From an uncultured Methanobrevibacter sp. (GTDB lineage Archaea > Methanobacteriota > Methanobacteria > Methanobacteriales > Methanobacteriaceae): a stretch of 42,364 nt of DNA. Below, in pieces: positions 1-42,364 of this stretch. The notes beneath the pieces were generated by a model that saw only the letters and a program-made list of their open reading frames with translations, was not told the DNA's origin and searched no databases. Where the stretch lies: positions 1 through 42,364 of the forward strand of contig NZ_CAJOKH010000034.1 of NCBI RefSeq assembly GCF_905235195.1, in the 5' to 3' direction. The position numbers and the translations under genes are program-made. Each line of letters begins with the position of its first letter. The stretch's first letter is position 1.

Positions 1-90
1 AGATTTAGAACAAAACAAGGTATATTTAACCAAATATTCAACAGAAAAAATGGATGGATGAAAAAAATAAAATCCCAACTAACAAAATGA
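1..90 (+). CDS. C-terminal end of a probable glycosyltransferase (partial)
   Basis: Frame 1 is open from the window edge to a TGA at 88-90 and gives 29 residues rich in Lys, Asn and aromatic residues. The end, NGWMKKIKSQLTK, resembles the basic Trp-containing tails of the glycosyltransferases further along (SWKITKPLRNIKGKLN at 27.7 kb, KGWINYKKNN at 28.9 kb). This suggests, but does not prove, the end of an envelope glycosyltransferase gene running in from the left. Too little is present to name it. Confidence 0.4.
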   Translation, partial: RFRTKQGIFNQIFNRKNGWMKKIKSQLTK

Positions 91-292
91 CAAAGCCTTT
101 AAAAAAAAATTTCAAAATTTAATAAATAATAAAAGAGAAATTTATAAAATAATTTGAATATAATTTTAAATAATAAATAATAGTTTATAATAATAATAAA
201 TATAATTTGAAATTATAATTTTAGAATAAAATAAAACATTTTTAATTAAATTTTATAATTATATTTAACAAATTACTCTAATAGGTGATAAG

Positions 293-1324
293 GTGAGAGC
301 AAAGGTAATGATAATATTAGGTAGTGGTTCAGATTTAAAAATTGCAGAAAAGTGTATAGATAAATTAGAAGAGTTAAAAATTCCCTATGACTTTAAAATA
401 TCATCTGCCCATAGAACTCATCAAAAAGTTAAATATGATGTAATTGAAGGTACCAAAAGAGGAATTGAAGTGTTTATTGCAATAGCTGGTTTGGCAGCAC
501 ATTTACCTGGAGTTATTGCTTCATTTACACATAGGCCTGTTATCGGAGTACCTGTTGAATCAAAATTTGATGGATTAGATGCATTATATTCTTGTGTTCA
601 AATGCCATTTCCAGCACCTGTTGCAACTGTTGGAATAGACAGAGGAGATAATGCTGCAATTCTTGCAGCAGAAATAATTGGAACTTATGATAAAGATATG
701 AGAGAAAGAATCCATAATCTTAGAGTTTCTTATAAAAACAAGGTTTACAGTAGTGAAAAAGAAATTTTAAACAAACTTAATGGAAATTATATTGAAAAAG
801 ATTTCCTTCCATATGATTTTGATGAAATAGAAGTTAAGGTCAATGAAAATCTTGATGTTGACCCTTTACCACCTGAGGAATGTCCTAATATTGCATTAAT
901 ACTTGGAAGTAATTCTGATATGAGTATTGCTAAAAAAACATCTACATTACTTGATAGAATGAAAATATCATATGATTTAACTGTTTTAAGTCCAATTAGA
1001 CATCCTAAAAAGTTTCAAGAACATATGATTAAAATGAAAAATGCAAAATTATTTATTGGAGTAAGTGGTTTATCTTCACAGGTTACAGGTTCAATTGCAG
1101 GCTATAGCGAACGGGTTATTATTGGTGTTCCCTGCGATATAGAATTAGTAGGTAATGATTCTCTACTTTCAATGGTAAGTATGCCAACTGGTGCTCCAGT
1201 AGCAACTGTAGGAATCAATAACAGTAAAAATTGTGGAATATTAGCAGGTGAAATATTAGCAATTAGTGATAAAAAAATTGAAAAAGAACTTACAAGATTA
1301 AAATATAAAACTGCTAATATATAA
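293..1324 (+). CDS. purE: 5-(carboxyamino)imidazole ribonucleotide mutase PurE, tandem-domain form
   Basis: PurE makes 4-carboxy-5-aminoimidazole ribonucleotide in purine biosynthesis, in the cytoplasm. The 343-residue protein is twice the usual bacterial length of about 160 and holds two PurE domains. Domain 1 (about residues 1-150) has the full set: GSGSD, SAHRT, AGLAAHLPG, GVPV and QMPFPAPVATV. Domain 2 (about 195-335) keeps GSNSD, GVPC and SMPTGAPVATVGIN, but SAHRT has become SPIRHP and AAHLPG has become SSQVTG, so it probably does not catalyse. Duplicated PurE proteins are known in Methanobacteriales. The start is GTG at 293 with AGGTGAT at 283-289 just upstream; an ATG at 308 is a less likely alternative. 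It is a lone gene, with 131 bp before the next one. Confidence 0.93.
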   Translation: MRAKVMIILGSGSDLKIAEKCIDKLEELKIPYDFKISSAHRTHQKVKYDVIEGTKRGIEVFIAIAGLAAHLPGVIASFTHRPVIGVPVESKFDGLDALYSCVQMPFPAPVATVGIDRGDNAAILAAEIIGTYDKDMRERIHNLRVSYKNKVYSSEKEILNKLNGNYIEKDFLPYDFDEIEVKVNENLDVDPLPPEECPNIALILGSNSDMSIAKKTSTLLDRMKISYDLTVLSPIRHPKKFQEHMIKMKNAKLFIGVSGLSSQVTGSIAGYSERVIIGVPCDIELVGNDSLLSMVSMPTGAPVATVGINNSKNCGILAGEILAISDKKIEKELTRLKYKTANI

Positions 1325-1455
1325 TTAAATATTTAAACTAAAATTAGTTAAAATTAAAGAATAATGTTTAATAAACCATATTAACTAAAACAAGTAAGCA
1401 AATAATAATTAAACTTAATAAAATAAAATAAATAAAAAAATGATAATGTGATTCT

Positions 1456-2721
1456 ATGGAATTAAATAATTATAAAAATATTATAGAAATTGATGAGGAA
1501 GTTGATTGTGAATATGAAATTGTGGAAATATTAAAAAAATATCCAAAAGACACAGTTTTATTTACAAATGTTAAAAATCATAAAATCCCCGTAATATCTG
1601 GAATATGTAATACGAGAGAAAAAATAGCTAAATCAATTAACTGTAAAAAAGAAGAAATTCTTCAAAAAATCATAGAAGCAACTGAAAATCCAAAAAAAAT
1701 TGAAAATTATGAAGATTTAGAAGATTATGAAACTTATGATGCTGATTTAACTAAACTTCCTATTTTAAAACATTACGCAAAAGATGGAGGTAAGTATATT
1801 ACTGCGGGTGTAGTATTTGCACGTGACCCTGAAACTGGTGCTCAAAATGCATCAATTCACAGAATGCTCGTTAAAGATAATGCTACCCTTGGAATTAGAC
1901 TTGTTCCAAGAAATCTTTATACATATTTCCATAAAGCTGAAGAATTAGGGGAAAATTTAGATATTACAATCTGTATTGGAATGGACCCTGCAATCTTACT
2001 TGCAAGTACATGTTCTATACCTATAGATGCAGATGAAATGGAAGTTGCAAATGCATTTAAAAATGGGCAATTAAAACTTCAAAACTGTGAAGAATCTGAT
2101 ATTAAAGTTCCTGAAGCAGATATTATTCTTGAAGGTAAAATAATTGCTGGTGAAAGATCTAGCGAAGGACCATTTGTAGATTTAACTGATACATATGATG
2201 TAGTTAGAGATGAACCAGTAATTAAATTAAGTAAAATGCATCTTAAAAGAAATTCATATTATCATGGTATTATACCTGCAGGATTTGAACATAAACTTTT
2301 ACAAGGCCTTCCACAAGAACCTAGAATATTTGAACATGTTAAAAATACAGTTCCAACTGTTTTAAATGTTGCTTTAACTGAAGGTGGTTGTTGTTGGTTA
2401 CATGCTGTTGTTCAAATTGTAAAACAAACCCAAGGTGATGGTAAAAATGTGCTTATGGCTGCTTTATCTGCACACCCTTCACTTAAACATTGTGTTGTAG
2501 TTGATGAGGATATTGACCTATTTGATGCAGAAGATGTTGAATATGCAATAGCTACAAGGGTTAAAGGTGATGAAGATTTAATGGTAGTAAGTGGTGCAAG
2601 AGGTTCATCACTAGATCCAAAAGCACTACCTGATGGTACAACATGTAAAATAGGTGTTGATGCAACTAAAGATTTAAAACGAGTAGAAAAATTCGATAGA
2701 GTAAGTTTTACTGAATTTTAA
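1456..2721 (+). CDS. UbiD-family decarboxylase, probable anhydromevalonate phosphate decarboxylase
   Basis: This 421-residue protein is a UbiD-type decarboxylase, a family that uses prenylated FMN. Visible family features are the central [10 protein letters not shown] segment, [16 protein letters not shown] with its acidic catalytic region, and the C-terminal hydrophobic domain ending near [13 protein letters not shown]. In archaea without the classical mevalonate diphosphate decarboxylase, a short UbiD homologue of about 420 residues decarboxylates trans-anhydromevalonate 5-phosphate to isopentenyl phosphate for isoprenoid lipids. The length and archaeal context fit that role better than aromatic-acid decarboxylation, but the substrate is an inference. 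ATG at 1456 follows AATGTGAT at 1445-1452, a methanogen-like ribosome binding site. The gene faces amrS convergently across an 88-bp T-rich gap. The UbiX partner is not in the window. Confidence 0.85.
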
Positions 2722-2809
2722 ATAATTTACTCTTTCATTTTATTTTTATTTTTACAATTATTTTTTTGATTAAAAAGCAGAAGTTAAATAATTAATTTAC
2801 CTATTATAT

Positions 2810-3814
2810 TTAAATTCTAAAATTTAATTTATATCCGCAATTAGAACATTTATTAGTAACTATTCTTCCTAAATCACTTGTAGAATATCCATTTCTTTTA
2901 ATTAAAATCTCACCACATTCTGGACAATATGAATTCTGATTATGTTGGATATTTCCTAAATAGACATTTTGAAGACCCATTTCTTTTGCCATATTATATG
3001 CATTTATTAAGGTTTCAGGATTTGTAGGAAGAATATTATTCATTTTATAATAGGGAAATGCTCTTGAAAAATGGACTGGTACATCTGGAGATAAATTATC
3101 TTTTATAAAATTAATTAAATCTCTTATCATATGAGGACTATCATTTAAACCAGTGATTAATAAATTTGTTATTTCAAGATGAGCCTTACTTTCATATATC
3201 TTTATTAAATTATCTAAAATCTCATCTAGTGAGGCATCTGAATATTTCCCATACAATTTATTTGAAAAAAATTTTAAATCAATATTAAATCCATCAATAT
3301 ATTTGAGTAAGTAATCAAGTGCATCACTTGTCATATAACCATTACTTATGTAGAGATTTTTAAGTTTGTTTTTGGATGCAATTTTAGATGTGTCTAGAAC
3401 ATATTCTAAAAACATAGTAGGTTCATTATAGGTATAAGCAATTGATAAAGATTTAGATTTAAGTGCATTTTCCACAATGGTTTCTGGAAGTATATTCTTT
3501 GAGTCTATGTTTTTGGTGTGAACTTGTGATATGGTATAGTTCTGGCAGGCTAAACATGACATATTACAGGCAAAACCACCTACAGAATATGCTAAACTAT
3601 TAGGATGAAAATGATAAAATGGTTTTTTCTCAACCGGATCTGTGTTAAGTGATGAAACTTGACCATAATTTATAGAATATAAAATACCTTCCTTATTTAA
3701 ACGAGTTCCACATAATCCATAGGTATTATTATCAATAATACAATTATGATTACATATATTGCATTGTACCCTTTCATTTGTTAGATTTTCATATAATATT
3801 GATTCATAAAACAT
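2810..3814 (-). CDS. amrS: AmmeMemoRadiSam-system radical SAM enzyme (PflA-like)
   Basis: This 334-residue radical SAM protein has the cluster motif CNMSCLACQN, with Cys83, Cys87 and Cys90 in the CX3CX2C spacing. An N-terminal cysteine group (Cys18, Cys21, Cys25, Cys35) precedes it, and a C-terminal zinc-ribbon-like region has CPEC and CSNC pairs. SINYGQVSSLNTDPVEKKP and YTYNEPTMFLEY are typical of the AmrS/COG1180 family, which resembles pyruvate formate-lyase activating enzyme and often occurs with AMMECR1 and Memo proteins. The substrate is unknown in this family and neither partner is in the window. The start is supported by GGTG five bases upstream of the ATG. Its upstream region carries an unusual pair of origin-box-like sequences (see separate entry). 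Confidence 0.9.
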   Translation of the reverse strand: MFYESILYENLTNERVQCNICNHNCIIDNNTYGLCGTRLNKEGILYSINYGQVSSLNTDPVEKKPFYHFHPNSLAYSVGGFACNMSCLACQNYTISQVHTKNIDSKNILPETIVENALKSKSLSIAYTYNEPTMFLEYVLDTSKIASKNKLKNLYISNGYMTSDALDYLLKYIDGFNIDLKFFSNKLYGKYSDASLDEILDNLIKIYESKAHLEITNLLITGLNDSPHMIRDLINFIKDNLSPDVPVHFSRAFPYYKMNNILPTNPETLINAYNMAKEMGLQNVYLGNIQHNQNSYCPECGEILIKRNGYSTSDLGRIVTNKCSNCGYKLNFRI

Positions 3815-3854
3815 CTTAACACCACTAAAAGAATTAAATAAAAAAAATTATATT

Positions 3855-3885
3855 ACTTAAGTGTACCATTTCAAGTGTAAAATTT
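3855..3885 (-). promoter_or_regulatory. Pair of mini-ORB-like boxes upstream of amrS
   Basis: On the minus strand this reads as two tandem 14-bp units beginning TACACTT: TACACTTGAAATGG followed by TACACTTAAGTAAT. The first, with one preceding T, contains the 13-mer TTACACTTGAAAT, identical to the core of two boxes in the probable origin at 37.7 kb. It lies 41-71 bp upstream of the amrS start, in the promoter zone. It could be a stray Orc1/Cdc6 binding site or a regulator site with a similar core. Confidence 0.5.
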
Positions 3886-3913
3886 GAAAATTAAAAATTT
3901 AAATAAAATTATT

Positions 3914-4306
3914 TTATAAATAAAATCTATTTATTTCCTTAATTTTATCAAAATCACGGTTAAAAGATACTATTGTATTAATATTATAATCAATCATTGT
4001 TTTCAAAATAGTGCAATCGGAATAGTTAATAGCAAAATTATAATCTTTGCATATATGAAGAGCTTTATCATAATCTTTGGGTGTTAAATAAACTATTTTA
4101 TTCATATTATATAATATATTAATTATATCATCTCTTAATAGCTCATATCTTTTTTTAGTTAAATTATTTAAGATTTCAATTAAAACAGTGGAGTTAATAG
4201 TAGTGTATTCCTTTTTAATTAGTTCATTTATTTGTTTAGCTTCTTTGTGTTTTTTTGCTTTTTTATTCATTAAAGCAATAATATAAGAGCTATCAATAAA
4301 TAACAT
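3914..4306 (-). CDS. vapC: PIN-domain toxin, VapC-like
   Basis: This 130-residue protein has the PIN ribonuclease layout. Asp5 lies in MLFIDSSYIIAL, Glu44 in STVLIEIL, Asp97 in INYSDCTIL, and Asp118/Asp120 in SFNRDFDK. These are the acidic residues that bind metal in PIN-domain endoribonucleases. VapC toxins usually cut tRNA or rRNA and are held inactive by their antitoxin. The gene follows the ribbon-helix-helix protein by 20 bp on the same strand, the usual antitoxin-toxin order. GGAGAGAT lies upstream of the ATG. The RNA target is unknown. Confidence 0.88.
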   Translation of the reverse strand: MLFIDSSYIIALMNKKAKKHKEAKQINELIKKEYTTINSTVLIEILNNLTKKRYELLRDDIINILYNMNKIVYLTPKDYDKALHICKDYNFAINYSDCTILKTMIDYNINTIVSFNRDFDKIKEINRFYL

Positions 4307-4326
4307 TTAATAATCTCTCCAAACAC

Positions 4327-4590
4327 TTATTTTTCATCTACTTCGTCAACAATTTTATCGTTATCAATTATACCACATAATTTATCTAATCCATTACCTT
4401 GGTGATTATCATGATTTAATAGTTTTTCTAGCTCATCAATAGTTGGAACGGGTTTTTCAGGAGTTGAATCTCTTTTTATCCCCTCAATAACATATTTATT
4501 TATTAATTCTATTTGTTTAACTCCTAATTCCGCACTTTTAATTTTTAATTGTTGTTTTACATCTTCATCTATTCTAACTGTTGTTGCCAT
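4327..4590 (-). CDS. vapB: Ribbon-helix-helix antitoxin, VapB-like
   Basis: This is a short acidic protein of about 87 residues. Its N-terminus MATTVRIDEDVKQQLK is a ribbon-helix-helix strand and helix, continued by a helix around ELGVKQIELINKYVIEGIKR. The acidic C-terminal half would be the toxin-binding part. I place the start at the ATG at 4590, not at the in-frame ATG four codons upstream (4602), because the GGTGTT at 4595-4600 is a good ribosome binding site for 4590 and would lie inside the longer reading frame. It sits directly upstream of the PIN toxin. A 14-bp perfect palindrome 34 bp upstream is a candidate autoregulatory operator. Confidence 0.85.
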   Translation of the reverse strand: MATTVRIDEDVKQQLKIKSAELGVKQIELINKYVIEGIKRDSTPEKPVPTIDELEKLLNHDNHQGNGLDKLCGIIDNDKIVDEVDEK

Positions 4591-4623
4591 TTTTAACACC
4601 ATATAGTAATTTTATGTATTATT

Positions 4624-4637
4624 GTATATTAATATAC
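4624..4637. promoter_or_regulatory. Perfect palindrome, candidate operator of the toxin-antitoxin pair
   Basis: GTATATTAATATAC is a perfect 14-bp palindrome, 34 bp upstream of the antitoxin ATG. It overlaps the place where an archaeal TATA box is expected. Ribbon-helix-helix antitoxins usually bind such palindromes as dimers or tetramers to repress their own operon, so this is the best operator candidate. AT richness makes chance palindromes commoner, so binding is an inference. Confidence 0.45.
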
Positions 4638-4910
4638 TTATATAAATATTTTTTAAATACTATTCAAACATTTCAAAACTATTTTTTTAAATTATTGATT
4701 TATTATAAATGAAAATAAATCGTTGAAATATTCTTAAATTAAATAGCTAAAAATAAATTACTAGTAAAAAAGAGTTTTTTAATATAGACAATGAAAAATC
4801 GTAGTTATATTTAAATATTTTAATTATATAATACTAATTGTTATTATTTAATTAAAATAATAATATTATAAAAATTAAAAAAAAATAAAAAAAACTTAGT
4901 AGGCATATTT
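4638..4910. other. AT-rich intergenic region between antitoxin and glycosyltransferase genes
   Basis: With the palindrome before it, this makes a 320-bp divergent gap between the antitoxin start and the glycosyltransferase start. I see no reading frame, RNA gene or convincing hairpin. It must hold the promoters of both neighbours, but base composition is too uniform to place TATA boxes. Confidence 0.5.
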
Positions 4911-6164
4911 ATGAAAATTGCATCTATTACAACAATTAAAAATGAAGCAGATATAATTGAATCTTTCGTTAGATATCATCTGAATATTGTAGATTTTATG
5001 TTAATTTTAGATAATGGTAGTACAGATGATACAAATTATATTTTAGAAGAATTAATAGCTGAAGGATTACAGATTAAAGTTATTATAGATACAGATAAAT
5101 ACTTTGAACCATTAGAAAAATATAATTTTTTACTTAAAAAAGTAATTGAAGAATATGATGCAGATATAATATGTCCAATAGATGCTGATGAATTTATAAC
5201 CACCCGTGAAGGAAATCCAAGAGAATATATTGAAAAAATCCCAAATGATGCATATTATACTGTAGAACGTGTATCCTATGTACCTACAGAAGAAGATGAT
5301 GAGGAAGATTTACTTGTACCTAGAAGAATTCAATATATAAGAGATCCATCTCTTGAGATGAATGGTAAGGTTATAACTACAAAAAAATTATATGAAAAAT
5401 ATAATGCAGGCCTTTCAATGGGAAACCATAGAGTAACTGTTGAAAATAAAGATAAAAGCAAAGTTACTAATATTAAAGATAATGGCCTAATTTTAGCACA
5501 TTTCCCACTACGTTCAATAAAACAAACCATGTCTAAAATATTAACTAATTATCCTAATAGTCTTGCAAGAAAAGTTGTAAAATCAAATATTAGTTATCAT
5601 TACATAATTATGTTTAATAAGATTAAAGAAACAGGTTCCCTAGATATGGAAGATGTAACTGAATTTGCAACCCAATATGCTCTTAAACACAATAAAGATA
5701 GAGAAGATTTCGACCAGGAATTAGATATTCCATTAATTAAACAACCAATGAATATTGATTTCTGTGATGATATAGAAATTAAATACAAATACAAGGAAAA
5801 TCCACTTGCAAATTTACTTGAAAATAATATTTACTTTGCAAAGGAAATTCACAATTATAAAAATCAAATCAATCTTGATGAGATAGAAAATAAAAAAGAA
5901 AGTAAAATAGAAGTTGAAAAAAATAGTAAATCTTCATTTTTAGATAAAATTTTAAGTAAAAGTAATAGTTATGTTTTCTATAAAAATAATTACCATAAGC
6001 TCAATGGAGAAAACAATGAACTAAAAGACCAGTTAAAATATGATCAAGAAAGAATCACTGAGCTTAATGATAAAATTAAAGATATGGAAATTGAAATTCA
6101 ATCCTTAAATAATAAAATAAAAGCAAAAGACAATAAGATTACTAAACTAGAAAATAATGAATAG
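4911..6164 (+). CDS. Family 2 glycosyltransferase-like protein with C-terminal coiled coil
   Basis: This 417-residue protein starts MKIASITTIKNEADIIESFV, followed by LDNGSTDDT and PIDADEF (about residues 85-91), which is the nucleotide-sugar/metal DXD-type motif. This N-terminal pattern is that of the glycosyltransferase group that begins with KNE and works on cell-surface glycans. Catalytic-type sequence covers about residues 1-230. From about residue 330 the protein becomes charged, and about 360-417 form a predicted coiled coil with regular Leu/Ile spacing. No membrane segment is visible, so it is probably cytoplasmic or membrane-peripheral. It is a lone gene ending at a hairpin terminator. 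The sugar donor and acceptor are unknown. Confidence 0.8.
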   Translation: MKIASITTIKNEADIIESFVRYHLNIVDFMLILDNGSTDDTNYILEELIAEGLQIKVIIDTDKYFEPLEKYNFLLKKVIEEYDADIICPIDADEFITTREGNPREYIEKIPNDAYYTVERVSYVPTEEDDEEDLLVPRRIQYIRDPSLEMNGKVITTKKLYEKYNAGLSMGNHRVTVENKDKSKVTNIKDNGLILAHFPLRSIKQTMSKILTNYPNSLARKVVKSNISYHYIIMFNKIKETGSLDMEDVTEFATQYALKHNKDREDFDQELDIPLIKQPMNIDFCDDIEIKYKYKENPLANLLENNIYFAKEIHNYKNQINLDEIENKKESKIEVEKNSKSSFLDKILSKSNSYVFYKNNYHKLNGENNELKDQLKYDQERITELNDKIKDMEIEIQSLNNKIKAKDNKITKLENNE

Positions 6165-6175
6165 ATCTATTTTAA

Positions 6176-6211
6176 AAATTACTATTTAAAAAAGTTTTTT
6201 TATAGTAATTT
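6176..6211. terminator. Hairpin terminator between convergent glycosyltransferase and thiL
   Basis: AAATTACTAT at 6176-6185 pairs perfectly with ATAGTAATTT at 6202-6211 across a loop containing seven T residues, followed by more T-rich sequence. It lies just after the glycosyltransferase stop and before the thiL stop, so it could serve both strands. Confidence 0.55.
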
Positions 6212-6277
6212 TATTTATTAATTAATTAATAAATGAAAAAATAGTAGATTATAAGCTAAACTATATTAAAAAATTAT

Positions 6278-7390
6278 TTAACTTTTAAAATGGTCATAAC
6301 CTTTTGTAGATAAGTTTACAATATCACCATCTGAGAGTACTATTTCAAGTGTATTTTTATCTATAACCTCACCTATAACTTTAAAGTCCAATAATTTATT
6401 AAGTGAATCTTTTAGCTCAAAAGGTATAATAAATAATAACTCAAAATCTTCACCTATATTAAGTTTCAGTTCTAATGTATCAAGGTCTAAATTATCTGAA
6501 ATCTCTAAATAATCCTTGCTTATATCTAATTTTTCCTCATAAATTCTAATACCTTTATTATATGAACTTTCATCTGTTTGGTTATTTGCAAAATAATATT
6601 TCTTATCTGATTCTAATAAAGATTCAAGTTCACTTCCTAGTCCATCTGTAATATCAGTTGCTACTTTAACATTTGAATCTAATAAAATTTGACCTTCGTA
6701 TATTTTAGCAATTGGTTTAAGTGCCATACTAATTGAATATTCAACAATATCGCAATTATTTTGATAAGATTGACCTTGATTAACTTGATTAGATTGATTA
6801 GCTTGAATACTTTGATTGTATATCTTATATTCATCTCTATTTAACAATTCAAAACCTAAAGCTGCAAAACCTATATTACCAGTAAGACAAACAAGATCCC
6901 CAATATTTAAACCATATTTCATCATAGGTTCCTTTTCCGTATATCCAAAAGCTGTACCTGTAATGATTATCTCATCTGCATCATTAGTATCTCCACCAAG
7001 TAGAGCAATATTGTAAAAGTCACAAGCTGAAAGTATTCCTTCAAAAATCTCATCAAATTCAGAGAGTTTTAAATCCTTATATAACCCAATACTTATTAAA
7101 ATTCCTAATGGTTTAGCACCCATTGAAGCTAAATCACTTACATTTACAGTAACAGCCTTAAAACCCCTATCAAAAAATGACATCTCCTCTGGAAAATGAT
7201 GACTTTCAATTAACATATCAGATGTACTAATCAAATATTTATCTTCAAATCTAATTACAGAACAATCATCACCAATTAAATTAAAATATTCACCTTTAAG
7301 TGTAGACTTTCTACCTTTAGATAATTTAATTATCCTTTCAATTAAGGCTTTTTCTGATAATGATGAAATAGAATAATTATTAGATTCCAT
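6278..7390 (-). CDS. thiL: Thiamine-monophosphate kinase ThiL
   Basis: ThiL phosphorylates thiamine monophosphate to the active cofactor thiamine diphosphate using ATP. The 370-residue protein shows family motifs in order: GDDCSVI near residue 40, STSDMLIESHHFP, AVTVNVSDLASMGAKP, LGGDTN, DITDGLGSEL and GEDFELLF. It is longer than the usual 300-330 residues, partly because of an Asn/Gln/Ser-rich insertion at about residues 190-212 coded by imperfect short repeats. The insertion lies after the GNIGFAALGFELL segment and is likely a surface loop. The gene is preceded on the same strand by the DUF35 gene but with a 260-bp gap, so they are probably separate transcripts. Confidence 0.93.
   Translation of the reverse strand: MESNNYSISSLSEKALIERIIKLSKGRKSTLKGEYFNLIGDDCSVIRFEDKYLISTSDMLIESHHFPEEMSFFDRGFKAVTVNVSDLASMGAKPLGILISIGLYKDLKLSEFDEIFEGILSACDFYNIALLGGDTNDADEIIITGTAFGYTEKEPMMKYGLNIGDLVCLTGNIGFAALGFELLNRDEYKIYNQSIQANQSNQVNQGQSYQNNCDIVEYSISMALKPIAKIYEGQILLDSNVKVATDITDGLGSELESLLESDKKYYFANNQTDESSYNKGIRIYEEKLDISKDYLEISDNLDLDTLELKLNIGEDFELLFIIPFELKDSLNKLLDFKVIGEVIDKNTLEIVLSDGDIVNLSTKGYDHFKS
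6761..6819 (-). repeat. Imperfect TTGATT-type repeats coding an Asn/Gln-rich loop in thiL
   Basis: The plus strand here repeats TTGATT, TTGATA and TTGACC units, which on the coding strand give a run of Asn-Gln with Ser, Val and Gly. The pattern looks like replication slippage within a tolerated loop. Confidence 0.6.
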
Positions 7391-7650
7391 AAAAATACTA
7401 TGTTTTTAAATTAAATAAATTTTTATATAATTAAGATTATTTTAAAAAAAATGAAACAATTAGATAAATAGCTTTATATGAAAATGAATTTTAAAAATTA
7501 TATAGCTAAAATAAGTAATTAAAAATAAAATAAGTTAAATAAAAAACAAGACTAAAAATAGTTTATAAATTAATAATATTATTAAAAATAATTAAAAATA
7601 ACTAGTGATGGATCAAAATAAATAAAAATGGTTTAAATAGCAAAATAAAA

Positions 7651-8049
7651 TTATTTAACTATTTTAAATTTAAATCCATATGAAATAACACCATCAGGAC
7701 CGTCTTCTGAAATTTTTCTAAAGACCATTTCTACTGGATCACCAATTTCTATATCGTCAACATCACAATCTACAAGTTGTGCAGTTAATTTAGCACCTTC
7801 ATCTAATTCAACAATAGCTACAGCATAAGGAGCAATAGTTTTAAACTCATCAGATGGTGACCTAATTACGGAATAAGTATGAATTTTACCTTTACCAGAG
7901 AATTTAATATTTTCAATATTTCCTTTTCTCCTACAATCAGGACAAATAACTCTAGGTGGGAAAAATACTTTACCACAGGTAGTACACTTTGATCCGATTA
8001 AGTTATATCTTTGTTGAATATGTCGCCATACTCTTACTGTATCAGACAT
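7651..8049 (-). CDS. DUF35 zinc-ribbon/OB-fold protein, probable acyl-CoA thiolase-HMG-CoA synthase bridging subunit
   Basis: This 132-residue protein has an N-terminal helix, a four-Cys zinc ribbon (CTTCGKVFFPPRVICPDC, about residues 22-39), and an OB-fold holding GKIHTYSVIRSP and APYAVAIVELDEGAKL. In archaea this protein joins acetoacetyl-CoA thiolase to HMG-CoA synthase so that acetoacetyl-CoA passes directly between them at the head of the mevalonate pathway. Here it stands without the thiolase and synthase genes beside it, so either those lie elsewhere or this is a paralogue for another thiolase-like enzyme. AGGAGGA-like sequence lies upstream of the start. Confidence 0.88.
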   Translation of the reverse strand: MSDTVRVWRHIQQRYNLIGSKCTTCGKVFFPPRVICPDCRRKGNIENIKFSGKGKIHTYSVIRSPSDEFKTIAPYAVAIVELDEGAKLTAQLVDCDVDDIEIGDPVEMVFRKISEDGPDGVISYGFKFKIVK

Positions 8050-8386
8050 AAAATTCCTCCATAAATATATTAATAATTATTTTTTAGTATGAATTATATT
8101 TATTTTATTTTTTAAAATATAAATAAGTATTTTTTTATTATTTGTGAATTTTAAATTAATACTTCTTTTTTAAAAAAATAAAAATACATTTTATAAAACT
8201 AATTTAAAGATAATAAAATTTTAAAAATATAATAAAAACTAATAATTTATAAATTAAAAAATAATTAAAAATTAAAATTAATTTAAAAATGAAATAATGT
8301 TTTAAAAATCAAATTAATTAAAAATATAGAACTTATTTTAAAAATAAATAAAAAGCTACTAGTTCACTTATATATTAGTAATATTT
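8050..8386. other. AT-rich divergent intergenic region
   Basis: This 337-bp stretch between the divergent DUF35 and pilin-like genes is almost entirely A and T. No reading frame, hairpin with a T-tract or RNA gene was seen. It should contain the promoters of both neighbours. Confidence 0.5.
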
Positions 8387-9355
8387 ATGAGATTAAATTT
8401 AAAAAAATTCCTTTGTGAAAATAAGGGAAATATTATAAGTTCCATAAATATTGTTTTAATTTTCAGCTTTATATTAGTTGGATTTTTAGTTTTAGAGACT
8501 TCAACATATATTAACAATAATAAAATATCTGAAATCAATGATAATAATTTTGAATATATTATAGAAAACTATAAGGCTAATGTTCCAGTTTTATCATTAG
8601 AGATAATAAATGAAACCAGTAGAAATATTATTAATAATAAAAACCCCTTATCAAACTGTCGAATTGAGCTAAAAAATAGAATAAATCAAAAATTAAATGA
8701 AGAAAATAGAAAATATTATAACAATTATAAAATAACAATTGTTTCTGAAGTATTAGATGTATATAATGATGAAAATCCATTTAATATTAATGTTAAAATA
8801 AGATTAAACTTTACAAAAGATGATAAGTCTTACAGCAGTGAAGACACCTATAAAATATCTGTTGTTGGTCTATACGACCCATTACCCTTTTTAAAATGTA
8901 GGGATATTCAGGTGGAAAATGATAAAATAAACTATAAAAATTCTCTTAAGAATTATTTAAATGAAAAGACTAATGGTGAGATAAATACCGAGCCATATAT
9001 CAATGGAAAATCTCCATTAATCATTAAAGAATGTTCTTATCAAGACTATACTAGTCATGGAACAAATGGCTTATGTGAAAATTGTATTTTAAATGGATAT
9101 TATCATGAAAGCCGTGATGGTAGTTGTTATTTATGTAGAATGGAAGGTTATGGAAATTGTTCTCATTATGGCTTTGAAACTTTTATAGTCCCAGGTATTC
9201 TAACAGAAGATAATAGGTCTATTGTATCAATAGACCATGTAATATTTGGTGAAAATCCTTATCCTGGAGATATAATCATTTTAAACAATACAAGTAGTGA
9301 CTCTGATTTTATATTTTTAGAAAATGGCCATAAAAGCAAATATGGTTTTATTTAA
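8387..9355 (+). CDS. Membrane-anchored secreted protein, possibly pilin-like
   Basis: I do not recognise a named family. The 322-residue protein has a short basic N-terminus, then ENKGN and one strong hydrophobic segment (about residues 18-37, SINIVLIFSFILVGFLVLET), then a long polar extracellular region. The arrangement resembles archaeal type IV pilin-like proteins, with a Lys-Gly processing-like site before one N-terminal hydrophobic helix, but the site is not canonical. Around residues 219-265 there is a cluster of six Cys (CSYQDY, CENC, CYLC, NCSHYG), which suggests metal binding or disulfides. Several N-X-S/T sites could be glycosylated. The stop is 10 bp before the preferred start of the next gene, so the two are likely cotranscribed. 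Confidence 0.65.
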   Translation: MRLNLKKFLCENKGNIISSINIVLIFSFILVGFLVLETSTYINNNKISEINDNNFEYIIENYKANVPVLSLEIINETSRNIINNKNPLSNCRIELKNRINQKLNEENRKYYNNYKITIVSEVLDVYNDENPFNINVKIRLNFTKDDKSYSSEDTYKISVVGLYDPLPFLKCRDIQVENDKINYKNSLKNYLNEKTNGEINTEPYINGKSPLIIKECSYQDYTSHGTNGLCENCILNGYYHESRDGSCYLCRMEGYGNCSHYGFETFIVPGILTEDNRSIVSIDHVIFGENPYPGDIIILNNTSSDSDFIFLENGHKSKYGFI

Positions 9356-9365
9356 CTGTGGTTAT

Positions 9366-10262
9366 ATGAAAATTAAAATAATTAAAGATAATAAGGCAAT
9401 GATTTATTCAATTGACATTTTAATAACAATACTTATTTTAACAGTTATTATTGGCATTATATTTAATATGATAAGTGTTTCAAAGGATAAAATTACTGAT
9501 AACATTGATTTAAATAAACAAGAGACCTTAAGTAGAGAAGTTTTAGATAATTTAATAAAAACAGAAGGAACACCTCCTAATTGGGATAAAATAAACTATC
9601 AAAATTCATTTACTCCTGGTTTAAACTCAAATGAAGAAAATAACATGCAAATTCTATCCTTCAGTAAAATAAGAGCTTTAAGTCAAAATTACGATATTCT
9701 CATAAATAATAATATATTAAATGGAGAGCTTAAAAGTCAGCTAAATATAATTCCTTTAAATAATAATCTAGAAAGTATAACTATGGGAGATAATCCTAAT
9801 ATAGAAGCATCCAATGTTGTTATTGTTAATCGAAGTGTAAAAATAGATTATTTAAGTGAATATTCCATATTAAATCTAAGTACTAATAATACAAACAACT
9901 ATATTTGCCCTGATAGTCATGATGATAATTGGATTTGTAATTCTTTTGGTGTTTACTATAATCTAAACCAATATGATTATTATCTATTATCATCTAGCAA
10001 TAACTTTCAATATAAATTAAGTAATGGTATTAACTCAACAATCCTAAAAAGTTCATCTAATGGATGTGTAAAATTAAACAGTGACATTCAATCATTAAAT
10101 GAAAATAAAAATTCCCCAATAATAGTCCATATTATAAAAAATAATAATCCTTTAGAGGCAAAAGTGGTTGTTATAGATAAAAATACTGATAGAACCTATT
10201 TAAAATATGATTATTTTAAATCTCAAGATGCTTATATAATTTTTAAAACATGGTATAATTAA
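9366..10262 (+). CDS. Second membrane-anchored secreted protein, pilin/pseudopilin-like
   Basis: I do not recognise a named family. I chose ATG 9366 (MKIKIIKDNKAM) rather than the upstream 9324, because the upstream start would overlap the previous gene and this start puts a basic stretch directly before the hydrophobic helix; GTGG at 9358-9361 may be its weak ribosome binding site. The helix (YSIDILITILILTVIIGIIF, about residues 14-33) follows KAM and resembles the N-terminus of archaeal pilin-like proteins that read GQAxSxD before the helix. The remaining 265 residues are Asn/Ser-rich, with many N-X-S/T sites and three Cys, and are probably outside the cell. With the preceding gene it could form a two-component surface structure. 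It ends 1 bp before the end of the convergent mgtE. Confidence 0.65.
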   Translation: MKIKIIKDNKAMIYSIDILITILILTVIIGIIFNMISVSKDKITDNIDLNKQETLSREVLDNLIKTEGTPPNWDKINYQNSFTPGLNSNEENNMQILSFSKIRALSQNYDILINNNILNGELKSQLNIIPLNNNLESITMGDNPNIEASNVVIVNRSVKIDYLSEYSILNLSTNNTNNYICPDSHDDNWICNSFGVYYNLNQYDYYLLSSSNNFQYKLSNGINSTILKSSSNGCVKLNSDIQSLNENKNSPIIVHIIKNNNPLEAKVVVIDKNTDRTYLKYDYFKSQDAYIIFKTWYN

Positions 10263-10263
10263 A

Positions 10264-11505
10264 TTAAAGCATAAAAGTAATAACAATAAATGAAAAGAAT
10301 ATTAAAAGTGAATTTGATAAGGCATCTGTAATACTTGTTGATATTGGTATAACTACATTATCTGGATCTAAACCCTTATTAAAAGAATATATTCCGATGA
10401 AAAATACTATAACCATCATAATAGGAATTAATACTGTCCCTGATAGAAGACTTATTAAAATCAAATGTAAAATACTGAATGTTTGAATATTTAAAATTAT
10501 TGAAAATAAATCTGCAATAATAGCAATTGTTGGGTAAACAATTACAGAAAGAAGTGCAATTATAATAAAATTAATAGCAACACTTTCATTGATTTTGAAT
10601 TCTGTTTCAATTAAACCTGAATGAATACCTGATGATAATCTAGCACCTAATATACTTACTAAATTTCCACTTTCACCTGAAAATAGTGGTACTAAAGTAA
10701 GTATTGTAGGATTATTTAAAAGAGTACTTGCAAAACTATCAAGTACAGTACCTGCAAAAATACCTAAAAAGGAACAAAAGACTAATACAGGAGTAGACTG
10801 TTTTAAAATAGTTTTAAGATAATCATCTGAATATAAAGCATGAATAAATAATGCTATTACCATAATAATTAATATGATAAATATAATAGTCTTTACAAAT
10901 AAATTAAGATTTAAAAATTCTAATATGAAAATAGATAAAATTATACAAGGAAGTGTAAACAAATCACCAAATGCTGCTACAATTGGAGTTGTAACATTAT
11001 CTGGATCCCATCCACCATTATAACTTTTAAATGAAATAAATAAAGTAATTGGCAACATTATTAAACAAGAGATAAAACCTGCAAATAAGGATATAAGAAT
11101 AAAATCCATAAGACTAATACTATTAAGGCCTATTATTATACACATAATCTTAGCAAAAATTGCTAAAAATAAGGATAAGACCATTGTAAGAATAATTGAA
11201 GATGAAAAGTTAATATTTAAAATACTAGACTGTTTAAATTCAGGTTCTAAAGTTCCAATATGTAAATTAGAACTAATCCTTGATGCAAAAGAACCAAATA
11301 TATTACCTCTCATTCCAATAGCACCTGGGATTAAAACAAGAAGCCCTGGAAATGATTTGAAGAAAAAAGTCATATTTCCTAAAATTATTCCAGCACATAA
11401 ATCTCCAATAGCACATATAAAAAGTGCAATTAAACTTTCATTAATGGTTGATTTATGTGATTTAATAATATAAGGCAACCTTTCAACTTCGCTTAATTTA
11501 CTCAT
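10264..11505 (-). CDS. mgtE: MgtE-type divalent cation transporter, two-repeat membrane form
   Basis: This 413-residue polytopic membrane protein is built of two MgtE transmembrane repeats. Each has the signature pair: IPGAIGMRGNIFGSFASR...LHIGTLEPEF and YNGGWDPDNVTTPIVAAFGD in the first half, SGESGNLVSILGARLSSGIH and NKGLDPDNVVIPISTSITD in the second. The conserved Asp in the DPDN segments lies in the ion path of MgtE channels. The N-terminal cytoplasmic Mg-sensing and CBS domains of bacterial MgtE are absent, so sensing may come from the neighbouring PhoU/RCK_C protein, 112 bp upstream on the same strand. Transport of Mg2+ or another divalent ion is likely; the exact ion is not visible. GTTGATA precedes the ATG. 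Confidence 0.88.
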   Translation of the reverse strand: MSKLSEVERLPYIIKSHKSTINESLIALFICAIGDLCAGIILGNMTFFFKSFPGLLVLIPGAIGMRGNIFGSFASRISSNLHIGTLEPEFKQSSILNINFSSSIILTMVLSLFLAIFAKIMCIIIGLNSISLMDFILISLFAGFISCLIMLPITLFISFKSYNGGWDPDNVTTPIVAAFGDLFTLPCIILSIFILEFLNLNLFVKTIIFIILIIMVIALFIHALYSDDYLKTILKQSTPVLVFCSFLGIFAGTVLDSFASTLLNNPTILTLVPLFSGESGNLVSILGARLSSGIHSGLIETEFKINESVAINFIIIALLSVIVYPTIAIIADLFSIILNIQTFSILHLILISLLSGTVLIPIMMVIVFFIGIYSFNKGLDPDNVVIPISTSITDALSNSLLIFFSFIVITFML

Positions 11506-11617
11506 TGTATCAACTAAAATAATTCTTTTTTTAAATTTAAAAATCTAAATTTTAAAAATTAATCACCACTATTAATTCAATTAAGCAAAGGTCAAGGTAA
11601 AAATTGTAAAAAAATAT

Positions 11618-12226
11618 TTAATTATCATCAATATCATCGATAATATCAGATAAATCGTCGAATGACTTTTCACCCTTTGCAATTTGAACTAAAAAATCAG
11701 AACCAGTTTCTGTTCCTTTTGCAAGTAAGACATCATCTTCTAAAATTACAGTATATTTATTTGGACCATAAATCCAAGAATCACGTCTTCTAATAGCTAT
11801 GATTCTCATACCTGTACGAGTATTTAGGAGTAATTCTCCTAAACTTTTATTACATAATTCACTATTAGATACAACACTAACACCAGTTATCCTTTCATCA
11901 GATTCTTCCATAACACGTTTGAATACTGGATGAGGTTTAATACCTTTAATTACTATGTCTGCTAAATCCTTTGCTGCATCTGCAATAGATTCTGCAGCTT
12001 CTGCAATTTCAAGTAATGCAGTTAATCTTTCAGCGTCTTCTTTTGATCTTGCAGCCAGTAGAGATTGTGTTTTAATCTCATAATTTAAACTATTGACTCG
12101 GTTTTCAAGTCTTAACACTTCGTACGCGGCATCTTTACTATTAAAAAGAACGGCAGAGTAGGACAAATGAACCATTAACTCTGACATATTCTTCATTTCA
12201 ATTAATATATCTTTTATACTTGACAT
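11618..12226 (-). CDS. PhoU-like and RCK_C (TrkA-C) domain regulatory protein
   Basis: This 202-residue cytoplasmic protein has two parts. Residues 1-105 are a helical PhoU-like bundle ([18 protein letters not shown] and a long Ala/Glu-rich helix with [17 protein letters not shown]). Residues about 110-195 are an RCK_C domain ([19 protein letters not shown], then [19 protein letters not shown]). This pairing is seen in archaeal proteins linked to cation transporters, where RCK_C domains bind small ligands or ions and switch the channel. It lies directly upstream of mgtE in the same direction, so a role as ligand-sensing partner of that transporter is a reasonable inference. GGGATTAA sits just before the ATG. 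Confidence 0.85.
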
Positions 12227-12564
12227 TTAATCCCTTCACATATAAAAATTATTTAATTTTTTTAATTATTTAAAAATATAATTATTTATAATTTATATTT
12301 TTTAATATAAAAAGAATTATATATTTGATTTTAAAATTTGAAATATTAAAAAAAAAAATTTAAAAAAAATAATTGGAATAATAAAATAAATAAAATAAGT
12401 ATAAAGAAAATAAAAATGTAAATTTTAATTAAAAAAAATAATAAAAGAATAAAAGTAAAACTAATTAGAAAAATAATAAAATAAGAGTAAAAATAAATAA
12501 ATATGATTTAAATAATAAATACTTAATTAAAATAATAAACTAAAATAAAATAAATAATAGAAAA
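12227..12564. other. AT-rich intergenic region between cbiH and the PhoU/RCK_C gene
   Basis: This 338-bp stretch is nearly all A and T, with long A runs. I see no gene, RNA or clear hairpin. It should hold the promoter of the PhoU/RCK_C-mgtE unit near its left end side at about 12.25-12.30 kb, where several TTTATA-like sequences occur. Confidence 0.5.
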
Positions 12565-13635
12565 CTAATCATGTTTAGGATTTTTTAATATACAAGCTCT
12601 ACGTAATTTAAGAAGAGCTTTTTTATTTTTTACAAGGTCTTTAGGTTCCTTAATCATATTAACAATTTCTCCCTTTACACAGTCAATATTTTCTTTTTTA
12701 TGTATCCACATACAATCTTTACAATTCCAAATGTTCTTATTTTTTATCCATTTACCACCTGTTGAAGAGTCTCCACAAGGATAAAATGGACAATAACAGA
12801 AGTCGCAGAATTGTCCTTCTTCATGACATGGATAAAATTCACAATCTGTATTTGGACCTGTAGGAGTTTCACCTCTGATAAAACTCTTGTAAAACTCTAC
12901 AGTCATTGGATGTAATTTATATTTGATTACATATCCTCTTGGTGTAATCATATATCCATTATCTTCATATGTCATTTTATTTCCAACAATTAATGTTGTA
13001 GACATATTAATTTTATCTTCATCCAAATCCTGAATTTTAACAATTTTAACTTTAGAAGGATAAGTTTCACTATTTACAATACCTATTAATGTATCAACAC
13101 CTCGAATATCTAAAACTAATTTTTTAAACATTCTAAATGGCTCTTTTCTTGATTTACTAATTGGATTATAAATAGCTATAATAAGATTAGATAATAATGC
13201 ATGATGCAGTTTATTTTCAATTTCTGCTTGAGGAGTTAAAAGGTCACTTAAACTAATAGCTGCAAAATCATGTAATGGTGCACCTAAAAGTGAAGCAGAA
13301 TAATTTAGGGCAGATATTCCAGGATAAATTTTAAGTTCAATATTATCATATTTACCTATAATTTGAAAAAGAACATTTGCCATTCCAAAAACACCAGGAT
13401 CTCCAGATGAAACAATAGAAACAGTATTACCCTCAAGACTTTTCTCTATAGCCATTTCAACTCTTTTAACTTCATCCCCCATACCTTTTTTAATAATTTC
13501 TTTTCCTTCAATAATATCAGATATAGAGTCAATGTATTTTTCATAACCTACTATAACATCAGATTCTTTCAATGCATTTAATGCTGCTAATGTCATATTC
13601 TCCCTATTTTGTCCAATTCCAATTATATTTATCAT
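12565..13635 (-). CDS. cbiH: Precorrin-3B C17-methyltransferase CbiH with cysteine-rich C-terminal domain
   Basis: CbiH performs ring contraction and C17 methylation in the anaerobic route to cobalamin. Residues 1-240 form the tetrapyrrole methylase domain: MINIIGIGQNRENMTLAALNALKESD, GYEKYID, SSGDPGVFGMA, PGISALNYSASLLGAPLHDFA and IYNPISKSR. The protein is extended to 356 residues. About residues 264-318 carry eleven Cys with CEFYPCHEEGQFCDFCYCPF and CKDCMW, a small cysteine-rich domain that is also found alone beside cobalamin genes in other anaerobes. It may bind an iron-sulfur cluster or zinc, as the extended CbiH60 of Bacillus does; that is an inference. The start is preceded by GTTGATAAT. 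cbiG and cbiB lie 20 kb away, so the pathway is scattered. Confidence 0.92.
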   Translation of the reverse strand: MINIIGIGQNRENMTLAALNALKESDVIVGYEKYIDSISDIIEGKEIIKKGMGDEVKRVEMAIEKSLEGNTVSIVSSGDPGVFGMANVLFQIIGKYDNIELKIYPGISALNYSASLLGAPLHDFAAISLSDLLTPQAEIENKLHHALLSNLIIAIYNPISKSRKEPFRMFKKLVLDIRGVDTLIGIVNSETYPSKVKIVKIQDLDEDKINMSTTLIVGNKMTYEDNGYMITPRGYVIKYKLHPMTVEFYKSFIRGETPTGPNTDCEFYPCHEEGQFCDFCYCPFYPCGDSSTGGKWIKNKNIWNCKDCMWIHKKENIDCVKGEIVNMIKEPKDLVKNKKALLKLRRACILKNPKHD

Positions 13636-13878
13636 ATTATCAACATGAATTTTAAATAAAAAATAGTATTATTAATTTAATTTAAGCTAATTAATAATTC
13701 TTTATATTAATTGTTAATAAACTTAACTAGTTTTGATAAAATCTAAATATTATTTTAATTAGCTAAACTATTTGAAAACAAGAATGAAATTATATAAATA
13801 AATAAGTTTAAGGATTTAATAAAACTTAAGCTTAAACTCATTTAATATTTGAAATTAAAATAAAAAACAATTTTTAAC

Positions 13879-14427
13879 TTAATATGAATATGTTTCTGTT
13901 GTATTATTATTTTGATTGTTTCCAACATCAACAGCATCTGAATCATATATTTTGAAAATAGATACAATAGTTATAGAATCTAAATTAACTTTATAACCAT
14001 CATAAGTTTCATTAGCTGTACCTGTAGCTATTATTTTATAATCAGGAGTTGAACTAATTACACTAGATGATGTAGGTGCTGAATATCCATAAGCTGTAAT
14101 ATTTAAATCGATTACATCTTCATCATCATCATTATATGTAGCTATAGTTAAATTATTATAATCTATATCATCTACTCCCGCCTGCTCCTTCAGTGTACTT
14201 ACAAAGTCCTCTTTATTTGTTACATTAATAGTAGATGGATCTTTAATTACAACACTATTAAAATTTTCTTGAGAGAAAATATTACCTATAGTATCGAATT
14301 GTAAATCTATTAAACCTTTTACATCTGGAACTTGAGAAGTTACAATTGTATAAGAGCTCAATAATCCAGCTTCAAAAAAACCGATAAATAAAATAATTAT
14401 AAGTATTCCTTTAAGGGCTTTATTCAT
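13879..14427 (-). CDS. Secreted or membrane-anchored protein of unknown function
   Basis: I do not recognise this 182-residue protein. It begins with a Lys-containing N-terminus and one hydrophobic helix (about residues 6-26, KGILIIILFIGFFEAGLLSS) that could be a signal anchor. The rest is acidic, rich in Asn, Thr, Ser and Asp, with two or three N-X-T sites, as expected for a protein outside the cell. VPDVKGLIDLQFDTIGNIF follows the helix, and the C-terminus is a low-complexity Asn/Thr tail. It is a lone gene between cbiH and the decayed mobile region. Confidence 0.7.
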   Translation of the reverse strand: MNKALKGILIIILFIGFFEAGLLSSYTIVTSQVPDVKGLIDLQFDTIGNIFSQENFNSVVIKDPSTINVTNKEDFVSTLKEQAGVDDIDYNNLTIATYNDDDEDVIDLNITAYGYSAPTSSSVISSTPDYKIIATGTANETYDGYKVNLDSITIVSIFKIYDSDAVDVGNNQNNNTTETYSY

Positions 14428-14792
14428 TTTATCACTTTTTAAATTATAAATAAATCGTAATAATTATAAAATTTAGAATAATTTTAAAAAATTATTAGAA
14501 ATTCTTATATTCGTTATTATATATTTAATTAAAGTAATATAAAAACATACCTAATTTTTAATATTTATTTAGTTTATTAGACTTTTTTAAATTTACAAGT
14601 ATTAAAAAATTATATGAAAAACTAAAATTTTTAGTGAATTTATTATTTATAGTAATTATTTAATGGATTATGGGATAAATTTAAAAATATTATATAAAAA
14701 ATGTATAATAAGTCTTTATTTTCAAAATAAGAAAAAATTTTTAAGAAAATATTATTTTAAGAATATATAATTAATATAAAAAAATTATAAAC
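14428..14792. other. AT-rich region between the secreted-protein gene and the left inverted repeat
   Basis: No reading frame, RNA gene or convincing hairpin is visible in these 365 bp. They should include the promoter of the minus-strand gene that starts at 14427. Confidence 0.5.
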
Positions 14793-14834
14793 AAATTGTG
14801 ACTTTGTAGAAATCCTATTTGATTTTTGTAAAAA
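14793..14834 (+). repeat. Left copy of a 42-bp inverted repeat (mobile-element end)
   Basis: This 42-bp sequence, with the core CTTTGTAGAA, matches the reverse complement of 16046-16087 at 36 of 42 positions. The two copies enclose 1.2 kb that holds an adhesin fragment and a transposase fragment. They are most simply the ends of an insertion sequence, or of two copies of one. Confidence 0.75.
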
Positions 14835-14963
14835 ATTATTATAAAAGTCAATTTCTATTTTTTACATTAATTTTAAAAAATATTAATATTAAATATTTTT
14901 ATTCAATTGTTTAACTTGAATGCAATAAGAATAAATATTTCTAGAAATCAAATATTTTATTAA

Positions 14964-15538
14964 ATCCATATAATTGCAAAATCTATAACCACATATTATG
15001 ATTTAGATAAAGATTTAGTAATTACATTAAATGACGCAGACGGTAAACCTATAATAGGAGAAATATTAACAGTCAAAATATTAGGTAAAAGCAAAAATTA
15101 TACTACTGATGATAATGGACAAATTAATATCAAAGTTCCTACAACAAGTCCAAAAACATACCAAGCAAGGATTACATATGCAGGATCAGGTAAATATAAA
15201 GTTTCCTCTGCATCAGTAAATGTTACAGTCAAAAAAGCTACACCAAAAATAACTGCAAAATCTGCAAGATTTAAAATCAAAACATTACCTAAAAAATACA
15301 CAATAAACCTAAAAAATCAAAACAAAGCAATTAAAAACAAAAAAATAACATTAAAAGTTAAAGGCAAAACATACACAACTAAAACTAACAGTAAAGGCCA
15401 AGCAACATTTAAATATATAACCTTAATAAAAAAGGCATATACAATGCAGTTATAACAGTTACAGGAAACTATTACTTCAATCAAATAAGTAAAAAAGTAA
15501 AAATAATTGTAAAACCTATATTAAGAGTTATACAATAA
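14964..15538 (+). pseudogene. Adhesin-like protein, C-terminal Ig-like repeat fragment (frameshifted)
   Basis: From 14964 to about 15415 one frame reads YYDLDKDLVITLNDADGKPI, NGQINIKVPT, YQARITYAGSGKY and TTKTNSKGQATF, the pattern of the Ig-like repeats of Methanobacteriales adhesin-like surface proteins. A frameshift near 15415-15430 is needed to continue into KKGIYNAVITVTGNYYF and a stop at 15536-15538. There is no start codon or signal peptide; a stop codon sits right before the fragment. It is therefore the 3-prime relic of a larger gene. It is a close relative of the decayed adhesin gene at 32.3-33.9 kb: 37 bases at 15375-15411 are identical to 33747-33783. Confidence 0.85.
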
Positions 15539-15562
15539 CTCTAATACTTTTTTCTTTTTTTT
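15521..15562 (+). terminator. Hairpin and T-tract after the adhesin relic
   Basis: ATTAAGAGTTA pairs, with one bulge, with TAACTCTAAT, and a long T-rich tract follows from about 15546. It is the counterpart of the hairpin after the other adhesin relic at 33.9 kb, so gene end and terminator were copied together. Confidence 0.6.
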
Positions 15563-15627
15563 TTGCTTTATAAAAATCCTAATTTTCATCGAATTTAAGT
15601 TAATCTATAAATATTATACATTTTATT

Positions 15628-15925
15628 TATGATTTTTGTTTCTTTATTAAATAGTTGTAAGATTCTGCATCTATTGTTACATTAAATATTCTTTTTATTA
15701 CACTAAAAATGGATTCTACGTTAATACTTCTTGAATATATTTCTTTTTTAAATTTATACTTTTTAATCTGTATTTTCCGTTTTTAATCGGTTTTTTAATG
15801 GTATTTGATCATGATTTTGCTTTTAGTTTATAGATTTTCTGATAGTTAGTATCATATGCTCTATCTACTAGTATGTATTTAGGTATATATTTCTTAATAT
15901 TTCGTATTAGTGAAATTATTGTATT
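15628..15925 (-). pseudogene. DDE transposase, C-terminal fragments
   Basis: On the minus strand three short segments in different frames read IPKYILVDRAYDTNYQKIY, then KKPIKNGKYRLKS, then SINVESIFSVIKRIFNV and AESYNYLIKKQKS before a stop at 15628-15630. Asp in VDRAYDT and Glu in VESIFSVIKR match the last two acidic residues of DDE transposases of the IS4/IS5-like (DDE_Tnp_1) type. At least one stop and one frameshift break it, and the N-terminal half is missing. It lies inside the pair of 42-bp inverted repeats and reads toward the left one. Confidence 0.75.
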
Positions 15926-16045
15926 AAAAATTTATTATTTTTATTATTAGACAAATATTTAAACTATAATAATAAAAATACACATAGGAAAATGTTTTTT
16001 TTTAAAAATTTATATAAAAATAATGAAAAAATCTATAATTAAAAA

Positions 16046-16087
16046 AATTTTTACAAAAACCAAATAGAAATTCTACAAAGCCCAAAT
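16046..16087 (-). repeat. Right copy of the 42-bp inverted repeat
   Basis: The reverse complement of this segment matches 14793-14834 at 36 of 42 bases, including the core CTTTGTAGAA and the shared TTTTTGTAAAAA end. It lies about 155 bp upstream of the DP1 gene start. The space between it and 15925 is AT-rich and holds no readable transposase N-terminus. Confidence 0.75.
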
Positions 16088-16241
16088 TATAAATAATTTT
16101 AAAATTATATTATAATGTAATAATGAAAAGTTTAAATTAAATTATTATTTTTCAAAAATATCTAAATAAAGTTTAAATTAAAAATAAAAGCTTTAAATGA
16201 TTTTTTAAAAAAAAAATAGATTATAAATTTGATGGATTTAC

Positions 16242-18056
16242 ATGTCTTCAGATATTTTACTTAAATTTGCAAAAAAAGGTATTAATTTATCTCCAAAAGC
16301 TTACGAAATGATTTTAGAATCTGATGATTCTAAAAATTTAACCTCATCTTTAATTGTAAAATTAAAAAGTGGAGATTATGATAAAGATGATTATGTATCA
16401 GTTTCAAAAGAGATAGTTTGTGATATTTTAGGTATAGATATTTCAAATACTGAATATAATAAAAAAAATTCTGAAAATACTGATAATAAAGATAACAATA
16501 AACAACTATCAAGTTCTCCAAGAGAAGATTCTAAAAAAGATAATAATTTTCACAAAGAAACTATTAAAGAGAATAATAATTCTTTTAAAACCATTGATAA
16601 AAAGGAATTTATACAAGCAGATGAAACAGAAAAAAGTCCAAATATCAATCTTACCCCTAAAGAAGAAGAGGATAAAAAAGGATTATATGATAATCAAGCA
16701 GAAAATAATGAATTTGATGCATCTGAAATTAGATATAATCCTGGAACTGATATTAAACCTGAAAAGATCGAAAACATTAAAAATCCAAAATCAAAACATT
16801 CTATTTATAGAAGAAATCTGGAAAAAACTAATGTAAAATATGACTTTCAAATACTACAAGATACAAGTAAAAAGTCATATACTAGTGGTGAGATTAGTAA
16901 CTTAATTAGTTATTTTGCAAGTCGTTATGAGAAAGAATCAAAAATACTATTACAAAGGCCTGATTTAAAACTTGCACAAAAAATAGAAGATATAAACAGG
17001 GATCAAACTGATTTAGCATTAATTTTAATGGTTAATGAAGTTAGAACAACTAAAAATGGACATAAATTAATTGAATTTGAAGATGATACAGGGCAAATTC
17101 CTATTTTAGTAAGTAAAGATAATGCTGAGCTTATGAGTGATGCTGAAAAACTTGTAAAAGACGAAGTAGTTGGTATACTTGCAAGTAAAATGTCAGGAGA
17201 TAATAAACTTGCAATTGCAAATCAAATTATTCATCCAGATGTACCAAGAATAGCTAAAAAAGAAATGGACTTTGGAATAGTATTTTTATCTGATGTTCAT
17301 ATTGGAAGTAAAACATTCCTTCCTGAAGCATTTGAAAGGTTTATCATGTGGATAAATTGTGAATATGGTAATGAAGAACAAGTGGCCATTGCAAAAGATG
17401 TTAAATACCTTATTATTGGTGGAGATATTGTGGATGGTATAGGTGTTTATCCAAACCAAGAAAAAGAACTTGAAATTAAAGATATTCGCCAGCAATATGA
17501 TAAAGCTGCTAGTTATTTAGGTCAAATAAGAAAAGATATTAAAATTATTATATCCCCTGGAAACCACGATGCATCAAGAGTTGCTGAACCTCAACCAGCT
17601 GTACCTGAAAAATATGCAAATGCATTATATGAGTTAGATAATGTTGAATTTATTTCAAATCCAGGTTATGTATCACTTGATGGAATAAAGGTTTTAATTT
17701 ATCATGGCCGTAGCTTCGATGATTTAGCAATGAGTGTAAAAGGATTTTCACATGAGAGAAATGATATTCTTATGGAAGAATTACTTAAAAAACGACATTT
17801 AGCTCCTATTTACGGTGAAAGAACTCCTCTTGCATCAGAACTTGAGGATTATCTTGTAATTGAAGATGTGCCAGATGTTTTCCATACAGGACATGTACAT
17901 ATTAACACCCACAGAGTCTATAATGGTATACATTTAATTAATTCTGGAACATTCCAAACTCAAACAGAGTTCCAGAAGATTTACAATATTGTTCCAACAC
18001 CAGCAGAAGTTCCCATACTTGATAAAGGTGTTTATAAACAGTTAAAATTTGTCTAA
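16242..18056 (+). CDS. polB: DNA polymerase D small subunit DP1 (3'-5' exonuclease)
   Basis: DP1 is the proofreading exonuclease and structural subunit of the euryarchaeal replicative polymerase PolD; the catalytic DP2 is not in this window. Residues 1-75 form a small helical domain. About 75-185 is a low-complexity linker rich in Asn, Lys and Glu. About 250-330 is an OB-fold ([28 protein letters not shown]). Residues 345-604 are the metallophosphatase domain with LSDVHIGS (Asp351, His353), [23 protein letters not shown] and [10 protein letters not shown]. These are the metal-binding residues of active DP1 nucleases. The length of 604 is normal for the family. It is probably a monocistronic gene; the aldolase follows after 152 bp. 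Confidence 0.96.
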
Positions 18057-18208
18057 TAATATTAATATATATTTTAACAAATAGAATGAATTCCATTATC
18101 TTTACAAAATTTAATTAAAAATATTTTTTTAAGATTAAAAGAAATTTTAAATAATTTTTTAAATATTAAAAACATAATTAGATTATAAATTTCATTGTTA
18201 GTGATATT

Positions 18209-18799
18209 ATGGAAAATGTAAAAAAATTAATTGTAGATTATTCTAAAAAAGTGTATGATAAAGAATTAACACCAGGTAAATCAGGTAATATAAGTATTAA
18301 ATTTACAGATTCAGAGGGTAATAAGTTAATTGCAATATCACCAACATTATTATCACTTGGAATTTTAAAAGAAGAAGATATAGCAATTGTCGATTTGGAT
18401 GGAAATGCAATAGAAAATAATAAACCTTCATCTGAAGTTTATATGCATTGTAATATTTATAAAAAACGTGAAGATATTAAAGCTATAGTTCATACACACT
18501 CTCCATATGCTACCGGTTTTGCACATTCACATAAAAAAATTAAAAGATATGAAGGTTTTGGCCCGATAAATATTCCTTACTTAGCTCAAATTGAATATAT
18601 AAAACCAGGAACTGTAGAATTAGCTGAAGCAGTTGGAGATGCATTTTCAAAAAGTGAAGACATGGATGTTTTAGTTTTAAAAGAACATGGGATTATTACA
18701 ACAGGAATAAATCTTCTTGAAGCAAGTGACCTAGCAGAATTTGTAGAATATTCAGCTAAAACACAATTTATTGCTAATATGTTAAATTCCATTAAATAG
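18209..18799 (+). CDS. fucA: Class II aldolase, L-fuculose-phosphate aldolase-like
   Basis: This 196-residue protein is a zinc class II aldolase. GKSGNISIK binds phosphate, SSEVYMH holds the catalytic Glu, and HTHSPYA and a later KEHG give the zinc-binding His residues. In methanogens the homologue of this protein is thought to make lactaldehyde from fuculose-1-phosphate or dihydroxyacetone phosphate, which can feed L-lactate for coenzyme F420; I take this as the likely role, not a demonstrated one here. GTGATATT precedes the ATG. It is a lone gene between DP1 and the glycogen synthase relic. Confidence 0.88.
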   Translation: MENVKKLIVDYSKKVYDKELTPGKSGNISIKFTDSEGNKLIAISPTLLSLGILKEEDIAIVDLDGNAIENNKPSSEVYMHCNIYKKREDIKAIVHTHSPYATGFAHSHKKIKRYEGFGPINIPYLAQIEYIKPGTVELAEAVGDAFSKSEDMDVLVLKEHGIITTGINLLEASDLAEFVEYSAKTQFIANMLNSIK

Positions 18800-19043
18800 A
18801 ACGTTGCTTTTAAATATTTTATTCTAGATAGTATTACTTGAGTTTGATTTATTAAATTTCAACTTCATGTTTAATAATATAGATTAAATAGGAATATTAT
18901 TTAAATCTACCAATCATAAACTCTAAATTTAAATTTTTAATATATAAATTCTTTTAGATGGGAAATAAATAATTAAGGTTCTAAAAATAAATAGAAGTTC
19001 TTCATTTATAATTTATTTTCCAACAAGCTAAAATTTATTAAAA

Positions 19044-19680
19044 AGTGATTTTAATAAAATTATTATATTAAGCACAGAATTTGAGAATTAGATGGGCCTT
19101 TTTTTCTCGTTCAATAATGAACTCATTGAACAAAAATCTTTAAATCCTGATATAATCCATATTAATGATTATCATGAAGGATTTGTTCCTTATATCTGTA
19201 AAAATAAAAACTTAAAGTCTAAATATATTGTATCAATTCATAATGCCTATTTCCAAGGAATATATGAATTTAATGAATCTTCTCCCAAAGAATTATTTAA
19301 TTACTACATTGATGATGAATTGCAGAAGAAGAACTTAATTTATTAAAAATAGCAGTTACAAACTCATATTATGGATTAACAGTTAGTCCAGATTATGCCG
19401 AATCCATTAAATTTACAGAATTGGAGTTGGTTTACAATATTTATACTGTAAAAAGAATATTCAAGGTTTTCTCAATAGTTTAGACCTTAGTTGTTATAAT
19501 AGATTTTCTGAGGATTTTAAAAGATTTATTAAAATCAAATAAAATTCTAAATTAGAATTGCAAAAAAAATTCAATTTAAAAAATTGATAAAAATATTCCA
19601 TTAATTGCTTATATCTGTAGATTAGGTATTATAGCTATAAAAAACTATCAAATATTAATTAATAGAAAAATACCCAATAA
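19044..19680 (+). pseudogene. glgA: Glycogen synthase (GlgA, GT5 family) relic
   Basis: Several frames together read as a decayed GT5 glycogen synthase. SDFNKIIILSTEFEN matches the N-terminal KILFVSSEF start and is cut by a stop at 19089-19091. Then comes PDIIHINDYHEGFVPYICK and SIHNAYFQGIYEF, the equivalent of the DWH and IHN..YQG motifs, in the 84-codon frame from 19092 to 19346. After a frameshift, NSYYGLTVSPDYAESI and QGFLNSLDLSCYNR resemble the VSPTYA and GILNGID motifs. It ends with PLIAYICRLG, like PLI..ISRL. Multiple stops, frameshifts and deletions leave about 640 bp of a gene that should be near 1.5 kb, so it is dead. Confidence 0.82.
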
Positions 19681-19824
19681 TATTAATGAAAAATAATAAA
19701 AATCAGACAAGTTTTTCAAAGAGCCAAAAATTATTAATACCACAAAATATAAAAAACATATAGATTAACTATTAATAACTATATTTATAAACTTAATAAA
19801 ATCAAAAATTAAGGAGAGGATTAA

Positions 19825-20073
19825 ATGGCTAATGAGATATTTGAAGAGGTCACAGAAATATTAACTTTTATCATAGAAAACAATACTGTTCCACGTAATA
19901 TAAGAAGAGCAGCTGAAGAATCAATAGAAATATTAAGTAATGAAGAAGAAGATGAGACAGTGAGAGCTAGTGCTGTAATTGTAATCTTAGATAATATTAG
20001 TAATGATCCTAATATCCCTGTACATGCAAGAACATTAATTTGGGAGATTTTAAGTAAATTAGAATCTATATAA
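19825..20073 (+). CDS. UPF0147 family protein
   Basis: This 82-residue all-helical acidic protein matches the archaeal UPF0147 family in length and sequence: [32 protein letters not shown], then [23 protein letters not shown] and [14 protein letters not shown]. The family is widely conserved in archaea and has no known function. A strong ribosome binding site GGAGAGG lies at 19812-19818, 6 bp before the ATG, which suggests high expression. CTATATTTATA about 45 bp upstream of the start could be its TATA box. It appears monocistronic. Confidence 0.93.
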
Positions 20074-20075
20074 TC

Positions 20076-20100
20076 AAATTAATTCTATTTTTATTAATTT
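20076..20100 (+). terminator. Possible weak hairpin after UPF0147
   Basis: AAATTAAT at 20076-20083 pairs with ATTAATTT at 20093-20100 around a T-rich loop, directly after the UPF0147 stop codon. The stem is only A and T, so it is weak. Confidence 0.3.
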
Positions 20101-20529
20101 ATTAAATAAAATACTTTTTTATATAAGAAAATTATAAAAAAACTTTAATCTACTCTTTTTTTAAAAAAAATATTTAAAAACTTTTTAAAATTTATATTTT
20201 TAAATATTAATTAATTTAAATATAATATATATTATATAATTATAAAAATATTATAATATTTATAGAATATAGTTACATATATCCTTTCAAGAGATGTTGT
20301 TACTAAATATATAAATAAATTAACAGATGGAGTTTATAATATAATTGCAAAACCAATTTAATTCAATTTTTTTATTTTTTAAACATGTTTACTGATTTTT
20401 TCTAAAAAACTTTTTTAATTAAATTAAAAAAATAATATAAAAACTAAATGGATTTTTAAAAAGATTAGACTTAAAAAAAGTTTTGATACATTATAATTTT
20501 CTAAAAATCATTTAATTTTCTAAAGTGAC
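20101..20529. other. AT-rich region, mostly empty
   Basis: These bases hold A/T runs and short palindromic stretches around 20.22 kb. At 20291-20360 a 23-residue open segment reads DVVTKYINKLTDGVYNIIAKPI before a stop. It has some likeness to the end of adhesin repeats but no start and no context, so it may be a gene scrap. Nothing else is seen. Confidence 0.35.
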
Positions 20530-21158
20530 CATGATGAAAAAGTAGATACCACTGACACAATCGATCAAATAATAATACATCAGACAAAAATAAAACAGAT
20601 ACTTCTAATGAAAATCACACAAACACCTCTGATAATCATACACCAAATAGTATAAAGCAGGATATAAAGCTAAAAAATAAAGTATCAAATGATAATTCTG
20701 AAAAAATATATGTAAAAGAACTTAAAGAAAATATGACCCGTGAAGAAATTAGAAATTATTGCCAAGAGATACGTAATCGTACTGTGATTGGTCCCTACGA
20801 TTTAAGGCTTTATGATTTGAGATATGAGGCTATTCGATTAGAAAACAAATACCTGTATAATTCAACAGATAATTATGAATTTTTAACAAATTTACAAAAA
20901 CTAGAAGATATTAGATTTAAGTATCATTCTGTATCTTTTTGTTTAGTTTTTAGTGCTGAAAAGGCGCCTAATCATTTATCAAAACTTACAAAGCTACTTA
21001 CTAATAAAACTGTTGATTATTATCAAAGTGAATTATTGAATTATATGTTCAGTGTAAAAACCCATCCAGTTGATTAAATATTGAAGCAGAAGAATAATCT
21101 CATTGATACAGCTATAACTGCTGGAAGGCATCTTGGCATAAACTATTCGGATAAATAA
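20530..21158 (+). pseudogene. Broken gene of unknown function with Asn/Thr-rich linker
   Basis: Coding-like sequence spans two frames. SDHDEKVDTTDTIDQ at about 20525-20570 shifts into TSDKNKTDTSNENHTNTSDN, a low-complexity Asn/Thr/Asp linker, which runs on without a stop into a 114-codon frame from the ATG at 20733 (EEIRNYCQEIRNRTVIGPYD...FSAEKAPNHLSKLTKLL). A TAA at 21075-21077 interrupts it, but the same frame continues with LKQKNNLIDTAITAGRHLG to a TAA at 21156-21158. One frameshift and one in-frame stop indicate a pseudogene; the downstream 114-residue frame alone might still be made. No family is recognised. The linker suggests a surface or multidomain protein. Confidence 0.55.
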
Positions 21159-21411
21159 TTAATTTAATATCGTTTTAGCCTAAATATTATCCATCCATTT
21201 CCTAAAATGATGTTAAATCAAATTTTTTTTTAGTATTTTTAAATATTTCTATTAATTCTGTTTAAATTTTCCTATTCTTTTTCAGATTTAATTTACATAT
21301 ACATCTACGATTGATTAAATCTGGATAATATGATTGTAAAATAAGTTATATTCAATATTTCACATACTTTTCAAGGATTAGTATATATTTCCCATTAATT
21401 AAAAATCTTAT

Positions 21412-24057
21412 TTAATGATTTTTTATCCAATCATATAATCTTTTTCTATTATTTTTATCATTAAATTTGAAAAACTTATCAACTCTTGATTTATATTCAT
21501 CTTTCATTTTACAGTTATTTTCAACATATTTCATTATCATCTGGACTAATTCATCTTCATTTTGAACAATTTCTCCAAATGCCATGGTTTCATAGTCAAA
21601 ATATCCTTTACCATAATGAAAATCGTCAAATGATTCTTTTTGATAATATAAAACAGGTTTTTTCAAGTAGGCAAAATCAAAGAAAACTGAAGAGTAATCT
21701 GTAACCATTAGTGATGCATCCCTAAACATATCCCTATAAGGTACATCTGAAATTTTAATATTATCATTAAAATCAAATAGATGTATAAACTTCCATAAAT
21801 TAGGATGAGGTCTAAATACCAGGGTGTATCCTTTTTTATCTAAAAATTCAATTAATTTATCATTATTTAAAAAACTTTTTAAGTATTTAAAATAATCTGA
21901 ATTTATAAATTGATCTTCTGTATCTAATTTTCTTCTCCAAGTAGGCATAAACAGTATTTCACATTTAGAATCATCCACTAAATTATCATATCTTGCAAGA
22001 CCTAAAGTTTGAACAACATCTTTTCCATAATTATAGTAGCCATTTACAATAGAATCACGTTCTAATGGAGAGCTTGTAACAAATAATAGCATTTGTCTAT
22101 TATATTTTCTAATCCAGCTAGATAAATCATGTAGAATTACACCATGTTGTATAAAACAAAACTCATGTGAAGATAAACCTTCAAAAACATATGTATTTTT
22201 ATATGGATTTATAAGGCTTCTTGTAATTTGTGAAGATATGATTTTATCTGCAAAGAAATAAAGTATTTTATGTTTAACTGATGAGAAGGGAACAATACTA
22301 CTACCATAATCATCTTTTAATCTCTTATAATCAGGGCTATCCTCTTTTATAAGGAAATATTTATTAATATTATCATCAATTTCATAGGAATATTTAAATA
22401 GCTGTTCTGCATTATCATCTGCAACTTCATCCCTATCAATAAATAGCCAAATATTCTTATTTTGCATAAAAGGGAATAATATTAATCTAGCAAATTTATA
22501 GAATAAAGCTGATTTTAAATCTTTTTCTTTTTTAAGTATAATTTTTCCAAATGAATAAGCTTCTAAATGAAGCATTCTCTTATAAGAAAATGGTTCAAAA
22601 TAGAATGTTTTAAGTTTAAAGTAAATAATTTTAGACTCTTTAACAAAATAATTATTAAATTTTGACATACCTGGAAATTGTCTAAAATCAATTCTATTAT
22701 CTATAATAACTTCCTTTCCATTTTCATTATAGACTAATCTAAAATTAATTTTACATTTATTATCATTATTAACTGGAACACTTACATCAAAATGATGATA
22801 ATAATTCCACCAGATACCTAAAAATTTACGAGATTTACGACCAGTAGTTACATACTCAAAGAATTTACTTTTATAAACTAGTTGGTTACCTTTATCATCT
22901 GTTTTTACTGCTTCAATATAAAATGTACTATTATCACAACGACTTAAAACACTTCCTGAAAAATTCAATACTCCATTGTGGAAATTTATAATATCAAAAC
23001 GAATAACATGTCTGTGGAGTTTACAGATTATATAATCGTTGGTTTTTAAATAAACCTCTTTTTTCTCTGGATATGTTTCTATATGGAACTCTTTATTTTT
23101 TAAATATATTAAAAATGATTTTACACTATCTCGAACCTTATTATCGGAATATACAAATTCTTCATCAAATATAGGTAAAATTTTATGAAAATAATCCCAG
23201 AATTCATCGATTTCTTCTTGAGTATCTAAGTATTGATATAAATCTTCAACTAAAACAATTTCTGTAAGTTCTTTAATAATAATATGTTGAATAAAATTAG
23301 GAACACGGCCATTATGATCTTTTGATATGTCAATTAATTTTAAGTAGAATAATTTGATTTTTTCTGTAAAATTCCTTTTAGTAATAGGGTCTTCAACAAA
23401 TCTATCATCTGTATTTCTTTTTCTAAAGAAATATCTTGAAGTATATACAGCCCCATATGCTCTTTTTTTAAGTAAAATTTCAGTGATTATTAAATTAACA
23501 GCACCGCTAACTAAATTAGTATCAAATTGAAAATTTTTTATTAAATCTGATTTAATAAAATTACTATAATATGGTAAAATTGATTGTGTAGGCTTTTCAT
23601 CTAAATTAACTACTAATTTTTTATTTAAGTCCATATATTCCAAATAATACTTATTCATCTGAGTTGAAAATATTACAACAGGAATATTTACTATATCAAT
23701 TTCATTATAATTGTTTTTAAAAAAATTATAAACTTCTTTTAATGTATCTTTTGAAAGTTTATCGTTAGCAAGTAAAAAATTTACATATTCTCCTTCAATA
23801 TAATTTAAAGCATAATTACAAGAATCTTCAAAACCCTTATTCTCCTTAGACAATAAAATTATATTTTCAGGATACTTTGATTTATACTGACTTATTATTT
23901 CATTACTATTATCAATACTACCATTATCTACTATGATAATTTGTACATTATCTTCAAAATTTAATGATTGATTAATAATTGAATCTAATGACTCATTAAT
24001 ATAAGATTGAGATTCAAAAAGAGAAATAATAATAGAAAATTTAAATTTTTTACTCAT
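21412..24057 (-). CDS. Bifunctional glycosyltransferase / CDP-glycerol glycerophosphotransferase-like protein
   Basis: This 881-residue protein has three parts. Residues 1-300 are a family 2 glycosyltransferase (KFSIIISLFESQSYINESLDSI, IIIVDNGSIDNS, then LLANDKL at the DXD position). About 320-500 is a beta-rich linker domain. About 530-881 is a glycerophosphotransferase of the TagF/TagB type, with QHGV near 655, LGLARYD, FMPTWRR, FRPHPN, VTDYSSVFFDFAYLKKPVLYYQ and GYFDY. TagF-like enzymes move glycerol phosphate from CDP-glycerol to a growing teichoic acid at the inner membrane face. No membrane helix is evident; a basic amphipathic stretch could attach it. It is followed upstream by a shorter paralogue in the same direction, 75 bp away. 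The polymer it makes is inferred. Confidence 0.88.
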   Translation of the reverse strand: MSKKFKFSIIISLFESQSYINESLDSIINQSLNFEDNVQIIIVDNGSIDNSNEIISQYKSKYPENIILLSKENKGFEDSCNYALNYIEGEYVNFLLANDKLSKDTLKEVYNFFKNNYNEIDIVNIPVVIFSTQMNKYYLEYMDLNKKLVVNLDEKPTQSILPYYSNFIKSDLIKNFQFDTNLVSGAVNLIITEILLKKRAYGAVYTSRYFFRKRNTDDRFVEDPITKRNFTEKIKLFYLKLIDISKDHNGRVPNFIQHIIIKELTEIVLVEDLYQYLDTQEEIDEFWDYFHKILPIFDEEFVYSDNKVRDSVKSFLIYLKNKEFHIETYPEKKEVYLKTNDYIICKLHRHVIRFDIINFHNGVLNFSGSVLSRCDNSTFYIEAVKTDDKGNQLVYKSKFFEYVTTGRKSRKFLGIWWNYYHHFDVSVPVNNDNKCKINFRLVYNENGKEVIIDNRIDFRQFPGMSKFNNYFVKESKIIYFKLKTFYFEPFSYKRMLHLEAYSFGKIILKKEKDLKSALFYKFARLILFPFMQNKNIWLFIDRDEVADDNAEQLFKYSYEIDDNINKYFLIKEDSPDYKRLKDDYGSSIVPFSSVKHKILYFFADKIISSQITRSLINPYKNTYVFEGLSSHEFCFIQHGVILHDLSSWIRKYNRQMLLFVTSSPLERDSIVNGYYNYGKDVVQTLGLARYDNLVDDSKCEILFMPTWRRKLDTEDQFINSDYFKYLKSFLNNDKLIEFLDKKGYTLVFRPHPNLWKFIHLFDFNDNIKISDVPYRDMFRDASLMVTDYSSVFFDFAYLKKPVLYYQKESFDDFHYGKGYFDYETMAFGEIVQNEDELVQMIMKYVENNCKMKDEYKSRVDKFFKFNDKNNRKRLYDWIKNH

Positions 24058-24132
24058 AAATTCACCGAAATAATAATTTAAAGCTAATTGATTATATTTA
24101 ATTAATATTATTTATATTTTTATAATTAGTAC

Positions 24133-26379
24133 TTAATTTTCCTTTAAGCTCCAATTATAAACTCTTTTAGAATTATTTTTATCATTATATTCAAAAAAGG
24201 TCTCTACTCTTTGTTTATACTTCTTAGTAATTTTACAATTATTTTCCATATAATGAATGATTAAATCAACTAATTTATCCTCATCTTGAATAATATCTCC
24301 AAATCCCATAGTTTTATAGTCAAAATAACCTTTATTAAAATGATATTCATCTTTTTCTTGATAATATATTATTGGTTTTTTTAAATATGCAAAATCGAAA
24401 AATACAGAAGAATAATCTGTAATAAGAAGTGAAGAAAAGTTAAATAAGTCTCTATAAGATTCATCTGCAATTCTTACATACTCCTCATCAATATCTAAAT
24501 AATCCAAATACTCTAAGATATTATAATGAGGTTTAAAAACAATTTTATATCCAAATTTTAAAAGATTTTCTTTTAATTTTTTATTATTAAAAAATCTGTT
24601 TAATCTTTTATAATAATCAGAATTTAAAAATTCTTCTTTATTTTTTATATATTTTCTCCATGTAGGCATGAATAATATATCTTTATTAAGATCGTTTTTA
24701 TTTTCTAAATAATCATAACGTGGAAGGCCTAGTAGTTGAACTATATCTTTATCATAATTATAATAACCATTTATTATAGAATCTCTCTCATAGGGAGAGG
24801 ATGTTAAAAATAAATCTAGATTATGATAATATCTTCTAATCCAATGGGATAAATCAGATTGTATTACTCCATGTTGAATGAAATACCTTCTAAATTTAAT
24901 TAAACTATTATAAAATTCTGGAGATTCATCGTTAAATGGATTTAAAAATACCCTATCTATATGACTTGAGAAATGTTTATCTGCAAAAAGATATAATATT
25001 TTATGTTTTAAAGATTTAAACGGAATAATATTCTTATAATCCTTAGATAATCTTTTATAATCATCTGTATTTTTATCAATGATAAAATATTTATCTATAT
25101 TGTCTTTTTGATCCATTGCATATTTAAATAAAATTTCCCCATTATCATCTGCTTGTAGTGGCCTATCTTCAAATAAAAATATTTTTTTATTTTTATAGAA
25201 TGGTTTTAAAATTAAATAAAGGATTCTCATAAAAATAGCCTTATGCCAAAATGGCTTTTTAGATTTAATAATCCGCAATAAAGATTTAAACTCAAATTTT
25301 AACATATTACCAGTTGAATAATCCCGAATATAAAAAGAATTTTCTCTAAATTCTAAAAGTTTAGTGCCTAGACATGTATAATTAGTATAATGAGATAAAT
25401 TAGCATGCTTTCTAAAGGATATCTTGTTTTTAATTATAATCTTATAATCTGCTTCGGTGAATATTGTTTTTAAAACTAGTTTATAGTCTTGAGATTCATC
25501 TAAAACTAATTTAATATTGAAATTATAATAAAATAACCAGTCCATACCTAAATATTTATAAGTTCTTCTATCAGTTAATGGATATTCTAATAACCTAGAA
25601 TTATATACTATTTTTTCACCGTTGCCTTCTAAAATAGCTTCAAAATCTAGACTATCATAATAAAAATTAGATTTAAAATACCCGTCAATGTTTAAAATTC
25701 CATCTTTTAAATCAAGAAAATCTATTTTAATATTTTCACTAGCCAAATCATCAATTAAATAATCATCAGTATATAATAAAACAGTTTTATCTTTAGAATC
25801 CAGTGTATATTCCTGATTATTTCTAATAAATATTAAAAATGATTTAATATCTTTATTTAAATAAGATTCGCCAATAATAGTTTCTTTAGAGATGTAAGTT
25901 AAAATATTAGAAATAGAAGAAATGATTTGTTTATATTCAAAATTACTAAATTCATCATAATTTAATTCAATGATTTCAAAAATATTAAATAGTAATAGAT
26001 TTTCAATAAAATATTTATTAGATTCTGTATATATATTAATTAAATCATTCATATGATGGATTTTTTCCTGGATAAATTCATTGTTTTTTAGTTTTTCACT
26101 TTCAATTATAATTAAATTAGAATTATTTTTAATATTAATATTTTTTATTAAATCTAAATCATTTTTACATAAAAAATAAATTGTATCTTTATCTAATCCT
26201 AAGTCTATTATTGAACCAAAATCAGAAAATATAGAAATATTAGGATAATTTTTATAAATGGATTTATCTTTAGAAATTAAATAGATATTAATATCAAAAT
26301 TAATATTTTTATAAAAATCTTTAAAGTATATATTAAATACTTGCTGAGATATGATAATTGAAAATTTAGATTTATCCAT
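24133..26379 (-). CDS. CDP-glycerol glycerophosphotransferase-like protein with degenerate N-terminal domain
   Basis: A 748-residue paralogue of the next gene downstream. The C-terminal TagF-like domain is complete: FIQHGVIQSDLSHWIRR, LLGLPRYD, FMPTWRK, FKPHYN, ITDYSSVFFDFAYLKKPIIYYQ and GYFDYKTMGFGD. The beta-rich middle region is also shared (ILNIDGYFKSNF, SFRKHANLSHYTNY). The first 190 residues begin KFSIIISQQVFNIYF like a family 2 glycosyltransferase but lack the VDNGS and DXD motifs and are about 130 residues shorter. This N-terminus therefore no longer looks catalytic. Its 5-prime end faces the plus-strand half of the cluster across a 198-bp divergent promoter region. Confidence 0.86.
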   Translation of the reverse strand: MDKSKFSIIISQQVFNIYFKDFYKNINFDINIYLISKDKSIYKNYPNISIFSDFGSIIDLGLDKDTIYFLCKNDLDLIKNINIKNNSNLIIIESEKLKNNEFIQEKIHHMNDLINIYTESNKYFIENLLLFNIFEIIELNYDEFSNFEYKQIISSISNILTYISKETIIGESYLNKDIKSFLIFIRNNQEYTLDSKDKTVLLYTDDYLIDDLASENIKIDFLDLKDGILNIDGYFKSNFYYDSLDFEAILEGNGEKIVYNSRLLEYPLTDRRTYKYLGMDWLFYYNFNIKLVLDESQDYKLVLKTIFTEADYKIIIKNKISFRKHANLSHYTNYTCLGTKLLEFRENSFYIRDYSTGNMLKFEFKSLLRIIKSKKPFWHKAIFMRILYLILKPFYKNKKIFLFEDRPLQADDNGEILFKYAMDQKDNIDKYFIIDKNTDDYKRLSKDYKNIIPFKSLKHKILYLFADKHFSSHIDRVFLNPFNDESPEFYNSLIKFRRYFIQHGVIQSDLSHWIRRYYHNLDLFLTSSPYERDSIINGYYNYDKDIVQLLGLPRYDYLENKNDLNKDILFMPTWRKYIKNKEEFLNSDYYKRLNRFFNNKKLKENLLKFGYKIVFKPHYNILEYLDYLDIDEEYVRIADESYRDLFNFSSLLITDYSSVFFDFAYLKKPIIYYQEKDEYHFNKGYFDYKTMGFGDIIQDEDKLVDLIIHYMENNCKITKKYKQRVETFFEYNDKNNSKRVYNWSLKEN

Positions 26380-26577
26380 ATGAACACGTTTATTAATAAA
26401 TAATTTAAAATTTCTTAATTATTATTTATATAAAATTTTATTTATATATTATTATTTAGAAAAGATAAGACTAATTAAATTTATATTTACATGAAAAAAA
26501 TTAATTTTAAAATAATAGTCAATATTATAAAGATTAAAGTAAATAAATTACTAATGATAAATTCTTAATGTGATTTT
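26380..26577. promoter_or_regulatory. Divergent promoter region of the glycerol-phosphate polymer cluster
   Basis: This 198-bp AT-rich gap separates the two halves of the cluster and must hold promoters for both directions. TTTATATATT-type sequences near 26447-26457 suit a minus- or plus-strand TATA box. TGTGAT at 26570-26575 is the probable ribosome binding site of the glycosyltransferase at 26578. No operator palindrome stands out. Confidence 0.45.
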
Positions 26578-27750
26578 ATGTATAAAATTTCCCTTATTAT
26601 ACCTGTTTTTAATATTGAAAAATATCTTGAAAAAAATTTTAAAAGTATTAAAAATCAAAGTATTGGCTTTTCTAATATTGAAGTAATATTTGTTGATGAC
26701 TGCTCAAGTGATAATAGTAGTCAAATAATTGATAAATGGGAAGATGATTATATTAATGTAAAAGTCATTCATCTAGATACTAATAGTGGATATGGAGGAA
26801 AGCCTCGTAATATTGGTATTCTAAATGCAAGTTCAGATTATGTTTTATTTTTAGATGGTGATGATTATTTAAATACTGACGGATTGGAAAAATTATATGA
26901 TGCAATTTCACAGGATAAAGATATTGATATTGCTATTGGAGGATACACTCGTTTAAATTCAGATAATACTATAAAAGAGAAGAAAATCCAATCAGATGAT
27001 AAAACATCCATTATATCTAATCCTAAAGAAGAATTAAAATTAATGGATTTGGCTCCTGCATTAGCTTCAAAACTCTTTAGGAAAGATCTACTAACAGAAA
27101 AAAATATTAAATTTAGAGAAGATATATCAGCTCAAGACTTAATATTTGTAAATGAAGCTTATTTTAAATCAAGTAAACTTATATTAATAAATAATTATTC
27201 TGTTTATAATTATAATATTAGAGATAGTGAAGATAAATCTGTATCACATAATATAAACTTAAAAACTCTTAAAAATAGCTTAAAAGCATATATTGCAATA
27301 TTGAAATTATGCAAAGATTTTGAAATAAATGAATATATGACAACAGCTTTAATATCTAATAATTTATACTCATATGTTAATAGAATACGAGATAATATTG
27401 AAGATAATACTCTAAAAAAAGAAGATATAGATGAATTATTTGAATCTGATGATTATAAAACCTTTAAAAACTCTTCGTTCTTTGAGAAAAATTACCCATT
27501 TAATGTGTTTTTTAGTAATTTAGAATATGGTGATTTTAAGAATAATTATTTTTTAAGAATCATTAAACATAATAAGATATATGAAAAAAGGTATCATGAT
27601 AATATAAAAGAATATAAAAGATTAAAAGCAGAATATAGAAAAATAAATAGAGAAAATAAAAAGCTTAAAAAAACACAAAATGAAATATTTTCATCTACAA
27701 GTTGGAAAATAACAAAACCCTTAAGAAATATTAAAGGAAAATTAAATTAA
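26578..27750 (+). CDS. Family 2 glycosyltransferase
   Basis: This 390-residue protein starts with the GT-A fold sequence KISLIIPVFNIEKYLEKNF, followed by VIFVDDCSSDNSSQII, GGKPRNIGILNASSDYVLFLDGDDYL (DGDD is the DXD motif, about residue 95-98) and APALASKLFRKDLL. This is the poly-glycan GT2 group found in capsule and teichoic acid loci. The C-terminus (about 340-390) is a basic coiled coil ending in SSTSWKITKPLRNIKGKL, a tail common in cell-surface glycosyltransferases. It is the first gene of the plus-strand half of the cluster and probably links or decorates the polymer. The sugar is unknown. Confidence 0.87.
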   Translation: MYKISLIIPVFNIEKYLEKNFKSIKNQSIGFSNIEVIFVDDCSSDNSSQIIDKWEDDYINVKVIHLDTNSGYGGKPRNIGILNASSDYVLFLDGDDYLNTDGLEKLYDAISQDKDIDIAIGGYTRLNSDNTIKEKKIQSDDKTSIISNPKEELKLMDLAPALASKLFRKDLLTEKNIKFREDISAQDLIFVNEAYFKSSKLILINNYSVYNYNIRDSEDKSVSHNINLKTLKNSLKAYIAILKLCKDFEINEYMTTALISNNLYSYVNRIRDNIEDNTLKKEDIDELFESDDYKTFKNSSFFEKNYPFNVFFSNLEYGDFKNNYFLRIIKHNKIYEKRYHDNIKEYKRLKAEYRKINRENKKLKKTQNEIFSSTSWKITKPLRNIKGKLN

Positions 27751-27819
27751 ATTAATAATAATAAAAATAATTTATAAAAGTCCATTGAAATATTATATAA
27801 AAAAAATTTTGGTGATAAA

Positions 27820-28945
27820 ATGTCTTTAGATAAACCGAAAATAAGTATTATAGTACCTGTATATAACACAGCTAATTACTTAGAAGAGTGTTTAGATAGT
27901 CTTGTAAATCAAAGTCTTGAAGATATTGAAATAATTTGTATTGATGATAAATCTGAAGATAATTCACCTGAAATATTAGAAAAATATGCCTCAAAAGATA
28001 ATAGAATAAAAGTTATACTTAATAAAGAAAATACAGGCCAAGCCATAGCTAGAAATATTGCCCTGAAATCAGTTAAAGGCGAATATATTGCTTTTATGGA
28101 TAGTGATGATAAAATTGATTTAGATGGATATGAAAAAGTTTTAAACTTCTGTGAAAAAAACTTTCTTGATATGGTATTATTTAATGTTGTAAGATTTGAT
28201 AAGAAAGGTATAATCGGTGAAAGTGAATTACATGAAAAATCTATACAAAATGAAACAAACTAGTATTTTAGAACATAAGGAATTTGTCTATGATACTTCC
28301 CCTTGTAATAAATTAATTAAAACAAGTCTTATAATGGATAATAATATAGAATTTATTAATAGGTTATATGAAGATTTATTATTTTCCATGGAATTATTTA
28401 GCTCTACAGATTCTGTTGGAGTTCTACCAGATGTGAAATACTATTGGAGAAGACGTAGAGACAGTCAAAATAAATCAACTACACAAAATAGAACAAATAA
28501 AAAAAATATAGCAGATCGTATGTTTATAATAAATAAAATAGATGAATTATTTAAATCAAATGAAAAATATAATTGTCTTCTAGATTCTTACCATTTTAAA
28601 TTACTAGAAATTGATTATCGATTATTTATAGACCAAATTGATATTGGAAATTCAGATTATAGAGAATTTATAATCAAAACCATAAAACCGATTATTGAAA
28701 CTTATCCAAAGGAACTGTTTAGAAATCTTAGTATGATTGATAAAATAAAGTATGATTTTTTAATTGATGATAAAATAGATGAATTGATTTATATACGTGA
28801 AAAAGAAAGAAATTATAATTTTTATTTTAAACAAAATCAAAGGTTAAACCAAGAAATTAAAACTGTTAAATCTACTAAAGGGTGGATAAATTATAAAAAA
28901 AATAATTTAAGTGTTCGTTTTAAATCAAAAATAGGTAAAAATTAA
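27820..28945 (+). pseudogene. Family 2 glycosyltransferase split by a frameshift
   Basis: Two overlapping frames make one glycosyltransferase. The first (27820-28263) reads KISIIVPVYNTANYLEECLDSL, ICIDDKSEDNS, GQAIARNIALKSVKGEYIAFMDSDDKID, so it holds the nucleotide-binding and DXD region, and stops at 28261-28263. The second, whose longest open form begins at 28217, continues from about 28263 with TSILEHKEFVYDTSPCNKLIKTSLI, YEDLLFSMELF and a basic Trp-containing tail, as in intact family members. Passing from one to the other needs a net one-base forward shift near 28225-28262. It may be a recent inactivation, a phase-variable site or a sequence error. GGTGATAAA lies just before the ATG at 27820. 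The next gene, gpsA, starts 11 bp after the stop. Confidence 0.83.
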
Positions 28946-28956
28946 TTGGTGATTAA

Positions 28957-29925
28957 ATGAATGTAGGTATTATTGGTGCTGGTAGTTTAGCAACAGCAAT
29001 TGCCCAAACAGTAGCATTAAATGTTGATGAAGTAATCCTTTTTCTTAGAAGAGAAAAACTTAAAAGTAGTATAAATGAAAATCATTGCAATAGTGAATAT
29101 TATCCAAATATAAGATTAAAAGATAATATTATTGCAACAACAGATATTAATGATTTAAAGGATTGTAAAATTATTTTCCTAGCAATACCTTCATCTGCCT
29201 TTAGAGATATACTTATAGATTTTAAAAAAATTATTAAAAATGATATAATTCTTGTTACAACAGCAAAAGGTATTGAATATCCTTCCCTTAAAACAATGGG
29301 TAAAATCATTGAAGATTTTTTTGACAATGACTATGTAGCCTTATCTGGACCAAATTTTGCATCTGAAATTGTTTTAAACCTTCCAACTATTACAAATATT
29401 GCATCATATAATCCTCTAAATTCTAAAATCGTAAAAGAAGTTCTTGAAACAGAAGACTTTAAAGTTAAAATCATTGATGATGTGCTTGGATTAGAATTAT
29501 CTGGTGTAATTAAAAATATTAATGCAATAGCTAATGGTATTTGTGAAGGTATGAATATTAATGAAAATGCTAGATATTCCGTGCTTACAAAAGGATTTAG
29601 GGAAACTAAAGATATAATTAAAAGTTTTGGAGGAGATGAATCTACTGCAAGTGAATACTGTGGTTTCGGTGATTTGGTTTTAACCTCAACATCTTCTGAA
29701 AGTAGAAATCATACACTAGGTATGTTATATGGTCAGAGAATTATAGTTGATGAGAAAGCTAGTGGTATAGTTTTTGAAGGGAAAAATTCAATAATGGCTA
29801 TTAAAGATATTTGTACTAGAACAAATACTAAAAGTCTTATTGTAGATTTTGTTTATGATGTAATAGTAAAACAAATTCCTCCAAAAATAGCATTTAAAAC
29901 ATTGTGGAGTAAAATAGAATATTAA
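28957..29925 (+). CDS. gpsA: NAD(P)-dependent sn-glycerol-3-phosphate dehydrogenase GpsA
   Basis: GpsA reduces dihydroxyacetone phosphate to sn-glycerol-3-phosphate in the cytoplasm. The 322-residue protein has the N-terminal dinucleotide fold (GIIGAGSLATAIA, residues 4-16), TTAKGIE with Lys104, SGPNFASEI, ELSGVIKNINAIANGICEG with the catalytic-type Lys186, and NARYSVLTKGFRE with the substrate-binding Arg region. Archaeal membrane lipids use sn-glycerol-1-phosphate made by a different dehydrogenase, so GpsA here is probably dedicated to another product. Its position between glycosyltransferases and the nucleotidyltransferase and TagF-like genes indicates that it supplies the building block of a glycerol-phosphate polymer. 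GGTGATTAA gives a strong ribosome binding site; the next gene starts 15 bp downstream. Confidence 0.93.
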   Translation: MNVGIIGAGSLATAIAQTVALNVDEVILFLRREKLKSSINENHCNSEYYPNIRLKDNIIATTDINDLKDCKIIFLAIPSSAFRDILIDFKKIIKNDIILVTTAKGIEYPSLKTMGKIIEDFFDNDYVALSGPNFASEIVLNLPTITNIASYNPLNSKIVKEVLETEDFKVKIIDDVLGLELSGVIKNINAIANGICEGMNINENARYSVLTKGFRETKDIIKSFGGDESTASEYCGFGDLVLTSTSSESRNHTLGMLYGQRIIVDEKASGIVFEGKNSIMAIKDICTRTNTKSLIVDFVYDVIVKQIPPKIAFKTLWSKIEY

Positions 29926-29940
29926 AAAAATTGTGATATT

Positions 29941-30708
29941 ATGATAGGAGTAATTTTAGCTGCAGGTATGGGTACAAGATTAATGCCTCTTACAAAAGAT
30001 ATTCCAAAGGCACTGCTTAAAATTAATGATATAACTCTACTTGAGAGAATGATTAAAAACTGTATTGACTCTGGTATTTGCAAATTTATTGTTGTAATTG
30101 GATATAATGGTGAAAAAGTAGAACAATTATCAAAAAAACTTGAAGATAAATATAATATAGAAATTAAAATTATAATAAATGAAAAATATGATATAACTAA
30201 TACTTCTGTTTCAACTTATCTTGCAAGTAGATTTATTGAAAAAGAATCTTTAGATGATTTTATATTAGTTAATGGAGATAATGTAGTAGATCCATTAATT
30301 ATTAAAAGACTTAGTAAAAGCAGTAATAGTTCTATGATAATTGATAACTATAAGCAGTTAAATGAAGAATCTTTTAAATTAATTATTGATAATAAAAGTT
30401 TTAACAATGATAAAACAATTACTAATGGAATAATCAATTCTATTGGAAAAGAATTAGATATTGATAGTTCTACTGGAGAGTTTATTGGAATTTCTAAAAT
30501 TGTTAAATCAGACATTAGTGATTTTAATAAATTTTTAAATGAATCTATTAATGAAAATCCACAAAACTATTATGATTTTTCATTTAAAGATTTAAGTGAA
30601 ATTAAAACAATTGATTTCATCTTAACAAATGGATTAAAATGGAGTGAAATTGATGATATTAATGATTGGGAATATGCCCAAAGACTAGTTGAGGAACTTG
30701 AAGGCTAA
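29941..30708 (+). CDS. Sugar-type nucleotidyltransferase, candidate glycerol-3-phosphate cytidylyltransferase
   Basis: This 255-residue protein has the NTP_transferase fold: MIGVILAAGMGTRLMPLTKDIPKALL at the N-terminus (nucleotide loop residues 6-14, Lys23), then NTSVSTYLAS, VNGDNVVDP and a C-terminal WSEIDDINDWEYAQ. The pattern NTS..TYLA and the end resemble LicC-type choline-phosphate cytidylyltransferases. It differs in fold from TagD, the usual glycerol-3-phosphate cytidylyltransferase (HXGH type). Since it lies between gpsA and a TagF-like gene, I infer that it makes CDP-glycerol, or CDP linked to a related phospho-alcohol. CMP-choline or a sugar nucleotide remains possible. TGTGATATT sits before the ATG; it is cotranscribed with gpsA. 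Confidence 0.82.
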   Translation: MIGVILAAGMGTRLMPLTKDIPKALLKINDITLLERMIKNCIDSGICKFIVVIGYNGEKVEQLSKKLEDKYNIEIKIIINEKYDITNTSVSTYLASRFIEKESLDDFILVNGDNVVDPLIIKRLSKSSNSSMIIDNYKQLNEESFKLIIDNKSFNNDKTITNGIINSIGKELDIDSSTGEFIGISKIVKSDISDFNKFLNESINENPQNYYDFSFKDLSEIKTIDFILTNGLKWSEIDDINDWEYAQRLVEELEG

Positions 30709-30811
30709 TAATTTCTTATAACACATAAGTTTAATATTGATTTATTTAAAAAAAATATAAAAATAAAAAAAATAAATTAAAATATAAAGATTTGATTAAA
30801 AAAGGGATAAT

Positions 30812-32020
30812 ATGGCGAAAACATTTAAAAAACAATTAAAGGACATAATTTATAATACTGCTAAATATTCTGCAAGAGCTTTATATTATATAGCTTCCTA
30901 TATTATACCTCCAAATGAAAATATTATCCTGTTTGAATCAAGTAATGGTCGTAATTATACTGGTAATCCTAAATCCATATATGAAGAAATTCTAAATCAA
31001 GGCCTTGATAAGGAATTTAAATCTGTTTGGGTACTAACAAATACAAAAACGGAAATACCTGGAAATCCTATAAAAGTTAAAAAACCATTTTTCAAATTTT
31101 TATATTACACTCTTCGAAGTGGTACTTGGATATTTGATTCAAGACATTTATATTATCTTAAAAAAAATAAAAACACTAAATATATCCAAACTTGGCATGG
31201 TACTCCACTTAAAAAGTTAGCACTAGATATGGATTATATTGATATGAGTGGAAATCAGGACATTACCCAATATCATGATGATTTTAGAAAAAATTCTCAT
31301 CTCTGGCAATATCTAATATCACAAAATTCATATTCATCAAATATCTTTAAACATGCTTTTGACTTTAAAGGTGAATTTTTAGAAATTGGTTATCCAAGAA
31401 ACGATATATTAATTCATAAAAATAATCCAAAAGATATAGAGACAATTAAATCAAAATTTAATATTCCAACTGATAAAAAAATCATTCTTTATGCTCCAAC
31501 CTGGAGAGATAATGAATATTATAAAAAAGGCGAATATAAATTTGCAACTGAAATGGACTTTGATATGCTTTATGAAAAACTTAAAGATGAATATTACTTA
31601 ATCGTTAAATTCCACTATTTAGTTAAAGATAATATTGACTGGAGTAAGTATGGGGATTTTGTAATAGAATGTGATGCTGATTGGGATATACAGGAATTAT
31701 ACCTTATATCTGATATAATGATTACTGATTATTCATCTGTAATGTTTGATTATGCTCTTTTAAAAAGACCTATGCTTTTCTATACATATGATTTAGACAA
31801 TTATAAAAATAATCTAAGAGACTTTTACTTTGATATGGTTAGTGAGGTTCCAGGTCCTATATGTATGACTACAGAAGATCTTATAGATTTTATTAATAAT
31901 AGTTTAGATGAATATGAAAATCTTTATGGGGAAAAATATAAAAAATTTAATGATAAATTTAATGAATTTGATAATGGTGAAGCATCAAGGAAGGTAATAG
32001 ACTTAATTAGAGATAATTAA
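30812..32020 (+). CDS. tagF: CDP-glycerol glycerophosphotransferase (TagF/TagB-like)
   Basis: This 402-residue protein is a stand-alone teichoic acid glycerophosphotransferase. It has a short basic N-terminal helix for membrane association, then FESSNGRNYTGNPKSIYEEI, TWHGTPLKKL (His129), IGYPRNDIL, LYAPTWRDNE (about 227-235), VKFHYLVKD, MITDYSSVMFDYALLKRPMLFY (305-326) and EVPGPI. His and the TDYSS segment match the catalytic sites of TagF and TagB, which transfer glycerol phosphate from CDP-glycerol to a membrane-bound acceptor. Unlike the two large paralogues it has no extra glycosyltransferase domain. It follows the nucleotidyltransferase by 103 bp, with GGGATAAT before the ATG. Whether it primes the chain or extends it cannot be told from sequence. 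Confidence 0.93.
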   Translation: MAKTFKKQLKDIIYNTAKYSARALYYIASYIIPPNENIILFESSNGRNYTGNPKSIYEEILNQGLDKEFKSVWVLTNTKTEIPGNPIKVKKPFFKFLYYTLRSGTWIFDSRHLYYLKKNKNTKYIQTWHGTPLKKLALDMDYIDMSGNQDITQYHDDFRKNSHLWQYLISQNSYSSNIFKHAFDFKGEFLEIGYPRNDILIHKNNPKDIETIKSKFNIPTDKKIILYAPTWRDNEYYKKGEYKFATEMDFDMLYEKLKDEYYLIVKFHYLVKDNIDWSKYGDFVIECDADWDIQELYLISDIMITDYSSVMFDYALLKRPMLFYTYDLDNYKNNLRDFYFDMVSEVPGPICMTTEDLIDFINNSLDEYENLYGEKYKKFNDKFNEFDNGEASRKVIDLIRDN

Positions 32021-32336
32021 GTTTAAATAAATATATTTTTCAAAATATAATTAAACAATGAGATATTTAATCAATTAATTTAAAAAAAACTTTTTAGAAA
32101 CATTATTTGATTTTCTAAAATTTTTATAAAAAACACTTTTTTCTATTTTTACCTTAATTTTTGAAAAAAAAACTTAATTTTCATTATTTTTATTATGTTT
32201 TTAACTCAAATAATGAAAATTTGGATATCTACAAATCCTAAAAAAATTAAGACCCGTGAATTATTATTAATCCTTAATATTTTTAATCTATAATATCTAA
32301 TATTATATATGAAAAAATCTCTTGAGGGATTTCATA
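32021..32336. other. Intergenic region with a 14-bp inverted repeat
   Basis: This 316-bp AT-rich stretch separates tagF from the adhesin relic. At 32176-32189 the sequence AATTTTCATTATTT is repeated in perfect inverted form at 32208-32221 with an 18-bp spacer. It could be a regulator site for the adhesin gene or a terminator for tagF, although it lies 155 bp past the tagF stop. GAGGGA at 32324-32329 is the ribosome binding site of the adhesin start. Confidence 0.5.
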
Positions 32337-33893
32337 ATGAAAAATAAAAAAATATATTTATTAGCATTATTATTCCTTCTTTGTATTTTAAGTATTCAGG
32401 CCAAAAGTGCAACAGAAAATACTACAGACAAAGATATAATTAGTGTTGATAATAATAAGAGACTACTAATTTAGAAACAAATATCCGATATGATGACGTT
32501 TCAATTAGTTAAGAGAATGTTGAACTTAAAGAAGAAGAAAATAATAAGGATAATCAATATAAGTCTGGAGCAGATGAAAGCACAACATTGATGAAGATCC
32601 ATTAACTTTCACAGACTTAAATAATACGATTAATGGAAATGAGAATTCTACAATCTACTTATCTAATGATTACAAATTTAATAATGATTCAGACCATAAC
32701 TTATATGAAGGAGTCAAAATTACCAGAGATTTAACGATTTATGGTAATGGAGCAACAATAGATGCAAACGATATGGCAAGAATATTTAATGTCATTGATA
32801 ATCATAATGTTAACTTTTACAATATAACTTTCATAAATGGAAATAGAGAATTAACAGATGGTGGAGCAACACATTTTAGTAATGCAACTGACTGTATATT
32901 TACTCAAAATGAAGCAGGAAAATATGGTGGAGCAATAGAAATTGGTAATGCATCTAATTGTCAGTTCATTGGAAACAAATCAGGAGTAGATGGTGGAGCA
33001 ATACAAAATGAGGATGTATACAACTTCATATTTAACAAAAACCAAGTAGAAGAAAATGGAGGAGCACTAAATCAAGAAAATGCAACTATTAATGTTTCAA
33101 AAGCAAATACATCAGTTATTATTGACCCTATTGAAGCAATATTAGGAAAAGAAATAACAATAAAATATACCACTGAAAGTAATGGAACAGTAACAATCAA
33201 AGTTAATGGCCAAGAAATAAAAGACGGTAAATTCACACCTACTAAAATAGGTATTTATAATCTAACTATAGAAGTTGCAGAAGATGAATGCTACACTGCC
33301 ACAACAAACCAAACCACATTTACAGTGGAAAAATTAGCAAGTAAAATTACTGCAAAACCAGTTACTACTACTTATAATCTAGGTAAATATTTGACAATTA
33401 CATTAAAAGATTCAAATGGTAAAGCTATACCTAATACATATATAACAGTAAACATAGGAAGCAAAAAATATAAAACTAATAGTAAAGGCCAAGTAAAAAT
33501 CAATATTGCAAAGCTTACACCAAAAACCTATAATGTAAAAATTAAATATGCAGGATCAGATATTTATAATGCGTCTACCGGATCTGTAAAACTCACATTT
33601 AAAAAAGCAACCCCAAAAATAACAGCAAAATCAACAAGTTACAAACTTAATTTAAAAACTAAAAAATACTAGCAATCTTTAAAGACAATAAAAACAAAGC
33701 CCTTAAAAACACAAAAATAAGCTTAAAAGTTAATGGTAAAACATATACAACTAAAACTAACAGTAAAGGCCAAGCAACATTTACAATAAGAAACCTAAAC
33801 AAAAAAGGTTCATACACTGCAGTTATTACAGTCCCAAGAAACAGTTACTACAATCAAGTAAATAAAAAAGTAAAAATAACTGTAAAACCATAA
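32337..33893 (+). pseudogene. Adhesin-like surface protein, decayed
   Basis: An intact start at 32337 gives a signal peptide (MKNKKIYLLALLFLLCILSI then QAKSA). The rest needs at least four repairs: a frameshift near 32460, a TAA at 32510-32512, a frameshift near 32585 and a frameshift near 33668, where the longest open stretch stops at TAG 33670-33672. Domains in order are a parallel beta-helix (GVKITRDLTIYGNGATIDAN, NGGATHFSNATDC, repeated YGGAIEIGNASNCQFIGNKS), then two Ig-like repeats (TAKPVTTTYNLGKYLTITLK, SKGQVKINIAKLTPKTYNVKI and TTKTNSKGQATF). This is the adhesin-like family of gut methanogens, predicted to be exported and wall-associated. The longest single frame is 32773-33672, 299 codons. 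Confidence 0.87.
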
Positions 33894-33905
33894 AAATATT
33901 TTAAT

Positions 33906-33938
33906 ATTAAGAGTTTTTAATAACTCTTAATCTTTTTT
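33906..33938 (+). terminator. Hairpin and T-tract terminator after the adhesin relic
   Basis: ATTAAGAGTT at 33906-33915 pairs perfectly with AACTCTTAAT at 33922-33931 around a 6-base loop, followed at once by CTTTTTTT. It has the shape of an intrinsic terminator and lies 13 bp after the adhesin stop. Confidence 0.7.
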
Positions 33939-34091
33939 TAAATTATCATAAAAATAATAAACAAATATTAAAATTAAAAACACCATAAAAACAGAAAAAA
34001 GAGAAAACAAAAAATTATAGATAAACAACAGTTTAAAATATAATTAAATTTAGTGAGCTGTTTAATTTAAAAAAATGATATTTATTTAAAT

Positions 34092-35132
34092 TTACTTTGA
34101 AATTGCAACAGCAACTGTAACGCCATTTAAAGCACATTTTTTATGAATTAATTTTGAGTCATGCCCTGCTGCTATCATAGCACATTGTTCACATACACCA
34201 TCTATTTGGAATTTTTTATAAACGAATTCTGATCTTGAACAATCATCTGAGTGAAAATTACGGACATCATATATATCAATAATTTCAATTTTTTTATTTA
34301 AATCATGTGCTGCCTTAATTATACCAATTTCATCTTTTTTAATTGAAATTGTTGCTATACTATTCACTCTGCTTAAAGGTATATTTAAATTTTTGATAGC
34401 TTCTTCAATTGCAAAAATTACATGCTCTTTTTTCATACCACGTTTTGATCCTATACCTATAACTAATTTTTTCTCTATCATATTCATTTCATATATTTGA
34501 TTGTTCTTTTTAAATGAAAAATTAACAATAGATAATGGAATATTATCAGTAATTTCTCTATGATTAAAACTTAATTTATGTTTTGGTACTTGTTTAAATG
34601 TACTTCCTGGGAAATATTTAGTTAAATGACTTAAATCTTTATCTGATTTAATACTAAATGAAATATTATCTAAAATAGCCTTATTAAAATCAATTATTTT
34701 TTTAGTATCATCTATTTCATAAAAATATTTTGAAGCAATTGAATCAATACCACACTTTAAATTAACATCCGTAGATGTTGAAATAACTGGTTTGCCATTA
34801 ATATATTTAGCAATTTTACAAGTTAAATCATTTCCACCGCCTAAATGACCTGATAAAAGACTAACAACATATTGGCCCTTTTCATCGATAGCTAAAACAG
34901 CAGGATCTAAAACTTTAGATTGGATATAAGGTGATATTGCTCTTATAGTAATACCAGTTGCCATAATGGAAATAATAGCGTCATATTTATTAAATACATT
35001 TTTCATGTTTTTCATGACATTTTTATGGTAAATATCAGCTTTAATTACTGTATAATCATCATTTAATTTAGATTGAATAACTTCTGATAATTTTAAACCT
35101 TTTTCTGTAACTGATAAAATTGCTATTTTCAT
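34092..35132 (-). CDS. cbiG: Cobalt-precorrin 5A hydrolase CbiG
   Basis: CbiG opens the delta-lactone of cobalt-precorrin 5A and releases acetaldehyde in anaerobic cobalamin synthesis. The 346-residue protein has the N-terminal domain with IMATGITIRAISPYIQSKVLDPAVLAIDEKG and VVSLLSGHLGGGNDLTCKIA, followed by ISTSTDVN, which is the signature of the family. The C-terminal domain (about 220-346) is the CobE-like part: IGIGSKRGMKKEHVIFAIEEA and a conserved end with HKKCALNGVTVAVAIS. Unusual for that domain are several Cys in CSRSEFVYKKF and VCEQCAMIAAGHDSKL, perhaps a metal site. No other cobalamin gene is adjacent except cbiB 360 bp upstream on the same strand, in the minus direction. Confidence 0.93.
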   Translation of the reverse strand: MKIAILSVTEKGLKLSEVIQSKLNDDYTVIKADIYHKNVMKNMKNVFNKYDAIISIMATGITIRAISPYIQSKVLDPAVLAIDEKGQYVVSLLSGHLGGGNDLTCKIAKYINGKPVISTSTDVNLKCGIDSIASKYFYEIDDTKKIIDFNKAILDNISFSIKSDKDLSHLTKYFPGSTFKQVPKHKLSFNHREITDNIPLSIVNFSFKKNNQIYEMNMIEKKLVIGIGSKRGMKKEHVIFAIEEAIKNLNIPLSRVNSIATISIKKDEIGIIKAAHDLNKKIEIIDIYDVRNFHSDDCSRSEFVYKKFQIDGVCEQCAMIAAGHDSKLIHKKCALNGVTVAVAISK

Positions 35133-35492
35133 ATTAAAACCTAAAAAATTTAAAACAAACTTTTTTTTTATAGAAAAAATATTTTTATAAAATATATAAT
35201 CCTTAAAAAATATTATGCTTTTTATATTAAATTAATTTTTATATACAATTTAAAATTCCTTTTCAAAGATATTAAAAAAATATTTAATTGTGTCTGTTTA
35301 ATTTTAAAATTAATTAAAAACTCCTATACATTTTTTATTTAAAAATAAGAAAGAAATATTTAAAAAATACATTTTTAGCAATAATCCTTATAAAAATAAT
35401 AAAATAGTAAAAATAAAAAAATAATAAAAAAATAATATAAAATAATAAAAATACTAAAAAAAATAATTTATAAATTAATTTTTAGTAAATAT
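35133..35492. other. AT-rich intergenic region between cbiG and cbiB
   Basis: This 360-bp stretch is A/T homopolymer-like with no reading frame, hairpin or RNA gene that I can support. It must hold the cbiG promoter, which argues that cbiG and cbiB are transcribed separately. Confidence 0.5.
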
Positions 35493-36605
35493 TTAGAATA
35501 AAAATGAAATTATAATAAATAAAAGGGCGGTTAAAAAGATTTGAAGTAATAAATATAAAAATATAGTCCATCTACTTAAGTTATATGCCCTTCTAATATC
35601 ATATGTATCAAGCCCTTTATATGGATCCCCCATAACATAATTATTTTTCTTCTCTAGTTGTATACCAAGTGCACCTGCACATGCTGCCATAGGGTAACCT
35701 GAATTAGGACTATCACAATTCCTTGCATCTCTTTTTAATATTCTATATGCATTTTTCCAATTCATTCCTAAAATATAACTTGCAAAAATCATCAAATAAC
35801 CAGAAATTCTTGCAGGTATTAAATTAACTATATCATCAACAATTGCAGGAATAAATCCTAATTTTTTATACCTTCCATTTTTGTATCCTACCATAGCATC
35901 CATAGTATTTATTACACGATAGGCATATACAAAAATTACAGATATAAAAATTATATCAATTACATTACTATTTGCATCCATACCAAAATTATTTACAACA
36001 AATATGTTTAAATTAGTTACTATAAATGCATCATCAAATAAATGATAATAACAGAATACACTTATAACAATTAATCCAAATGCAAAATAATAAAATATTG
36101 GAGCAACTACAGAATCTGTAATGTTTTCAGTTAATGTTTCAATTGTAGCAGATATTAATTGAGGTCTTTGTAAGTTTTCTGTAGGTCTACTAACAATTTT
36201 TGATACTTCTCTACGTCCAGTCTTAATATCCTTTTGATCAAGAATATATCTTATTCTTTCAGCTGAATCAAGTAAAAATTTAATTGAAAATGCCTGTGAA
36301 AAAAATATTCCAGATATAACTACTACAAAAAATATAGGTAAATACATTACAACTTGATATAGAGCATAATTTAATATAAAAAATATAATAAATACACCTA
36401 AAAATAATAATAGACCTGATATATATAAATTCATATCTATTAAAAATATTTTTAATAATTCTATTACTTTTCCAATTAATACTACAGGATGTATATTATT
36501 TGGAAATTCACCTATAATTTTATCTAATAAAATTGCTATTACAAATACTGTAAAAAACAATATAATTGTTATAAAAAAGTTATCATAAAGAAAAATATTT
36601 ATCAT
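35493..36605 (-). CDS. cbiB: Adenosylcobinamide-phosphate synthase CbiB
   Basis: CbiB attaches the aminopropanol phosphate arm to adenosylcobyric acid at the membrane. The 370-residue protein has at least five hydrophobic segments (one at residues 8-28, two between 60 and 110, one near 185-205, one at the C-terminus). Family motifs are EFPNNIHPVVLIGKVIELL, GRREVSKIVSRPTENLQRPQLISATIETLTENITDSVVAPIFYY, INTMDAMVGYKNGRYKKLG, DDIVNLIPARI and RDARNCDSPNSGYPMAACAGALGIQLEKKN. They are all present, so it should be active. It is somewhat longer than the usual 310-320 residues because of added hydrophobic sequence. A 31-bp tandem repeat lies in its upstream region. Confidence 0.92.
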   Translation of the reverse strand: MINIFLYDNFFITIILFFTVFVIAILLDKIIGEFPNNIHPVVLIGKVIELLKIFLIDMNLYISGLLLFLGVFIIFFILNYALYQVVMYLPIFFVVVISGIFFSQAFSIKFLLDSAERIRYILDQKDIKTGRREVSKIVSRPTENLQRPQLISATIETLTENITDSVVAPIFYYFAFGLIVISVFCYYHLFDDAFIVTNLNIFVVNNFGMDANSNVIDIIFISVIFVYAYRVINTMDAMVGYKNGRYKKLGFIPAIVDDIVNLIPARISGYLMIFASYILGMNWKNAYRILKRDARNCDSPNSGYPMAACAGALGIQLEKKNNYVMGDPYKGLDTYDIRRAYNLSRWTIFLYLLLQIFLTALLFIIISFLF

Positions 36606-36670
36606 TATTATTAATTTAATTTATATAATATTTATATTATATCCTTTATAACATAAATTTAAAAATAAAA

Positions 36671-36732
36671 AATTAAATAATACTCAATTTATTAATACTT
36701 TAATTAAATAATACTCAATTTATTAATACTTT
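36671..36732. repeat. Two perfect tandem copies of a 31-bp sequence
   Basis: A 31-bp unit beginning AATTAAATAATACTCAATTT occurs at 36671-36701 and again, without a change, at 36702-36732. It lies 66-127 bp upstream of the cbiB start. It may be a recent slippage duplication or a doubled regulator site. Confidence 0.85.
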
Positions 36733-36805
36733 AAAATTTAATAATATAAAAAAAATTAATTAAATTATATTATATCATTTAAAAAAATATGATTTATAAA
36801 TGAAT

Positions 36806-37270
36806 TTATAATTCATCAATATTTATGCTTTTTTGAGAGAATGTTCTATCAAGTAACCATAAACATTGAAGTTTCGCTTTATATATTCTTTTTATTGTAT
36901 GAATTAAATTATCCTTTGTAAGTCCATCTTCAAATATCTCATCAGTTATAAGAAAACGAACAAGCTCATTATTTGGATGGTTCAATTCAAAGTCAACTAA
37001 AAATTGATTTAATCCAAATCTCATAGACCAAATAAAATTTTCCTTTGTCTGTTGTGATGCATTTTTTATCATTTCTTTTTGTTCAGTTCCTATTTCCGTT
37101 GCACAACCAACTAAAATCATATCTTCTTTACCGACATGTTGAATTAGATCCATCACATGATCTGGAGGGTATTCAATAATATAATGAAAATTAGCATTAC
37201 CATCTTCTGTTTGTTTGCTTAATAATCCTTCTTCATTTAACCATTTTAATAATAAGTTTTCATCTATCAT
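36806..37270 (-). CDS. Conserved archaeal protein, DUF2299-like
   Basis: This 154-residue soluble protein has no membrane helix or signal. It starts MIDENLLLKWLNEEGLLSKQ and continues with a beta-rich part (FHYIIEYPPDHVMDLIQHVGKEDMILVG) and a helical C-terminus (LIHTIKRIYKAKLQCLWLLDRTF). The order and length resemble the archaeal DUF2299 family, whose function is unknown and whose fold is like that of YbjN/type III secretion chaperones; I make this match from memory with moderate certainty. GTTGATACA lies before the ATG. Its 5-prime end faces the probable replication origin, but this does not by itself show a replication role. Confidence 0.6.
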   Translation of the reverse strand: MIDENLLLKWLNEEGLLSKQTEDGNANFHYIIEYPPDHVMDLIQHVGKEDMILVGCATEIGTEQKEMIKNASQQTKENFIWSMRFGLNQFLVDFELNHPNNELVRFLITDEIFEDGLTKDNLIHTIKRIYKAKLQCLWLLDRTFSQKSINIDEL

Positions 37271-37454
37271 TGTATCAACTTAAATATTTTTTTAATATTA
37301 TAATTTATTATTATTATTTTAAATTATTATAATAATTAATTTATTTTATTATTTTATTTATAAAATAAAAAGTTTGGTAATGTAATATTTAATTATTAAT
37401 TTTTTTTATATTTCATTTTATTTTTATTTTTAATATTTTTTTAATATATTATCT

Positions 37455-37885
37455 TTTTTATACTTGAAATAATACTTAGATATTTTTTATAATTTAATAA
37501 GTTTTTAATTTTATTATTTCTATAATTAATTTTTGACTTTTCAGTGTGAGAGATATGTTTCCACTGAAATATTTTCGAGGATATTGTTAGACTTAAGGGG
37601 TATATTTCCACTGTAAAATATATAATTTTTTCTCTCTGTAAAATTTTTTAAAAATTCATTTTATGAAAATATGTAAATATCAAAAAGAAAATTTACACTT
37701 GAAATACACCTTCAGATTTTTATTTTTTACAAAATTTGTTTACACTTGAAATACATCTCACACACTGGAATAAAATTTTCATTATTATGGAAATATTTAT
37801 AAAAGATAAATATCAATATTACACTTGCAGTTGTACTTTAAATTTTTTTTAAAAGTACATTTTTTTACACTTCAAATACATCTTT
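37455..37885. other. Probable replication origin (oriC) with origin recognition boxes
   Basis: The 807-bp gap upstream of orc1/cdc6 holds repeated boxes. On the minus strand are 37541-37570 (core TTTCAGTGGAAACAT) and 37592-37619 (TTTTACAGTGGAAATATACC), both like the classic archaeal ORB with the second followed by CCCC, its G-string complement. On the plus strand are 37692-37710 and 37739-37759 (both TTTACACTTGAAATACA), 37818-37835 (ATTACACTTGCAG) and 37863-37883 (TTTACACTTCAAATACATC). TTTACACTTGAA is the known mini-ORB core of Methanothermobacter. A weaker TTTATACTTGAAAT occurs at 37455-37470. The two groups point toward each other around an AT-rich core at 37620-37690, the likely unwinding site. 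Confidence 0.82.
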
Positions 37886-38077
37886 AAATGATGTGAATTT
37901 TACTTATTTACTTTAATAATTTTATTTGTTATTTTAATTATTATTCTAAATATTATTATAAGATATTCATTAAATTTTTAATTCATAATTTTAGAATTAA
38001 TTAATTTAATTAAATTATATTAATTTGATTGTATACTTTTAAAGTTATTTACTTGAGACTATGCTATAGGTGGCTGT

Positions 38078-39232
38078 ATGAAAGATAATATTTTTACTAA
38101 TATGGATAGAGGAAAATCTGTTTTTAAAGATAAAAGTCCTTTAAGTCATAAATTTTTACCTGAACAATTACCACATAGGGATGAACAAATTACAAAGATT
38201 GCAAAATATTGGATCGATGCATTAGATAATGTAACTCCTTCAGATGTTACTATTTATGGTAAAACAGGTACAGGTAAAACTGCTGCTGCTAAATTTGCTC
38301 AAAAGCAATTAATAGAAGCTGCTCAAGATAATAAAATATTTATTAATGTTGAATATATTCGTTGTACAGATTATACAACAGAATATCAGGTTTTAGCACA
38401 GCTTTGCCAAAGATTAGGTCGAGATGTTCCATATAGGGGTTGGACCAAAGGAGAGATTATTAATACTTTTAGAGAAGTTTTAAATCAGGAAATTGATGGT
38501 AAGAAACTCATTTTAATAATTATTTTAGATGAAATTGATATATTACTTGAAAAGGATGGGGATGGTTTATTATATACTTTAACTCGTACTGAAAATGTAT
38601 CAGTATTATCTATTAGTAATTATTTAGACTTTAAAAAGTTTATTAAACCTAGGGTTATGAGTAGCCTTAGGGATAAAGAAATAGTATTTCCACCATATCG
38701 TGCAGATCAATTAGCTGATATTTTAAATGAAAGATCTGAAATGTCTTTTAATGAAAATGTTTTAAATGAAGATGTTATTCCACTATGTTCTGCTATGGCA
38801 GCTAAAGAAGAAGGCGATGCAAGGTATGCACTTGATTTATTATCTACAGCAGGAGATATTGCAGATGAAAATGATTCTTCTGAAATTTTAGGGGATTATG
38901 TTATTGCTGCTAAAAATAGAATAGAACATAATAAGGTAACTGATATAATAAATACATTACCTACTCAACAACAAAGAGTACTAGAATCAGTACTTATTCT
39001 CACTCAAAATAAGGAAGAAATCAGTTCAGGTAAATTATATGAAACATATAAAGAAGTTTCTAAAGGCGATTCAGTTACATATCGTAGAATTTTTGATTTT
39101 ATCAATGAACTTGAAATGCTTGGTATAATTTCTACTAATACTGTTTCTCGTGGTAGAGGTAAAGGTAGAACCAATATTATTAAATTACAATGTGAAGAAG
39201 ATTTAGTTGATAAAACATTAAATTCTTTATAG
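38078..39232 (+). CDS. cdc6: Orc1/Cdc6 replication initiator
   Basis: Orc1/Cdc6 binds the origin boxes and loads the MCM helicase. The 384-residue protein has the AAA+ ATPase with Walker A GKTGTGKT (residues 61-68), Walker [13 protein letters not shown] (DEID 151-154), sensor 1 [10 protein letters not shown] and an RADQLADIL helix region, followed by a C-terminal winged helix (about 285-384, [17 protein letters not shown] and [16 protein letters not shown]). Length and motifs are normal. It lies just after the repeat-rich probable origin, the usual archaeal arrangement. GGTGGCTGT immediately upstream of the ATG gives the ribosome binding site. Confidence 0.96.
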
Positions 39233-39468
39233 AAATTATTTATTTTATTTTAAACTCTTTTTTTCATATTTAATAATATAATTTGTTGTATTTTTTAAAA
39301 TAATTTTAAAAATAAGTTATATTATAATTTTAATAGATATAATCTATTAATTGTATATCTAATTTTGTCTAATTTTGTCTATATATTTTTATATTTTTTT
39401 TAATTAAATTTTTTATTTAATATTAATTTTTATTTTATTATATTTTTTAATAATAGAATATTTTATAA

Positions 39469-40407
39469 TTATTTCTTATTTTTGATATTAGATATTAATG
39501 TTTCAAGTATTGCCATTCTTACTGGAACCCCATTATAAGCCTGTTCGAAATAACGATTATGTTTAGTATTATCAACATCCTGTGATATTTCATTTACTCT
39601 TGGAAGTGGATGCATAACAATTAGATTTTTATCTTCTAACATTTTTTTATTAATCAAATATGCATCTTTTATTTTATTATATTCTTCTTCATCTGGAAAA
39701 CGTTCTTTTTGAATTCTAGTATCATATAATACATCTATATCATCAATAACTTTATTTAGATTTGATTCCTCAAGATATTCTATATTATTTTTTTCTAGAT
39801 CTCTCAGATTTTCTTTTGGCATTTTTAATTCAGGTGGGGATACAAATGTCATTTTTACATTATATAATCCTAATGCATATGATAGTGAATGTACTGTACG
39901 ACCATATTTTAAATCACCAACTAGTGCAACTTTTAAATCTTCAATATCTCCAAATTCTTTTTTCATTGTATATAAATCAAGTAAGGTTTGTGTTGGATGT
40001 TGACCTGCTCCATCACCAGCATTAATTACAGGTACATCTACAATTTCAGATATAAAACGGGATACTCCTTCAAGTTCATGTCTTATAACCAATGCATCAG
40101 AATATGATTCAAACATTTTTGCTGTATCTGCAATTGTTTCTCCTTTTGATATAGAACTTGATGCTGCATTATCAATTCCAATATATGCTCCACCTAATCT
40201 TTTAGTTGCAGTTTCAAATGATAGCTTTGTCCTTGTAGATGGTTCAAAAAACATCATTCCAACTATTTTTCCATTAAGTGATTTAGATACTTCTTGTGAT
40301 TTTGCAACTTTTTCTAATTTTGTTGCCTTCTCTAGTATATAGTTAATATCATCTTTTGAGAATTCTTTTATTGATATAACATTTTTATGTGAAAAAATTT
40401 CAATCAC
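39469..40407 (-). CDS. pyrB: Aspartate carbamoyltransferase catalytic subunit PyrB
   Basis: PyrB joins carbamoyl phosphate and aspartate in pyrimidine synthesis. The 312-residue protein has the carbamoyl phosphate site [14 protein letters not shown] (STRT at residues 57-60), the [13 protein letters not shown] loop, [34 protein letters not shown] and the aspartate site [10 protein letters not shown]. Archaeal PyrB normally pairs with the regulatory subunit PyrI, but pyrI is not next to it here. GGTGATT lies just before the ATG. A decayed insertion sequence begins about 110 bp upstream of the start, so the promoter must lie in 40408-40515 or has been altered by the insertion. Confidence 0.96.
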
Positions 40408-40515
40408 CTATAATTAATATATATTTTTATTATTATTAAAAATTTATTTAATACTTGTCAGGTAAATATCATGTAAGACAATCTTTTTTACAAATAATTT
40501 ATTGACAGATAAATA

Positions 40516-42237
40516 GGTTGTCCGCCAAAATGCAATTTTTTAATAAAAACTAAAAAATCATTACATCTAATTTTAATTGGTGAAAAACAGACATCTTCAC
40601 AAAAATCAGTTAAATCTTTTTTTGAATTAGATTTATCATGAGTAATATTATATAATCTTTTAATATTTTAATCTATTCCATCAAGATTTATTTTTTCTTC
40701 TGTTTTTACCCATCCCAACGACCATTTCTTTTTCTATATTGAATTGTTTTTTTTAATACTCTATATTGTCCTTCAACACTTGACCTTTTGGAGTATTCTT
40801 ATTTTCCATTTTTTCTTCCATAGATACTTCATTGATGAACCATATTCATTGATTGTTTTCTGAATTTGTGAGTAGAAATACATTTGAATCTGCATTCACA
40901 ATTTTTACAAGAGGAATAATTATTGTAGATTATTTTAATTTTATCTGATTTATTTGAATCTCCATTATGTTCGACATATTCTTTATTAAAATATAGATAT
41001 TTATTGTTTGGACATAGGAAGGCATTTTTTTTAAAATTATATCAAAATGATCTTTCTGGAAAGGATTGGGTTTAATCTTTTAATCTTTGTTTGGATTTTT
41101 TTCTTGTAGGGATTAATCCATCTATATTATTATTAGCCAAGTAAGATAAACATATTTATTTAAATATATTGAACCAGCACTGATATGTTTTGGTTTTTTA
41201 TTTATATTTTTTATGATTATCTGCAATTTCTAGTAATTCATATAGGCTGTAGGATTTTGTGTGACATTTATTGCACAAATAATTTTGTATCGTAATCGAT
41301 GTAGATTGATATTTTAAGCAACTAAAAAATTTCCTTTTTACCTTTCATAAAACGAGCTTTAATATCCTTTATTGAGAATTTTTCTCTCCTGTGAGTGTTA
41401 ATTGAGTTTTTATGTCATATATGAGTTCTAATTTTTAATTGTAATTATTTTTCATTTTCCAAAATTTTTTTAGCGTGTTTATTAAGTTTTAAGAGATTCC
41501 TCATCAATTAAAATGCTTTTGAAGTATTGATCTAATATTAAAGTTTCTTTTTCTGTTATGATATTTTGTTAGAATTATATACTTTTTTAATAGTTCCATA
41601 ATCCAACAGGATTAAATTCTGTAAATCCATATCATAAGCTTTTTTATAAAGTCATTTTTAATAATGCTTCAAAATAGGAACCATATTTATCTTTGTACCT
41701 TTGTATTGAACGTTCTGATGGTTTTATACTATCACTACGAATTTATATATTTCATGGTATTTTGCCATCTTAGATATATATTTAGCACTTTCTATATGTT
41801 CTTTTTTGAATAAATCAATAATTTGAGTATAGAACAATAGGAAATGGATTTTTGCCAGTTTTTTCTTTTTCTTCAATATTTAAAAGTTTGTAATTTTCTT
41901 CAATAAAATCCACGATAAAATGAGAGATATGATCCTTTGGAATATTTTCTCCATAAACTTCAATACCCAATTTTACTTATTTTTTATTAATATTTCTCTT
42001 AACCATAAATAACATAACATACATAATTAATATTAGAACTAATATATAATATTTACTTTTGTAAATATAATTAAATCAAATATTAACTATTAAAATAAGC
42101 TTAATTTAATTATGTGAAAACATTGAAACTATTGAGATACTTTAATTAAATATTAGTAAGTATTTTTAAAAATCAATAAATTTTATATGAAAAAAATTTT
42201 GACCTAAAATTCAAAAATTGCATTTTGGAGGACACCC
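40516..42237 (-). mobile_element. Decayed insertion sequence, IS1182-like
   Basis: The ends are inverted repeats. GGTTGTCCGCCAAAATGCAA at 40516 and the reverse complement of the right end, GGGTGTCCTCCAAAATGCAA at 42237, match at 25 of 28 positions over the full repeat. AATA flanks both ends (40512-40515 and 42238-42241), a possible 4-bp target duplication. The 1,722-bp length and the coding remnants fit an IS1182-family element. It lies between pyrB and the window edge. It cannot move by itself because its transposase is broken. Confidence 0.82.
40660..41970 (-). pseudogene. IS1182-like transposase, many frameshifts and stops
   Basis: Read on the minus strand, the N-terminal part begins near 41970 with KLGIEVYGENIPKDHISHFI and VDFIEENYKLLNIEEKEK. 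Then come KEHIESAKYISKMAKYHEIY, and RSIQRYKDKYGSYFEALLK. Near 41.0 kb is NAFLCPNNKYLYFNKEY and CKNCECRFKC, the Cys-rich segment (CP...CXXC...C) that is characteristic of IS1182-type DDE transposases between the catalytic blocks. The pieces lie in several frames with many stop codons, so it is not functional. Boundaries are approximate. Confidence 0.78.
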
Positions 42238-42364
42238 AATAATGAAAAAAAAGTTTAATTTTTGGTATTTATACAATGCTGTCAAGCTAAGAAAATTTTG
42301 ATTTTTTAAAAGCTATCTTGAATGTTTGCTTTGCATTTTTTATGATAATATTTATCTTTTTCTC

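Follow-up and report, generated by a model that had tools for sequence, protein, structure and literature searches.

A GpsA-linked gene cluster predicted to make a teichoic-acid-like envelope polymer in Methanobrevibacter

The gene cluster described here is very probably responsible for a surface polymer of glycerol phosphate that resembles bacterial teichoic acid. It lies in the window, i.e. the whole stretch of 42,364 nucleotides analysed, which originates from a rumen Methanobrevibacter. There are good grounds to think that the cluster is a dedicated unit supplying the donor and the transferases for an envelope glycopolymer of this genus that is similar to teichoic acid or to a capsule. Somewhat more cautiously, we favor the view that GpsA of the Methanobacteriales is no membrane-lipid enzyme and that, together with a hitherto unrecognised LicC-type CTP:sn-glycerol-3-phosphate cytidylyltransferase unrelated to TagD, it feeds a TagF-type envelope polymer. 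If this is true, these archaea make both enantiomers of glycerol phosphate and hold them separate, sn-1 for lipids and sn-3 for the envelope.

The genes flank a single divergent intergenic region (Table 1), as had been proposed by a sequence-only reading of this DNA, and are otherwise separated by 75, 69, 11, 15 and 103 bp, in agreement with the range of 11 to 103 bp given there. A Pfam profile search of positions 21412 to 32020 recovered all three predicted TagF-type domains as PF04464 (372, 159 and 152 bits; gathering cut-off 22.1), and the genes of GpsA and the nucleotidyltransferase were also found in their places. The QHGV motif was located in A and B, TWHG in G, and PTWR as well as TDYSS in all three proteins, each of which had been named before. 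Only the number of family 2 glycosyltransferases had to be raised from two to three GT2 domains, since protein A begins with one, too. The gene, domain and motif findings are well past chance level. The presumed archaeal host was corroborated by Cdc6/Orc1, DP1 and CbiG genes on the same contig and by near relatives bearing the name Methanobrevibacter.

Table 1. Features of the cluster, with positions in the window
Feature	Position	Strand	Evidence or remark
A, 881 aa: GT2 (GT-A), middle domain and TagF-type domain	21412..24057	-	PF00535 E 2e-20; PF04464 E 3e-44
B, 748 aa: middle domain and C-terminal TagF-type domain	24133..26379	-	PF04464 E 3e-46
Divergent intergenic region B/C, 198 bp	26380..26577	.	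well kept in near-twin contig
C, 390 aa: GT2 glycosyltransferase	26578..27750	+	PF00535 E 1.5e-31
D: frameshifted GT2 glycosyltransferase gene	27820..28945	+	PF00535 E 1.5e-39
E, 322 aa: GpsA, predicted NAD(P)-dependent sn-glycerol-3-phosphate dehydrogenase	28957..29925	+	PF01210 E 2e-37; PF07479 E 1e-34
F, 255 aa: LicC-type nucleotidyltransferase, proposed CTP:sn-glycerol-3-phosphate cytidylyltransferase	29941..30708	+	PF00483 E 1e-16
G, 402 aa: predicted TagF/TarF-type CDP-glycerol glycerophosphotransferase	30812..32020	+	PF04464 E 3e-111

The product of gene E exhibits the N- and C-terminal NAD_Gly3P_dh domains, the GPNFA motif and the SRN region, and matches the solved GpsA structure 1z82 (E 6e-41). 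The lipid enzyme EgsA is encoded separately in the host genome (E 2e-149). F belongs, as far as its sequence tells, to the LicC/GlmU (GT-A) type and not to the TagD type. Its nearest relatives in the PDB are LicC (1jyk, E 2e-13, about 22% identity) and PntC, both of which are CTP-dependent, and the same two proteins were the top Foldseek matches (E about 1e-18) of its predicted structure (pLDDT 94.9). Residues R13, K23 and D113 of F are invariant among 30 aligned sequences and are plausibly the counterparts of the active-site R, K and D named for related inositol-phosphate and phosphoglycerate cytidylyltransferases (PMC12275187). One member of the superfamily, CpgD, acts on phosphoglycerate, a close analogue of glycerol-3-phosphate. 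F shares with LicC, PntC, IMPCT and CpgD the fold, the active-site residues and, by prediction, the use of CTP with small phosphorylated alcohols or acids; unlike them, it is operon-linked to GpsA, and for none of the members found has use of glycerol-3-phosphate been reported. From the linkage to GpsA we infer that F uses CTP and glycerol-3-phosphate. The CDP-glycerol building block probably comes from an enzyme that has no relation to the usual bacterial one. TagD (TIGR01518) did not exceed the cut-off in any of 100 genomes, and in the host genome only weak matches to frames of about 150 aa were obtained (E 4e-8 at best).

The association of both genes extends over the order. GpsA is present in all 42 Methanobacteriales genomes carrying F, and 35 of 44 F copies lie on the same strand within 158 bp of GpsA. 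The pair occurs in three families, in two of which, further to that of the host, the gaps are near zero or the genes overlap. Canonical TagF-class domains are confined to genomes with GpsA and F (19/19 versus 1/24 others; Fisher P 2e-11 with genomes treated regardless of kinship). PF04464 proteins were also encountered in Methanobacteriales genomes that lack GpsA or F, including two of the same genus (G001 and G003), which indicates that at least some of them use another donor. In Methanothermobacter-like relatives F, GpsA and a Wzx flippase form one operon with TagF-type genes alongside. A fusion of a TagD-like protein with a dehydrogenase adjoins GpsA in five relatives, four of which harbor F elsewhere in the cluster; there, F might act on another substrate.

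Of the three TagF-type proteins, G aligned with TagF of S. epidermidis (3l7i, E 5e-91), its H129 and H268 corresponding to H444 and H584 of that protein. With the TarF model it yielded E 3e-99 and 333 bits, below the equivalog cut-off of 550, under which A and B (49 and 51 bits) also remained; G can therefore be designated a PF04464 family member and a candidate TarF. In protein A the N-terminal GT2 (GT-A) domain is followed by a middle domain common to A and B (BLAST E 2e-29) and by the TagF-type domain, in which H638 and H751 are the two catalytic-type histidines. The best match of the GT2 part among solved structures was 5tze (E 1e-11), deposited as 'glycosyl transferase', which we take to be TarS. 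The structure model of protein A was of poor quality (mean pLDDT 51). Protein B possesses H503 and H618 in its TagF-type domain; neither a GT2 domain in B nor a match of B to PDB sequences was detected. The catalytic-type histidines are kept in 72/72 and 74/74 PF04464 sequences whose aligned domain spans them. In the tree of PF04464 domains, A and B are located far from TagF beside bacterial sequences of unassigned donor, while the clade of G contains a Lachnospiraceae sequence, showing that bacterial exchange took place.

The assembly has gene D in a broken form, which counts against our main reading. Its two open reading frames (27820-28263 and 28217-28945) jointly match one 376-aa gene of the near-twin contig, and five bases are missing compared to this intact homologue.

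It had been stated that the window lacks a polymer exporter; this is true of the window and speaks against our main reading. The host genome, however, encodes a candidate ABC exporter resembling TarGH or Wzm-Wzt on another contig (C30), next to which a polyprenyl sugar transferase and a fourth PF04464 protein are encoded. The best model for its ATPase is of the TagH type (E 1e-62, under the cut-off), and the permease matches Wzm-type proteins and TarG. Linked candidates for TagGH-like exporters, which had been suggested as a search target, exist in relatives: in those similar to M. thaueri, an ABC pair with an ATPase matching TagH best is encoded about 2.6 kb away from GpsA-F. In the host genome (96% complete) no match to PF03816 (LCP wall ligase) or PF03808 (TagA linkage-unit transferase, WecG family) was found. 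The absence of TagA and LCP also counts against our main reading. Because TagD, TagA and LCP are missing, the host genes do not make up the bacterial set for wall teichoic acid; judging from gene content, the pathway is teichoic-acid-like and does not qualify as wall teichoic acid synthesis.

By its family function, GpsA would convert dihydroxyacetone phosphate to sn-glycerol-3-phosphate, from which F would form CDP-glycerol with CTP. G, and perhaps A and B, would transfer glycerol phosphate from CDP-glycerol to a membrane-bound acceptor, and the GT2 domain of A together with gene C may add sugar, as the architecture and the capsule polymerases with GT-A and TagF-like domains suggest. Export of the chain would proceed either through a TagGH/Wzm-Wzt-type ABC transporter whose genes lie at another site in the genome or through a flippase of the Wzx type. 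EgsA, the sn-glycerol-1-phosphate enzyme, would supply the lipids separately, so that each enantiomer is probably reserved for a different product. Such a CDP-glycerol route would explain why a "bacterial" glycerol-phosphate gene not needed for membranes has been kept in this archaeal group. As for the envelope polymer of sn-glycerol-3-phosphate postulated before, a polymer containing glycerol phosphate is still the best reading; to judge from the fusion of GT2 and TagF-type domains, plain poly(glycerol phosphate) is less likely than a sugar/glycerol-phosphate copolymer.

Compared to wall teichoic acid synthesis in Bacillus and Staphylococcus (TagD-TagA-TagB-TagF-TagGH-LCP), the archaeal system is similar in its TagF-type transferase with matching catalytic histidines, in the predicted provision of glycerol-3-phosphate by GpsA and, perhaps, in having a TagGH-type exporter in the genome. 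It differs by the LicC-type enzyme in place of TagD, by TagA and LCP not being found in the host genome, and by the archaeal host, for which pseudomurein is expected. Like A, the Gram-negative capsule polymerases Cps3D, Cps7D and C. jejuni HS1.09 combine a TagF-type domain with a glycosyltransferase in one protein, and a poly(glycosylglycerol phosphate) product is expected in both cases; those systems employ cytidylyltransferases of the TagD type, and their GT-B/GT4 domain is C-terminal, in contrast to the N-terminal GT-A (GT2) domain of A. Archaeal CDP-glycerol formation is cited for Archaeoglobus fulgidus in PMC8262930 as an activity whose gene is unidentified, which prefers sn-glycerol-1-phosphate and is tied to glycerophosphoinositol, not to a wall polymer. 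For the synthesis of CDP-glycerol in archaea, F offers a candidate gene. In our literature search on archaeal teichoic acids only papers on M. ruminantium were found. For this species, homologues of teichoic-acid genes and a high wall phosphate, comparable to that of teichoic-acid walls, were reported in 2010; the main text on strain M1 names no donor route, GpsA link or non-TagD cytidylyltransferase (PMC2812497). The teichoic-acid idea is therefore not new for the genus; new is the dedicated module of GpsA and a non-TagD cytidylyltransferase, and the cluster offers a genetic explanation of why the wall of M. ruminantium is rich in phosphate. Archaeal GpsA has figured in the debate about the lipid divide and about the membrane that the last common ancestor had. 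In the data set of Yokobori and others it was included only from Archaeoglobi and Methanobacteria, and they saw no informative gene structures (PMC5059525). Its linkage in an operon with a module for a CDP-alcohol and an envelope polymer suggests a different, testable job for GpsA. For rumen methanogens, which are relevant to methane mitigation, this yields a candidate both for a surface antigen and for a drug target.

Several other explanations have to be weighed, the most serious of which concerns the donor of A and B. There is close to an even chance that these proteins use a sugar-phosphate or ribitol-phosphate donor and that G alone uses CDP-glycerol, which is compatible with our reading of E, F and G. 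Their remote position in the domain tree near bacterial sequences, the QHG in place of TWHG and the occurrence of such genes in Methanobacteriales without GpsA or F are in line with this, as are TagF-like folds capable of hexose phosphate transfer (PMC8262930); on the other hand, A and B retain the catalytic-type histidines and lie together with GpsA and F in a cluster that is conserved in both contigs of the genus. We regard it as rather unlikely that the glycerol phosphate from the CDP-glycerol module is attached to a wall polysaccharide or a glycoprotein of the surface only as a side chain or linkage unit, so that neither poly(glycerol phosphate) nor a repeating backbone arises. TarF-type enzymes can add few units, and G, resembling TagF/TarF, could add one or two instead of a long chain; moreover, GpsA-F of M. 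thaueri-like relatives has no PF04464 gene nearby, and in relative L054 a LicD-type transferase is encoded near the pair. Yet three TagF-type domains and GT2 domains accompany the module in the window, and A is built like the bacterial capsule polymerases that combine GT-A with TagF (PMC8262930).

Still less probable is that F, like LicC, is a cytidylyltransferase for phosphocholine or another phospho-amine that decorates the polymer, with GpsA serving another purpose. LicC and PntC are its nearest solved relatives and LicD-type genes occur in the clusters of some relatives, but GpsA accompanies F wherever F is present, TagF-class domains track the pair, and the phosphocholine reading was rejected because LicD, its supporting gene, is absent from the host genome. 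Only a very slight chance is given to a foreign or decaying cluster, recently acquired from bacteria or a contamination, and functionless in the archaeon. The Lachnospiraceae sequence in the clade of G and the frameshift in D would suit it; against it stand the GpsA-F pair in three families of the order and a cluster 80-91% identical in a second species. Contamination was rejected in view of the archaeal core genes on the contig and of the GC and GC3 contents of the cluster, which are similar to those of the remaining contig.

Among 60 non-Methanobrevibacter loci compared by BLAST, no GpsA match indicative of a bacterial GpsA-F-TagF triad was obtained. At four loci (L073, L086, L098 and L119) a PF04464 gene was observed near an F homologue.

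The cluster is real and conserved, and its predicted function resembles teichoic acid or TagF-type capsule synthesis, the enzyme functions being assigned from homology and gene linkage. Homologues of teichoic acid genes have been described in M. ruminantium M1 by Leahy and others, where wall phosphate was cited to be as high as in teichoic acid walls (PMC2812497), and mru_1079, annotated as a teichoic-acid-type transferase, was up-regulated with lauric acid (PMC5816558). Thus, an archaeal teichoic-acid-like polymer has already been published as a suggestion. New are the dedicated module of GpsA (sn-glycerol-3-phosphate dehydrogenase) and a LicC-type nucleotidyltransferase (F), its order-wide linkage and its co-occurrence with the TagF class, the absence of TagD, TagA and LCP, and likely candidates for the exporter.

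An ORF list and Pfam and NCBIfam scans of the window confirmed the three TagF-type domains (PF04464), GpsA and the nucleotidyltransferase described around a divergent region by the sequence-only reading. The gaps measured 75, 69, 11, 15 and 103 bp, in agreement with the claimed 11-103 bp. Family 2 glycosyltransferases (GT2) were also present, though with three domains instead of two, the extra one residing at the N-terminus of protein A. The contig is archaeal, since it harbors Cdc6/Orc1, the DP1 polymerase subunit, CbiG and CbiB; the GC3 of the cluster resembles that of the remainder. The named relatives are rumen Methanobrevibacter.

Genes of the cluster and the region dividing them
Feature	Position	Strand	Evidence
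A, 881 aa, GT2 + PF04464	21412-24057	-	Pfam/NCBIfam
B, 748 aa, PF04464	24133-26379	-	Pfam/NCBIfam
Divergent intergenic region, 198 bp, separating A/B from C-G			
C, GT2	26578-27750	+	Pfam/NCBIfam
D, GT2, broken	27820-28945	+	Pfam/NCBIfam
E, GpsA	28957-29925	+	Pfam/NCBIfam
F, nucleotidyltransferase	29941-30708	+	Pfam/NCBIfam
G, PF04464	30812-32020	+	Pfam/NCBIfam

Among the TagF-type transferases A, B and G (TRANSFERASES), protein G matched TagF from S. epidermidis over its catalytic half (3l7i) with an E value of 5e-91. Its residues H129 and H268 align with TagF H444 and H584, both of which are catalytic (entry 3l7j has N at 444). With 333 bits against the TarF model (equivalog cut-off 550), G is therefore a family member and not a proven TarF. 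Both histidines are kept in A (H638, H751) and B (H503, H618), and none was lost in the members covering these columns among 74 domain sequences. A and B have a middle domain in common (BLAST E 2e-29), and in a tree of the domain sequences the TagF-type domains of both are placed at a long distance from TagF. In capsule polymerases of the TagF-like kind, the domain that transfers glycerol phosphate or hexose phosphate is joined to a second one, either GT-A at the N-terminus or GT-B at the C-terminus (PMC8262930). Because the architecture of protein A corresponds to the first of these, with GT-A at the N-terminus, its product would more likely be a copolymer (sugar/glycerol-phosphate or sugar/sugar-phosphate) than plain poly(glycerol phosphate).

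F is unrelated to TagD. Its closest solved relatives by sequence are LicC (1jyk, E 2e-13) and PntC (6pd1), which were also the top structural matches of its AlphaFold model (mean pLDDT 94.9). CpgD, a member of the same superfamily, converts phosphoglycerate to CDP-glycerate and has active-site R, K and D in common with an inositol-phosphate enzyme (PMC12275187). In F, R13, K23 and D113 are invariant across 30 aligned sequences; judging by motif spacing, we read them as the putative equivalents of these residues. A literature search yielded no report of a glycerol-3-phosphate enzyme in this superfamily. TagD above the cut-off was found in none of the 100 sampled Methanobacteriales genomes, the genome of the window contig giving weak matches only.

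The search of Methanobacteriales for a conserved gene set, which the sequence-only reading had proposed, revealed that GpsA and F are linked order-wide and match the canonical TagF class. Out of 100 genomes, 50 contained GpsA and 42 close homologues of F, all 42 of the latter together with GpsA. Of the 44 copies of F, 35 shared the strand of GpsA and were no more than 158 bp away from it. Such pairs came from all three families sampled, and the gaps measured -1 to 8 bp in the two families to which the window genome does not belong. Taking PF04464 E < 1e-88 as the canonical TagF class, a cut picked after the data were seen, GpsA and F were both present in 19/19 complete-information genomes with this class versus 1/24 others (Fisher P 2e-11, kinship ignored). 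Weaker PF04464 proteins were also seen where GpsA or F is lacking, two genomes of the same genus among them, and thus not all PF04464 proteins here draw CDP-glycerol from the GpsA-F route. In one genome (G012) lacking F, a TagD-like fusion resides 3′ of GpsA, which suggests that the fusion and F can replace one another; four further genomes hold both in the cluster, so that F may act on another substrate there. Some Methanobrevibacter (L140, L141, L147) carry GpsA of a second clade, near a TagD-like and dehydrogenase-like fusion of ~440 aa. LicD-like genes and one resembling class V aminotransferases are also close by, and the group may represent a further pathway to a CDP-alcohol. On a Kerfeldbacteria contig (L071:6001-9500), an F homologue adjoins an Fe-ADH_2 (glycerol-1-phosphate dehydrogenase-like) gene, accompanied by a CDP-alcohol phosphatidyltransferase and a second nucleotidyltransferase.

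The genome of the window contig encodes EgsA, the sn-glycerol-1-phosphate dehydrogenase (NF002022, 497 bits, cut-off 413), so that lipid synthesis does not require GpsA. In the data set of Yokobori and others, archaeal GpsA came from Archaeoglobi and Methanobacteria only, and the authors stated that gene structures were of no help (PMC5059525); the operon link seen here does provide help.

No exporter or wall ligase had been noticed in the window. Neither an LCP ligase nor TagA was found in the whole genome, and an exporter candidate sits on another contig, C30. The claimed teichoic-acid-like synthesis thus holds as a resemblance to TagF-type capsule or teichoic acid formation; with TagD above the cut-off, TagA and LCP missing from the genome, the cluster falls outside the wall teichoic acid pathway as it is defined for bacteria. 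C30 carries an ABC-2 permease and a 1027-aa protein with a C-terminal ABC ATPase, for which the best NCBIfam models are of the TagH type, though with scores below the cut-off. The same contig holds GT2 genes, a polyprenyl sugar transferase and the fourth PF04464 gene of the genome. This arrangement of a PF04464 gene beside a TagH-like ABC ATPase has a similar counterpart in RUG012, a near-twin of a second species (loci of this type: L034, L036). Since PF04464 genes of the C30 type also occur in two genomes of the same genus without GpsA and F (G001, G003), their donor is probably other than CDP-glycerol from the GpsA-F module. A candidate for the proposed linked TagGH-like exporter was encountered in relatives resembling M. 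thaueri (L061 to L066), whose ABC pair lies ~2.6 kb from GpsA-F; the ATPase of L061 best matched TagH (7dd0, E 3e-55). Relatives that are probably Methanothermobacter-like (L050, L142, L143) possess a tight operon of F, GpsA and a Wzx flippase with TagF-type genes alongside, and several Wzx-type flippases are encoded in the genome of the window contig.

The RUG012 contig OMVX01000039.1 (20,274 bp; L035/L051) showed the identical gene order with 80-91% protein identity. Just 3′ of the cluster, at 32773-33672, an adhesin-like ORF with Chlam_PMP and Ig-like (Big_3_5) similarity was detected. PurE and UbiD are encoded at the start of the window contig (293-2721); in several relatives (L047, L056, L139, L144) they lie immediately 5′ of GpsA, the window arrangement differing by ~26 kb. 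Gene D is a single 376-aa gene in RUG012; the window is 5 bases short and out of frame. This deletion, relative to the intact homologue, lies outside any long homopolymer run, and candidate origins of the split are a real pseudogene, strain variation or an assembly error.
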